Source of the DNA: Sulfurimonas sp.
Lineage (GTDB): Bacteria; Campylobacterota; Campylobacteria; Campylobacterales; Sulfurimonadaceae
NCBI GenBank assembly: GCA_030949825.1
Contig: JAUZSC010000008.1
Coordinates: 124,001-188,000 of the forward strand
DNA: 64,000 bases
Reading direction: 5' to 3'
Part shown: piece after piece, positions 1-64,000 of the stretch
Position numbering within the stretch: the first letter of the stretch is position 1
Layout: the number at the start of each line of letters is the position of its first letter
Notes under the pieces: model-generated
What the model was told of the DNA's origin: nothing
Databases searched by the model: none
Seen by the model: only the letters and a program-made list of their open reading frames with translations
Translations under genes and position numbers: made by a program

Positions 1-796
1 GTACTGCCGGTGATAAAATAAGCAAGAAAGCAAGTTTATTAAGTAAAATTCCACCAACATTTACAACTCCTGCGTGCATTAAAGCAGATACTGGAGTTGG
101 CGCTTCTGATGTATACGGTAGCCAAATATGAAAAGGTACAATTGCCGACTTCATCATTGCTGCGAGTAAGTAAAGGAATCCAACAACAAAAATCATCGGA
201 TCATCGATAGGGTTTTGAGACATCATTAACCACTGTTCTTTTAGAACATCTAAATCAAAGCTACCGAATGTTTTATAAGTTAAAATTACAGCGAGTAAAA
301 ATACAAAATCCGCACTTTTATGAATGTACATCGTCCATCTTGCATTTTTAACGGCGGTTTGTGAACCTACATTAAATGAAACAAGAAGATATAAGTAGAC
401 ACTCATAAGTTGCCAAGCAAGCGCAAGGACAATAAGGTTATTACTCATCACAAGTAAATAAATGGACGAAAAGATAAAGTTTAAAAGAACAAAAAACCTT
501 TTATACCCTGCTTCATCCCACATATATTTTGTAGCAAATTTACGAATAACTAATCCTAAGATTGCTACATAGGGTACAAGAATAGCTGAAAGTTCATTGT
601 AAATCAACAAACCACCAAAGCCTTCTATAGAGGTACCAGTACTAATGACATAGTACGACCCACATAATGCAAGTATAGCCACCATACTAGAGAGTATAAG
701 GCTGATTCTTGGCATAATTTCTTTTTTATCTACAAAACCGAGAAGAATCGCAATTAAAATTGGAATTCCTGGGATAAGTAATACTATTTGCTCCAC
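1..796 (-). CDS. proton-conducting membrane subunit, NuoL/MrpA family, DabB-like (partial, runs off left edge)
   Basis: Manual reverse-strand translation from GTG at 796 is open to the edge: VEQIVLLIPGIPILIAILLGF...PFHIWLPYTSEAPTPVSALMHAGVVNVGGILLNKLAFLL; the HAGVVNxGG motif resembles DabB-type rather than true NuoL. Confidence 0.7.
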   Translation of the reverse strand, partial: MEQIVLLIPGIPILIAILLGFVDKKEIMPRISLILSSMVAILALCGSYYVISTGTSIEGFGGLLIYNELSAILVPYVAILGLVIRKFATKYMWDEAGYKRFFVLLNFIFSSIYLLVMSNNLIVLALAWQLMSVYLYLLVSFNVGSQTAVKNARWTMYIHKSADFVFLLAVILTYKTFGSFDLDVLKEQWLMMSQNPIDDPMIFVVGFLYLLAAMMKSAIVPFHIWLPYTSEAPTPVSALMHAGVVNVGGILLNKLAFLLILSPAV

Positions 797-1137
797 TATA
801 ACTCCTTATATTCACTAAGATTATCATCTATAGAAATATATGCTTCTAAAATATTTGACTAATTATAGATAATTAATATTAAATATAAACTAAAGCCTTG
901 CAAAACATACTCATAGCTTAAGTTTTGTAGAACCTAATCCCTTGCTTAAAGAAAAGTAAAAGGTTTTTTAAGTAGAATTCTCGTTCAAAACATAAAATGT
1001 AGCTGATAAAGAATGTCTAGAAACAGGGTAAGACCTGTTTTAAAGATTTTTTATATTATAATTTTTTCGATGCTACATCGCTAATTATTAGATCTGATCT
1101 AATATATTATGTTTAACTTATTCATTAGGGAGTAACA

Positions 1138-1365
1138 ATGTATTATGTAGCGAAAGTTAATTCTGACATGTGTGCAGAATATAAATGTAACACATGTACA
1201 CTATATTGTCCAGAAGCAAATACGCTTATGTTCAATAAAGATGGAAATACATCTTGGGTAGACGAAGATAGATGTAAAGGGTGTGCACTTTGTGTGTACG
1301 TATGTACTGACATGCTTGATCGTAATTGTATTACGATGGAAATGGTAAGCGGTAAAGAAGACTAA
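1138..1365 (+). CDS. 2x[4Fe-4S] ferredoxin-like delta subunit of 2-oxoacid:acceptor oxidoreductase
   Basis: Two Cys clusters (CxxxxCxxCxxxCP and CxxCxxCxxxC); first gene of the operon. Confidence 0.8.
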   Translation: MYYVAKVNSDMCAEYKCNTCTLYCPEANTLMFNKDGNTSWVDEDRCKGCALCVYVCTDMLDRNCITMEMVSGKED

Positions 1366-1425
1366 GTATTTAATTTATTTTAATTTAATTTAAACTTAAT
1401 AGTATAGAAAATTATAGGAGAACTT

Positions 1426-1995
1426 ATGGCAAATCAAGGCCCTGCGTATTATTCACCGTATCCTGCGGCAATATATGACGGTGTAATTACACCACCAGAA
1501 GGAAAAGCACTTTTATTAGAAAGTGTAGTTGACGAAGAAACAGCAATGAGAGAAGCTGCTAGAGTAATGTTGACAAGTGAGAATGCAACAATTTTCCCTG
1601 GTCCACAAGTACTTTATGGATACAATGAAGAAGCAAAGAAAAAAGCTACTCTTATTAAAGAGATATCTGAAGTTCTAAATGCTAAAATGATTCCAATGTA
1701 CGATTACAGACCAAAATATCCAAAGATTGATGCGGAAGTAGAAATTAATCCAAATCATCCAAACTTAACAATTTGGCACAACAACATTAAAGCAGCGATA
1801 TTTATCGGTATTCACTGTCATTATGCAAATGTTGCATTAAAAATGGTTAGATGTGAAACAGATTGTTACACAATCGCGATTTGTGGTTTGTCAGGGCATG
1901 AAGATGCAATGGCTACATTACGAGATCAGCATTCTTCGGAGCTTGAGAAATTCATCAAAATAGCTAAAGAAGTAAAAGCTGAGCTTGGTAAATAG
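1426..1995 (+). CDS. accessory fifth subunit of 2-oxoacid oxidoreductase (PorE/ForE-like)
   Basis: 189 aa ORF between ferredoxin and alpha subunit genes; motif GIHCHYANVALKMVRCETDCYTIAICG. Confidence 0.55.
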   Translation: MANQGPAYYSPYPAAIYDGVITPPEGKALLLESVVDEETAMREAARVMLTSENATIFPGPQVLYGYNEEAKKKATLIKEISEVLNAKMIPMYDYRPKYPKIDAEVEINPNHPNLTIWHNNIKAAIFIGIHCHYANVALKMVRCETDCYTIAICGLSGHEDAMATLRDQHSSELEKFIKIAKEVKAELGK

Positions 1996-2007
1996 GTAGG
2001 AGAAAAT

Positions 2008-3210
2008 ATGAGTACAATTAAAGATATGACAGCGACGAAAAACTGGTCTGGACAAACTCTTGTTACAGCAGACTATATGCTTTTCGAAGCTCCTAGAACT
2101 AAGCACTTTATGACTGGTTCTGAAGTTTTAAAAGAAGCGGTAAAAAGATGTACAGTTGATGCATCTGTTTCTTACCCTATTACACCACAGTCTGAAGCCG
2201 CTCACCTTATTGGTGAACTATGGGCAGAAGGTTATGTAGGTGTATATTTTAGAGGCGAGAATGAATTTGGTGTAATGGCTGAAGTTGCTGGTTGTGCAAT
2301 GGCTGGTGCAAGAACGATTACTACTACTTCAGGTCCTGGTACACTAAGAGCAATGGAAAACTTTCCACAATGGTCTGGTACTAGAATCCCTTGTCAACTT
2401 ATCCTTATGGCTCGTGGTATTAATTCACCACTAACTATTCAACCGGATAATCTAGAAGTTACATTTATGCTAGAAACTGGATGTCAAATTTGGTATGCTG
2501 AAAATGTTCAAGAACTTTTTGACATGTCAATTGCAGCATTTATCGTTGCTGAAAAACCTGATGTTCATGTGCCTATTGTAACTGTTGTTGATGGTTTCTT
2601 TGTATCACATACAAGAGAATCAGTAATGTTACCAGCAGATGATATGGCACTTTTCCCTTATGAGCCATACAAATCTCCATTACCTCCGATTGATTCTGAA
2701 ACTCCTCCTGGGCGTTTTTTAAGAGATCCATTTGTAATGAAATCTAACTATATTTCTTATGCTACACATGCTTCTTGGCAGTGGGAAGTAAGATCTGCTG
2801 TTGAGCGTTCACGCCCTTATGCAGAGCACTTCTTAAAAGGTCTTATACATGTTACTGGTGAAGCTGATGCTGAGATAGCATTTGTTACTTGTGGTACTGC
2901 ATCACACCAAGCAAAAGAAGCGCACAGAGAATTAATGAAACTTGGAATTAAAACGAAAGTTCTTAAACTAAGAACAATCAGACCATTCCCTACAAAAGAA
3001 CTTCTAACTGAACTTGATGGTATCAAACATGTATTTGTACCTGAGTTTAATGTTGTTGGTTGGTTAGAAAAAGAAGTTAAAACTGCTCTTTATAACAAAC
3101 ATGATGCACAAATTGTTGGTGGACCAAGAGTTGCCGGTGGTATGAGTTTACCAGCTGAAGCAATTATCAAAGAAGTAATGGAACAAATCAACCCAGGAAA
3201 AGGAGCATAA
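2008..3210 (+). CDS. 2-oxoacid:acceptor oxidoreductase alpha subunit (pyruvate/2-oxoglutarate synthase)
   Basis: SYPITPQSEAAHLIGE, GARTITTTSGPGTLRAMENF motifs. Confidence 0.9.
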   Translation: MSTIKDMTATKNWSGQTLVTADYMLFEAPRTKHFMTGSEVLKEAVKRCTVDASVSYPITPQSEAAHLIGELWAEGYVGVYFRGENEFGVMAEVAGCAMAGARTITTTSGPGTLRAMENFPQWSGTRIPCQLILMARGINSPLTIQPDNLEVTFMLETGCQIWYAENVQELFDMSIAAFIVAEKPDVHVPIVTVVDGFFVSHTRESVMLPADDMALFPYEPYKSPLPPIDSETPPGRFLRDPFVMKSNYISYATHASWQWEVRSAVERSRPYAEHFLKGLIHVTGEADAEIAFVTCGTASHQAKEAHRELMKLGIKTKVLKLRTIRPFPTKELLTELDGIKHVFVPEFNVVGWLEKEVKTALYNKHDAQIVGGPRVAGGMSLPAEAIIKEVMEQINPGKGA

Positions 3211-3211
3211 T

Positions 3212-4081
3212 ATGGCAATTGATATTTATAAAATCAACCCCGAATTTAAAGACATTATGCCTCAAGAGATCATCGATCTCGAGGAAAATGCTACATGGGC
3301 TCAGAATCAAAAGAAACCTCGTGGTATTAAAGAACTTCCAGAAACTAAAGAGTTACTAGAAGAGCACTCTTTATGTGCTGGTTGTCCAGAGTCTGCTGCA
3401 TTAAGATATGTACTTGCTGCACTTCCTAAACCTGAAGATACTATCATTGTTAATTCAACTGGTTGTACTTCTTTAATGTTCCCACACATTGCACTTCATA
3501 CTGTGCATTCACTTTTTGGTAACCAAAATGCTGTTGCATCTGGTATCAAAAGAGTTCTAGACTGGAGATTTCCAGACATCATTAAAGATGTTGTTGTTCT
3601 AGCTGGTGATGGTGCTACTGTTGATATCGGTCTTGATTATACACTTCAGTCTTTCTTTAGACAAGAAAATATCACTACAATTTGTTTTGATAATGAAGTA
3701 TATGCAAATACTGGTGGACAAGAGTCAGGTATGACTCCTAAAGGTCAAGTTTTCAAAATGGCTCCTAAAGGTAAGAAATTTGAAAAAGTTAAAATGTGGG
3801 AACTTGCTCAAACTGCTGGTTGTCATTACTCTATCAACATGACAGCTTCTGCACCTAAAGCAGTTGCTAAAGCGGTTAGAGAAGCAATTTTAATTGCTAG
3901 AAAAATTGGACCAACATACCTAAACATTTATACACCTTGTATTCTTGAAATTGGACTAAGCGCTAACGAAGGGCTTGGGGAAATGAAAGACCAAGATAAA
4001 GACAGATTTGCATCATTCAAATATGTTTCACCTGAAGCGGCTGAATACCTAATAGAATGTAAAAAAGAAGGACTTTTATAA
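3212..4081 (+). CDS. 2-oxoacid:acceptor oxidoreductase beta subunit (TPP-binding)
   Basis: CAGCPE, GDGATVDIGLD and NEVYANTGGQES motifs. Confidence 0.9.
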   Translation: MAIDIYKINPEFKDIMPQEIIDLEENATWAQNQKKPRGIKELPETKELLEEHSLCAGCPESAALRYVLAALPKPEDTIIVNSTGCTSLMFPHIALHTVHSLFGNQNAVASGIKRVLDWRFPDIIKDVVVLAGDGATVDIGLDYTLQSFFRQENITTICFDNEVYANTGGQESGMTPKGQVFKMAPKGKKFEKVKMWELAQTAGCHYSINMTASAPKAVAKAVREAILIARKIGPTYLNIYTPCILEIGLSANEGLGEMKDQDKDRFASFKYVSPEAAEYLIECKKEGLL

Positions 4082-4797
4082 TGGCTAAAGATTCGATTAA
4101 AGTAAGACTACCGGGACTCGGTGGTCAAGGGGCAGTTACTGCTGCTCACATTGCGGCTACAGCAGCTGACACTGATGGTTACTTTGCAGTGTCTAATCCA
4201 TTTTTTGGTGCTGAAAAGCGTATGGCTCCATCTGAGTCTTATGTAAGAATTGGTACTGTGCCTATTTACGATAGAGGGGAAGTAATTTACCCAGATATCG
4301 TTATGATTTTCCACCCACAAGTTATTACTATGGGTAAATCATACACTATGCCTTTTTATGCTGGTATTAAAGAAAACGGTCTTGTTATTATTAACAGTGA
4401 TACTGACCTTTTAACTGATGTAGATAAGAAAACACTTGCTGATATGAATGTAAAAGTTTTCACGCATGACTTCACACAGTTTGCAATAGATGAAGCAGGT
4501 ACTGAACTTGCTACAAATATGGCAATGCTAGGTGCACTTTTTGGAGCACTTGGAACAATTAGTAAGCCTGCTATTGAAGAGGGAATTAAAGATAGATTCC
4601 TTAAAAAATACACGGCTTCTGGTGGTACTGCTACACTTGACTCAGTTATTGAGAAAAAGTTTAAAAAGAAAAAAGAACTTATAGAAAAAAATCTTTCTAC
4701 AGCTTCTGCAGCATATGACTTAACAGTTAAATGGGCAAAAGAAGTAGGACTAGGGCAAATTCTAGAACCTTCTAAAAATAACAACGGTAACGTATAA
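4081..4797 (+). CDS. 2-oxoacid:acceptor oxidoreductase gamma subunit
   Basis: VRLPGLGGQGAVTAAHIAA motif; overlaps beta stop. Confidence 0.88.
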   Translation: MAKDSIKVRLPGLGGQGAVTAAHIAATAADTDGYFAVSNPFFGAEKRMAPSESYVRIGTVPIYDRGEVIYPDIVMIFHPQVITMGKSYTMPFYAGIKENGLVIINSDTDLLTDVDKKTLADMNVKVFTHDFTQFAIDEAGTELATNMAMLGALFGALGTISKPAIEEGIKDRFLKKYTASGGTATLDSVIEKKFKKKKELIEKNLSTASAAYDLTVKWAKEVGLGQILEPSKNNNGNV

Positions 4798-4804
4798 TTT
4801 CACA

Positions 4805-4823
4805 ACTGTGCCTTTGGCACAGT
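4805..4823 (+). terminator. hairpin after oxidoreductase operon
   Basis: actgtgcc-ttt-ggcacagt, 8-bp perfect stem just after the gamma stop; no long U tract. Confidence 0.45.
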
Positions 4824-4900
4824 GTTACTGTCACTTCAAAAACACTCCATTTATCTATAGACATCTACATTAATCACAATCTAATTCTTAAGGCTCACAT

Positions 4901-5872
4901 ATGATTCAATCATTTATTATTACAGGATTTCTAGGTGTTGGTAAAACAACTATGCTTACCAATACAGTCAAAAAATATTTTAGCGATAAAAAAGTTGCTA
5001 TTGTTGTCAATGAATTTGGTGATATTGGAATTGATGGAAATATATTAAGTAATGTTTATAGTGAAGTGCTTGAAATTTCTGAAGGTTGCATCTGTTGTCA
5101 GTTGGCTGAAGAATTTGAAAGTGGTGTTATTGAGATTATAAATAAATACAATCCTGAAATTATCTTCGTTGAGACTTCCGGAGCATCTGAGCCTTTTCCA
5201 ATCTTTTTATCGCTTCAAAATCTAGGTGTATCTATAGAGGGAATTATCTGTGTAGTAGATTCTAAAAATATAAACTCTTACAAAGATAATTCAACTGCAA
5301 AATACCAAATAGGTGGCTCAAATATTATCGTATTAAATAAGACTGACTTAGTGAGTCATGAAGAACTCGAAATTGTTAAACAAGATGTTATAGCAATAAA
5401 AGAAGAATACAATATTAAAAATAACCTCACTGGAAAAAGTATATTTGATAGATATGCACTAAATAATTCTGAGCAAGGGCTTGTTAAAAAAGAAGTATTT
5501 CAGGGTGTCTATAAAATTGATGAAATTATTGGCTTGGCAAAAGACTATAAGCATGAAAGCCACACAGCTGATGATTCTATAACACAAAAAGTTGCCTATC
5601 TTAAAGAAGGAATTCAGTTTAGTGATATAGAAGCAATTTTAAATAATCTTCCTAAAAGTATCTATAGAGTTAAAGGCATAGTAAAAGCCCTAGATGTTCC
5701 CAATCATCTAGCAATAAACTATTCATTTGGCGACACTTCTTATGAAGAACTTGAAGACTACAAGGAACAATCTATCATGATATTTATTGGTGAATCCATA
5801 GACGATGATGTTAAGGACTTATGTTCACAATTTGATTTTTTAAATATGCCCCAATTTAGCATTAAAAAATAG
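4901..5872 (+). CDS. CobW/HypB/UreG-family (G3E) GTPase
   Basis: Walker A GFLGVGKTT, CICCQL metal motif, NKTDLV. Confidence 0.9.
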   Translation: MIQSFIITGFLGVGKTTMLTNTVKKYFSDKKVAIVVNEFGDIGIDGNILSNVYSEVLEISEGCICCQLAEEFESGVIEIINKYNPEIIFVETSGASEPFPIFLSLQNLGVSIEGIICVVDSKNINSYKDNSTAKYQIGGSNIIVLNKTDLVSHEELEIVKQDVIAIKEEYNIKNNLTGKSIFDRYALNNSEQGLVKKEVFQGVYKIDEIIGLAKDYKHESHTADDSITQKVAYLKEGIQFSDIEAILNNLPKSIYRVKGIVKALDVPNHLAINYSFGDTSYEELEDYKEQSIMIFIGESIDDDVKDLCSQFDFLNMPQFSIKK

Positions 5873-5880
5873 TTATACTA

Positions 5881-6516
5881 TTAGGACTTATCTCGTAAGT
5901 AATGCACTGCATCAAGTGCATTACTTACAACTATATCAGTATACTTATTTAAACTAGCCTCTGTACCATAACCACTCAAGACCCCAATAGACTTAACTTT
6001 TGCATTACTTGCGGCTTTAAGGTCCATCTCTGTATCTCCTATCATCCATATTTCTTTATCTTTGCAGTCTAAAGCTTCAAGTGCTTTTAAAATAGGCTCA
6101 GCATCTGGCTTTGGGTTTTGTACATGTTCTCTTCCTATTAAAACTTCAAAGTACTTCATTAGATCAAAGTGTTCCATAAGTATCTCAGAATAAGACCCTG
6201 TTTTTGTCGTAACAATACCTAAGGTTGCAATTTCACTTGCAAGCTTCACTGCTTCTTTTGCATATTCCAACAATTTTGTCTTTTGCGTTGAAATTTTTCG
6301 GTACTCTTGCTTATAAGTATTTACATAATCCCAAACTTTTTCTTGCTCAACTCCAAGCCTTGCATACATAATGTCTAAAGGATAGCCTATTAGAGCCATG
6401 ATATCTTCATCGGAAGGATGTTTAGTACCATAAACATCAAAAGAGTAGTGGAAGGTGCTCACGATAGCTTCAGTCGAGTCTATAAGTGTTCCATCTAAAT
6501 CAAAAAGTATTATCAT
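5881..6516 (-). CDS. HAD-family hydrolase (phosphoglycolate phosphatase-like)
   Basis: FDLDGTLIDS and IGDTEMDLKAASNA motifs. Confidence 0.9.
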   Translation of the reverse strand: MIILFDLDGTLIDSTEAIVSTFHYSFDVYGTKHPSDEDIMALIGYPLDIMYARLGVEQEKVWDYVNTYKQEYRKISTQKTKLLEYAKEAVKLASEIATLGIVTTKTGSYSEILMEHFDLMKYFEVLIGREHVQNPKPDAEPILKALEALDCKDKEIWMIGDTEMDLKAASNAKVKSIGVLSGYGTEASLNKYTDIVVSNALDAVHYLRDKS

Positions 6517-8021
6517 TTTATTTCATCCTTTTCCCACATAATATGATTATGCCATATGCCACTCAAGCTTGGCTCAATGTTCTTGATATTTTTATCTACA
6601 GTTGTAATAGAGTTAGGAATGTATAAAAAGAGATAAGGGTTATCATCAGTAATAATTTTAAACATCTTTTTCCATAAGTCTGCTAGTTTTTCTCTGTCTA
6701 TTATGCTCTGTGATTCATCTATCATTTTATCCATAACAGGGTTATTGTAGCCAACGAGGTTGAAGCCACCTTTTTTATCAGAATCAGTATGCCAAAAAAG
6801 ATATGGATCTGGCGTTGATGAAAGTCCCCATCCTAAAAGTACTGCATCAAACTCATGGGGAAATACAACCATGTTTAAAAAAGCCTGCCATTCCATTATT
6901 CTTAAAGTTACTATTACTCCCACTTTTTTCAACTGATGCTGTAAAATCTGTGCTGCATAAGGTCGGATGCTACTTGAATTTGAGGTTACTATTTCAAATG
7001 TAAAAGGATTATTTTCATCATAGCCAGCATCTAGTAAAAGTTTTTTAGCTCTTTTTATATCTTGAATAGGTGCTTTTACTTCAGGATTATATGCGGCTGT
7101 TGCAGGAAGAAAGGGACCCGTACAAACCTTAGCATGTTTAAAAAACAATATTTCCATCAACTCTTCTCTATCTATTGCCAAAGATAAGGCTTCTCTTACT
7201 TTTGGGTTATTAAATTTTTCTCTTCTTAAGTTAAATCCTAAATATGTATAGGAATGACTTATCTCTTCATAGACATTAAAATTCTTAAAAAAATCATCAT
7301 TTAATTGTCTCTCATATTGAATCGGTTCTATCGCCCCAATATCTAAAGACTGTGACTTTAACATCAAAAAACGTGTTACAGGATCAGCGATAACATGAAA
7401 AGAAATTTTATCTATCTTTGCTTTACCCATAAAATAATCAGCATTCGCTTCTAAAATAATATTTTGAGAATGCTCTAAAGTATGGAGTTTATACGGACCT
7501 GTTCCAATCGGCTCAGTGTTAAACTTACTGCTCATCATATTTTCTTCTGACTTTAAAATATGCTCAGGAATAATTCCCATCATCCATGTTTCTAAAGCTT
7601 TAAAATATGGCTTAGTGTATATAACTCGAACCTTGTAAGCATCTATGATTTGAACTTCTTTTACAAATCTAAAATTTGCACTGTAAGGAGATGATATATT
7701 TGGAGAAATTAATGTTTGGTAGGTAAAAAGAACATCTTTCGCACTAAAACTTGCACCATCATGCCATTTTACATTTTTCTTTAACTCAAAGACTAAACTC
7801 GTATCACTCTCATAATAAAACTTACTCGCTAAATCACCTATGATTGTAGAGCTATCTTTATCGTACTTAACTAGCCCATTAAAAATAAAGCCTGCAATCT
7901 CAGATGAACTTGAGTCCGTTGCTAAAAGCGGGTTTAATCGTGATGGATTTGCCGAAGTAGCTAGATGCAGCGTACTTGCAAAAAGGTTTAAAGAAAATAA
8001 ACAAAAGAAAAAAAATTTCAT
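6513..8021 (-). CDS. ABC transporter substrate-binding protein (peptide/nickel SBP family 5)
   Basis: Signal peptide; FELKKNVKWHDGASFSAKDVLFTYQTL motif. Confidence 0.88.
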   Translation of the reverse strand: MKFFFFCLFSLNLFASTLHLATSANPSRLNPLLATDSSSSEIAGFIFNGLVKYDKDSSTIIGDLASKFYYESDTSLVFELKKNVKWHDGASFSAKDVLFTYQTLISPNISSPYSANFRFVKEVQIIDAYKVRVIYTKPYFKALETWMMGIIPEHILKSEENMMSSKFNTEPIGTGPYKLHTLEHSQNIILEANADYFMGKAKIDKISFHVIADPVTRFLMLKSQSLDIGAIEPIQYERQLNDDFFKNFNVYEEISHSYTYLGFNLRREKFNNPKVREALSLAIDREELMEILFFKHAKVCTGPFLPATAAYNPEVKAPIQDIKRAKKLLLDAGYDENNPFTFEIVTSNSSSIRPYAAQILQHQLKKVGVIVTLRIMEWQAFLNMVVFPHEFDAVLLGWGLSSTPDPYLFWHTDSDKKGGFNLVGYNNPVMDKMIDESQSIIDREKLADLWKKMFKIITDDNPYLFLYIPNSITTVDKNIKNIEPSLSGIWHNHIMWEKDEIK

Positions 8022-9412
8022 TAGCGTCCTAATAATGTTTTACCATTTATTTTCAAGCTTCCTTGTTTGTATGAGACATCAAGTTCGAGTTCATCTTTCG
8101 TCGTTTTTATGTATTTATCTATAGAAAAAGAAAGTGGTGAATTTGCCATAAGCACTTCTAGAATCTTTTTTGAGATTTTAGATTTAAAATCAAAATCTAT
8201 ATTTCCTAAAATTAGCAGAGGAGTAAACATCATTTTTCCAGCTAAGTGTTTATCTTCTTTAACTTCAAGTTCTGAGCTAATTACAAAGCCATTTACATTT
8301 TCATTATTAATGATTATTTTTTTAGCAGAGAAGTCGATAACATTTAAGCGCAATCCTTTTGCTAACAAATCAATGACTGCATCTGTAATCTCCTTGTTAA
8401 TATCAACAGAATTTGAAGACTTTGCTTTAGATACTAAAATTCTTAATTTTTCAAACTCTATTTTATCCATCTCCGATACTGCTACATCATAATTAAAATC
8501 TGTTGCATTTATATCTAGGTTTTTAAGTTGTGTGTCAAAATTCTCAAAAGAAAGTTTTGTATTTATTTCTGCTTTTTCATTTTGTGTATTTGAAGAGATA
8601 TTCATATATATTTTAGAAATATTTATATTTTGTGTTTTTTTATTTTTTATTTTTAAATTTATCTTCAAGCTTTCGAGTAATGAGGACGAAACATATGTAG
8701 TCTGATTCTCAAAACTCGAAGAAAAACTAAATGTGTCTAAATCTATCGACATTTCTTCCTCGAGGTTAAAAAATTCAATATGTACTTTTTGTGAATTCAC
8801 ATGTAAAGAAGATGGTGCAATTAAATCTCCATTCCCATTAAAAGTTGTCCCTTTTATAGTTAGGACTGCTTGTGAATGATTTTTAAGTGTATAATTTTCA
8901 TTTACATCTTTAAGATAGCCACTAAACACTTTACTCACAATTTCATAATCTATATGATACAAAAGCCCTTTTTGAAAAAGAAACTGTTCTATATACTTAG
9001 AAAACTCACTATCATTTACGCGTATATCTTGCATGAGTTCATCTGCTAAAGCCAATGGGTAAATATCTAAAGAAACAGCCTTAGAGAATGGAATATTAGA
9101 ATATTTCAGATCAACTCCAAGGAGCGTTCCATTAATCAAAGCGTTTGTATAAGGAGGTAATTGTTTATCTGAGTACTTTTGCAAATAATGTAAAAACTTC
9201 TCACTATCTTGGAGTAAAAACTCATAATGTCTCGAAGTTTCTAAGTAACTTACATCTTCATCACTTTTAGTAACTTTGATTCCCTTAGATTCTAAGTTTT
9301 GTAATTTTTTATCTAGAGTTTCTTTGACTAAAGTGTTTCCAATGATTGGTATCATTGCCACTATAGCAATAATGATGAGTAGAAATATAATAATTTTTTT
9401 ATTTTTTAGCAT
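8021..9412 (-). CDS. DUF945-like protein
   Basis: N-terminal TM segment and repetitive beta-rich body typical of DUF945. Confidence 0.55.
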   Translation of the reverse strand: MLKNKKIIIFLLIIIAIVAMIPIIGNTLVKETLDKKLQNLESKGIKVTKSDEDVSYLETSRHYEFLLQDSEKFLHYLQKYSDKQLPPYTNALINGTLLGVDLKYSNIPFSKAVSLDIYPLALADELMQDIRVNDSEFSKYIEQFLFQKGLLYHIDYEIVSKVFSGYLKDVNENYTLKNHSQAVLTIKGTTFNGNGDLIAPSSLHVNSQKVHIEFFNLEEEMSIDLDTFSFSSSFENQTTYVSSSLLESLKINLKIKNKKTQNINISKIYMNISSNTQNEKAEINTKLSFENFDTQLKNLDINATDFNYDVAVSEMDKIEFEKLRILVSKAKSSNSVDINKEITDAVIDLLAKGLRLNVIDFSAKKIIINNENVNGFVISSELEVKEDKHLAGKMMFTPLLILGNIDFDFKSKISKKILEVLMANSPLSFSIDKYIKTTKDELELDVSYKQGSLKINGKTLLGR

Positions 9413-9544
9413 GGCTTTCTCTTTATCTTGAATTTAATAAAGACATTATATAGAAAAGTTTGTTATTTGTAGTTGTTTTGAAGAAGAGAAGTGTAAAAAA
9501 AGTTTACCAAGACAAAAGTCTTGATAAGAAGTTCTATAAAACGA

Positions 9545-9937
9545 TTATCGTTTAGAGAACTGACGAGAACGACGAGCTTTACGCTTACCTGGTTTTTTAC
9601 GCTCAACAACACGAGAATCACGAGTCATCATACCTTCAGGTTTAAGGATTGCTTTAATCGCAGGATCCATCTCAACAAGAGCTTTAGAGATACCATGACG
9701 AAGTGCATCTGCTTGACCACCGAAACCACCACCTAAAGTAGTAGCTACGATATCAACTGAAGTTTCTTGTTTAGAAAGAGCTAATGGTTGTTTAACACGA
9801 AGTTTCTTAGCTTCAAGTCCACCTAACCATGCATCTAAAGAAAGACCATTAATAGTTATTTTTCCAGAACCTGGAGTTAACCATACTTTTGCGATTGACG
9901 CTTTACGTTTACCTGTTGCATATATTGTTTTTGCCAT
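9545..9937 (-). CDS. rpsI: 30S ribosomal protein S9
   Basis: [14 protein letters not shown]...[12 protein letters not shown]. Confidence 0.98.
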
Positions 9938-9947
9938 CTGGTAATCC

Positions 9948-10370
9948 TTACTTAGCTAGTTGTGCAGTGTGAGGATGTTCAGCACCTGCATAAATTTTTA
10001 ATTTTTTAATCATTTTAGCACCAAGCTTAGTTTTAGGAAGCATACCGCGAGCAGATAGTTTAAATAACTTCTCAGGATTTTTTTCTAAAAGCTCAGTCAT
10101 TTTAATACTCTTAGTTGAACCGAAGTAACCTGAGTGAGAAAAATATTCTTTATTTGCAATCTTTCCAATACCGTTAAATTTAGCCTTAGAAGCGTTGATG
10201 ATAACTACATAGTCACCACAGTCAATATTTGGAGTCCAGCAAGCTTTTCTCTTACCACGAAGAAGCGTAGCTACTTCAGTCATCATACGACCAAAAGTCT
10301 GACCTTCAGCATCGATAAGAATCCATTTCTGGTCTATCTGTTCAGAAGTTGCAATTTTTGTAAATTTCAT
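9948..10370 (-). CDS. rplM: 50S ribosomal protein L13
   Basis: [25 protein letters not shown]...[12 protein letters not shown]. Confidence 0.98.
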
Positions 10371-10556
10371 TCTTGAACCTTTTTATTTGAATTTTATAAA
10401 TGAGCCTAAAAGAAGAGTCATTTGAGTGCACGAAGTATAACTATTTAAACTTATAAGTTACTTAAATTTAGGTTTATTTAAGTTTTTGACTAGTGCTTTT
10501 ATATAAAATTTCCCTTATAAAGTAAACAAAGTAAAAAATTATAGTAGAATTATCCT

Positions 10557-12665
10557 ATGAATAGTTTACGCAATCGTTTTATTACTAGCATGCTTCTCTT
10601 ATTAGCTGGACTAGCTCTACTACTCTTCTATGATGCTAACACCAACAAAGAACTCAAAAGTGCGCAAGCGCATATACTTAAAATAAAAGAAGCTAAGATA
10701 GCACTCTTACAGATGCGGCGTGCTGAAAAAGATTTCTTTGTGCGTCAGCATTTAAAATACTATGACTTACTGCTTCAAATAGCCAAAGATTCAAAAAAAG
10801 ATTTTCTTGACTTCGATCTAGCCCTCGAGTATACAGGATATATTTCTAACTTTAAAAAAATTGCTCATCACATGAAAGTCTTAGGTCTTGTCCCTGAGGA
10901 GGGACTTAAAAAAGACTTCTCTCTTCATTCTCATAGGCTTGAGCAGGATTTAACTGAAGATAAGCATATAAAAATGTTACTACAATATTTATCTTTAAAA
11001 ATGCATGAAAAAGACTTCTTTATTCATAAAAAAATAAAATATATTGACTTAAGAACACATGCTCTTCAAAATATGAAAGACAACAAGCATTTAAGTATTA
11101 ATACCAGCATGTTACTTGAAAATGAGAACAAAGCCTTTATCGCTTTAAAAACAGAAATGCTTCGCATTGGTTTAAATGAAAAACTTGGTTTGCGTATTCA
11201 AATGAGAGATGCTGCACACCAAATTGAAGATGCATTAAATACTTATACAAGTACTTCTCTCCCTCTTTTAGAAGAAAAAATACAAAAACTAAACTTCACC
11301 CGATACAGCACCTTCTCTTTGTTTCTGCTAAGTGTCTTATTACTTTTTACGCTAACGCTTCGACCGATATACTTTGCATTTAAATCATTTAAAGAATTTT
11401 TTACGCACTTTAGCGATGCTAAACAAAGGCTCGATATAGAGAACTTGAAGTTTATTGAACTCAAAAATACAGCAAAAACAATCAATACCATGCTTCAAAG
11501 TCGCCAAGACATTGAAGACAACCTCATCAAATCAAAAGACGAGGCTATACGCTCCCAGCAGGTAAAAGAACAATTCTTGACAAATATGAGTCATGAGCTT
11601 CGTACTCCATTAAATGCTATTATTGGTTTTACTTCCATTTTAGAGAAAAAAATTCCCGAGCATGCAAAGATAATAGAACCGATTTCTGTTAACTCAAAAA
11701 ACTTGTTAGAGATTATTAATAATATTCTTGATATTTCAAAAATCCAAAGTGGTCACTTTAGTATTAATAAAGAAGCATTTCATTGTGCTAAAGAGTTTGA
11801 GACATGTTTATCAAAGTTTAGTTTTAGTGAGAAGAAAAAAAACATACAATTAACATCGAGCTCAAATATAACTGAGGAGTGTGTTCTTCATGGTGATTGG
11901 TTTAGAATTTCACAAGTATTAACAAACTTTTTGTCCAACGCTTTTAAATTTACTCCAGATAATGGAACAATAGCCTTGCGTATGGAGCTCATAGATAAAC
12001 AACTTCACATAAGCGTTAAAGACTCAGGTATTGGGATTTCTGAGGAAGCGCAAGAGAGGATTTTGAAACCGTTTGAGCAGGCGGATTCTTCCACAACGAA
12101 AAACTTTGGCGGAACAGGGCTAGGCTTGAGTATTTCTAACTCTATTATTACAATGATGGGTGGGACAATAAATATCGTTTCAAAAGAAGGTCAAGGAAGT
12201 GAGTTTAGTTTTTCTATCCCCATAGATATTGTAGAAAAAACCGCTCAAATACTTAGCGCAGATATTCCTGATACACAAGAAGAATTACAGATTTCTGCAC
12301 ATATTCTCGTGGTCGAGGATAACAAAACAAACCAAATGCTTTTAACAATGCTTTTAGACGATGTTGGGATTACTTTTGATGTTGCGAATGATGGTCTTGA
12401 AGCGGTAGAAATGTATGAGGACAATAAATACGACATAGTTTTAATGGATGAAAATATGCCAAATATGAACGGTGTAGATGCCATGCAAAAAATTAAAAAA
12501 GACTATGTAAATGTTTGTCCGATTGTTGCCGTAACTGCGAATGTTATGAAAGGTGATGAATTACGACTTATAGATGCTGGGATGGACGCTTTTGTTGCAA
12601 AACCCATCGATGATGATGAACTTTTTGCCACGATACGAAAGCTACTTAAACCTTCACAAGCTTAA
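10557..12665 (+). CDS. hybrid sensor histidine kinase/response regulator
   Basis: H-box NMSHELRTPLNAIIGF, N/G boxes, C-terminal REC domain VLMDENMPNMNG. Confidence 0.93.
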   Translation: MNSLRNRFITSMLLLLAGLALLLFYDANTNKELKSAQAHILKIKEAKIALLQMRRAEKDFFVRQHLKYYDLLLQIAKDSKKDFLDFDLALEYTGYISNFKKIAHHMKVLGLVPEEGLKKDFSLHSHRLEQDLTEDKHIKMLLQYLSLKMHEKDFFIHKKIKYIDLRTHALQNMKDNKHLSINTSMLLENENKAFIALKTEMLRIGLNEKLGLRIQMRDAAHQIEDALNTYTSTSLPLLEEKIQKLNFTRYSTFSLFLLSVLLLFTLTLRPIYFAFKSFKEFFTHFSDAKQRLDIENLKFIELKNTAKTINTMLQSRQDIEDNLIKSKDEAIRSQQVKEQFLTNMSHELRTPLNAIIGFTSILEKKIPEHAKIIEPISVNSKNLLEIINNILDISKIQSGHFSINKEAFHCAKEFETCLSKFSFSEKKKNIQLTSSSNITEECVLHGDWFRISQVLTNFLSNAFKFTPDNGTIALRMELIDKQLHISVKDSGIGISEEAQERILKPFEQADSSTTKNFGGTGLGLSISNSIITMMGGTINIVSKEGQGSEFSFSIPIDIVEKTAQILSADIPDTQEELQISAHILVVEDNKTNQMLLTMLLDDVGITFDVANDGLEAVEMYEDNKYDIVLMDENMPNMNGVDAMQKIKKDYVNVCPIVAVTANVMKGDELRLIDAGMDAFVAKPIDDDELFATIRKLLKPSQA

Positions 12666-15362
12666 TCTCATTATCCAGTAGATAACAAATATAACCGTTC
12701 ACTTGTTCACCCGTAATCTCCTGCACTGCTTTTTTATAATAACGCACTTGTTTTAAATGATGATTTCCATAACTCATAGAACTTTTGTAATCAATAATAT
12801 TGTAGCATCCATCAGTTTGTACAAGTAAATCTATATAACGCAGATTTTTTTTTATAGCGCATAGCTTGTTCTCTATAAAGTTTACCTTGTATCAAGGCTT
12901 GGAACTCTTGGGAATTTACTAGATTGTGTACTCTTGATGTGATAGCATTTATCTCTGATTCTTCTAAAATATAACCATATTTATTTATCATCATATTTTT
13001 TTGCATTCTCTATAGCATCTACTTCAAATGAAGAGAGCATCTCTAACATATAGTGCATAGCAAGACCAAAGTTAATAGCCTTTAAATCTTCCGGTATGCT
13101 TTCTTCAAGTTTTAAAACATCACTTTGTGTACCGTAATAAAAAGCTTGGTATTGTAGTTTTTCAAGTTCGCTTTTTTCTAAGTCTTGTGTATCAGATGCG
13201 CACACTAAAGTACCACTAGAACCTAGTTGCAAATCTAAAATATCAAAGCTAGAATCTTTAGTTTTGCATATTATAAAAAGATTATCTCTTGCGCGTGTGA
13301 ATGCAACATACAAGGCATTTAAACTATCTTCAACAACAAGTGCCTTCTCTTTTTCTAAGGCCTTGGCGTATCTAGCATCTATAGCGTCCCTGCCCTTTGT
13401 TCTTAGATATACATTCTCCAAAGTGATATTGTTATATTCATAAATAATAGCATCTCGACTCGCAGGAGCCTTTTTAATCCTGTCCATTACAATAACATGT
13501 TCATACTCTAGGCCTTTTGACTTATGGACCGTTAAAACTCGCACACCACTCAAATCAGATGCAGCAGCTTCAATGTCAAGCCTTTCATACTCAAATAGCA
13601 ATGCTTCAATATCTTGGTACCTCGAGAGTGCATTTAAAAATCTGATGAGATGAAAATCATCCTTAAAGAGTTTATAAATATCTATCATTCTTTTTACTAC
13701 ATCAAAAAGTTTAGATTTACTTAAATCCACCCTTTTTATAGCTTGCACTTCTTTGTTTATAAGTGCAAAAAAGTTATGCTTATATATATCTTCAATAAAG
13801 TACAAGTATTTTAAATACTCTAAAACAGCTCGAACACTTCTTTGATTGATTAGCTTAGTTGTGGTCTCTGTAACTACTTCTATATTTTCTTCTACAAGTC
13901 TTTGCTTTACAATTTCACCATCGCCATTGGTTGCACATAGCACGGCTATTTCATCTATCTTTGCACCAGCGACTATAAGCCTTTTTATTTGCTCTAATGT
14001 CTCTTCTACAAGTTCATCATTTTGAATAACTTCTACATAACCACCTGGAGCATCTTCTCGTGTTTTTTGCTCAGTATAATTTAGAATTTTTCGAGCAAAA
14101 CTAGTGTTTACAAAATCTATAACTTCTTTTTGCGAACGGTAATTTGTTACTAACTGTTCGACATCCGTATGTTGTTCTTCTTTTACAACTCCAAAAAGAG
14201 CAGACACTCCACCTCGGAACCTGTAAATAGACTGCTTCACATCTCCAACAAAAAAGAAACTTCCATTTTCAAAAATTCCACTCCCTGAGGTTATCTCGTT
14301 TATAAGTGGTTTTAAAATCTCATACTGCACGATGCTAGTGTCTTGAAACTCATCTAAAAGCATATGTTCTATTTGCGCATCGAGTCTAAAGTATAAAAAC
14401 TCACTGTCATCAATCTCGCGGAGTATAAAATGTACAAGCGAAGTTACATCTGAAAAACTAAGCTCAGAGTCCTCCATATAAAGTGCTTTTTTAGACTTTT
14501 CATAGATGCCAAGAAGTTCGCTTAAGGCATAAAAAAAGTTCGCCTCTTTAGCTCTGTTTTGTTTTTGTATCGCTTCTTGAATATGTAATAAAATAGAATC
14601 CATCTCAGGAGTAAAACATTTGGAAAAAGTTCTATAATCAAGTGACTCTCGACCCAACCAAGTCTTTTTACTCAAAGCCGTAAAACTCTCTGCATCTACT
14701 GCTTTTTTAACAGTAGCAGATGCTCCCTTACAAGCATCTACAATCTTTTTAAGTTCACCCAAGGCTCTTAAAGCTTCTTCTTCGTGTTCTTTATAATCTT
14801 GTTTCTCAAATTTTAGTTTTGAAAGTTCTTGTTTTTTCACATAAAAAGAATCAAGAAGAGCAAATATACTGTCTAAGCGTTTGTTAGACTCTAAAGATAA
14901 GTTAATCAGTGTATCTCTTTTACCTGCCACACTCACCTCTTTTAAAAAACGCGATAAAAGTTTGATTTCGTGCTGGGAAGCAAAAGTAGAAAAATCAGGC
15001 ATAAGTGAAGTATATAATGAAAACTTACGAAGAATCTGCGTAAAGAACTTGTCAATGGTCATAATCTTTGTGTTAGCATTTAAAAAGTCATCAAGAATTT
15101 TCTTTCTTTGTTTAAGTATCTCAGATGCAGGGATACTAGTAACTTTCACAATCTCATCAAGTTCCCCTCGAGATTCTAATTCTTCTAAAGTACTCACAAC
15201 TCTCTCTTGCATCTCAGATGCCGCTTTGTTTGTAAATGTAAGTGCTAGAATTTTGCTAGGGGATGCCCCTGTAAAAAGCAAGGAAAGGTAACGGACTACT
15301 AACATAAAAGTCTTACCACTTCCCGCACTTGCCTCGTAGCATAGGTTGTTTTTAAAGCTCAT
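12646..15362 (-). CDS. addA: AddA/RecB-like UvrD-family helicase-nuclease (apparent frameshifts near the 3' end)
   Basis: ASAGSGKTFMLVVRYLSLL, LTFTNKAASEMQERV, LLDEFQDTS; tail continues in two other frames (12812-13006, then to 12646) with nuclease motif IIDYKSSMSYGNHHLKQVRYYKKAV. Confidence 0.85.
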
Positions 15363-17705
15363 TATCTACCACAAACAATTTTATAATCACAAAACAAACA
15401 ATGCTTTGTATCTTCACATAACTCAAAATTAATTTCCTCGATATTTAAAAGGTCTTTTATATTTGACTCCAGTACTGCTAACTTTTCTTCTAAGAAAGCT
15501 TCTTGAACTATCTTTCCCTCTTTTAAATCGTAGTAGGCGCATGAGGTAACATTGCCAAGCTCAGATGCCAACAAATAATAAAACTCGAGTTGAAAGTCTG
15601 TTGCATCTGTAAAATTGTTTTTTGTGTAAAGTGGGTATGTTCCTGTTTTGTAATCAAGTACTTCTATTTCATTGTTTTGTTTATCAACTCTGTCTATTTG
15701 ACCAACTAGAGTCACACCTGCAAATTTTCTCTCAAAACTTTGCTCGCAGGACTCTACATGCCAGCCATCATTAAAGCGTTGCATATCTATTTCGCATAAG
15801 GTTTTTAATCGCTTTTTTTGCATCGCTATTAAATACGCATCTAATTCACTCTCGCCACATACTGCATCTAACTCTTTGTTTAAATCATTATGAAGTGATT
15901 TAAAGTCGCTGTACTTATTTTTTTTGTGTATAAGTTATTTAATGCTAGATGCACTACATTTCCGATTTCATATTCTTTTGGCATATCACGAGGAATTTCA
16001 TGTCCATATAAATGTTCTACATATTTATAATAATACTTTCGCTTGCATGTCAAAAAAGTTTTTAACCGTGTTGCTGATATTTTTTTATCTTTAAAACTGT
16101 AGGCTTGAATGATTTCTTTTGGCTCATAAGAATTTATTTCTTGTGTTTGAAATAAAATATTTGCATACTCAGATTCTTCATGAACTTTTTTTTCTTTTAT
16201 ATTTAACTGTTTTAAAAAACGAGAGCCATTACTCTCGCTAGAACTTACATACGAGATAGCAACTTCGCTTGAACGGGAGATAAGTAAATCGTAATAATGC
16301 TTTTGCAAGTTTTCTCTATCACGCATTGTCGGTAAATTTGCTACTTCTCTTATATGTGTATTTAAAAACATATCTTTGTCGCTTTTTTTAGGAACATTTG
16401 AATCTGAAAAATCAACAATAATCACAGCATCAAAAGCAACTGAACGAGTTTCAAGTACACCCATCACTGTAACTTTACCACCAGCAACATCATCTAAACT
16501 TCTTGAACCTAGTCTTTGTAAGAACAAAGAAAGTAATGATTTTACATTCATCCCATGCATAAACTTTAAAATATTTTTAAAACTATACAACTCTTCTTTA
16601 AAAATACTTAAGGCTCTTTTGTCAGAAAATTTTTCCCCATAATTAGTTAAAAATTCTATAATATCTATCTCTTGGCTACTCTTATGATAGATGCTAAGCA
16701 AACTAACAAAAAGTTCATCACCTACTCTTTGTAAGCGAGCATAATTTTCTTTTGATTTTTGATCGAGTGCCTGCGTTGTTGCATACAGTTCTTTATACAT
16801 CAAACTCTCTTTAAAAGATTCACCCATAGCGAAGTTAAAGTTAGATTTTTCATCGAAGCTTTTTAATTTTTTTGCTAAATTTTCATCAGGTAATATAACT
16901 GCTATTTGTTCTGGTGTGTAGCCTTTTTTCACAAACTCATAAAGTTTTTGCTGTATAAATGCCACTTGGAGAAGAGACTCTGAAAAGGACTGACAAGAAA
17001 TGTTTTTATTTACTTTACGAGCTGTCTTTTTCAGAATTTCTTTTTTTGTTTAAAGAGATAGTATATTGGAAGTCTTTTTCTAAAGAGATGCCAAGTTCTA
17101 AAAATTTTAACTGCATTTTTGTATTAAATTTTGAAGATGTAAAAATAATATTTATACTGGAAAATTCACAGGCTTTTTCTAAAAGTTCAAACTCAAAATT
17201 TGTTAAGTGTCCATCTATGTGTATTTCTATTTCCTGATTATTTTTTAAATACGCATCGTTAAATATATATGAAGATGCTAGATATATTTTATCAAGAACT
17301 TTTTTTTCATCGCACAAAGATTTATACCGTTTATGAAGCTCTTGTAAAATTATAATATGCTCTTCATAGTCTCCATAAATGTCCGAAGTGTTTAAGTTAG
17401 ATATATCATAGAGTTCTGCACTTAACTCCTCAAAAAATTTAAAAATATACGAAGAATTTTTTGTAAAAGTAAAAAAAGTTTCTTTCAATTTTGAGTGATG
17501 AGAATTCTTTAAAATCAGATGCTTCAAGCAAGAGTAAAACTCTACTGTCTTCATCTAAGATTTTATAACCTTTTACTATGTAAAGCTTAGAGATAAAATC
17601 ACTCATTGTCAAAAAATTTGCTAAGAAAAGTGTTTGAGATTCTATTGAGAGTTGTTCGTGGCGTATTGCACGAGCAGAAGGTAGAACGATTGTTTTATTA
17701 TTCAC
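15362..17705 (-). CDS. addB: AddB-like PD-(D/E)XK nuclease/helicase, split into 4 ORF fragments
   Basis: Fragments 15362-15823 (VLDYKTGTYPLY, C-terminal Cys cluster), 15880-16965, 17015-17554, 17439-17705; consecutive and adjacent to addA. Confidence 0.75.
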
Positions 17706-17709
17706 AAGC

Positions 17710-18222
17710 TTAGTACTCTTTAACCTCTGTCACTCTTGTGTCAGCTTTAACATTAAAAAATCTCTGGTATTCACCTACATTAAACTTAGCCATAATGTTC
17801 CAACGACCCGGCTCTGCTAAAGTAAAATTTGAAAATGAATATACTCCATTTTCTACACTTGGATTTTTTAATTCTTGGTTATATCGATGATGCTCAGGAC
17901 GAGTAATAACTACTATCACGCTTGCATCATTAATCATCTTTCCATCAAGATCTGTAAGCTTATATTTTAGAGTAGAACCCTCTTGTGCTAGTGATTCTGT
18001 TATGTAAGCTATTTTATATTTTTTATTAAAATCAATTCTAGCTTCAATCAAGTCATTTGCTTGTAGATTTGCATGTTGATAGCCCATCATATAATCATTG
18101 CTTCTTTGAACCGGAGTTTCTTCAAGAATTAAAGAGATTGAAAAAACAATAGCCCCAAAAAAGCCTAGAATAGCCATAGTTATTATATATGGCCATTTCT
18201 TTGCACTTCTAATTTCTTCCAC
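17710..18222 (-). CDS. FixH-like membrane protein
   Basis: N-terminal TM plus beta domain; next to cbb3 oxidase genes. Confidence 0.6.
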   Translation of the reverse strand: MEEIRSAKKWPYIITMAILGFFGAIVFSISLILEETPVQRSNDYMMGYQHANLQANDLIEARIDFNKKYKIAYITESLAQEGSTLKYKLTDLDGKMINDASVIVVITRPEHHRYNQELKNPSVENGVYSFSNFTLAEPGRWNIMAKFNVGEYQRFFNVKADTRVTEVKEY

Positions 18223-18914
18223 TATTTATTCCTTCTTTCGTATAACTTTTTTCGTATATACATAGCTAATGCAAGAAGAAGTATGCCATAAAATATAATT
18301 TTAACAATGAATAAAAGAAAGGTTCCTGTTTGTCCATTGCCATATTTAAGTTTTACACCCTTACTCTCTGCTATTTGACCTGCAATGTCAATGTAGCCAT
18401 TAAACATAGATGCTGCATACTTTCCTGTTACTTCTCCAGCCTTTGCTTTTGCCCCAAGTAAAGGTAAAATTGTACCTCCACTATCAGCTGATAATTCTTT
18501 AAAATCATCAAAACTTCTCGCGAAGATTATCGCCATTGCATATGCTTGTGCCTTGGATGCAACAGGGCTAAGAACCTGCTCTCTTTTAAAATACTTATAT
18601 AAAGATGTATCATTTACGGAAATGTCTATTTGAGAATTAAGTTCTGCAAATATAAGTAAAACACTTGGTCCAGTTAACTCTTGAAGTATCTTATCCTGAT
18701 ACTCTAATATACTAACTCCATGAGGTAAATCTCGAATCATAACTAACTTTAAAGATATACCCGTTTTTTCATATAAATCAGCACCTCTTTCCTCAATTTC
18801 TTTTGTAAATTTAGGATTGTTTACTACATCATCTTTGTATAAATATTCAGCTGTGAGTGTTGTTTGAAAAAGCAATATAAATAGGAGGGCCGCTAGCCCT
18901 CTTGAAATTTTCAA
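18222..18914 (-). CDS. TPM-domain-like membrane protein
   Basis: Signal peptide, C-terminal TM and positive tail; part of the cco neighbourhood. Confidence 0.45.
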   Translation of the reverse strand: MKISRGLAALLFILLFQTTLTAEYLYKDDVVNNPKFTKEIEERGADLYEKTGISLKLVMIRDLPHGVSILEYQDKILQELTGPSVLLIFAELNSQIDISVNDTSLYKYFKREQVLSPVASKAQAYAMAIIFARSFDDFKELSADSGGTILPLLGAKAKAGEVTGKYAASMFNGYIDIAGQIAESKGVKLKYGNGQTGTFLLFIVKIIFYGILLLALAMYIRKKLYERRNK

Positions 18915-18925
18915 GAAAACTTCCC

Positions 18926-19015
18926 TTAACTTATAAAGAGGTGGTTAGGAGTTACAGCAATATAAATTGTATATGCCGCTAGAATAACTAAACCTATTGT
19001 AATTAATTTTTCCAT
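18926..19015 (-). CDS. 29-aa single-TM small protein (MEKLITIGLVILAAYTIYIAVTPNHLFIS)
   Basis: Manual translation; RBS aaggag 7 nt upstream of ATG; below ORF-track cutoff. Confidence 0.6.
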   Translation of the reverse strand: MEKLITIGLVILAAYTIYIAVTPNHLFIS

Positions 19016-19025
19016 TACTAACTCC

Positions 19026-19238
19026 TTACTTCACATCAACAAGGTGATCTGACTGTTTAGAGCCAATCATCTTAATTGATTTCATATCTTTTATTTCATA
19101 AAAATTCGTTGCATTTTCAACTTGAACTTTATATGCTTCATATGCTAAAGTCAAAACAACTACTACAAGTACAACTGTCGCGATTAAAAACCCTGTCATA
19201 CCGTGGATGCTAAATAAAGATCTATTTTCATTTACCAT
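19026..19238 (-). CDS. DUF4006-like small membrane protein
   Basis: 70 aa, single TM, directly downstream of ccoP. Confidence 0.6.
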   Translation of the reverse strand: MVNENRSLFSIHGMTGFLIATVVLVVVVLTLAYEAYKVQVENATNFYEIKDMKSIKMIGSKQSDHLVDVK

Positions 19239-19247
19239 AATAACTCC

Positions 19248-20162
19248 TTATTCGCTTAAGCTAGATACATATGCACCAGCAGCTTCTTTTTGTTTTTTGT
19301 TCAGTCTATCAAAGGCAGGCATTGTTCCAATAGGACCTTTTTTACCATAGTTTAGAACATTTATAACAAGGTCCATGTCAAATGTAGCAATATTTGGAGC
19401 AGCTACACCACCCTTACCTTGTGCACCATGACATGCAGAACAAAAGTTAGTATATACAACTGCACCATCACCTGTCATACCATTAGCAACATATGAAGAT
19501 ACTACATCAATTTCAGCATCACTAATAGCTGCATCACCGTACCAAAGACCATTACGGTCAGGCATTGGAATGTCTAGACCAGTTAAATTATGGTTTGAAC
19601 CATTTTCAATAACATGTTGAACTACACTTTTCTCAAGTCTAACATTTAAGTTAGCAGCAGTACCCTCAATACCATCAGCTGTTAAACCATGGCATACTTT
19701 ACACTCTGCCAAGAATACTGATTCACCCATTTCAACTAATCTGTCACCAGTAATAGTTTTATACTTTTCGGTGAACTCAGCATCATGTGCTGCCACATCT
19801 TCATTATATTCACCAATCTGTGAATACGACTGAGGTGGATAAGCCATTGTCCAATACCAAGCAGCCCAAACCATAGTTAGAAGAAATAAAACACCCCAAC
19901 CTGTTGGAATTGGATTAAGATATTCACCAATACCATCCCACTCATGCTCTGCTAATTCACCATCTGCTGTATCAACTTGCATTTGACGAACATACTTAAT
20001 GACAACAAAAACTGTAATTACTACAAGTGCTGCTGCAGCTGCAACAGTAAGCATATTAACAATATCACCATTTAAACCACCCTTAGATCCAAGTACTGAA
20101 ACGTAAGTGAAACCAAGCATTGCAGCTGTTACGATAAATCCCCAAAGATAAATCTTATTCAT
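19248..20162 (-). CDS. ccoP: cbb3-type cytochrome c oxidase subunit III (diheme)
   Basis: Two CxxCH motifs (CKVCH, CSACH), N-terminal TM helices. Confidence 0.95.
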   Translation of the reverse strand: MNKIYLWGFIVTAAMLGFTYVSVLGSKGGLNGDIVNMLTVAAAAALVVITVFVVIKYVRQMQVDTADGELAEHEWDGIGEYLNPIPTGWGVLFLLTMVWAAWYWTMAYPPQSYSQIGEYNEDVAAHDAEFTEKYKTITGDRLVEMGESVFLAECKVCHGLTADGIEGTAANLNVRLEKSVVQHVIENGSNHNLTGLDIPMPDRNGLWYGDAAISDAEIDVVSSYVANGMTGDGAVVYTNFCSACHGAQGKGGVAAPNIATFDMDLVINVLNYGKKGPIGTMPAFDRLNKKQKEAAGAYVSSLSE

Positions 20163-20171
20163 ATATCTCTC

Positions 20172-20375
20172 CTATTTCTCTTTATCACGATTTTTAGCGT
20201 TTACCGGAGTATCCGTTAAATCGTCATCTAATGCTAAATTAGCATACTCTTCATAGTCATGACCATCAGCATCTTTTCGATTCTTATATAAATGATATAT
20301 ATAAGAATAAAGAGCAACTGTCAAAAAAATAGTTACGGCTAAAAAACCATACGATTGTAATTCAGCAATCCCCAT
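20172..20375 (-). CDS. ccoQ: cbb3-type oxidase subunit CcoQ
   Basis: 67 aa single-TM protein between ccoO and ccoP. Confidence 0.85.
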   Translation of the reverse strand: MGIAELQSYGFLAVTIFLTVALYSYIYHLYKNRKDADGHDYEEYANLALDDDLTDTPVNAKNRDKEK

Positions 20376-20389
20376 CTATCTGCCTCAGA

Positions 20390-21103
20390 CTATTTTAAAG
20401 AATTCATGTATGCTATTAAAGCAACGATTTCAGGAATTCTACCAACTTCAACTGCATCAATTACATCTTGATTTTTCATGTCTTTAACAATGATTCTAGC
20501 CTCTGCCAGAGCCATTTTACGCGCTTCATGAAGATCGGATTTATTTTCAGCTTCGTTCCATGCCATCTTAACAATTTTACTAGTTCCATCTTTCATAGGA
20601 ACTGGCTGGTTGTAAGGAACACCAAAGAATTTTTTAACTGTTATCATCTCAGCATATGCAGTATCAATATCTGTATTATTAACAAACATCCATCTGTAGG
20701 CTGGCATAATTGTACCTGGTACAACTTTTTCTGGATCCCACATATGGTTTTCATGCCAATCTGTAGTTCTATAATTACCAACACGCATTAAGTCTGGACC
20801 AGTTCTTTTTGAACCCCAAAGAAAAGGACGATCATAAGCATACTCACCACTTAAAGAGTAATCACCATAACGGTCAGTTTCTGATTTAAATGGACGAATA
20901 AGTTGTGAATGACATGCATTACAACTGTTTTTTATATATACATGACGACCCGCTAACTCTAAAGTAGAGTAAGGTGTCGTGCCAATAAGTGGACGCGATG
21001 CTTGTGCAAAGTTTGGAACGATTTCTACCAATCCAGCAAAAGCAATAGTAGCAAATACAGCCAGGGCAAAAAAGAATGGATTTTTTTCTAACCAATGAAA
21101 CAT
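20390..21103 (-). CDS. ccoO: cbb3-type cytochrome c oxidase subunit II
   Basis: SCNACHSQLIRPF; RTGPDLMRVG. Confidence 0.96.
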   Translation of the reverse strand: MFHWLEKNPFFFALAVFATIAFAGLVEIVPNFAQASRPLIGTTPYSTLELAGRHVYIKNSCNACHSQLIRPFKSETDRYGDYSLSGEYAYDRPFLWGSKRTGPDLMRVGNYRTTDWHENHMWDPEKVVPGTIMPAYRWMFVNNTDIDTAYAEMITVKKFFGVPYNQPVPMKDGTSKIVKMAWNEAENKSDLHEARKMALAEARIIVKDMKNQDVIDAVEVGRIPEIVALIAYMNSLK

Positions 21104-21119
21104 ATTATAATCCTTTTAA

Positions 21120-22604
21120 TTAAGCGCCCATAGGCGTAGTGTTTTGAAGCTCACTTGCTTCAACTTTGCGACCAATTGTCATAGTTTTATATACATTATA
21201 AATAAACATAGCAAAACCAATAAGATACAGAGTACCACCAACAGCACGAATAATAAAGTAAGGATGTAAAACAGTAACTGTATCAATGAATGAGTACGCT
21301 AAGTTACCAAATTCATCGTGAGCACGCCACATCATACCTTGAGTAATCCCTGCAATCCACATAGATGTAAAGTATAAAACGATACCTAGTGTTTGAATCC
21401 AGAACTGTGTAGCCATTAAACTCTTCGAGTATATAGCACGGCCATAAAGTCTTGGAAGCATATGGTAAATTGCAGCCATAAGCATAAAAACAACCCAACC
21501 AAGAGCACCATCATGTACATGACCAATAATCCAGTCAGTAAAGTGAGCAATCGCATTAACCGATTTAATAGCTTGAATAGGACCTTCTAAAGTTGAGAAC
21601 ATATAAAAAGTTGAACCAAGAACCATAAATTTAATAATAGGATTTGACGCAACTTGTTGCCATTCACCTTTAAGTGTTAGAAGCATATTAATCGCAGAAC
21701 CCCATGAAGGAAGAATTAGAATTACAGAAAACACTGAACCTAAAGTCTGAACCCAGTCAGGAACTGTTGAGAAGAGAACATGATGTCCACCTGCCCACAG
21801 GTAAATAAACATTAGACCCCAAAAAGAAAGTAAAGATAATTTATACGAATAAATAGCTTGACCTGATTCTTTTGGAAGGAAATAATAAATCATTGCAACA
21901 ATTGGTGTAGTTAAAACAAATGCAACGGCATTGTGACCAAACCACCATTGTACAAGTGCATCATTTGTACCTGCATACATAGATACTGAATGGTACCATG
22001 CTCCGATTCCTTCTGACGCGTAATAGGTAGGAATTGCCAAGTTATTTAGCAAGTGAAGCATTGCAACTGCTAGAAAAGTTGCTATATAATACCATACAGA
22101 TATATACAGTGTCTTCTCGCGTCTTATACCAATAAGACCTGCAATACTTGCACCCCATAATAACCATACGATTGTAATAGATAAATCAAGTGGCCATTCA
22201 AACTCAGCGTATTCTTTTGACTGTGTTATACCCATAAATAAAGAGATTACAAGTACTACTGCTGAAACTAAGTAGATCCAGAAGTGTGCATAACCAATAT
22301 ACATTAAAGTTTTAGACTCTGCCATAGAAACTTTTAAAACTCTTTGGCCTACATAATACCATGTAGCCCAAACCGCACTTAAAACCATACCATAGATAAC
22401 AGAATCGGTATGTAGTACTCTTAAACGACTAAAATTTGTGTATTCTGCAATAGCACCATCTCCAAACATAGTGTTAATCGCTGGAAATGCTAATTCCCAT
22501 GCGATTACTACACCAACAAGCATACCAACAAAACCAATACCTAAAGCAGTATAGATAAACAGCTTACTTACAGAATAGTCATATTCTAACGGACGATTTT
22601 CCAT
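21120..22604 (-). CDS. ccoN: cbb3-type cytochrome c oxidase subunit I
   Basis: VQWWFGHNAVAFVLT, GHVHDGALGWVVFM haem-copper ligand motifs. Confidence 0.97.
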   Translation of the reverse strand: MENRPLEYDYSVSKLFIYTALGIGFVGMLVGVVIAWELAFPAINTMFGDGAIAEYTNFSRLRVLHTDSVIYGMVLSAVWATWYYVGQRVLKVSMAESKTLMYIGYAHFWIYLVSAVVLVISLFMGITQSKEYAEFEWPLDLSITIVWLLWGASIAGLIGIRREKTLYISVWYYIATFLAVAMLHLLNNLAIPTYYASEGIGAWYHSVSMYAGTNDALVQWWFGHNAVAFVLTTPIVAMIYYFLPKESGQAIYSYKLSLLSFWGLMFIYLWAGGHHVLFSTVPDWVQTLGSVFSVILILPSWGSAINMLLTLKGEWQQVASNPIIKFMVLGSTFYMFSTLEGPIQAIKSVNAIAHFTDWIIGHVHDGALGWVVFMLMAAIYHMLPRLYGRAIYSKSLMATQFWIQTLGIVLYFTSMWIAGITQGMMWRAHDEFGNLAYSFIDTVTVLHPYFIIRAVGGTLYLIGFAMFIYNVYKTMTIGRKVEASELQNTTPMGA

Positions 22605-22711
22605 ATAGACTCCTAAAAGATTAAATATAAAAATATAAAATCATATTTTTAATTGTCTAATACTACCTATTAATGGTTTTAAACTTTCTTAAAGGAGTCT
22701 TTTGTATTTAC

Positions 22712-23230
22712 TTAATCTCTATTTCGAAGATTATTGTTTCTTTTCATCGCATCTAGCATCTCTTTATTTTCTTCTTCCATCTCTTCTAGTGCATTTAATA
22801 GGGCTTTATACATCATTTCTTCATTTAAGTTTTCGTTTACTAATTCTTTATATTTAGGAAAAAACTTACTATATGGAGTAACGCCAGATGAAAGTACAAG
22901 AGTAATATCTCTTTCTCCAAAGAGCGCGTTCCATGATGGAGTGATTTTTCTAATTAAATTTGTATTAAGTGCAAATATTAAACCTGCTACAAGAATCATA
23001 AGCATTGATGAAAATACAACATAGAAAATTATGCTTTGTGCTATACCAAGATATGCAAAAGAGTAAGGGTTAAAGAGTACTGCAAACTCTATAAAGGGAA
23101 GCGTAAAAAACATCATTGTTATAATAGAACTATTCCAACCACCTACTGGTCCAAAGTTATAAAGAAGTCTTTTTTTTCCATTCTTTTTTGTTAAAGTTTC
23201 TAAAATTGTGGTGAGCGAGTAGTTTTGCAT
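22712..23230 (-). CDS. hypothetical membrane protein
   Basis: 172 aa ORF with two predicted TM segments upstream of ccoN. Confidence 0.6.
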   Translation of the reverse strand: MQNYSLTTILETLTKKNGKKRLLYNFGPVGGWNSSIITMMFFTLPFIEFAVLFNPYSFAYLGIAQSIIFYVVFSSMLMILVAGLIFALNTNLIRKITPSWNALFGERDITLVLSSGVTPYSKFFPKYKELVNENLNEEMMYKALLNALEEMEEENKEMLDAMKRNNNLRNRD

Positions 23231-23324
23231 AGTTATTCCTTTGGTATTAAAAGAAGAATTGTACTATAAGTAGATGAGCCAAGAGTAACAAAAAGGATTT
23301 AATCCTTTTTGTTATTAGATAATA

Positions 23325-24188
23325 TTATGCGTTATTTTTGAGCATCTCATCAATAGCAATTAAAATAACTGTCGATAAAAAAGCTAAATTAATTTGATAA
23401 AATATTTTTCTTGCATGTGAAAGTTCAAACTTACTACTAATAAGTTGTAATGAGCTTAAAAAGCCTAAAACACCTGTAATAGCAAGTAAGACTAAAATAG
23501 TAACACTAGCAGGATCAAATATATCTACCATAAAATAACCCGCTTGAATAGTCATAACTAACCAAACAAAAGTTAATTTCTGTAGTGTATTTTTACCAAA
23601 TAATTTCATAGCAGTTGGGAAACCACCATTTTTATATTGACCATAAAACAACATAACTAATAGCCAAAAATGTGGCACTTGCCAGATAAAATAAAATATA
23701 CCCAAAGCATAAAACTCAAGATCCATAAGTGAACGCCCAGCTGTTAGCCAACCAATAGCAGGAGGAATAACACCAAGAATTGCACCGGGAACAACTGCTA
23801 AAGCACTTGTTTTTTTAAGTGGCGTATAGACTACATTGTACCAAATAAAGGCGAATAAAAAGAGATTAACTCCAGTCGTTCCAAGTAAGCTGTAAATTAA
23901 AACAAGAGAAAGAATAATTAATATAGCAGCTATAATAATACCGCTAAGTGGAGACATTTTTCCACAAGCAATTGGTCTATGTTTTGTACGCTCCATTAAA
24001 GCGTCTTCTTTGTACTCTTGCACTTGATTGAGAGTCGAAACTCCCATCGCAACAAGAAGTACAGCAAGTGTCGCTAGAAACATATCTGTCCCAATTTCGC
24101 CCTTAGCCATTATGTAGGCTATAAGAGCCGAAAGGCTCACAGCGAAAGAAAGAACAAATTTGGTTAATACAATAAAGTCTTTAATCAT
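23325..24188 (-). CDS. cyoE: protoheme IX farnesyltransferase (haem O synthase)
   Basis: NQVQEYKEDALMERTKHRPIACGKM prenyltransferase motif; cox cluster context. Confidence 0.93.
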   Translation of the reverse strand: MIKDFIVLTKFVLSFAVSLSALIAYIMAKGEIGTDMFLATLAVLLVAMGVSTLNQVQEYKEDALMERTKHRPIACGKMSPLSGIIIAAILIILSLVLIYSLLGTTGVNLFLFAFIWYNVVYTPLKKTSALAVVPGAILGVIPPAIGWLTAGRSLMDLEFYALGIFYFIWQVPHFWLLVMLFYGQYKNGGFPTAMKLFGKNTLQKLTFVWLVMTIQAGYFMVDIFDPASVTILVLLAITGVLGFLSSLQLISSKFELSHARKIFYQINLAFLSTVILIAIDEMLKNNA

Positions 24189-25387
24189 TATAAACTTTTA
24201 AGATGCTCTGCAATAGCTGAAACTTCTTCGTCAGTTACATAAGGGAATGCTGGCATATTGCCCATGCTACCCTTCTTACCATTTTTCAAAACATTACGTA
24301 AAAGATCTACATCGTAATCTACAAGACTAGGAGATGTTCCGTATTGACCTCTACCATCTTCGCCATGACATCCAGCACATGCTCCAAATGAAGCAGGTTG
24401 ATCACCTTGCATACCACCAGCAACATAAGCCGCAATCTCTTGTGCATCTGCACCTGTTGCTAATCCAGCTGGCATTGCACCCATAGCATAGCCGAGTTTA
24501 TCTTGACCATTGTTAATAACATCTAATACTTGTTCCTCAGTCAATACTCTAGTTTTAAGAGTAGGTCCAAAGAATACAGCATCTGTTAAGGTTGCATGAC
24601 AAGATTTACACCCATGTTGCTGTAAGAGTGCAGCACCTGATTTATCATAGTTACCTTCTGGTGTTTCAAGACTACTATTAAACCAAGCTTCGTACTCAGC
24701 TTTTGGAAGTACTACAATTCTAGAGTACATATATGAGTGATCTGTACCGCAGTACTCAGCACACTCAACATCATATTCACCAACTTCTGGAGAATTAAAC
24801 CACTGTTTTGTTACACGACCTGGAACAACATCCTCTTTCATTCTAAAAGCTGGAACAAAAAATGCATGAATTACATCATCAATTGGAGCAGTCATCTCTA
24901 AGATGATATTCGTATTAACAGGTACATAAAGTGCCGATTTATCCATTGTACCTTTTTCTATAAGTACTCCATTCTCATCATATTTAGGCTTAATAAATGC
25001 TCCACCTAGTTTATGAACAAGTCCATCTGTATTTGCAGGGTACTCATATCTCCATTTCCATTTTGAACCTTCAACCTGAATAGTTATACTTTTATCTGCA
25101 TCAGGCATAGTTCTTAAAACTTTCATAGAGTCATAACCAAACCAGAATAAAACCATAAGCATTGCAGTTGGAATAAGTGTCCAAGTTATTTCTAAACCTG
25201 TATGGTGTGTAATGCTTTGGATATCTTCATCCTTAACATTACTTTCACGGTACTTCCAAGCAAAATAAACCATTGGAATTAAAACTGATAAACCTAAAAC
25301 AATGGATACCCAAAAGTTAATCCAAAATGCATTATCTACATCAGCAGCAAAAGTGGCAGCACTTGCGCCAGCAAATCCATCTAACAT
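24188..25387 (-). CDS. coxB: cytochrome c oxidase subunit II with C-terminal diheme cytochrome c module
   Basis: CuA motif VECAEYCGTDHSYM plus CKSCH and CAGCH haem motifs. Confidence 0.95.
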   Translation of the reverse strand: MLDGFAGASAATFAADVDNAFWINFWVSIVLGLSVLIPMVYFAWKYRESNVKDEDIQSITHHTGLEITWTLIPTAMLMVLFWFGYDSMKVLRTMPDADKSITIQVEGSKWKWRYEYPANTDGLVHKLGGAFIKPKYDENGVLIEKGTMDKSALYVPVNTNIILEMTAPIDDVIHAFFVPAFRMKEDVVPGRVTKQWFNSPEVGEYDVECAEYCGTDHSYMYSRIVVLPKAEYEAWFNSSLETPEGNYDKSGAALLQQHGCKSCHATLTDAVFFGPTLKTRVLTEEQVLDVINNGQDKLGYAMGAMPAGLATGADAQEIAAYVAGGMQGDQPASFGACAGCHGEDGRGQYGTSPSLVDYDVDLLRNVLKNGKKGSMGNMPAFPYVTDEEVSAIAEHLKSL

Positions 25388-25396
25388 ATAGACTCC

Positions 25397-25780
25397 TTAA
25401 TGATGAGATGCTGCAGGAGCATCCATGTGTTGTGAAGTAATGTGACTTTCATCCATGTACTGGAAGTTAGCAACATCAAAACCGATTACGATAATAAAAA
25501 ATATTGAAACAATAAATAGAGAGAAACCACCAAACCAAATAATTTGTGTTTCACCTTTTAAGTGCATATAGTAAGCAAGAATAAGATATGCTTTAATGAC
25601 ACCGATAAATAATTGTATGCCAAGGTTCATGTTTTCCAAAAACATATGAGGTTGAATAAAAGTAACAGCTGTTAATAATAATAAACCAACTAGAACTTTG
25701 TAATAACCTTTTCGTTCTTCATTATAATTTCCAAGTTTAGTGCTCATTACTTCCACCTCCAAATATTGCAGCAATATCAT
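25397..25780 (-). CDS. cytochrome c oxidase subunit IV-like
   Basis: Small three-TM protein in cox cluster. Confidence 0.75.
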   Translation of the reverse strand: MILLQYLEVEVMSTKLGNYNEERKGYYKVLVGLLLLTAVTFIQPHMFLENMNLGIQLFIGVIKAYLILAYYMHLKGETQIIWFGGFSLFIVSIFFIIVIGFDVANFQYMDESHITSQHMDAPAASHH

Positions 25781-26489
25781 GCATTGCGATATCCATAGTT
25801 AATTCACTACCACCAGCACCCATCATATAATAAAAAGGAAATACAAATACCCAGATAAGATGAACAAGATCCCAATAAAGTGCAATATTCCAATGTAATA
25901 TATGATGCTCTGGAGTAACTTTACCAGAGTTTATGCGTTTAAGTAGCCATAACATAATACCAATACCACCAAGGATATGAACTCCGTGAACACCCGTCAT
26001 TGTAAAATACATTCCAAAAAATAAAATTTCACCAAATGGTTTTGAATGTGCATTTCCAGATTGAAGAGCATCTAAACCAAGAAAGATTCCATGATTATAC
26101 TCGGCAGTCCACTCAACGCCTTTAACACCTAAAAACACAAAAGCTAGGATAATAGTTGCCCATATCATTAGCTTTGCACCTTTGATATCACCATGACGCA
26201 TTTTCAAGAGGCTAAGACCCATTGTTAATGCTGAGATAAGGAGAACTACAGTATTGAAACCACCAAGATATCTATTTAAAGATGCTGATGCATTAATAAA
26301 ATCTGCATGGTGAAGTGTCATGTAATATGTTAATGTCATAAACATAGCACCAAACATAAGAACCTCTGTAAACATGAACAGCCAAAACCCAAGTTTTGCA
26401 CCGTACATGTCACCCTGCCAACCCTGAACTACATGCTCATTACCATCACGATCAGTCGCAATTTCTGGTATATACTCGTGAGAACTCAT
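25737..26489 (-). CDS. coxC: cytochrome c oxidase subunit III
   Basis: MFTEVLMFGAMF, FYFTMTGVHGVHILGG-like, WDLVHLIWVFVFP. Confidence 0.93.
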   Translation of the reverse strand: MSSHEYIPEIATDRDGNEHVVQGWQGDMYGAKLGFWLFMFTEVLMFGAMFMTLTYYMTLHHADFINASASLNRYLGGFNTVVLLISALTMGLSLLKMRHGDIKGAKLMIWATIILAFVFLGVKGVEWTAEYNHGIFLGLDALQSGNAHSKPFGEILFFGMYFTMTGVHGVHILGGIGIMLWLLKRINSGKVTPEHHILHWNIALYWDLVHLIWVFVFPFYYMMGAGGSELTMDIAMHDIAAIFGGGSNEH

Positions 26490-28150
26490 TAGTCAATCCT
26501 TTTCATAGTTTCATAATCAAATTTAACTACTGGTTGTCCATGATGATACTCATACGGCATAAAGTCAACATAAGGAACTTTTGTGTGGTTCTCTAATGGT
26601 GGAGGTGAAGTTGGTAAATGCCATTCTAGAGTAGTAGCATTCCAATGATTTGGACCAACTTTCTCACCATTTCGAATACCTTTAATAAATACAGTAAACA
26701 TCATAATTAAACCAGTAATAAAAATAACTGCACCAACAAAAGAGATTTGGTGAAAAATTTCAAACTGTGGTAAATAATCAAAATATCTTCGTGGCATACC
26801 ATAATATCCAGCAATGAACATTGGGAACCAAAGAACATTAAAACCGATAAAGTTTAACCAAAATGCAATTTTAGCGTGACTTTCGTTGTACATTCGTCCA
26901 AACATAAGTGGAAACCAATAATGAAGACCAGCAAATAATAAGAAAACAACCCCACCTAGCATCGCGTAGTGAAAGTGAGCAACTGTATAGTAAGTATCTT
27001 GTAAGTGAATATCGATACCAATCATAGCAATAGTAACACCTGTTAAACCACCAATAGTAAAAGTAAATATTGTACCAAGAGCCCATAACATAGGAGTTGC
27101 CAGAATAATTTTACCCTTATACATAGTAGCTACCCAGTCATAAAACTTAATACCTGTTGGAACAGCAACAAAGAATGTTAAGAATGAAAAGATTACTTTT
27201 GCAATATCAGCCATACCTGAAGTATAAAGATGGTGACCCCATACTAAATAACCAATACCCGCAATAGATGCAGATGAAAGTGCAATTGTACGGTAACCAA
27301 AGATTTCTCTTCTTGAAAAAGTTGGAATAATTTCAGACATAATACCAAAGGCAGGAAGAATCATTAAATAAACTGCTGGATGAGAATAAATCCAAAATAA
27401 ATGTTCAAAAAGTACTGGATCTCCACCTTTAGATGGATCAAAAATACCAATTCCAAAATACTTCTCTAAAATTGCAAGCACAAGCGTAATACCAATTACT
27501 GGTGTTGCAAGAAGTTGAATCCATGCCGTTGCATAAATTCCCCATACAAAGAGAGGCATCTTAAAGAAATCCATACCTGGAGCACGAAGACGGTGAATTG
27601 TTACTAAGAAATTAAGACCTGTAAGAATTGAAGCCATACCTAAAATAAATGCAGCTACAAGTGTTGTAATAACATTTGTATTTGTATTCAAACTATACGG
27701 TGCATAAAAAGTCCAACCTGTATCGGCGAAACCTTCTCCATGCCATAGTGATGAAAGTGCAACGATTGCACCAAAAATATATAACCAGAATGTAAACCAG
27801 TTAAGTCTTGGGAAAGAAACATCTTTTGCACCAATCATTAATGGCATTACGATATTACCAAACACTGCGGGAACACCAGGAATAATGAAAAGGAAAATCA
27901 TTATAACACCATGAAGCGTAAACGCCTGGTTAAATGTATCTCCATCCATAAACTGTGCACCTGGTGCGAACAATTCTAATCTCATTGCAAAGGCAGTAGC
28001 CACAGCAACAAAAAAGAATGTAAATATAACGGCCGCGTACATTAATCCAATACGCTTGTGATCCACTGTTAGCATCCACTGCCAAAAAGCAGTTTTTGGG
28101 TGCCCTATTGCACAGTGAGTTTCACCTAAATCTAAGTAACTTTTACTCAT
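26489..28150 (-). CDS. coxA: cytochrome c oxidase subunit I (aa3-type)
   Basis: LFWIYSHPAVYLMILPAFGIMSEII; HFHYAMLGG. Confidence 0.97.
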   Translation of the reverse strand: MSKSYLDLGETHCAIGHPKTAFWQWMLTVDHKRIGLMYAAVIFTFFFVAVATAFAMRLELFAPGAQFMDGDTFNQAFTLHGVIMIFLFIIPGVPAVFGNIVMPLMIGAKDVSFPRLNWFTFWLYIFGAIVALSSLWHGEGFADTGWTFYAPYSLNTNTNVITTLVAAFILGMASILTGLNFLVTIHRLRAPGMDFFKMPLFVWGIYATAWIQLLATPVIGITLVLAILEKYFGIGIFDPSKGGDPVLFEHLFWIYSHPAVYLMILPAFGIMSEIIPTFSRREIFGYRTIALSSASIAGIGYLVWGHHLYTSGMADIAKVIFSFLTFFVAVPTGIKFYDWVATMYKGKIILATPMLWALGTIFTFTIGGLTGVTIAMIGIDIHLQDTYYTVAHFHYAMLGGVVFLLFAGLHYWFPLMFGRMYNESHAKIAFWLNFIGFNVLWFPMFIAGYYGMPRRYFDYLPQFEIFHQISFVGAVIFITGLIMMFTVFIKGIRNGEKVGPNHWNATTLEWHLPTSPPPLENHTKVPYVDFMPYEYHHGQPVVKFDYETMKRID

Positions 28151-28308
28151 TTATCTATCTCCTTGATTTGTATCATTTATCTTTGCCTTATACCTAACAA
28201 AAATAAATTACTTGTTTACCTCTAAAGCTATAAAAGCCATCTAGACAGCAAAGAAAATAAGTCTTACTTTCAAACCTATGTTCTTTACTGTCTTAGAGAC
28301 ACTAATGT

Positions 28309-29118
28309 TTATTCTCCTTCTTTTTTCTCTTTTGGTTCTCTTCTTGGAGCGACACCTCTATCATCTTCTTTTCTTCCCATTCTAAGGAGTGAAATAAAGA
28401 ATCCTAAAACAATAAATAACATTACAGTCGCTGCAACTTTTTCCCATACAAAAATATATGTTTTTGCTTCTGGATCATATGAAAAACAATAAAGAAGTGT
28501 TTTAGCGATTGTTGGTCCAACTTTACCTTGAGAAGATTCATATAAAGCCATTTTTACATCAAATGGAAGCTGCTCTATCCCATTTAAATATCGTGTTATT
28601 TTTCCCTCAGGAGAAATAATAATTAAAGCTGCTGCATGAATATAATCAACTTTTCCTAATTTTGTAACAGTTTTTTCAAAACTAAAACCAACTTTATCTG
28701 CTAAAACATGTGAAGAATTATTCTCACCGATAACAAAATGCCATGCATCTGCAACATAATCTCTGGGAATTGAAGCGAGTTGATTTTTTCTTTTAGCTTT
28801 TGCTAAATCTGGAGTTTCGTCTTCAGCAAATGAAACCGTCACTACTTTATAATCAGTATTTTCTGCTAAATCAAGTCTACCTAACATTTTTGCAAGGTCA
28901 TTTAACTGTGGCGTACAGATTCCTGCACATTTAAAATAGTTTAAAGTTAAGATAGTTGGCTTACCATCCATCAACTTTTTCAATGTTACTTGTTCGCCTT
29001 TTTCATTTAAGAAAACAAGGTCTAAAGGTACAATATCACCTAGTTTTTCATTTATACCTAAATATCCTGCGTTAGCGATAGTTATAAGTAAAGCTAAAAT
29101 TGTTATAATTTTTTTCAT
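28309..29118 (-). CDS. SCO1/SenC-family copper chaperone
   Basis: LNYFKCAGICTPQLNDLAKML (CxxxC), C-terminal TM anchor. Confidence 0.9.
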   Translation of the reverse strand: MKKIITILALLITIANAGYLGINEKLGDIVPLDLVFLNEKGEQVTLKKLMDGKPTILTLNYFKCAGICTPQLNDLAKMLGRLDLAENTDYKVVTVSFAEDETPDLAKAKRKNQLASIPRDYVADAWHFVIGENNSSHVLADKVGFSFEKTVTKLGKVDYIHAAALIIISPEGKITRYLNGIEQLPFDVKMALYESSQGKVGPTIAKTLLYCFSYDPEAKTYIFVWEKVAATVMLFIVLGFFISLLRMGRKEDDRGVAPRREPKEKKEGE

Positions 29119-29198
29119 AAAATTCCTTAATAATTTTTACATTAAGGCGGATTATACGATTTTTTTGTTTAAACTTAGTTTAGTATTAAGAAAAGAGT

Positions 29199-29619
29199 TT
29201 ATTTAGTTTGATTATGTAAGTAGTCACCAAGGCAATTAACATAAAAAAGTAAAAAGAGTAATACGCTTCCACTCAGCTTGTAAGTAATCAATCCAAAAAT
29301 TGTATTTCCTTGTAAAACAAGGAAAAAAAGCACTTTAGATTGTTTTTCTAATTTTGGATAAATCAGTGAATAAAACTCATCTTTTTCTATTTTTAGTAGA
29401 TGCCTATGTATCAAGATATAATACAAAATTGGTAATTCAATAAGTTTATATAAAACCATACCATACGCAAATAGCATATTATATTTTCCATCAAAATATT
29501 CAGGAGGAACTACTTCATAATTAAAATGAACAATAATAGAAAGAAGAGAAAAAAAGAACAATCAAATAAAGAATAATTTTTCGTCTTTTATTTAACTGTG
29601 TAACTAAATCTGTATACAT
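29199..29619 (-). CDS. hypothetical membrane protein (apparent frameshift at T7 run near N-terminus)
   Basis: ORF 29199-29561 plus upstream MYTDLVTQLNKRRKIILYLIVLFFS in another frame, rejoined if the T run is one shorter. Confidence 0.5.
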
Positions 29620-29621
29620 AT

Positions 29622-30143
29622 CTAGAATGCGTGTCTAATAGAAACTCCGATATAAATAGCAATTAAACCCAGTATTATATTGAGAGGGAGTAAGTATGTA
29701 TTCACAAGCCACATACAATCTGCCGCTTTTTGAAGTTTGCAATCTGCTTTTTCAGCCTTTGAAATCACCCAAACCATTAAGATCATATTGAGCACCATAG
29801 CTCCCCAGATGCTCCCTTTCATTGTTATATATTTATATATTTCCATGCTTCGCATATCTAAAACAAATCCATCATCTGCGTATGCATTGTCTTTATACCC
29901 AAGCGCCATAAATATCGCGGTAATAACGGACAGAAGGATAAAAGGAATTAGAAATTTAAAATAACTTTTAATAAGTCTTGCACGACCTGTAAGTCTTCGT
30001 TCATCCGATACAGTTTTATGTGCAGTTTTTGTTATAAGCAAAATCGCCATCATTCCACCAACCCACATCACAGCACTTATTACATGTAAAAAAATAACTT
30101 GGTTTGTATAATCAGTCATTATAATATAAATAAAATCTCTCAT
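29622..30143 (-). CDS. CopD-like integral membrane protein
   Basis: VIFLHVISAVMWVGGMM four-TM protein. Confidence 0.6.
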   Translation of the reverse strand: MRDFIYIIMTDYTNQVIFLHVISAVMWVGGMMAILLITKTAHKTVSDERRLTGRARLIKSYFKFLIPFILLSVITAIFMALGYKDNAYADDGFVLDMRSMEIYKYITMKGSIWGAMVLNMILMVWVISKAEKADCKLQKAADCMWLVNTYLLPLNIILGLIAIYIGVSIRHAF

Positions 30144-30219
30144 TTAAATTCCTTAATATATTAATAAACCAAATAATAGCTTCTAACATATTTAGAAGTT
30201 CTTAAAGTTTATATTTATT

Positions 30220-30969
30220 TTAAAGTTTCGATGCGCTGCAACATGGTTTTTTTATATTTTCAATACTTCCACCTGAACTACTTATTTTATAGTAATCGTA
30301 TTGCTCATAGGCTTTAAATAAAGTCCATCCTCCGTATACAATTATAGTAATTGAAGCAAGTTGAAGCATAGTTTGGCGAAATCTATTTTGTGAAAAAAGT
30401 CCTACAATAAATGCAAAACTAAATAATGCGGGCACTGTAAAAATACCGAAAATAAACATAATCATTGCGCCAAGTAAGGCTGATTCTGTTGTCGTAGCCG
30501 ATACAAGCATCGTGTAAACAAGTCCACATGGTAATAAACCATTTAAAAAACCTAAAATAAAAAAACTTTTTAAGCTTGCAGAATTCAACTGGGCTGTAAA
30601 TACTCTTTTAAACCACTTGTGTTTACTTATTTGGTATTCGATGTGAGATAAGAATTTTAATTTACCTGCAAATGATAGACCCATAACTATCATCAAAATA
30701 CCAGCAAATGTAAAAAGTATAGCTCTGCTTAAAGGTGTAGCATCCCATAAGGAACCAAAGTAACCAAACAATACGCCAAGAAGTGTGTAGGTAGTTACTC
30801 GTCCCATATTATAAAGAAAATGATATGTACTTTGAGAAAGTTTCGTTTGTCCTGGTTTTATCTTGGCAGTTGTATATGTAATTATAAATCCACCGCACAT
30901 TCCTACGCAATGACCAATTGAACCTAAAAGAGCAAAACTAATAATTCCGAGAAGTTCAATATTTTCCAT
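30220..30969 (-). CDS. sulfite exporter TauE/SafE-family (cytochrome biogenesis-type) membrane protein
   Basis: GSIGHCVGMCGGFIITY, GFLNGLLPCGLVYTML. Confidence 0.88.
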   Translation of the reverse strand: MENIELLGIISFALLGSIGHCVGMCGGFIITYTTAKIKPGQTKLSQSTYHFLYNMGRVTTYTLLGVLFGYFGSLWDATPLSRAILFTFAGILMIVMGLSFAGKLKFLSHIEYQISKHKWFKRVFTAQLNSASLKSFFILGFLNGLLPCGLVYTMLVSATTTESALLGAMIMFIFGIFTVPALFSFAFIVGLFSQNRFRQTMLQLASITIIVYGGWTLFKAYEQYDYYKISSSGGSIENIKKPCCSASKL

Positions 30970-31003
30970 ATTTAAAATTTACTCTTTTTATGTTAAATTG
31001 ATG

Positions 31004-32164
31004 TTAATTTCTATTAGCTTTCATCAAATTTAAAAATTCGCCAAATATATATGCACTTTCTTTTGGTCCAGGACTCGCTTCTGGGTGATGTTGGACAGAA
31101 AAGATAGGTTCATTATTGTATTTTAAACCTTCAATTGTATTATCAAAAAGATTCGTATGTGTTACCTCTGCAATTTCTATAATATTATCAGGAACATTAT
31201 AATTATGATTTTGTGCCGTAATCTCAACTAAACCAGTTTTTTCATTTTTTACAGGATGATTTCCACCATGATGACCAAACTTAAGTTTATATGTATCATA
31301 ACCATGCGAGATACAAAGAAGTTGATGTCCAAGACAGATACCAAAAATTGGAATCTTCGCATCTATGAGCTTCTTAATCTGTTCTTGCTCTTTTTTAAGT
31401 ACAAGTGGATCACCAGGACCATTTGATAAAAACACACCGTCAATAGATTTAGCCTTATAAGATTCTATTAAATCCTCAGCCTTAAAATCATTTGGAATTA
31501 CATCGACTGCAATTTTAGCATTCACGATTTCATTTAAAATATTTCTTTTTACGCCAAAATCAATAACAGCTATCTTAGCTTCTGGAGTTGGTGGTTTTTT
31601 GTACTCAAATGCATCTTTTGAATTGTATGTTGCGCTTTCATGTTTATACACCACTTTTGTACTTACTTGTTCTATATAATTTATATCTTCTATTCTAGGT
31701 GCATTTTGGAGTATTTTTTTCAACGCTTCTTTATCGCTAATAACAGATGAAGCCACCATCATCATGGCACCTTCATCGCGAACCATCTTTGTTAAGTAAC
31801 GCGTATCGATATCACAGATGCCCATAACATTATGTTTTGCTAAAAAAGCATCTAAAGATTCTTGGGCTCTAAAATTTGAATAGCGAGATTGATATTTTCG
31901 TACTATCATACCCTTGGCATGCGCCGATGTACTTTCCATATCTTCATCATTTACACCTACATTACCGATTTCTGGCATTGTAAAAGTTACAAATTGTCCT
32001 GCATATGAGGGGTCTGACATTATTTCTTGGTAACCACTGAGTGAAGTGTTAAAAACTATTTCTCCGACGCTTGTAGCATCCCCTCCAAAACTTTTCGCTT
32101 TTAAAAAAGTCCCATTTTCAAGATATATCCAAGCTGTTTTTAATTCCTTTACAGTTTGAGTCAC
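31004..32164 (-). CDS. carA: carbamoyl-phosphate synthase small subunit
   Basis: FGICLGHQLL glutaminase motif; FNTSLSGYQEIMSDPSYAGQ. Confidence 0.97.
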   Translation of the reverse strand: MTQTVKELKTAWIYLENGTFLKAKSFGGDATSVGEIVFNTSLSGYQEIMSDPSYAGQFVTFTMPEIGNVGVNDEDMESTSAHAKGMIVRKYQSRYSNFRAQESLDAFLAKHNVMGICDIDTRYLTKMVRDEGAMMMVASSVISDKEALKKILQNAPRIEDINYIEQVSTKVVYKHESATYNSKDAFEYKKPPTPEAKIAVIDFGVKRNILNEIVNAKIAVDVIPNDFKAEDLIESYKAKSIDGVFLSNGPGDPLVLKKEQEQIKKLIDAKIPIFGICLGHQLLCISHGYDTYKLKFGHHGGNHPVKNEKTGLVEITAQNHNYNVPDNIIEIAEVTHTNLFDNTIEGLKYNNEPIFSVQHHPEASPGPKESAYIFGEFLNLMKANRN

Positions 32165-32715
32165 TATTCCATACCTCTTTTTAACAACTCTTCTCTATAG
32201 ATTTTTTCGTATAAAATATCAAACTCATCAGTCCCTGGGATATAGTGTTTTTTGTATGAACGGATTTTATCCATCACCGCGTCTTCGAGTTCTGAAGCTT
32301 GGGCGATAAAACTAGTAATAGAATTATAAATAATATTTTTGATTCTATTTTCTGTTACATCAAAGTGTATTAAGTCTTCTTCATAAAGTTCATCAAGTAT
32401 TTTATGTGCAACATCCGAATATCTTTCTTCATAATTTAAAATTACACCAAATTCAGGAGCAAGTTTCTTTTTAATCATAAAGAACAATTGTCTTTCATCA
32501 GCAAGCATAAATTCAATCTCTTCTTCATTGTCCTCACAAATCTCATCTGCCTTATCTTCTAATGCCATTTCTTGGTGAATGTTGGTAATTAAAATCTTCT
32601 CAGCCTCGTGCGCGATAGGCTCAAGACCTTTTGTCATAGTGACGACACCACTTTTGTTTAGGTCAATAGAAATTTTACTTGCAATGTGCGGTATAGATTT
32701 AAGGGAAATTTTCAT
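32164..32715 (-). CDS. DUF507 family protein
   Basis: 183 aa highly charged protein adjoining carA, common in Campylobacterota. Confidence 0.7.
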   Translation of the reverse strand: MKISLKSIPHIASKISIDLNKSGVVTMTKGLEPIAHEAEKILITNIHQEMALEDKADEICEDNEEEIEFMLADERQLFFMIKKKLAPEFGVILNYEERYSDVAHKILDELYEEDLIHFDVTENRIKNIIYNSITSFIAQASELEDAVMDKIRSYKKHYIPGTDEFDILYEKIYREELLKRGME

Positions 32716-32834
32716 AATGTACGAGCCTATTTATTTAATTTAGACATTCTACAATAAGTTTAGTAAAAATATGTTTATATGCTTTAATACATTTATGATA
32801 AAATTAGAATTCAATCACTTAAAGGTATACAAAA

Positions 32835-33437
32835 ATGAATTTTTTACTCAGTAATAAGAAATCTGTAATTTTAATTTTAATCGCAATTTTGGGAACTGTA
32901 TTTCTCATGCAAGAAAAACAATATGATAATGATTTTTACAAGTCGTATCTTGACAAAAAGAACAAAGAGATGCAAGATTTTGACTTAAGTGAGAAGTTAA
33001 TAGCCATCGCATATTCCTACTCACAAGATAATAATCTATCTAAAATATATAGAAACACAATGTACGATTGCTTAGGCTCTTCTATTTATAAGGGGAAAGA
33101 AAACTCTTTACTCTCTAGCACACTTCAAGCATGTAAAGAAGATTATATTAACTTAGATAAAAAAGCGATTTACTATAACCAAGCATGGCTTATGAGAGAT
33201 TTCAGTCAATGGGATGGAAGTTATATTTTATTAGAGCGTATCATCAAAAAGCATATAAAAGCAAAAGAATCTTACAAGATGAGAAGTGTCTCTCATAAAA
33301 TGGTCTTTGAAGATAAAAGACCTCATATGTATGTTCAAATAGACTACACAGCGGCAAACTTAGGTGGAAGAATGTATGAAAAGTCAATGTCTATCAAGGT
33401 AGATGCTAAAACGAAAGAGCTTTATGACTTAAGATAA
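32835..33437 (+). CDS. hypothetical protein
   Basis: 200 aa ORF with N-terminal TM. Confidence 0.6.
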   Translation: MNFLLSNKKSVILILIAILGTVFLMQEKQYDNDFYKSYLDKKNKEMQDFDLSEKLIAIAYSYSQDNNLSKIYRNTMYDCLGSSIYKGKENSLLSSTLQACKEDYINLDKKAIYYNQAWLMRDFSQWDGSYILLERIIKKHIKAKESYKMRSVSHKMVFEDKRPHMYVQIDYTAANLGGRMYEKSMSIKVDAKTKELYDLR

Positions 33438-33445
33438 AGTTCTTG

Positions 33446-33955
33446 TTATTTCGTCAAAATAAGTGTCAGTTGGGACGCTTTTTTAGCTTCCATCTTTGTT
33501 AAAATCTGTCCTACTGTTTTTGGTTTAAGTGCTCTTAGTATTGCTACGGCTTCTTGAGCATCCATTTTAGACAAAATGCCAGATGCAGCACCAGCTTTCA
33601 TCTTTGCAAAAGTTTGAGCAATCTTGGTCATTTTTGTGCTTTTTAGTTCTTTTAAAGTAATTACATTTTTCTCAAGCATCTTTTTTGTAGCAGTTTCTTT
33701 TTGTGTAATCTCTAGGAGCTTATTATTTATCTCTTCTTCTTGAAGTGTCAACCTAGTTTCTTTTTTCTTAAGGAGTTCTTCTGTTGCTGATTTTAAAGCA
33801 CTTAAGGCTTGTTGCTGTTCATCTATTCGCTCAAGTTCAACAAGGAGTTCGCCTTTTCTTTCTTTAAAAATTTCTGTACAGTCAAAAAGTCTATCACTCG
33901 TTTGAAGTGCATTCACAGAAGATAGAAACATCATAAGTATTAGTACTATTTTCAT
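33446..33955 (-). CDS. MotE/PDP-type flagellar-associated protein (MgtE-N-like)
   Basis: Signal peptide, coiled coil, KMDAQEAVAILRALKPKTVGQILTKMEAKKASQL. Confidence 0.7.
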   Translation of the reverse strand: MKIVLILMMFLSSVNALQTSDRLFDCTEIFKERKGELLVELERIDEQQQALSALKSATEELLKKKETRLTLQEEEINNKLLEITQKETATKKMLEKNVITLKELKSTKMTKIAQTFAKMKAGAASGILSKMDAQEAVAILRALKPKTVGQILTKMEAKKASQLTLILTK

Positions 33956-34377
33956 TTATTTTCCTTTTTTCTTGCATGTGTCATTAATGCAACTTCATCC
34001 AAGTCTTTAGCTTCTTTTCTCTTAATCTCTTGGAGCATTTTTTTAATCTCTTCGAGTTCAAGATAATTAAATTTCTCATACTCTATCATATCAAATTTTA
34101 ATTTTTCTTTGGCAACTTCTACTTGTTTTTTTGTAAATGTAAGCCACTCTTTGTTATGCTCTATTAAGGCTCTTTGAGATTGGAGTAGTGTTCTAGATGC
34201 AAGCATCTCAGACATTGCACCTGATTGTGGAGTATCAACATCACCAAGAGAGTTGTAGGAAAGCTCTAGTGTTATACTTGCATTATTTAAATCAGCATTA
34301 GCGCCTTGAAGAACGCGTTCACTCTTTTGCATAGAACTTTTTTTCACAGTGAGCAAAGAGCTATAACGAGTCTTCAT
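33952..34377 (-). CDS. FliJ-like coiled-coil flagellar export protein
   Basis: FliJ-length coiled coil overlapping a MotE-like gene. Confidence 0.55.
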   Translation of the reverse strand: MKTRYSSLLTVKKSSMQKSERVLQGANADLNNASITLELSYNSLGDVDTPQSGAMSEMLASRTLLQSQRALIEHNKEWLTFTKKQVEVAKEKLKFDMIEYEKFNYLELEEIKKMLQEIKRKEAKDLDEVALMTHARKKENK

Positions 34378-34389
34378 AAGATTGTCCCT

Positions 34390-35652
<1,263 letters not shown>

Positions 35653-35743
35653 CTAATTCTTATTTCTTTTTCTAGCTCTTATGAGCTTAGCTTTAGTGCC
35701 TTAGCGGCTAGCGTAGAGATATGAGCTTTGCTCAAATCTCGTT

Positions 35744-36589
35744 CTATACTAGCAGTTCGCATAAAGCGTCTGTATAAATGGCAAAACCAACTGATGTTAA
35801 TTCTGAGCTTTTATATCTACCACCACGAGCATATACTTCATTATTTTCTATCACTCTAAAAAACAACTCATCATAATAAAGCATTTTTGCATAATACATT
35901 GGAGCTAAAACACTTTTTCTATAAGCTGTTTCTTCACAGAGTTCTTTCATTTTTTGAAGTTCATTTTTAATAGCATCGGGTGCTATTTTCATTACCTCAT
36001 CAATCTGTTCTACATACTGTAAATAAACTAACTTCTCTAACCACTCTACTTTTAAATTTAAAAACTTTTCAATATTTATATGTTTAAAGTCATCGATACT
36101 TAGTTCATCAAACATTTCCACTAAAAGTTCTGGGATTTTTATATTTGATATTTGAATAAGTGCATTTACTTCGAGTTTACTAAAAATTTCAACAGCTACA
36201 CTCATCACAGATGAGAGTTTTTTCTCACCCATAAATTCGGCACCTACTTGGTACTGCTCTTCAGTTGGAAAACGAAATACAGGTTGAATATAGAACCATT
36301 TTTTCTGTGTAGTGTTTTTACCCAATCTTTTTTCAATAATTCTAACAACATCTATCGTAGAATCAGCACGGAGCGTAAGTGAATTGTTCTGCGCATCATT
36401 AATACGAATAAGCTCTTTATCATCCGCAACACTCAAATGTTGATGGTATGAAAATACAGGAGTAACAATTTCAAGAAAACCATTGGCATCTAAAATAGTA
36501 CTCGCAATATTCTCTATTTTTCTTTTGACCTTAGCGCTTTTGCCAAAGTATAATTTACTTCCGTTTGGAATCTCATGCTCTAAAATCAT
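35744..36589 (-). CDS. hisZ: ATP phosphoribosyltransferase regulatory subunit
   Basis: Class II HisRS-like domain without anticodon domain (FLEIVTPVFSYHQ..., RADSTIDVVRI). Confidence 0.8.
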   Translation of the reverse strand: MILEHEIPNGSKLYFGKSAKVKRKIENIASTILDANGFLEIVTPVFSYHQHLSVADDKELIRINDAQNNSLTLRADSTIDVVRIIEKRLGKNTTQKKWFYIQPVFRFPTEEQYQVGAEFMGEKKLSSVMSVAVEIFSKLEVNALIQISNIKIPELLVEMFDELSIDDFKHINIEKFLNLKVEWLEKLVYLQYVEQIDEVMKIAPDAIKNELQKMKELCEETAYRKSVLAPMYYAKMLYYDELFFRVIENNEVYARGGRYKSSELTSVGFAIYTDALCELLV

Positions 36590-37725
36590 TACTTACTTGT
36601 TCCTTTTTTAAATCCATCTAATGTTCCAAGAAAAGCTTCATTAAAAACTCTATTTGCAGTACCATCGTATTTACGACGCCCTATTCTTGAAAGTGTAAGT
36701 TCAACTGCATTTACAACCCATGCCATCTCATACACCGGGATTAAGCCCATTTGGTTAATTCTAAAAATCTTCCCTTTTAAATGATCTTGACCACCGGCTA
36801 CATTTACATCAAACTCTTCTTTAAGTAGCGTTCTTATTTGGCTTGCATCTGTGTCAATAACTGTGGACATTGATTTAGCAGGGGTTTTAGGATAAATCTC
36901 TAAACCTATAGCTTCTAATGCACGCTTAACTGCCTTAGAACGACATGCTGTATCGCCATAAAGTCTGCTTAAACCACCATTAGATTCTATAGTCTCTAAT
37001 ACTTCTAAAAGTCCAATAATTAAAGTCGTTGCTGCTGTATACGCAGTCGTATTTTCTTTTTGCTTTTTAATCTCAGATGCTAGGTTTAGGTAATAGCCTT
37101 TTCCCTTTCCTATAGTTTCTATAGCCTTATTACTAAGACCTAAAATAGAAAGTCCAGGAGGAAGCATAAGCGCTTTTTGACTTCCAGCTATTAAACAATC
37201 AATATTCTCTACATCAATTCGTTCAACACCAACAGCAGTAATACCATCTGCAATAATCATAATATTTGGATTAATTTCTTTTACAGACTTAGCTATCTCT
37301 TCAACAGGATGGCGAAGACCGCCAGCTGATTCACTTATTTGAACTGCAATTGCATCAATATTTGAATTGTTTTTCACAGTATCTATAATTGCTTCAACTG
37401 TTACAGGAGTGTTCCATTCATTTTTTATCTCAACTGAAGTGAGTCCATTTGCTACTGCGATTTTTCCAAATCTTTCACCAAATTTTCCGGAGTTTACATT
37501 TAAAAGTGTGTGTTTGCAAAGGTTTATAACGGCTGCTTCCATTGCACCTGTACCACTTGAAGCAAGCATAATTACCTCATCAGTCTTAAAAAGATTAAAA
37601 AGGTGTTTTCTTGTTTTTGCAAAAATTGCTTCAAATTCAGGTGTACGGTGGTGCATAGTTTCATCACTCATTGCATTACGAACATTTTGAGAAACTGGTG
37701 TTGGACCAGGAGTAAAAAGTAACAT
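36589..37725 (-). CDS. class V aminotransferase (serine-pyruvate/alanine-glyoxylate type)
   Basis: FTPGPTPVSQNVRNAMS, DCLIAGSQKALMLPPGLS (PLP Lys). Confidence 0.9.
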   Translation of the reverse strand: MLLFTPGPTPVSQNVRNAMSDETMHHRTPEFEAIFAKTRKHLFNLFKTDEVIMLASSGTGAMEAAVINLCKHTLLNVNSGKFGERFGKIAVANGLTSVEIKNEWNTPVTVEAIIDTVKNNSNIDAIAVQISESAGGLRHPVEEIAKSVKEINPNIMIIADGITAVGVERIDVENIDCLIAGSQKALMLPPGLSILGLSNKAIETIGKGKGYYLNLASEIKKQKENTTAYTAATTLIIGLLEVLETIESNGGLSRLYGDTACRSKAVKRALEAIGLEIYPKTPAKSMSTVIDTDASQIRTLLKEEFDVNVAGGQDHLKGKIFRINQMGLIPVYEMAWVVNAVELTLSRIGRRKYDGTANRVFNEAFLGTLDGFKKGTSK

Positions 37726-37857
37726 ATTAGTTTCCTACAAAGTTTATTGTTTAGGTTTCATCTTAAGATGTACCAAAAATATGCTCACTAGCATATTTTC
37801 ATAAAAACCTTGTATTATATCAAAAGTTATTTAAAATTTGTTTGCAAGAGAGGATTA

Positions 37858-38250
37858 TTACTTAGGCATGCGTGCAGTAATCGTGTCTAATGTTTTAAAA
37901 ATCGCTTCTTCATTAAAAGGTTTTACCATATAGCCATTAGCACCTTTTTTAATCATTTTGAGAACACTTTCTTTACTACCTTCAGTCGTAGCCATTATAA
38001 TCCTTGTTTTCATCCATGCTTTATTTGCGCGAACGGCTTCTACAACTTCTTCGCCGTTCATATTTGGCATATTCCAATCAAGTAAAACAATGTCGATTTT
38101 TTCTTTTTCCATTTGCTCCATTGCTATGAGACCATCTTCTGCTTCAAAAAGATTAAGAACGGGCCACTCTGGTGCTTTAAAATATCGTTTCATTGTATTT
38201 GTTAAGACTCGTCTTACTATTTTACTGTCATCTACGATTAAAAGATTCAT
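37858..38250 (-). CDS. CheY-like response regulator
   Basis: Stand-alone REC domain: LIVDDSKIVRR, VLLDWNMPNMNG. Confidence 0.9.
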   Translation of the reverse strand: MNLLIVDDSKIVRRVLTNTMKRYFKAPEWPVLNLFEAEDGLIAMEQMEKEKIDIVLLDWNMPNMNGEEVVEAVRANKAWMKTRIIMATTEGSKESVLKMIKKGANGYMVKPFNEEAIFKTLDTITARMPK

Positions 38251-38372
38251 TTTTTCTTCTTTATCTGCTAAAATTTCATTTGTAAGGATTTTAGCATAAA
38301 TAATTAAATTTTTTCTTTAATATTGTCTCTCCTTTGTGACTTTTATACTTCAAATACTTTTCAAGGATTACA

Positions 38373-39146
38373 ATGACTCTCTTAGACTCCATCATATTAG
38401 GCATCATAGAAGGCTTTACTGAATTTCTTCCAATATCTTCAACTGGACACCTTATCGTAGCTAGTCAATTTTTAGGTATTGACCAAACAGCAGTCACCAA
38501 AGCATATCAAGTCATCATACAGTTTGGAGCTATTTTAGCTGTCGTTTTGAACTACAGAGATAAATTTAGCATAGAAAAAATAGATCTTTGGACAAAAGTA
38601 TTTCTTGCATTTATTCCCATCGGTGCTGTAGGATTTTTATTTGCAGACCATATAAAAGAATTATTTTCAATAAAAATAGTCGCGATTATGTTTATTCTTG
38701 GAGGTATAGCTTTTTTAATTGTTGAAAAGTTTTTTATACATGAAGGAAAAGACACAATAGATGACATAGAAAATGTAAGCCTCAAACAAGCAATGATTAT
38801 AGGATTCGCTCAAATCTTTGCCCTTATTCCGGGAACAAGTAGAGCAGGTTCAACAATCATTGGAGCATTACTCGTTGGTTTAAGCAGAAAAGCAAGTGCG
38901 GAGTTTAGTTTCTTGCTTGCTTTTCCTGTTATGTCCGCTGTAACTGTCTACGATTTACTTAAGCATTATAATGAATTTTCATCTGAAAATCTCACTGCTT
39001 TACTCGTTGGTTTTGTTGTTTCTTTTTTCGTTGCCTTTTTAACAATCAAGTTATTTCTCAAATTCTTAAATAACTTTACATTTGTTAGTTTTGGAATTTA
39101 CAGAATTATATTTGGGGTGCTTCTTCTTTTAATGTTTGTAAAATAA
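38373..39146 (+). CDS. uppP: undecaprenyl-diphosphatase
   Basis: [33 protein letters not shown]. Confidence 0.96.
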
Positions 39147-39714
39147 TCTTCGCTAAACTCAATCCTTTTGAACGATGTGACAACTTTCTTTTTGTTGCAT
39201 CATCGAGCATACCTAAAGTTTTATCAAGTCCTAGAGGAACGAACATAGGGTCGTATCCAAAACCACCCTCCCCACTTACATAACTCATAGCCGTTCCATG
39301 CATCCAGCCATGAACACAAGACTCGGAATCTTTAGTCACTATAGCAATCGCTGCTGTGTAATGCGCAGGAGAACTCAGGGCTCCTTTTTCTTTTATAGCA
39401 TCTAAAAGTTTATAAAGGTTGTCTTTGTCTGTTGCATCTAGCCCTGCATATCTTGCACTATAAATACCAGGTGCGCCATCAAGAACATCCACACTTATGC
39501 CCGAATCATCTGAAATAACAACTACCGAGTCATCATCTAAAGCCTTAAAAACTGCGCGTGCTTTTATCAGTGCATTTTCTTTAAAAGTATCTCCATCTTC
39601 AACTATCTCAAACTCTTCTATAATCTCACCATAGGGAATTACTTCCATCTCTTCAAACAATGCTTTTATCTCTCTAACTTTACCTTTATTAGATGTAGCT
39701 AAAACTAATTTCAA
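39106..39714 (-). CDS. rdgB: XTP/dITP diphosphatase (RdgB/HAM1)
   Basis: [40 protein letters not shown]. Confidence 0.95.
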
Positions 39715-39784
39715 ATTTCATTCCTTATAGTGTATATCTTGATATTATTGTATAATCGCACCATTATACTATAAAGGCTTCATT

Positions 39785-41107
39785 ATGTTTAAAAAAGTGT
39801 TACCACTTTCTTCGATTATCTTTTTAAGATTTTTAGGATTATTTTTAGTTTTACCTGTTCTTTCTGTTTATGCACTAGATCTCGATGGTGCTACACCTTT
39901 TCTTGTTGGTGTTGTTGTTGGTGGATACGCACTTACTCAGGCAGTTTTTCAACTACCATTTGGTGCGATGAGTGACAAGATAGGGCGAAAGCCAACCATT
40001 CTTTTTGGACTTATAATCTTTTTTATTGGTTCACTTATTTGTGCCTTTTCAACAGATATATACACGCTTATGTTTGGTCGTTTCCTTCAAGGTGCTGGTG
40101 CTATTGGCTCTGTTGCAACAGCAATGGTTTCAGATTTAGTTGAAGAAGAAGTTCGTGGTAAGGCTATGGCTATCATGGGTGGTTTTATTGCTATTGCCTT
40201 TGCTCTATCTATGGGTCTTGGTCCAGTTTTAGCTTCAAACTATGGAATAAGTGCTATCTTTTTAATTACTTCTGGTTTAGTGATTCTTTCAATCATTATT
40301 CTTTTTACAAAGGTACCAACTCCGCCTAAAATAAGACATATTTATCATAATACATCAAGAACTATTGATATTATAAAAGATAACAATCTTCTTAATATGA
40401 TTATAATTAACACGCTTCAAAAGGGTCTTATGACTGCAGCATTTGTTATTATCCCTATTATCTTAACACAAGAGCAATACGGTTTTAACTGGGCAAAATC
40501 TGATTTATGGATGGCGTACCTTCCTGCAATGGTAGCTGGCTTTTTTGCTATGGCTCCTGCAGCGATTTTAGGTGAAAAGAAAAACATCCCTAAAGAAATA
40601 TTTTTAATTTCTATTGTTTTCTTTTTCGCTTCTTTTGCGATTATAGGCTTTACTAATTCAAGTACAGTATTTATATTTGGTGTTGTATTTTTCTTTATTG
40701 GATTTAATATGATGGAACCACTTGTTCAATCTATGATTAGTAAGTTTGCTAAAGTTCACCAAAAAGGAGCTGCTCTAGGAATCTCAAACTCAAGTGCTTA
40801 TTTTGCAACATTTTTAGGTGGTACATTTGCAGGTCTTTATCTTAATGTTGGAGACAGAGCGACTCTAGCATCTGTTCTCCTTGTTATAATACTACTGTGG
40901 TTAGTTTGGACAGTCTTAAAACTTCAAAACCCTGTGCGACATTCTTTTCTTTACATAAAAATAGAAGAAGTCAACTTAGAAAAACTTGAAGCTTTAGAAA
41001 ATGAAAATATTGCAGAATGGTACATCAACGAAACTGAAAACCTTGTAGTTATCAAGTATGTAAAAGATTCCATAGAAGAAGACGCATTAAAAGCGAAAGT
41101 TGCATAA
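39785..41107 (+). CDS. MFS transporter
   Basis: 12-TM protein; GAMSDKIGRKPTILFG motif. Confidence 0.92.
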   Translation: MFKKVLPLSSIIFLRFLGLFLVLPVLSVYALDLDGATPFLVGVVVGGYALTQAVFQLPFGAMSDKIGRKPTILFGLIIFFIGSLICAFSTDIYTLMFGRFLQGAGAIGSVATAMVSDLVEEEVRGKAMAIMGGFIAIAFALSMGLGPVLASNYGISAIFLITSGLVILSIIILFTKVPTPPKIRHIYHNTSRTIDIIKDNNLLNMIIINTLQKGLMTAAFVIIPIILTQEQYGFNWAKSDLWMAYLPAMVAGFFAMAPAAILGEKKNIPKEIFLISIVFFFASFAIIGFTNSSTVFIFGVVFFFIGFNMMEPLVQSMISKFAKVHQKGAALGISNSSAYFATFLGGTFAGLYLNVGDRATLASVLLVIILLWLVWTVLKLQNPVRHSFLYIKIEEVNLEKLEALENENIAEWYINETENLVVIKYVKDSIEEDALKAKVA

Positions 41108-41404
41108 ATGGGACTTTCTAACAGAGAGATTCAACAACGCCAAACATGTAAGCTCTATGCCTATGTCCTAGCATCTCAAAACAAAGAGGTTCCATATCAC
41201 TTAGAAGAGTGTGCTGCGTATCATCCAACGGATGAATACGATTCTCTTTTTGATTGCACTAAAGAATTATCTGATGAGATTAAAGCTTTTGACGATGCTA
41301 CATTTGACAAAATAGTAAATAATAAAGATTCAGAAGATGCAAAAGAACTTACAAAATGGTGGAAGATGTACCAAATCTACATCCCAGTAAGTGATGTAAC
41401 TTAA
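41108..41404 (+). CDS. hypothetical protein
   Basis: 98 aa ORF immediately after MFS gene. Confidence 0.6.
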   Translation: MGLSNREIQQRQTCKLYAYVLASQNKEVPYHLEECAAYHPTDEYDSLFDCTKELSDEIKAFDDATFDKIVNNKDSEDAKELTKWWKMYQIYIPVSDVT

Positions 41405-41435
41405 TTTTTTTTAATTCTTTATTGATATGGAAATA

Positions 41436-41531
41436 ATTACAAGAGTGATGGAGTTTCAAGGCGCATAGCGAGGAAGTGCACTAATGTGCATGACGAGTGT
41501 AGCAACGCAGAAAATGCATTGCTATTGTAAT
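41436..41531. repeat. 96-bp hairpin/REP-like element with imperfect 15-bp terminal inverted repeat
   Basis: attacaagagtgatg ... cattgctattgtaat; internal tgcactaatgtgca stem; abuts infC stop. Confidence 0.6.
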
Positions 41532-42050
41532 CTATTTCTGTGGAGTTACGTACATATTGAAGTATCTTCCTTCAAATCTTGGTGGTTTTTCCATTACACC
41601 AAGATCCTCAACCATTGGCCAAACGCGTAAAAGAACTTCTTTACCTGCTTCTGGATGCGCCATTTCACGACCACGCAAGAAAACACGGAACTTAACATGA
41701 AAACCTTTTTCTAAAAATTCTCTTGCATGTTTTACTTTGTAGTTCATATCGTTTTCTGCAATTTTTACAGAAAGCTTAATCTCTTTAACAACTATTTTAA
41801 CTTGATTTTTACGTTGTTCTTTGAGTTTTTTCTCTTCTTGATATCTAAACTTACCGTAATCCATAATCTTTGCAACAGGTGGTTTTGCATCTGGAGCGAT
41901 GAGAACTAAATCTTGTCCTAACTCATTTGCCTTATCCATAGCATCATCAAAAGAAATTATTCCTAAAGATTCGCCTCCATCAATGTTACATCTTAACTCT
42001 GTTGCACGAATGTCATCATTCATTATTACACGGTTTTTCTTCATACTCAA
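41532..42050 (-). CDS. infC: translation initiation factor IF-3
   Basis: [20 protein letters not shown]...[12 protein letters not shown]. Confidence 0.97.
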
Positions 42051-43858
42051 AAATTTACCTCGTTTACTTTAGTTTGTATAAGTGTAAGAAATTCATCTTC
42101 ACTTAGGGTGTACTGCTCTCGTGTGCGTCTGTCACGAATAGCTACAGTTTTATTTTCAATCTCTTCATCACCGATAACAACAATCATCGGAACACGAGTT
42201 TTTTCTGCGATTCTGATACGCTTATTTAGCGAATCATTCTTTGCGTATATCTCACTATCGGCATTTATATCAATAAGTTTATCTGATAGAAGCTTAGCAT
42301 AATCTTTATGAACTTCCGCAACAGGTACGATAGCTACCTGAGTAGGGGCAATAAACATAGGAAATTCACCTGCATAATGCTCAGTTAAAATCCCAATAAA
42401 ACGCTCAAAAGAACCAAGAATCGCTCTGTGAATCATAACTGGCTGGATTTTTTCGTTATCTTCGCCGTTATATTCAAGCCCAAATCGCTCTGGCAAATTG
42501 TTGTCTAGCTGAATTGTTCCACACTGCCATTCACGACCAATAGCATCGAGAATCTTGATATCGATTTTAGGGCCATAAAAAGCTCCACCACCCTCATCTA
42601 TCTCATAATCAAGGTTATGTTTTTCCATTGCAGAGATAAGTGCCGCTTCAGATTTTTCCCAAACCTCAGTATCACCAACCGCTTTTTCAGGTTTAGTAGA
42701 GATCATCATTCTATATTTAAAGTCAAATGCAGTCATAAGCTTATCAACAAAGTCCACAACTTCAATAATCTGTTCTTCTATTTGATCTACTGTACAAAAA
42801 ATATGTGCATCATCTTGCGTAAATTCACGAACACGAAAAAGACCATGCAGCGCACCTGTCATTTCATGACGATGGACTACACCGTATTCAAAGTACTTTA
42901 TAGGTAGGTCTCTATAAGAATGAAGTTCATCTTCATAGACTTTAATATGCCCAACGCAGTTCATAGGTTTTACACCAAACTCAATATCGTCAATCTGTGT
43001 GAAGTACATATTTTCACCATAATTTTGGTAGTGTCCTGAAGTTTTCCAAAGGTCAGAACGAAGCATCTCAGGTCCACGAACGGGCTGATAACCGCGTTTT
43101 CTATGTGCTTTAAAAAGTAAAGATTCTAAACGCGCACGAAGACGACCACCAGCTGGGAGCCAGATTGGAAAACCTGCTCCAACTTCTTCACGGAAAGTAA
43201 AAAGTTTCATCTCATTACCAATCTTACGGTGATCTCGTTTTTCAGCTTCTGCTAACATTTCCATATGTGCTTTAAGTGATTCTTTATCCGCAAAAGCAAT
43301 TCCATAGATACGCGTTAGCATCTCATTTTTAGAATCACCTCCAAGATAAGCACCGGCAAGCTTTGTAAGTTTAAAATAACGGATAAGTCCAATGCTAGGA
43401 AGGTGTGGTCCACGGCATAAGTCTTCAAACTCACCTTGTTTGTAAATAGAAATCGTATCGTCTTTGATACGCTCCATTACAGAAAGCTTTAAATTGTCAT
43501 CTTTAAACTTCTCTTTTGCTTCATCCATTGAAATTGAATATTTTTCAATTTTATACTTTTTCTTTGCAAAAGAAAGCATTTGTTTTTCAATTTTCTTTAA
43601 ATCTCCAGAACCTATTTCAGATTCAGTTTTAAAGTCATAGTAAAAACCTTCTTTAACAGTTGGTCCAACATAAAAGAGAGCATCTGGGTAAAGTGACTTA
43701 ATAGCCTGCGCCATCAAGTGTGCAGTCGAGTGGCGTAAAACATCTAAAGACTCAGGAGAATTATCTAAAACAATCTCCTCACCTTCAACTCCTCGTTCTT
43801 CTGCTGTAACAAGATCTAGTATTTCATCGTTATATTTTATTGCTATTGCGCTCAACAT
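42047..43858 (-). CDS. thrS: threonyl-tRNA synthetase
   Basis: [36 protein letters not shown]. Confidence 0.98.
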
Positions 43859-43864
43859 TTTTCC

Positions 43865-45551
43865 TTAAAGTTCAGTTTTGAGTATTGCACCACTTGATGC
43901 ATTTGTTACGAGTAATCTATATCGCTTAAGCCATTTTGAGTTTACTTCGTTTACATGAGGCTTCCAAGCAGCTTTTCTTTTAGCAAGAGTAGCCTCATCA
44001 ACATTAAGCTGCAAAAGGTGATTATCTGTGTCAAGTTCTATCTCGTCACCATCTTCTACAAGTGCAATTAAACCACCCTCAGCTGCTTCTGGAGAAATAT
44101 GTCCAATAGATGCACCACGAGTTGCGCCACTAAATCTACCATCTGTAATAAGAGCAACACTCTCACCAAGTCCCATTCCCATAATAAGTGAGGTAGGAGC
44201 AAGCATCTCTTGCATACCTGGTCCACCTTTTGGTCCCTCATAACGAATAACTACAACATCACCAGCTTTTACTTTGTGTGCCATGATTCCAGCTAAGGCT
44301 TCAGTTTGGGAGTTAAAACAAACAGCGCTACCTTTAAACTGTTTCATATTTCCAGTGATTCCAGCAGTCTTGACAACCGCACCCTCTAAGGCGAGATTTC
44401 CAAAAAAGAATCGAAAGACCACCAACTTGAGAATAAGCATTTTCATTTGTATGAATTATATTTTCATCTAAAATTTTAGCATCTTCGATGCGTTCTGCTA
44501 ATGTTTCACCCGTAATCATTAAAGAATCAAGATTTAAAAGACCACTACGACGAGAAACTTCTGCCATAACAGCATTTACTCCACCCGCTTTATCAACATC
44601 ATCCATATGTACAGTACTTAAAGATGGAGATATTTTAGCGATATGTGCTACTTTATCTGCGATTTTATTAATGTTTTCTATTTTGTATTCGATATCTGAT
44701 TCTCTTGCAATTGCTAGAAGATGTAAAACAGTGTTTGAACTTCCACCCATTGCCATATCTACTACAAATGCATTGTGAATTGCTTTTTCATTTAAAATAT
44801 TTTTCATTTTAAATCGTGGGTCTTCAGATTTTGCCATTTCTACAACACGCCTTGCAGCTTGTTTGACAAGTGCTATTCTCTCAGGAGTCATCGCTAAAAT
44901 CGTTCCATTTCCTGGAAGTGCAATACCCATTGCTTCACAAAGCGTGTTCATAGAGTTTGCTGTAAACATTCCTGAACATGAACCACCTGATGGACAAGCT
45001 TCACACTCTATCTCATATAGCTCTTCGTCAGTCATCTTACCCTCAGCATGTTTTCCAACAGCTTCAAATGCAGTCGCTAAGTCAATAGGCGTACCATCTT
45101 TTTTATGCCCAGCAGCCATTGGACCACCTGAAACAAAGATAGTAGGAACATTAACGCGCAATGCACCCATAATCATCCCTGGAACGATTTTATCGCAGTT
45201 TGGAATACATATCATGGCATCTAACTGATGCGCGTTCATAACAGTCTCTATAGAGTCCGCGATAATCTCACGCGATGGTAAAGAATAAAGCATACCCTCG
45301 TGACCCATAGCTATTCCATCATCAACACCAATCGTGTTAAATACAAAAGGAACTCCACCAGCTTCACGGATAGCCTCTTTAACAATTTCTCCGTACTCAT
45401 GTAAAAAGAAATGCCCTGGAATAATGTCTATATAGCTATTTGCTATCCCAATAAATGGTTTATCGAAGTCTTCATCCTTTAAACCTGTTGCGCGTAATAG
45501 TGAACGGTGTGGAGCTTTGTCAAAACCTTTTTTTATAATATCACTTCTCAT
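43865..45551 (-). CDS. ilvD: dihydroxy-acid dehydratase, broken by one frameshift at ~44400
   Basis: ORFs 44334-45551 and 43865-44446 overlap at an A6 run (T6 in gene sense); with T5 the frame reads [19 protein letters not shown]. Confidence 0.93.
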
Positions 45552-45685
45552 TTTATTTCCTATCTCTTTAATTATTAATGTGATTATAGCACTTTTTTTG
45601 TAATTTAATCTAAATACTCTTTACAAACTAAAAACAATCGGCTATAATTCCGGCTCACTTACTAAGTTAGTAAGAGTCATGGAAT

Positions 45686-45760
45686 GCGGGAGTAGCTCAG
45701 CGGTAGAGCATAACCTTGCCAAGGTTGGGGTCGCGAGTTCGAACCTCGTCTCCCGCTCCA
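45686..45760 (+). tRNA. tRNA-Gly(GCC)
   Basis: Cloverleaf; anticodon loop ttGCCaa; encoded CCA. Confidence 0.95.
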
Positions 45761-45800
45761 TTTTAAATTATAATTATAAACTGTGATTTTCATTCACTAT

Positions 45801-45887
45801 GCCCGGGTGGCGAAATTGGTAGACGCAGGGGACTTAAAATCCCCCGGTAGCAATACTGTGCCGGTTCGAGTCCGGCCCCGGGCACCA
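45801..45887 (+). tRNA. tRNA-Leu(UAA)
   Basis: Class II tRNA; anticodon loop ctTAAaa; encoded CCA. Confidence 0.95.
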
Positions 45888-45905
45888 TTGATATGAAAGA
45901 TAACT

Positions 45906-45979
45906 GGTGCCATCGCCAAGTGGTAAGGCCGTAGCCTGCAAAGCTACTATCCCCAGTTCAAATCTGGGTGGCACCTCCA
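45906..45979 (+). tRNA. tRNA-Cys(GCA)
   Basis: ggtgcca/tggcacc acceptor stem; anticodon loop ctGCAaa; CCA. Confidence 0.95.
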
Positions 45980-46017
45980 GTTTTATGATATAATACTTAT
46001 CGTTACAACACACACGT

Positions 46018-46108
46018 GGATCTTTGGCAGAGTTGGTCGAATGCACCGGCCTTGAAAGCCGGCGAGGAGTTAAATCCTCCCAGAGTTCGAATCTCTGAGG
46101 GTCCACCA
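46018..46108 (+). tRNA. tRNA-Ser(UGA); attachment site of genomic island
   Basis: Class II tRNA; ggatctt/agggtcc acceptor stem; anticodon loop ctTGAaa; CCA. Confidence 0.95.
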
Positions 46109-46111
46109 CTT
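46051..46111 (+). repeat. attL: 3' end of tRNA-Ser plus ctt
   Basis: cttgaaagccggcgaggagttaaatcctcccagagttcgaatctctgagggtccaccactt. Confidence 0.9.
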
Positions 46112-46513
46112 ATCTTTACAATCCCCTAAAGTACTTACTTTCAAGACACTCTTAATAATACTAATAGCTTTGATATGCACCGGTTGTATGACCGTAGTAT
46201 GTGATAATTCTGTAAAATTAGTCGCAAAAAAGTCACACTTTTGACTTAAACTTTTCATAACAACCTTGATTAGAATTGCTTATTCAAATATCAAACTTTC
46301 AGATGTATCTGTTGACAATGCTTTAAATAATTGTATAACTCAGGTTTTATTTCCATAAACCTTCTCGCCAAATATAGTATCCGGCGAGGTAATCTCTACA
46401 AACTTAGCACTTAACTATGTTTCTAGCACTTAGCGTTTATTAGTCCGTCTAAAAGTGTGTCTTTTTTGAGACTTTTACTTGATAATCTGATGATGGAATA
46501 TGATTTTTTTGAC

Positions 46514-46629
46514 TTTGGGTGTTTCGGGTGTGAAAAAATGAAAAAAATATTTTATAGAAAAAAGCTACGCTAGTTCTACTCTAAACTTTTTTATTTTTTT
46601 TTGTAAAACTCACACCCGAAACACCCAAA
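46514..46629. repeat. 20-bp perfect inverted repeat around AT-rich spacer
   Basis: tttgggtgtttcgggtgtga (46514-46533) vs tcacacccgaaacacccaaa (46610-46629). Confidence 0.85.
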
Positions 46630-46831
46630 AATTGAGAGTGGTAATTCTACAGAAAAAAAAATATAGTCTATAGTTTTTTACTCTTAAGTGAAGCTCGAAG
46701 TTTTTTGAGCAGTTTCTGTATGAATTTTGAGAGATTTTGTGTGTTTTTTTTTATTGAAGTATCACGGAGTTTTAGTTGAGAAAAAAGTGAGCAGATATTT
46801 CTATCTATTCACTTTGAGGTTTTGATATAAA

Positions 46832-48518
46832 TTAAGCAGATAATGACTCCAACTGATTACGAATATCATCTTGATTGACTTTACCAAACTTAAGGTAATA
46901 GCGACTTGTTATCTCTGTAGATTTATGACCTAAACACTTTGAGACTGTAGATATTGGAATACCTTTTTCTATAGATATACTGGCAAATGTCGCTCTCGAC
47001 TGATACATCACTATTTTTGGTAGATGTAGTCTCTCTAACATAGGTTTATAACTGATGTTACGATAATCTAAATTATAAAATTCTTAAGAATGCTACAATT
47101 TCACGCAACCATCAATTCCCCAACTTTTGCATAAGCTACTTTTAGAGCCTCAAGATAGATTTTTTCCTTAATAGCAAAGTGATTCATTTTATAATTTAAG
47201 CGAAGTTTTTCTAGTTTGATAAAACCACGTACTGCTAAGTGTATATGATTCCTTTGTGATGTTTCAACTTTTGTAGGAGAATGTTCTATTTTGAGGTTTT
47301 GCTTGAGTGATTTGTGATATTCCTCTACTTTCCACCGTCTTTTGTAGATTTTGAGTACTTCATTGAAAGATAAGTCTATATCATTTGTAACAAGATACAG
47401 ATAAATAGATTCGCCATCATCGCCGTTTTTGACAACTTGCTTGATAAGTCTTAGAGGTTTCTTATAACCTTCAAGATATACCAAACGGCTACTACCACCC
47501 TCTATATCTATGCTTGAGATATTAACATATTTTCCATTATTTCTTTCTTCTAAAGTGAATGCTACTTTTCTATTACTTTTTATTGGACATACAAATTTCT
47601 TTTTGAGTTCTTCTTCTATAAACACCAAGTTCTTGGTGCTTGCAAACCATTTATCAAAGAGTATATATTTGAATTTGACTTCATTATGATAGTATAAAAT
47701 ATTTAGTTTGTCTTGCATTATTTCATTTTTTGTGTAGAGAGATTTCTTCACATGTTTTTGATATTCCTCATTCCATATCTCTTCTGTCTTTGTGATAATC
47801 TCATATCCCAAAGGTATAGATATACCACTAGCATCTGTATAATGAAAATTTAGCATCAAGATGCCTTTCTCCATTCTTTGGGATACATGATCATAGTGCC
47901 AGCAAACAATATCATTTATGTTTGTCTATGGCTTATGCATAAGCATATCATCTATTATAATGCAACCGCTATCTTCATTTTCATAAGTTCTTAAAAATGG
48001 TTTTATTGATTTCCACAATCGCTTGTCGTCATCGAGAGAGTCATTTAGTAATAAATGTTTAGTAAAGACATCGTGGCTCTTACCTGTAATCTTTGAAAGC
48101 TTGGTCATCTCTATTTTTCCAAATGAACTTAGTGTGAAATTGATGTATATATCTTGTAGTTGCTGCATGCCTTAGTTAAGCACTTTTAGTGCCTATAAAA
48201 TTTTCAATGTTACTTTTTGTAAATTTATGAATTTTGATTATCGTAACATCAGTTTATAATATGTATCTGCTATTGACCTAGTATCACTGTAATAACTACC
48301 AGTTCTAGGGTTTATAAAAACATAGTCATAGCTTGATAGAGTTTTATATTTTAGTAAAACATCTGCTAACTCTTTAACCATAGGTACACTTCTCACTTCA
48401 TCTGTTTTAGTAACATCAAGAACTCCCTTTCTAATAGAGGTTGCGAATGTTATCAAATTATTTTCAAAGTTTATGTTCTCCCAAGTTAGGCTAGCTATCT
48501 CCCCTACTCGTGCCCCTG
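46832..48518 (-). pseudogene. tyrosine recombinase/phage integrase remnant, split by IS4-like element and truncated at its N-terminus
   Basis: AGARVGEIASLTWENINF...(IS)...LERLHLPKIVMYQSRATFASISIEKGIPISTVSKCLGHKSTEITSRYY; removing the IS plus one TSD gives DTYYKPMLERL in frame. Confidence 0.88.
47051..48253 (-). mobile_element. IS4-superfamily-like insertion sequence, 1203 bp, transposase in two frames (47101-47874; 47926-48168)
   Basis: 18-bp TIR actgatgttacgataatc at both ends; 5-bp TSD ttata; YKRRWKVEEYHKSLKQN (YREK-type motif). Confidence 0.85.
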
Positions 48519-48552
48519 CCCCCTGTGTCAGGATAATTCTCCGAGAGTTATG
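48519..48552. mobile_element. remnant of an IS3-family terminal end
   Basis: ccccctgtgtcaggataattctccga nearly matches the IS3 left end at 56428 and 63178. Confidence 0.6.
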
Positions 48553-48760
48553 AGTATGAGGACATATCTACAATAGAACTAGGAGATATTTTAATTATAC
48601 AAGTTAAAGACAGTGTTGTAGTTTCCTATCAAATCAAGGCGCTGATGTGAATCATAGTGAAAGTTTGAAGTTTACTTATACTTAGTAATCACAAAAACGA
48701 CATGACCTTGCATTAGCATATATTACAATACTACTTCAAAGAGAAAAAAAGGAGTTAGAA

Positions 48761-49066
48761 ATGAATAAGAAAAGCTTGATGGCAATGTGGAATGACATGA
48801 AATTAGTTGTGCTCATGTTGACAGATTACATAAGGGAAGATTATATAAATATTCCTACGAATACAGTTGCTGCTATTGCAGTGATGCTCATCTACATAAT
48901 TAGCCCTATAGACTTTATACCGGATTTTATTCTTGGTCTTGGTTTTATAGATGATTTTATAGTTATAAAAATAGTTTTAATGTTCGTGAAAAAAGATTTA
49001 GAACAATACGAGCTATGGAGAAACAAACAAAAAAAAAGGAGCTACAAATGTTTAAAAAGTTTCTAG
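48761..49066 (+). CDS. DUF1232 (YkvA-like) small membrane protein
   Basis: IYIISPIDFIPDFILGLGFIDDFIVIK. Confidence 0.8.
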   Translation: MNKKSLMAMWNDMKLVVLMLTDYIREDYINIPTNTVAAIAVMLIYIISPIDFIPDFILGLGFIDDFIVIKIVLMFVKKDLEQYELWRNKQKKRSYKCLKSF

Positions 49067-49218
49067 CAGATACACGGATCACACGTATTATGATATTTTC
49101 AATATTTGTAAAAGACTCTGACAAGTATATAGACAAAGAACTAGACAAAATACCTGCTAGTGAGTTGTTAAACTGGGTTGGTAGTGAGCTAAAGGAAACA
49201 ATAAAAAGAAAGGAGTGA
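49048..49218 (+). CDS. hypothetical small protein (56 aa from internal ATG of ORF 49015-49218)
   Basis: RBS aaaagga before ATG 49048; lies between two DUF1232 genes. Confidence 0.5.
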   Translation: MFKKFLADTRITRIMIFSIFVKDSDKYIDKELDKIPASELLNWVGSELKETIKRKE

Positions 49219-49310
49219 TTTACAATAAGAGTTTTTAACTTGACAACAAACCTCACTATATCTTTACACGTATTATAGTATAATACTGAACTAAATTATA
49301 AGGACAACAA

Positions 49311-49709
49311 ATGAACTTAACAAAAGAACAACTAGAGAAGGCTAAAAAACAGTTTGAAGAAGATATAAAGAATGTAGATGAAGATGATGTTCAATACGCA
49401 TCAAAAAAAGGTACTACAAAAATTAATGGAATGGAAAATAGTATCCCCAGTGTTTTATTAAAAATGTGGGATGACATTAAACTTATGATTGAATTGTTAA
49501 CAGATTATATCAAAGGTAATTACAAAGAAGTACCATGGAATATTATTGCTGCTATAACTGGGGCAATTATTTATTTTGTTTCACCAATAGATGTTATACC
49601 TGATTTTATTCCAGTTGTTGGGTATCTCGATGACGCAGCAGTAATTAAACTTGCTCTTAATTTTTCGCAGGATGATCTTAATAAATATGCAAAATGGAAA
49701 AATATTTAG
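49311..49709 (+). CDS. DUF1232 (YkvA-like) membrane protein, paralogue
   Basis: IYFVSPIDVIPDFIPVVGYLDDAAVIKLAL. Confidence 0.85.
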   Translation: MNLTKEQLEKAKKQFEEDIKNVDEDDVQYASKKGTTKINGMENSIPSVLLKMWDDIKLMIELLTDYIKGNYKEVPWNIIAAITGAIIYFVSPIDVIPDFIPVVGYLDDAAVIKLALNFSQDDLNKYAKWKNI

Positions 49710-49814
49710 TTTATAAGGGATATTTAATCTATAGCATGAATAAAATCAAATACTAGTATAGCAATATATAATATTTTTAGTCCTATGTTGAGATTAGTTT
49801 AAAGGATAAAAGAG

Positions 49815-50402
49815 ATGAAAAAAATAATATTTGTAATAAATTTACTAATTGCTGTAGTATGTAGTGATAATACTATCTATCAAAGGGATGGAATTATATA
49901 CAACAATTTTAGTGATTTAGACAAAGTCTCAAAAAACAACTTTAATGATCAAATGACAATAATAAAGAGAAAAGCTTGCGCAAGTTTAGTAAATCCAAGA
50001 CTAAGCAGTATGAATGCTGAAATAAAAGCAATATGTATTTTCTTTAAAGATGAAACCCCAATTGTAACGGGGGGAGGAGGTTCATTATTACTTCTTGTGT
50101 TATCTGGCTTCACAGCTGTAATGGGCGATAAGAATGATGATAGTTGTATGAGTAGACCTGATGTCAAGTTAATAGTTGAAAAATATAAAGATGAATATGA
50201 GAAAGATATAGCTATTAACTTTACGACATGTAAAATGAGAGTGATAGATCTTGATATTGATGAATGGGATGAGAATACTTTCAGTTCTGGAAAATCGAGA
50301 GATATAGAAGTTAAAATGGTTGTCAATGAAAAAAAGATGACAATTGATGATGAAGAGTGTTCCAAAGAAAGATTCAATCCAGAAATAGAAGTTGAGGAGT
50401 GA
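49815..50402 (+). CDS. hypothetical exported/membrane protein
   Basis: Signal peptide MKKIIFVINLLIAVVC; hydrophobic GGGGSLLLLVLSGFTAVMG. Confidence 0.6.
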   Translation: MKKIIFVINLLIAVVCSDNTIYQRDGIIYNNFSDLDKVSKNNFNDQMTIIKRKACASLVNPRLSSMNAEIKAICIFFKDETPIVTGGGGSLLLLVLSGFTAVMGDKNDDSCMSRPDVKLIVEKYKDEYEKDIAINFTTCKMRVIDLDIDEWDENTFSSGKSRDIEVKMVVNEKKMTIDDEECSKERFNPEIEVEE

Positions 50403-50629
50403 AATACAAATTCATATTTATGATAGAAACAGTTGTAAAAGAATTAGGAATAGGAATGAAAAAAATTTAAACTTGAAACTAAGTACCATTCTAATGGCAA
50501 AGTATTTGTCGCTAAAGTAAAAAAAATATTAACAGACTAAAAGATACTTGTATACCTCAAACAGTTGCAAACATATACGAGATATTAAAATGTCATTTGG
50601 CTATAATTTAAAATTAAAGGAAAATATAA

Positions 50630-52261
50630 ATGGAAAATATAAATTTATTTATTAAAGAGAATGTAAAAGACATAGGTGACTCTGTATATATTGCACCTAA
50701 CATCCCAGAAAAGAAATTAAACAATGCAATTAAAGCTTTTAAGTGTGAAAATTTTTATGAATCAATTTTAGCTATTCAAGATGCTACTGTATTTGGAAGT
50801 GCAAAAGAAGGTTTTGTTTTTACCGGTAAAAAGATGATTCATCATGAATATGGTGAATTTATTTATTCTGAAATAGAATCAGTTGAGTATATTGCAGATA
50901 AAAAAGTTGACGATGATAATAATAAAGAAAAAGTAGAAAAACATATTGTTATATCAAAAGATAATAAAAAATATAAATTTGAATATCTTATTGGTATTGA
51001 TGAAGAAAAATTAACAATTTTTTTAAATAGAATAATTACAGAATTTGAAGATTACAAAGAAGAAGACCAACTTAAAATAATATCTGAAATGTCTGATGAA
51101 TTAAAGATATCGTATTTAAAAATTATAATAAATATGACATTTATTGATGATGAAAAAATTGATGAAAAAGAATTAGCTGAGTTATTTTTACTTATGACAA
51201 GACTTAACCTAGATAAAGAATCAAGATTTTCAGTAAGAGCATATATTACTGAAATATCAAAAGAAAATATACAGTCTATAAAAGGTTTACTAGAAATTAT
51301 TAAAAATAATTCTGAAGCTAGCCATCATCGATCATTAATGATTTCACTTGCTAAAGATTTAATAAATGTTTACTTCAGTACCAAAGATACTACAAATAGA
51401 GATTTTAAATTTTTAGATGAAAATAAAAATTTATTTGAATTATCAGATGATGAAATTAATTTAGCTTATGAGACTGTAGAAAACGACTATAAACTGTTAA
51501 CAGAAGATTTAGATGATGATGCTATAAAGAAAAATGCAAAAAAATTAGCATCGACAGCAGCAGCAGCAGGTGCACCATTAGCTGCTGTTTATATTTCAGG
51601 TTCAGTTATTGGAATGTCAGCAGCAGGAATGACATCTGGACTCGCAACTCTTGGTATGGGAATGGGGATGACTGGAGGTTTAGCTGTTATTGGTATTATT
51701 GGTGTTTTATCATACAAAGGTGTGCAACACATAACAGGAGCGAATGAATTAGATAAATATAAAACTAGAGAGTTAATGCTTCATGATGTAATAAAACAAA
51801 CTCAAAAAACAATTTCATTAATCATTGATGATGTAAATTATATAGTTCAAAAATTAAATGATACTATGTTAAATCATAGTGACCAAACAGAAAAAATCAA
51901 AAAACTTACTTATATGATGGCTCAATTTCAAGGAGCTTTAAAAAGTGTTGATAATAAAGCAAGTATATATCAGAATACAGCTAATAGACTTCACAACCCT
52001 AAAGTTTTAGATGAAGAAAGGTTTAAATCTTTAACTGAAGAGCCAACAAAAAAACCATTATATGATTTTGTTATTGTAAATTATGAGTTAAAAATGATTG
52101 AAACCGACAATGAAAAAGTTGAAAATCTTGTTTTAAAAGAAGATGTGACAACAGAAGTATTAGATAAAATGTCAGAAATATTTAAAGCCTTAGGTTATTT
52201 TGACATGGATAATATTTTAAAATCAAAAGCTTCTGGAATGATAAAAGGTATCTTTGGATGA
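50630..52261 (+). CDS. uncharacterised protein: PH-like N-terminus, TerB-like helical region, Gly/Ala-rich TM hairpin, coiled C-terminus
   Basis: 543 aa; GFVFTGKKMIHHEYGEFIYSEIESVEYI (PH-like), INMTFIDDEKIDEKELAELFLLMTRLNL (TerB-like), GSVIGMSAAGMTSGLATLGMGMGMTGGLAVIGIIGVL. Confidence 0.75.
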   Translation: MENINLFIKENVKDIGDSVYIAPNIPEKKLNNAIKAFKCENFYESILAIQDATVFGSAKEGFVFTGKKMIHHEYGEFIYSEIESVEYIADKKVDDDNNKEKVEKHIVISKDNKKYKFEYLIGIDEEKLTIFLNRIITEFEDYKEEDQLKIISEMSDELKISYLKIIINMTFIDDEKIDEKELAELFLLMTRLNLDKESRFSVRAYITEISKENIQSIKGLLEIIKNNSEASHHRSLMISLAKDLINVYFSTKDTTNRDFKFLDENKNLFELSDDEINLAYETVENDYKLLTEDLDDDAIKKNAKKLASTAAAAGAPLAAVYISGSVIGMSAAGMTSGLATLGMGMGMTGGLAVIGIIGVLSYKGVQHITGANELDKYKTRELMLHDVIKQTQKTISLIIDDVNYIVQKLNDTMLNHSDQTEKIKKLTYMMAQFQGALKSVDNKASIYQNTANRLHNPKVLDEERFKSLTEEPTKKPLYDFVIVNYELKMIETDNEKVENLVLKEDVTTEVLDKMSEIFKALGYFDMDNILKSKASGMIKGIFG

Positions 52262-53769
52262 AACAAGATTATTTAAAAGATGAAGGAAATACTTTAAGAG
52301 TACAAAAGCATCAATTAAATAATACAGATGATAAATTATCTGAAGTTGACAGTATATTGTCAGGTTTACAAAAAGAGCAGTCAAGTAATAATGAATCTCT
52401 TGACGATATGATGGCTAGTATGGAAAGTTTATTGCAAAATAGTTCATCTGTAGTTTCAGCTGAAACTGCAGATGAAAATATAATGCTTATTGAAAATGAA
52501 TTAAATTGTAATATGGATAGACAAAATATATCATTAGTATCTGAAATAGACCATATACAATTAAATGAAAATTCAACTTGGGAAGACTATACAAAGGCAA
52601 TAGAAGATTATGGCTTTAAGCATAATTTAGATTTAAAAGAAGACCCATTTAAACACTTAATGACAAAATCTCAACAAGTAGAACTTCAAAAACGAATAAA
52701 AGATGACTTTACTCTTAAAAATGCTAATTGTGACAAATATGATTATATGATGGCTGGAACATGTGGGGTAATTGGTGGGCTAATTGATATTTTATTTGTG
52801 GGTGCTCCAGGAGATAGTAAACTAGGTGATATTGCAGATAATCAAGTAAATGAAATAACAGAAAAATTTGCAGAATTTGTAGGGTGGAATAAAGACAAAG
52901 CAGTTGAAAAAGGAAAAAATACAACAGCAAGTGCGATAGGATATTTAGAGGGTAAGTTTAAAATTAACTATGACCAAGCAACAACACATGCAACAGATGG
53001 TGCAGTTAATAATTTATCTTTAAAGAACCATCATTTGAAAAGCTTAGGACACTCTCCTGACTTAATAGGCTTATTTTTCTCAATATTAAATCAATTTACA
53101 AGTACATCAACTTTTGTAAGCAATGGAAAAATAATAACTATTGATACAAAAACATTTGATTTACAAGGTAATGATTTTGTATCTAAAGTTTTTTGTGGTT
53201 TTGCTAATTGGTTTGGACATATCATGTCTGATTGGTCTGGTTCATCAGGAACAGTAGGACAAGGTGGAAGAGGAACAGGAGTGCCAATACCATTTTTTAA
53301 TTTATTCCAATTAATGAATTTTGGAGAATTTGGACAAAATAAACAAACTTTTGCAACAGTAACAGCAAAAGTTTTTGAAAATGGTTATGATACAAGACAT
53401 GCAATGGCAATGGCAATACCAGTTCTAACCACAGAACTATTAATTAGATTTATGTACACAATGAAAGCACACTTTTATCATGAAAAAGATTGGAAAGATT
53501 CCATTCCTAATGCTAATATTCCAGAATTGAGAAGAATGTTATTGGTTGGTCATGGAACACTTTGTTTAATTGATGGTGTTGATACTTATATCCGTTCGGG
53601 TGGAGAAATGGTTACATTTTTATCAAGAACAAATTTACTAGCATGGGCTAGATTTGGACAACTTGGATTAAAAGAGCTGAATGCTTGGTACAATTTAGGT
53701 GGTGTTGATGCTGATGCCATTGATATGTATTTAGATAAAGAGTATAAAAAAATACTAAATAAATATTAA
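52258..53769 (+). CDS. uncharacterised 503-aa protein, translationally coupled to the previous gene
   Basis: ATGA overlap; NANCDKYDYMMAGTCGVIGGLIDILFVGAPG...HHLKSLGHSPDLIGLFFSILNQFTSTSTF; no recognised enzyme motif. Confidence 0.75.
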   Translation: MKQDYLKDEGNTLRVQKHQLNNTDDKLSEVDSILSGLQKEQSSNNESLDDMMASMESLLQNSSSVVSAETADENIMLIENELNCNMDRQNISLVSEIDHIQLNENSTWEDYTKAIEDYGFKHNLDLKEDPFKHLMTKSQQVELQKRIKDDFTLKNANCDKYDYMMAGTCGVIGGLIDILFVGAPGDSKLGDIADNQVNEITEKFAEFVGWNKDKAVEKGKNTTASAIGYLEGKFKINYDQATTHATDGAVNNLSLKNHHLKSLGHSPDLIGLFFSILNQFTSTSTFVSNGKIITIDTKTFDLQGNDFVSKVFCGFANWFGHIMSDWSGSSGTVGQGGRGTGVPIPFFNLFQLMNFGEFGQNKQTFATVTAKVFENGYDTRHAMAMAIPVLTTELLIRFMYTMKAHFYHEKDWKDSIPNANIPELRRMLLVGHGTLCLIDGVDTYIRSGGEMVTFLSRTNLLAWARFGQLGLKELNAWYNLGGVDADAIDMYLDKEYKKILNKY

Positions 53770-53855
53770 TAATGAAGATTTAAATCTAAAGTTATTAGTA
53801 AATTCAAAAGAAAAGTTAAAATGAAAGATTTTAAGAATAGTACATAAGGCTCTAA

Positions 53856-54728
53856 ATGAAAAACCACGACACAATAGCAACAAGACTAGCCCAAATTCTA
53901 AACAAACTAAACTCAGGTGAAAGACTTGATGTCGAAGAGTTGGTAGAAGAGTTTGGAGTAACCAAGAGAACTATTCAAAGAGACCTCAATGAAAGACTAT
54001 CTTATCTACCTCTAAAAAAGCAAAATAATCTCTATTTCTTAGAAGAGTATTACTTAGGTAAGCTTAACTTTGATGACATGAAGAACTTTGCAGCTCTTAG
54101 TGGTATAAGGGAGTTATTTCCCTCCCTCCAAGAAAACTTCATTAAAGATATACTAGATGCTACCGTAAGTAAAGCCTACCTTATTAAAGGGCATAACTAT
54201 GAAGATATGAGTGACAAGACTTCAGAGTTTGAACTTACACAGAGTGCTATTCTCTTAAACAAACTCCTAGAGTTCACTTATAAAGATAAACCTAGAGTTA
54301 TCAAACCCTATAAGCTTATCAACTCTAAAGGTATTTGGTATCTTGCTGGTGTAGAGGGAGAGATACTTAAAACATTTTCATTTAGTAAAATAACTAAGCT
54401 TGTAGCTACGGAGATAGTATTTGATAGTGATGATAATATATTAGAAACTATTAAAGATGATGACAACATTTGGTTTAGTTCTAAGCAGATAGAAGTTGTT
54501 TTAAAAGTAGACTATGATGTAGCTGGTTACTTTACTAGAAGAAATATTCTACCAAATCAATTCATAATCAAAAAACTAGCAGATGGTGGACTACTTGTAT
54601 CTACTAAAGTGTCTTACGATGAAGAGATACTAAAGCTTGTACGATACTGGATTCCAAATGTAAGCATAGTTTCTCCAACTTATCTACAAGAAAAGCTAGA
54701 AGATGGTTTGAGAAAGTATCTGAAGTAA
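53856..54728 (+). CDS. HTH + WYL-domain transcriptional regulator
   Basis: RLDVEELVEEFGVTKRTIQRDLNERL (HTH); WYLAGVEGEILKTFSFSKITKL. Confidence 0.88.
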   Translation: MKNHDTIATRLAQILNKLNSGERLDVEELVEEFGVTKRTIQRDLNERLSYLPLKKQNNLYFLEEYYLGKLNFDDMKNFAALSGIRELFPSLQENFIKDILDATVSKAYLIKGHNYEDMSDKTSEFELTQSAILLNKLLEFTYKDKPRVIKPYKLINSKGIWYLAGVEGEILKTFSFSKITKLVATEIVFDSDDNILETIKDDDNIWFSSKQIEVVLKVDYDVAGYFTRRNILPNQFIIKKLADGGLLVSTKVSYDEEILKLVRYWIPNVSIVSPTYLQEKLEDGLRKYLK

Positions 54729-55009
54729 TGAAGAGAGCAAATGAGTTTAATCCAAAGTTCCTAAAACTTTTCAACGAGATAGAACTAAGAGACATAGTTA
54801 AATCAGCTTCAGCCTACGGTAATGATTGTCTTGTTGTCACAACTGAGGACTACTTCTTTGAATTAAGTGCAGATATAGGTAATGAAGTAGAAATATATTG
54901 TGAAAATAACACTAGCTTTGAAGCGAACAAACTTTCAAAAGAGGAGTTTCTTCACTTGTACAAGACTAGCCCCTTGAGCAAATTATCTTGTTTGAGTGTT
55001 AAAGAATAA
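54728..55009 (+). CDS. hypothetical protein coupled to WYL regulator
   Basis: 93 aa ORF, ATG overlaps upstream stop. Confidence 0.6.
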   Translation: MKRANEFNPKFLKLFNEIELRDIVKSASAYGNDCLVVTTEDYFFELSADIGNEVEIYCENNTSFEANKLSKEEFLHLYKTSPLSKLSCLSVKE

Positions 55010-55085
55010 ATAAACGACACCACCACGCCACTCAAAACGCTACACTTCAATAATTAAAATAAACCACATATACAAAGGAAATACA

Positions 55086-55955
55086 ATGTTTATGAACTTT
55101 AGAAGCTGTAGTTCTGATACTACATCATACCAAGAGACCGAAGAAAGACGAAAAGAGAGAGAAGCTCTCAAGCAAGAAAAAAAGGCAATGACTCGTAGAG
55201 AGAAGAAAGCTAAATACGGCTGGAGTTCCTACCATGCTAAGGCTGAGAAATTTGATATAAATCAAGAAGATAGCCTAATCTATAGAAGAAGAAAATCACA
55301 TAAGAATAACACTACGAAATCTAAACATAAAAGAGATATGAAATATTTTTATAAGTTTGAGGGAATATTTAAAAGATGGCTTAAAGAGAATATTGATAGA
55401 TTTAACTATAAACCTATTCCCAAGGAAGGTGGAGGTTATCACTTAGAAGGAATCATTAAAAACATTGAGTTTGGAGTTAGCGACTATGAGGTTTATCTTT
55501 CTTTTCTTTATTTTGGAGAGCCTGACTACTATGGAGATGATAATTGTTTTGATTTTTGCTATATGGCATATATCGGTAAAGAAAAGTACCATCCTCAAAA
55601 AGGTTTTTATGATGGAGATAGACCGGATGGCATATACACATATTTTCCAACGAGAGAAGCCTTATATATAAATGAAGTCTTTGAGTATGCGATTAGCTAT
55701 TGTAATGAAATGCTTGTGCCAGAAAATAGTTTATATCTAAATAGTTCATGTGGAATTACAAGTGCCATGATATATGCAAGCGATGAAAGCGACAAGAAAA
55801 ACAAGCGTGTTTACAGTGAAGAAGATGACTATATAAAAGAGCTAAGTCAAGAAGAGTGTCTTAAACTCTATAAAGATGACAAAGCCTATAAATATATAAA
55901 ATATGATTTGTTTGATAGGGCTAAAGAGCCTTTAATAAAATACAGAAGGAAGTAA
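55086..55955 (+). CDS. hypothetical protein of WYL cassette
   Basis: 289 aa ORF, basic N-terminus, DYYGDDNCFDFCYMAYIG core. Confidence 0.65.
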   Translation: MFMNFRSCSSDTTSYQETEERRKEREALKQEKKAMTRREKKAKYGWSSYHAKAEKFDINQEDSLIYRRRKSHKNNTTKSKHKRDMKYFYKFEGIFKRWLKENIDRFNYKPIPKEGGGYHLEGIIKNIEFGVSDYEVYLSFLYFGEPDYYGDDNCFDFCYMAYIGKEKYHPQKGFYDGDRPDGIYTYFPTREALYINEVFEYAISYCNEMLVPENSLYLNSSCGITSAMIYASDESDKKNKRVYSEEDDYIKELSQEECLKLYKDDKAYKYIKYDLFDRAKEPLIKYRRK

Positions 55956-56488
55956 AAACCATGTTTAAAGATACAATAGAAATACTAAACTTTACACTTG
56001 AGCTTATAAAAAACAAGCAAGTTAAACAGAAACCTGCTAAAGAGATTTATGACCTTTACACACATTTAAATGAGATGAAGAAAAAAATGAACTTACTTAT
56101 CCACTTTATGCAAAGGGATTGGAGAGAATACAATGAAGATACGCAACATGGCTCTCGTATGAAAAAGTGGGTAGTGTTTGTAAATCAAGAATTGTATGAT
56201 TATGTTGATAGTAAGTATATGATGTTTTGTAAGGTACTCAAACTTGAAAGAACTCCATTTCCATATGAAGGAGTGCTAACTATGAACTTCTTTAACAAGC
56301 GTCTCAATTGTAAGCTAAATAAATATTTGGATTTACCTGTATTTGATGATGAAATGACATTAACACTCTATAGTTTTAACTTTGTAGCACTAGAGCAAAC
56401 AGACTATGCTTCTGTAGACTACGAAATCCCCCTGTGTCAGGATAGTTGTCCGAAACTTATGATATAAATCTTAATAAGGAACAAGACA

Positions 56489-57124
56489 ATGAGATATAGT
56501 AAAGCATACAAAGAAAAAGCAGTAAAAAAAGTGTTGGAAATGAGAGACACCCAAACTATGGGAACAATAGCAAAAGGCTTAAATATCTCAAAAGCCACCC
56601 TGCACATATGGCTAAAAAATACTAAGGATACTCAAACAACAGATGGAGTGATAACACTTTCTGATAAGCTCCAAATCCTAAAAGAAAGCTACAGCATGAA
56701 CGATGAAGCACTCAGTGCTTACTGCAGAGAGAAAGGTCTATTTAAACATCAACTCCAAGAGTGGGAGAAGGACTTCCTTAAAGTCCATAAACCTGAAGAC
56801 TCTACCGCTAAGAAAGCCCTAGAGGAGGAGAGAAGTAAGAGTAAAGCCTTAGCCAAGGAGTTGCGACGAAAGGAAAAGGCTCTAGCAGAGACAGCAACAC
56901 TCTTAGTATTGCAAAAAGTTTCAAGCACTGTTGGAGGGAGAGGAAGTATGATACCTCTAGCAGTGCGAAAAGATATCTTAATCCTTGTTACACAAGCACA
57001 TACAGATGGAGCACCTTTTTATAAAATAGCCCCTATCGTAGGATGTTGCACGAGAACACTCAAAAGATGGCAAGCTAATGAGCAGGATAAGCAGAACCCA
57101 GCGAATAAACTTCGAACCAACTAA
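56489..57124 (+). CDS. IS3-family transposase OrfA (HTH)
   Basis: SKAYKEKAVKKVLEMRDTQTMGTIAKGLNISKATLHIWLKN; near-identical to 63239 ORF. Confidence 0.85.
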   Translation: MRYSKAYKEKAVKKVLEMRDTQTMGTIAKGLNISKATLHIWLKNTKDTQTTDGVITLSDKLQILKESYSMNDEALSAYCREKGLFKHQLQEWEKDFLKVHKPEDSTAKKALEEERSKSKALAKELRRKEKALAETATLLVLQKVSSTVGGRGSMIPLAVRKDILILVTQAHTDGAPFYKIAPIVGCCTRTLKRWQANEQDKQNPANKLRTN

Positions 57125-58016
57125 CAAACTCTCTCAAGAGGAGAGAGAGCAGCTGATAAGCGTTGCTAACAATGAGAGCTATAAAAACCTATCCTCGCAT
57201 CAAATAGTGCCTAAGCTTGCAGACAAAGGAATTTACCTTGCATCTGAATCAACATTTTACAGAGTACTCAAAGAGCATAAGCAACTGACCCATAGACATA
57301 AACAAAAAGAAGGGAGTAGACATAAGCCAACTCCTTTGGTAGCCTCAGAGCCTAATCAAATATACAGTTGGGATATTACTTATCTACCAACAACAGTGCA
57401 AGGTGTATTTTATTACCTTTACCTCTTTATGGATATATATAGTCGCAAGATAGTCGGATGGCAAATCTATACCAAACAGAGCAGCGAGTTGGCTTCTGAA
57501 GTTATTAAAGATATAGCTATTAATGAAAACATCAAAGTAGATACAGTAACACTGCACTCAGACAATGGCTCCCCTATGAAAGGAGCTACATTTTTAACAA
57601 CACTTCAAAAGCTAGGCATTATGCCCACCTTTAGTAGACCTAGCGTGAGTAACGATAATCCTTACTCAGAGTCCATGTTTAAAACACTCAAATATACACC
57701 CTCCTATCCTAGTAAGCCATTTGATAGTGTAGTTGAGGCAAGAATATGGTGTGAAACATTTGTGACTTGGTATAACCATCAACACTGTCATAGTAGTATT
57801 GGGTTTGTCACACCAGTTCAAAGACACTTGCTTCAAGATAAGGAGATTTTAGAGAAAAGACATCGAGTATATGAGAAGGCTAAAGCAGCCAACCCTCGTA
57901 GATGGAGTGGTAGTACTCGTAACTGGTATTTCACAAAAGAAGTACATTTAAACCCCAATAAAGCAAAGGTAAACAATATAGCTGATAAAGTTTCAGCTGA
58001 AAGACATTCGGGTTAG
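57078..58016 (+). CDS. IS3-family transposase OrfB (rve/DDE integrase domain)
   Basis: IYSWDITYLPTTVQGVFYYLYLFMDIYSRKIVGWQIY; HSDNGSPMKGATF; DNPYSESMFKTLKY. Confidence 0.9.
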   Translation: MSRISRTQRINFEPTNKLSQEEREQLISVANNESYKNLSSHQIVPKLADKGIYLASESTFYRVLKEHKQLTHRHKQKEGSRHKPTPLVASEPNQIYSWDITYLPTTVQGVFYYLYLFMDIYSRKIVGWQIYTKQSSELASEVIKDIAINENIKVDTVTLHSDNGSPMKGATFLTTLQKLGIMPTFSRPSVSNDNPYSESMFKTLKYTPSYPSKPFDSVVEARIWCETFVTWYNHQHCHSSIGFVTPVQRHLLQDKEILEKRHRVYEKAKAANPRRWSGSTRNWYFTKEVHLNPNKAKVNNIADKVSAERHSG

Positions 58017-58294
58017 ACAAAGGTGGTACTTTCTAGGTACTTAATTTGGACAACTAGACTGACATCTACCGAAATGCAAAGAGAAAGTGTTTTCACAAAG
58101 AGTACGATAGTTCTTTGTGATGATGGTGTAAGAAAAAAATTCATAGATGCTATGCAAAGTGACTTAGATAAAATGGAAAACTTCATTATAAACTTAGAAA
58201 ACATACTACTTCAAGAATATACACTTAAAGATATACTGATTCAAGAAGATAAGTATAAGATATCTGAGGGCTTTGCGTTTAGGAGTAATAAATT

Positions 58295-58849
58295 ATGATG
58301 ATAGAAAAGCTTGGAGGAAGTATAGGCGTGTTATACGATGGTTTAAAACAGATTAGAGATAAGGATGGTGAATCTGAAGGAGGAGTTGAAGCATTCACTA
58401 GTGTTGAACTTCAAAAGTTTAGAAGATTAAATACTAAACTCATGGACTACGAGAAAATAATGCGTAAAGAGACAGAGAAGCTATTTAGTTATGCACAAAC
58501 AAGAGTTGAAGATAAGCATGATATTGTTAGTGATTTTGAGTTAACAGTAGACGTGTATTTTTATCTTGATGAAAATGATTCTGTATACATTAAAGATGAT
58601 TTTGGAAATAGTGATAATATAATGACTATATTGAGGACATGGAAGCAAGGTACTCTAAAGTGGGATTGGGGCTACGGAGATAATAAGTGTCATAATACCA
58701 TTCCAATGAGACAAGGAACAGCTATGGAGTATGACAAACATTGTGCAACTTTTCATGCGCTCTACGACCATACAAAGTTGAGCTATAAAGAGATACTCAA
58801 GATAGGTGCATTTGAGTTGGATATTAAGGTGCATTTTGAATACTCTTAG
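58295..58849 (+). CDS. hypothetical protein of WYL cassette
   Basis: 184 aa ORF overlapping the end of the interrupted gene. Confidence 0.65.
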   Translation: MMIEKLGGSIGVLYDGLKQIRDKDGESEGGVEAFTSVELQKFRRLNTKLMDYEKIMRKETEKLFSYAQTRVEDKHDIVSDFELTVDVYFYLDENDSVYIKDDFGNSDNIMTILRTWKQGTLKWDWGYGDNKCHNTIPMRQGTAMEYDKHCATFHALYDHTKLSYKEILKIGAFELDIKVHFEYS

Positions 58850-58894
58850 TGAATGCTCATTATTTTATTCTACTAAAATTAAAAGGAAAAATCT

Positions 58895-59335
58895 ATGAAA
58901 AGTTATATTTTAATGATATTAATATTTACATCGCTGTGCTCTAATGAACCACCAAAGTATTGTAATTCAGATACAACACATACTATTGATATATGGCTAG
59001 CAAAAGAAATGAAAAAGCTAGATTCCAACCCTATGACTTTACATTGGAAGTATAATGATCTTGTATCAGAATCTTTTACTAAGTGGGATGCTCAACTCAA
59101 TAGAACGTACAAGCTATTTAGAGGAAAGTTAAACTCTACTGACAAAAGAGCTTTGCTTATTGCTCAAAGAGCATGGTTGAAGTTTTATAGTGCAGAGCTG
59201 GCTTTAGAAGGGAGTCTCAGTAGAAATAGTGGACAGATGGGCGCACTTAATGTTCTTTTAAAAAGTATTAAACTTACGAGGAAGAGGAATTGTCAATTGT
59301 TGAAGTATAGTGAGGAATGGGATCTTTTTTATTAG
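58895..59335 (+). CDS. LprI-like (DUF1311) exported protein
   Basis: Signal peptide; WDAQLNRTYKLFRGKLNSTDKRALLIAQRAWLKFYSAE. Confidence 0.7.
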   Translation: MKSYILMILIFTSLCSNEPPKYCNSDTTHTIDIWLAKEMKKLDSNPMTLHWKYNDLVSESFTKWDAQLNRTYKLFRGKLNSTDKRALLIAQRAWLKFYSAELALEGSLSRNSGQMGALNVLLKSIKLTRKRNCQLLKYSEEWDLFY

Positions 59336-59437
59336 ACTCATATCTATAAGTATGCCTTAAACTCCATTCTTGATATTGTGTTCGGGCGTGGGAGGTAGCT
59401 TTTATATTTCTTTTTTTGTTATAATATACAATAATAA

Positions 59438-59656
59438 ATGAACGAGGAATATTCTATGAGCAATGCACAGATACTACAAGAAGCCTTACAACTAAATCCT
59501 CAAGAACGATATATAGTCGTTGAAAGCTTACTTAAAAGCTTGGATAAACCTGATGATAGTGTTGATGATATTTGGGCTAATGAAGCAGAGAAAAGACTTC
59601 AAAACTATAGAGACAATAAAGTACAAACTATTCGATTTGAAGAAGTTTTCAATTAA
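59438..59656 (+). CDS. addiction-module antitoxin (CHP02574-like)
   Basis: LNPQERYIVVESLLKSLDKPDD...DIWANEAEKRLQNY. Confidence 0.82.
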   Translation: MNEEYSMSNAQILQEALQLNPQERYIVVESLLKSLDKPDDSVDDIWANEAEKRLQNYRDNKVQTIRFEEVFN

Positions 59657-59952
59657 TGAAAATTGAGTTTTTACCTGAAGCAAAATCTGAACTAGATGAA
59701 GCAGTTGAATACTATGAACTTCAAGCAAAAGGTTTAGGAGCAACATTTAAAAGTTTCGCTAAAGAAACTATAAAAAGGGTTGCTACATTTCCAACAGCAT
59801 GGACAACTATTAAACCAAATATACGAAGATGTATAATGCATAAATTTCCATATAATGTTCTCTATTCTATAGAAGAAGACTGTATATTAATAATAGCAAT
59901 AGCACACCATCATAGATATCCAAATTATTGGGATAAAAGAGTCAAAAGCTAA
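59656..59952 (+). CDS. RelE/ParE-family toxin
   Basis: EFLPEAKSELDEAVEYYELQAKGLG...PYNVLYSIEEDCILIIAIAHHHRYPNYW. Confidence 0.87.
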   Translation: MKIEFLPEAKSELDEAVEYYELQAKGLGATFKSFAKETIKRVATFPTAWTTIKPNIRRCIMHKFPYNVLYSIEEDCILIIAIAHHHRYPNYWDKRVKS

Positions 59953-60123
59953 TCTTTTTTATTCAGAGAATTTTAAATAATAATGCCTCAAGCATTCCCT
60001 ATTGAATTGCCCATAAACACCATGAGAAAGGACAGAAATAAGACTTATTTTAGACTGATTGATAATCCTAAAACTACGATGTCAGTGGGTTCTACTAGCA
60101 GTAATGGTGCTATTCTAGACTAT

Positions 60124-60184
60124 CTTGAAAGCCGGCGAGGAGTTAAATCCTCCCAGAGTTCGAATCTCTGAGGGTCCACCACTT
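60124..60184 (+). repeat. attR: duplicated 3' end of tRNA-Ser
   Basis: 61-bp perfect copy of 46051-46111. Confidence 0.92.
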
Positions 60185-60279
60185 CTTAATAATCACAAAC
60201 CTTTGAAACCCTTACAACCCCTTGCTTAACAGCTATTTTACTGTTTTGAACGATTTAGAGGGAGACACAAAAGGCGATA
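60168..60279 (+). repeat. 112-bp inverted repeat, left arm
   Basis: Perfect reverse complement of 61787-61898; starts inside attR (ctgagggtccaccactt). Confidence 0.93.
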
Positions 60280-60297
60280 CAAAACACACCGAGTTTA

Positions 60298-61548
60298 ATG
60301 CTTGGATTACCTATGAGTATCTCTTTATCCACCAACAAAAACGAATATTATTGCTTACGATTTCGTGTCCATAAGAGATTAATCCCCTACTTCAAGAAAC
60401 CACTCATCCGAAAATCACTTTACACCAAAAATAAGAGACAAGCTCAACTAAAAGCAGATAAGATTTATGATCCCTATCAACAGATATTGAATACTGTATC
60501 AATCATAACTACTGAACAAACTCAACAGCTTGTAGATAAATTCATTGAAGAACAATTAGAACAAAATACGATGAAAACATTTACGATAGACTCAACCAAA
60601 TACAAAGCTCTATCATCCATTACAATTGAAGATGCTTATAACAAATTCTGTGTCTGGTATAAACAACAAAGGATAGGCGAAAAGCAATACTCACTTACTA
60701 CCAAGAAAATACACAATATTATTATCCCATTTATCGGTATGAACACTAATGTAGATGATATTACTCTTGAAACGATTGAAGAGTTTAGGGAGTTTCTGCT
60801 TACTATGCCTAATGTCAACAAATTCATATACAAACATTTATCTTTCACTCAACTCATACATTTATCTGATACACCACAAGAAGACTTAATTACCGTTAGC
60901 ACTCAAATTAAATATCTGAAAATAGTAAAACAGTTTTTCCTCTACATGATTAAAGCTAATCTAATCAAATATAATCCATGCAGCTTACTCACTATGCCAA
61001 ATAATACCATTCCAAACAGAGAACCATTTGATGATGCAGATATGCAGAAGTTATTCAAGATATTTGATGACTTAGATGACAGAAAATATATTTACTATAT
61101 CCTTGCATATACGGGCATGAGACCTTCTGAACTATGGAAGTGTAAAATCTCAGTTAGCGATACAAATATAGTGTATTTTGATTTGACCGAAAAAACGATA
61201 CAATTAAAAACACTCTCAAGTAATCGGGCTATACCACTTCACAACAAATTATTAGAGATGGGTATAGACAAAAAACTATCTTCATTACAATCTTGTTTTA
61301 CTCAAACTGCTATCAGTATCTACTTCAACAAAGTCATTAAAAATATGATTACCGATGAAAAAAATAAGATTATGTACTCTTTTAGACATACGGTCGCAAC
61401 TGAACTAAAAAGAGCTGAAGTTCATATGGATAAAGTTTCTGAACTGTTAGGTCATAGTTATACCAATAGTTCAATGACAAAAGAAGTTTATGCCCAAGGA
61501 TATACCCTTGAACAGCTTCAAGTAGCAATCAATCATCTAAACTTTTAA
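60298..61548 (+). CDS. tyrosine recombinase/phage-type integrase
   Basis: TGMRPSELW, YSFRHTVATELKRAE, ELLGHSYTNSSMTKEVYAQGY (R..HxxR..H..Y). Confidence 0.92.
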   Translation: MLGLPMSISLSTNKNEYYCLRFRVHKRLIPYFKKPLIRKSLYTKNKRQAQLKADKIYDPYQQILNTVSIITTEQTQQLVDKFIEEQLEQNTMKTFTIDSTKYKALSSITIEDAYNKFCVWYKQQRIGEKQYSLTTKKIHNIIIPFIGMNTNVDDITLETIEEFREFLLTMPNVNKFIYKHLSFTQLIHLSDTPQEDLITVSTQIKYLKIVKQFFLYMIKANLIKYNPCSLLTMPNNTIPNREPFDDADMQKLFKIFDDLDDRKYIYYILAYTGMRPSELWKCKISVSDTNIVYFDLTEKTIQLKTLSSNRAIPLHNKLLEMGIDKKLSSLQSCFTQTAISIYFNKVIKNMITDEKNKIMYSFRHTVATELKRAEVHMDKVSELLGHSYTNSSMTKEVYAQGYTLEQLQVAINHLNF

Positions 61549-61558
61549 CACCTATCAT

Positions 61559-61783
61559 TTAAGTCTTTGCATTGATGGCATAAATTACTTTATCTGTAAT
61601 AATTTTTACAGTTTCATCATCAGGTAATTGACCTTCTAATGCAGATGTTTTTAATATCTTTTTTACTATTTTGTCCGCTTGTTTTAGAATCTCTTTATCA
61701 GTAGTAGGGTTATACCCTTCTATTTGACTTGATATAGTTGCTGCCTTAACAGCTTCTTCATATGAAAATGGTGGTTTATTCAT
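61559..61783 (-). CDS. VbhA-like small protein (putative Fic-toxin antitoxin fold)
   Basis: 74 aa; AATISSQIEGY fits the (S/T)xxxE(G/N) inhibitory motif. Confidence 0.55.
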   Translation of the reverse strand: MNKPPFSYEEAVKAATISSQIEGYNPTTDKEILKQADKIVKKILKTSALEGQLPDDETVKIITDKVIYAINAKT

Positions 61784-61786
61784 GGT

Positions 61787-61898
61787 TATCGCCTTTTGTG
61801 TCTCCCTCTAAATCGTTCAAAACAGTAAAATAGCTGTTAAGCAAGGGGTTGTAAGGGTTTCAAAGGTTTGTGATTATTAAGAAGTGGTGGACCCTCAG
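61787..61898 (-). repeat. 112-bp inverted repeat, right arm
   Basis: Perfect reverse complement of 60168-60279. Confidence 0.93.
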
Positions 61899-62095
61899 CT
61901 TAAAATAAAATCATTACATACACACTTGTAAGCACCATTCTATCTTTTGTGTCTCCCTCTAAATCGTTCAAAACAGTAAAATAGCTGTTAAGCAAGGGGT
62001 TGTAAGGGTTTCAAAGGTTTGTGATTATTAAGAAGTGGTGGACCCTCAGCTTAAAATAAAATCATTACATACACACTTGTAAGCACCATTCTATC
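61793..62095. repeat. 151-bp tandem duplication (two copies) including most of the right inverted-repeat arm
   Basis: cttttgtgtctccctctaaatcg...gtggtggaccctcag...caccattctatc repeats with period 151; 16-bp third start at 62128-62143. Confidence 0.92.
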
Positions 62096-62568
62096 GGGAT
62101 TTGTCTGTCACAAACATAAATGTGTCCCCTTTTGTGTCTCCCTTTTTATACATTAACAATTTCAATTTCAAAGAACGATATATGTATCATATACATAGCT
62201 CTCTACACAAATATTTTACGCTTTAAAAGCCTATTTTGAGCACTTTAAGGAAATTATTAAGTTAAATATTGATATTTTCAATATCAATGTATTGTTTTTT
62301 TAAGCCTTTTTCTTATAAATGGATGGAAATATAAACTTTATGGTAAAAACAACTGTAGTATTTGAGTTCAATTGACTTGATTAGCCGTTATTTCCTAACT
62401 TATATTTTTACAACCCCATAAACAAGGGGTTCTGTCCTTTTGAGTTGTGTAGAGAGGTATGATCATATATGGTATACATTTTACATTCTTTTGCTCTATT
62501 ATAGGAGCTTATCTGAAAGAATGTCAAAGGTTCTAAACCCCTTTATTCTTATGGATAAAGAAGAGGAT

Positions 62569-63141
62569 TTATGCTGCTTCTTGAAGCTTCTTATATGAAG
62601 ATATATATCTCAATAATGTGCTTCTTCCAATCTCAAATTCATCAGCAATCTGTTGTGCTGTCATCCCTTGTTTTTGAAGCTCAATTGCTTGAATTGTTTT
62701 CTCTTCATTGAATTTAGCTTGGGGACCGAATTTTACACCACACTTCTTTGCAGATAAAATTCCATCAGCTTGTCTCTCAGCCCTCAAATCGGTTTCGAAT
62801 GCGGATACAATTGATAGTAGACCAATCATGAGTCTTCCTGCTGAACTTGATGTATCTAAATCTTGTTCAGTAGCTTGGAACGAAACACCTTTTTCATTTA
62901 ATGTATCAATAATCTGATGCAAATCTTTCACAGAACGAGAACATCTGTCTAATCTCGTTACATAGAATTCATCTCTATCTCTTACGAAGTCTAATGCTTC
63001 TTGAAGTTCAATTCTATTGAATTGTTGCTTACCGCTCATCTTCTCAGTAAATATCTTCTCACATCCTATTAATTCTAATGCTTCAATCTGACTATTTAGG
63101 TTCTGACCTGAACTGGAGACACGTGCATATCCTACTCTCAT
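62569..63141 (-). CDS. serine recombinase (resolvase/invertase family)
   Basis: VGYARVSSSGQNLNSQIEAL; YVTRLDRCSRSVKDL; C-terminal HTH QQIADEFEIGRSTLLRYI. Confidence 0.93.
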   Translation of the reverse strand: MRVGYARVSSSGQNLNSQIEALELIGCEKIFTEKMSGKQQFNRIELQEALDFVRDRDEFYVTRLDRCSRSVKDLHQIIDTLNEKGVSFQATEQDLDTSSSAGRLMIGLLSIVSAFETDLRAERQADGILSAKKCGVKFGPQAKFNEEKTIQAIELQKQGMTAQQIADEFEIGRSTLLRYISSYKKLQEAA

Positions 63142-63177
63142 GATAATTCCTTAATTCCTTTATATGGTGTACCATAA

Positions 63178-64000
63178 CCCCCTGTGTCAGGATAGTTGTC
63201 CGAAACTTATGATATAAATCTTAATAAGGAACAAGACAATGAGATATAGTAAAGCATACAAAGAAAAAGCAGTAAAAAAAGTGTTGGAAATGAGAGACAC
63301 CCAAACTATGGGAACAATAGCAAAAGGCTTAAATATCTCAAAAGCCACCCTGCACATATGGCTAAAAAATACTAAGGATACTCAAACAACAGATGGAGTG
63401 ATAACACTTTCTGATAAGCTCCAAATCCTAAAAGAAAGCTACAGCATGAACGATGAAGCACTCAGTGCTTACTGCAGAGAGAAAGGTCTATTTAAACATC
63501 AACTCCAAGAGTGGGAGAAGGACTTCCTTAAAGCCCATAAACCTGAAGACTCTACCGCTAAGAAAGCCCTAGAGGAGGAGAGAAGTAAGAGTAAAGCCTT
63601 AGCCAAGGAGTTGCGACGAAAGGAAAAGGCTCTAGCAGAGACAGCAACACTCTTAGTATTGCAAAAAAGTTTCAAGCACTGTTGGAGGGAGAGGAAGTAT
63701 GATACCTCTAGCAGTGCGAAAAGATATCTTAATCCTTGTTACACAAGCACATACAGATGGAGCACCTTTTTATAAAATAGCCCCTATCGTAGGATGTTGC
63801 ACGAGAACACTCAAAAGATGGCAAGCTAATGAGCAGGATAAGCAGAACCCAGCGAATAAACTTCGAACCAACTAACAAACTCTCTCAAGAGGAGAGAGAG
63901 CAGCTGATAAGCGTTGCTAACAATGAGAGCTATAAAAACCTATCCTCGCATCAAATAGTGCCTAAGCTTGCAGACAAAGGAATTTACCTTGCATCTGAAT
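63178..64000 (+). mobile_element. IS3-family insertion sequence, copy 2 (truncated by window end)
   Basis: Starts ccccctgtgtcaggatagttgtccgaaa; near-identical to copy 1 at a constant 6750-bp offset until the A-run indel. Confidence 0.9.
63239..63775 (+). CDS. IS3-family transposase OrfA, copy 2 (frame altered at A6 run)
   Basis: Same as 56489 ORF to LLVLQK, then frame differs by one A. Confidence 0.8.
   Translation: MRYSKAYKEKAVKKVLEMRDTQTMGTIAKGLNISKATLHIWLKNTKDTQTTDGVITLSDKLQILKESYSMNDEALSAYCREKGLFKHQLQEWEKDFLKAHKPEDSTAKKALEEERSKSKALAKELRRKEKALAETATLLVLQKSFKHCWRERKYDTSSSAKRYLNPCYTSTYRWSTFL

Follow-up and report, generated by a model that had tools for sequence, protein, structure and literature searches.

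A gene pair on a tRNA-Ser island of a Campylobacterota bacterium matches both components of the Bunzi anti-phage system

Introduction

Bunzi is a two-gene anti-phage system attributed to Millman et al. (2022, Cell Host & Microbe) by a review through which we cite that work, and which places Bunzi together with Shango under the TerB domain (PMC10952713). Genome surveys have since reported it in Aeromonas (PMC11206119), on Salmonella IncHI1 plasmids (PMC11305592), in E. coli (PMC10121019) and in Staphylococcus borealis (PMC12482510), and according to a review from 2026 the mechanism is still unknown (PMC12926258). Shango includes both a helicase and an ATPase (PMC10250203). Two further entries of the PADLOC collection come close to Bunzi: the candidate system PDC-M09, whose M09A-type proteins lie one to two genes downstream of BnzB homologues, mainly in Bacillota, and LeoBC, a dynamin-associated defence protein.

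The locus described here lies in a stretch of 64,000 nucleotides of Sulfurimonas sp. DNA (the window). An earlier note on this DNA had read two of its genes as a candidate undescribed membrane stress or defence operon with a TerB-like region. Judged from its sequence, the locus is very probably a complete and intact Bunzi system carried on a tRNA-Ser island of this Campylobacterota bacterium.

Results

The two genes, bnzA (50630-52261, forward strand, 543 aa) and bnzB (52258-53769, forward strand, 503 aa), are adjacent and share an ATGA at 52258-52261; coordinates, lengths and coupling are exactly as the earlier note had claimed, and both reading frames are intact and full length. When compared with PADLOC-DB 2.0.0, the first protein matches BnzA with 549.6 bits (E 1.9e-165) over residues 1-542 and model positions 1-543 of 544, and the second matches BnzB with 663 bits (E 9.4e-200) over positions 7-502 of 504. 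These matches bear out the assignment to a membrane-linked two-gene phage-defence operon and, running along essentially the full length of both proteins, take away its claim to be undescribed; the novel-system reading was rejected on their account, and the locus is a new instance of an already known system. The gene pair had looked new because Pfam and NCBIfam lack a model for either protein, and a reading of the locus from Pfam only would wrongly suggest novelty.

The pair resembles Bunzi in that both components are full length, adjacent and in the same order, in a membrane-linked and probably TerB-associated system, whereas only sequence divergence separates the two, an adjacent WYL regulator being a feature of some loci only. 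The other systems differ more. Shango has the TerB label in common with Bunzi, but its helicase and ATPase domains are absent from the nine neighbouring window proteins scanned. The window has BnzA in place of the PDC-M09 partner, with an M09A match in none of the nine window proteins scanned. LeoBC is weakly similar to the membrane and coil part of BnzA (PADLOC, residues 225-424, E 4e-05), but the match is partial and a dynamin-like GTPase (LeoA) is lacking among the window neighbours scanned.

The AlphaFold2 model of BnzA (mean pLDDT 74) places a PH-like unit of seven strands and a helix at about residues 46-138, an all-helical block at 156-291, a Gly/Ala segment without modelled structure at 322-376 (pLDDT < 50), and a long coil at 378-454 followed by a small alpha/beta tail. 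The PH-like, helical and coiled parts proposed for the first gene are thus found in the model, but the TerB label did not carry over to Pfam, where TerB had no match in BnzA of the window or its relatives; the nearest to it was a DUF533 match in one relative (E 1.3e-4), and a weak bPH_3 match was obtained in one relative (E 0.0068). The proposed transmembrane hairpin in the Gly/Ala segment is only weakly hydrophobic (Kyte-Doolittle maximum 1.76). Hydrophobic segments occur in both BnzA and BnzB.

BnzB (AlphaFold2 model, pLDDT 73) consists of an N-terminal coil, missing from shorter homologues, and a highly conserved helical core, and the core motifs that had been quoted for the second gene are found in it. 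An alignment of 24 sequences related to BnzB contains more than 50 invariant columns, many of them polar, and the invariant residues include N257, H258, H259, H265, D268 and H321 as well as S324, D325, R338, R380 and D442. Pfam, NCBIfam and PHROGs returned no significant family for either protein. When the two AlphaFold2 models were compared with the PDB by Foldseek, no structure matched at E <= 0.001 and no fold recurred consistently, which is probably due to the moderate confidence of the models; for BnzB the comparison gave no known enzymatic or pore fold. Sequence searches of the PDB with BnzA and BnzB found no relative and nothing useful.

A scan of genomes with BnzB yielded 24 loci. Wherever a long-form BnzB (about 490-530 aa) had upstream sequence, BnzA lay immediately before it (9/9 loci: L006-L011, L029 on a Vibrio plasmid, L031 on a Lactococcus plasmid and L034 in a congener), so that the pair was co-conserved in nine independent loci from several phyla, with the order bnzA-bnzB found in Campylobacterota, Gammaproteobacteria, Mariprofundaceae and Lactococcus. 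Full-length BnzB is present in only two of 400 genomes of the order, the genome under study and congener G231, which also encodes BnzA (61% identity to that of the window for BnzA and 70% for BnzB). The congener pair sits at about 448 kb, distant from the tRNA-Ser site of that genome at 1.78 Mb; since it occupies another site and the pair is found in so few genomes, bnzAB is both mobile, by horizontal movement, and rare. Homologues of bnzB are carried on the island, on plasmids and in a phage genome, and a scan of viral contigs with BnzA gave no match. The cargo around bnzAB in the congener locus (L034) is unlike that of the window except for the WYL gene, and 3' of the pair (L034:10724-11734) it encodes a protein in which an FRG-like stretch (YRGQNEY) can be recognised by eye.

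At 16 loci (L012-L017 and L019-L028), mainly from Bacillota but also from a few other hosts, the encoded BnzB is shorter, at about 425-460 aa, and BnzA was not found. In 13 of them a membrane protein rich in Gly and Ala, about 340-375 aa long, is encoded one to two genes downstream, 11 of these proteins having been aligned (57-79% identity to the first) and two recognised by eye. Both of the membrane proteins scanned match PADLOC PDC-M09A (E 1e-31 and 8e-31), and one of the two also matches LeoBC (E 4e-7). Directly after BnzB, 11 of the short-form loci encode a cysteine-rich protein of 81-93 aa with a CxxCxxCC-like motif, and in five a TerB-like protein is encoded upstream, the profile of which matches the solved TerB-family protein 2ou3 (E 3.2e-5). 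The operons at L014:5495-8516 and L028:5537-8565 are examples that combine the TerB protein, short BnzB, the CxxCxxCC mini-protein and the PDC-M09A-type protein. Some short-form operons have a WYL regulator upstream. A Lactiplantibacillus plasmid and a gut phage genome likewise encode an M09A protein (E about 1e-70) after BnzB. PDC-M09B was considered as a BnzB homologue and rejected, the match being C-terminal and weak (E 0.005). Profile-profile comparisons of BnzA gave no significant link to the Bacillota TerB protein or to the Gly/Ala membrane protein, so a fused BnzA and the split set correspond by their architecture and not by proven homology.

The pair lies on an island of about 14 kb between exact 61-bp direct repeats on the forward strand, the left one (46051-46111) forming the 3' end of a tRNA-Ser(TGA) gene and the right one at 60124-60184; a 25-base core of the repeat has no copy in the genome beyond these two. 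Congeners share the conserved tRNA cluster, and many of the matches end at the end of the tRNA-Ser gene (query about 662, window 46111). In several congeners (G404, G407, G408 and G231) the 3' end of the tRNA is found once more, some 7-25 kb downstream, which makes the tRNA-Ser gene look like a hotspot of integration. The bnzAB pair looks like cargo of a roughly 14-kb insert at this gene.

The island and the WYL gene described by the earlier note were both recovered, but its toxin-antitoxin genes were not, no such pair being present among the neighbouring proteins scanned. The WYL/HTH regulator (53856-54728, forward strand; Pfam WYL 5.6e-07, WCX 4.9e-08, HTH_DeoR 4e-08) adjoins bnzB, and of 30 loci, 10, including some from Bacillota, have a similar WYL gene close to bnzB. 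The WYL protein probably regulates the Bunzi pair, an arrangement that is not universal, and it is not a defining part of Bunzi.

Several other features of the region were observed. Upstream of bnzA the island also encodes two tandem small DUF1232 membrane proteins (48761-49066, E 4.9e-12; 49311-49709, E 3.2e-15), and near-identical IS3-type transposase stretches lie inside (56420-57212) and outside it (63170-63963). Just beyond the right repeat, a gene at 60298-61548 reads by eye as a tyrosine recombinase and is flanked by a perfect inverted repeat of 112 bp (60168-60279, 61787-61898, 61944-62049) that takes in the final 17 bp of the att-like repeat, and the right arm of which sits in an exact tandem duplication of 151 bp (61793-62094). 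Site-specific inversion or an assembly artefact are possible explanations of this structure. On the other side of the island, an ilvD gene (dihydroxy-acid dehydratase-like, 43865-45551, reverse strand) is split into two overlapping frames (43865-44446 and 44334-45551) by a frameshift that is either real or from assembly.

Discussion

How the two Bunzi proteins might act can be sketched from their anatomy. BnzA would be anchored at the inner membrane through its Gly/Ala-rich segment. The PH-like, helical and coiled-coil parts of the protein may sense changes linked to infection and hold BnzB. Once activated, BnzB, the core of which has invariant His, Asp, Ser and Arg residues between hydrophobic helices, would act at the membrane by permeabilisation or some other chemistry, and phage production would be stopped, perhaps at the expense of the infected cell. 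We infer this division of labour, with BnzA as membrane-anchored sensor or scaffold and BnzB as effector core at the inner membrane, only tentatively. Nearly as likely, and itself doubtful, is the opposite assignment for the same system, by which BnzA would be the membrane effector, forming a pore or disrupting the membrane through its hairpin, and BnzB a sensor or hub that keeps BnzA inactive. The Gly/Ala segment of BnzA does resemble in kind that of the LeoBC and PDC-M09A-type proteins, and the swapped roles come this close because the BnzB core stays constant while the membrane partner varies between host groups; however, BnzB is the most conserved component, and its invariant polar residues are of the kind usual in an active site or a binding site.

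It is very improbable that the pair is a housekeeping or envelope-stress membrane operon and not primarily anti-phage. The name of TerB-type domains goes back to tellurite resistance, an origin that would suit such a role, and envelope-stress genes adjoin bnzAB on the Lactococcus plasmid, but the rarity of full-length BnzB in the order, the carriage of its homologues on mobile elements and phage, and the match to a system reported as anti-phage all argue against it. Slighter still is the chance that the locus is a decayed, non-functional remnant of Bunzi: insertion-sequence genes do lie near the pair on the island, yet neither frame is broken or shortened, and the overlap and the invariant residues have been kept.

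The short-form operons suggest, but do not prove, a core common to Bunzi and PDC-M09-like operons. We hold it somewhat more probable than the contrary that a wider defence superfamily is built around the BnzB core as its hub, with membrane partners that can be exchanged: either BnzA, which would combine PH-like, TerB-like, membrane and coil parts in one chain, or, mainly in Bacillota, the split set of TerB, CxxCxxCC and M09A-type proteins. If this is true, Bunzi and PDC-M09 are variants of one mechanism. The idea bears on the relatives, the form in the window being the standard one. The Bacillota operons, in which these parts are split, hint at the functional units within BnzA, and the invariant residues of BnzB provide a list for mutagenesis with which the mechanism of Bunzi may be approached.
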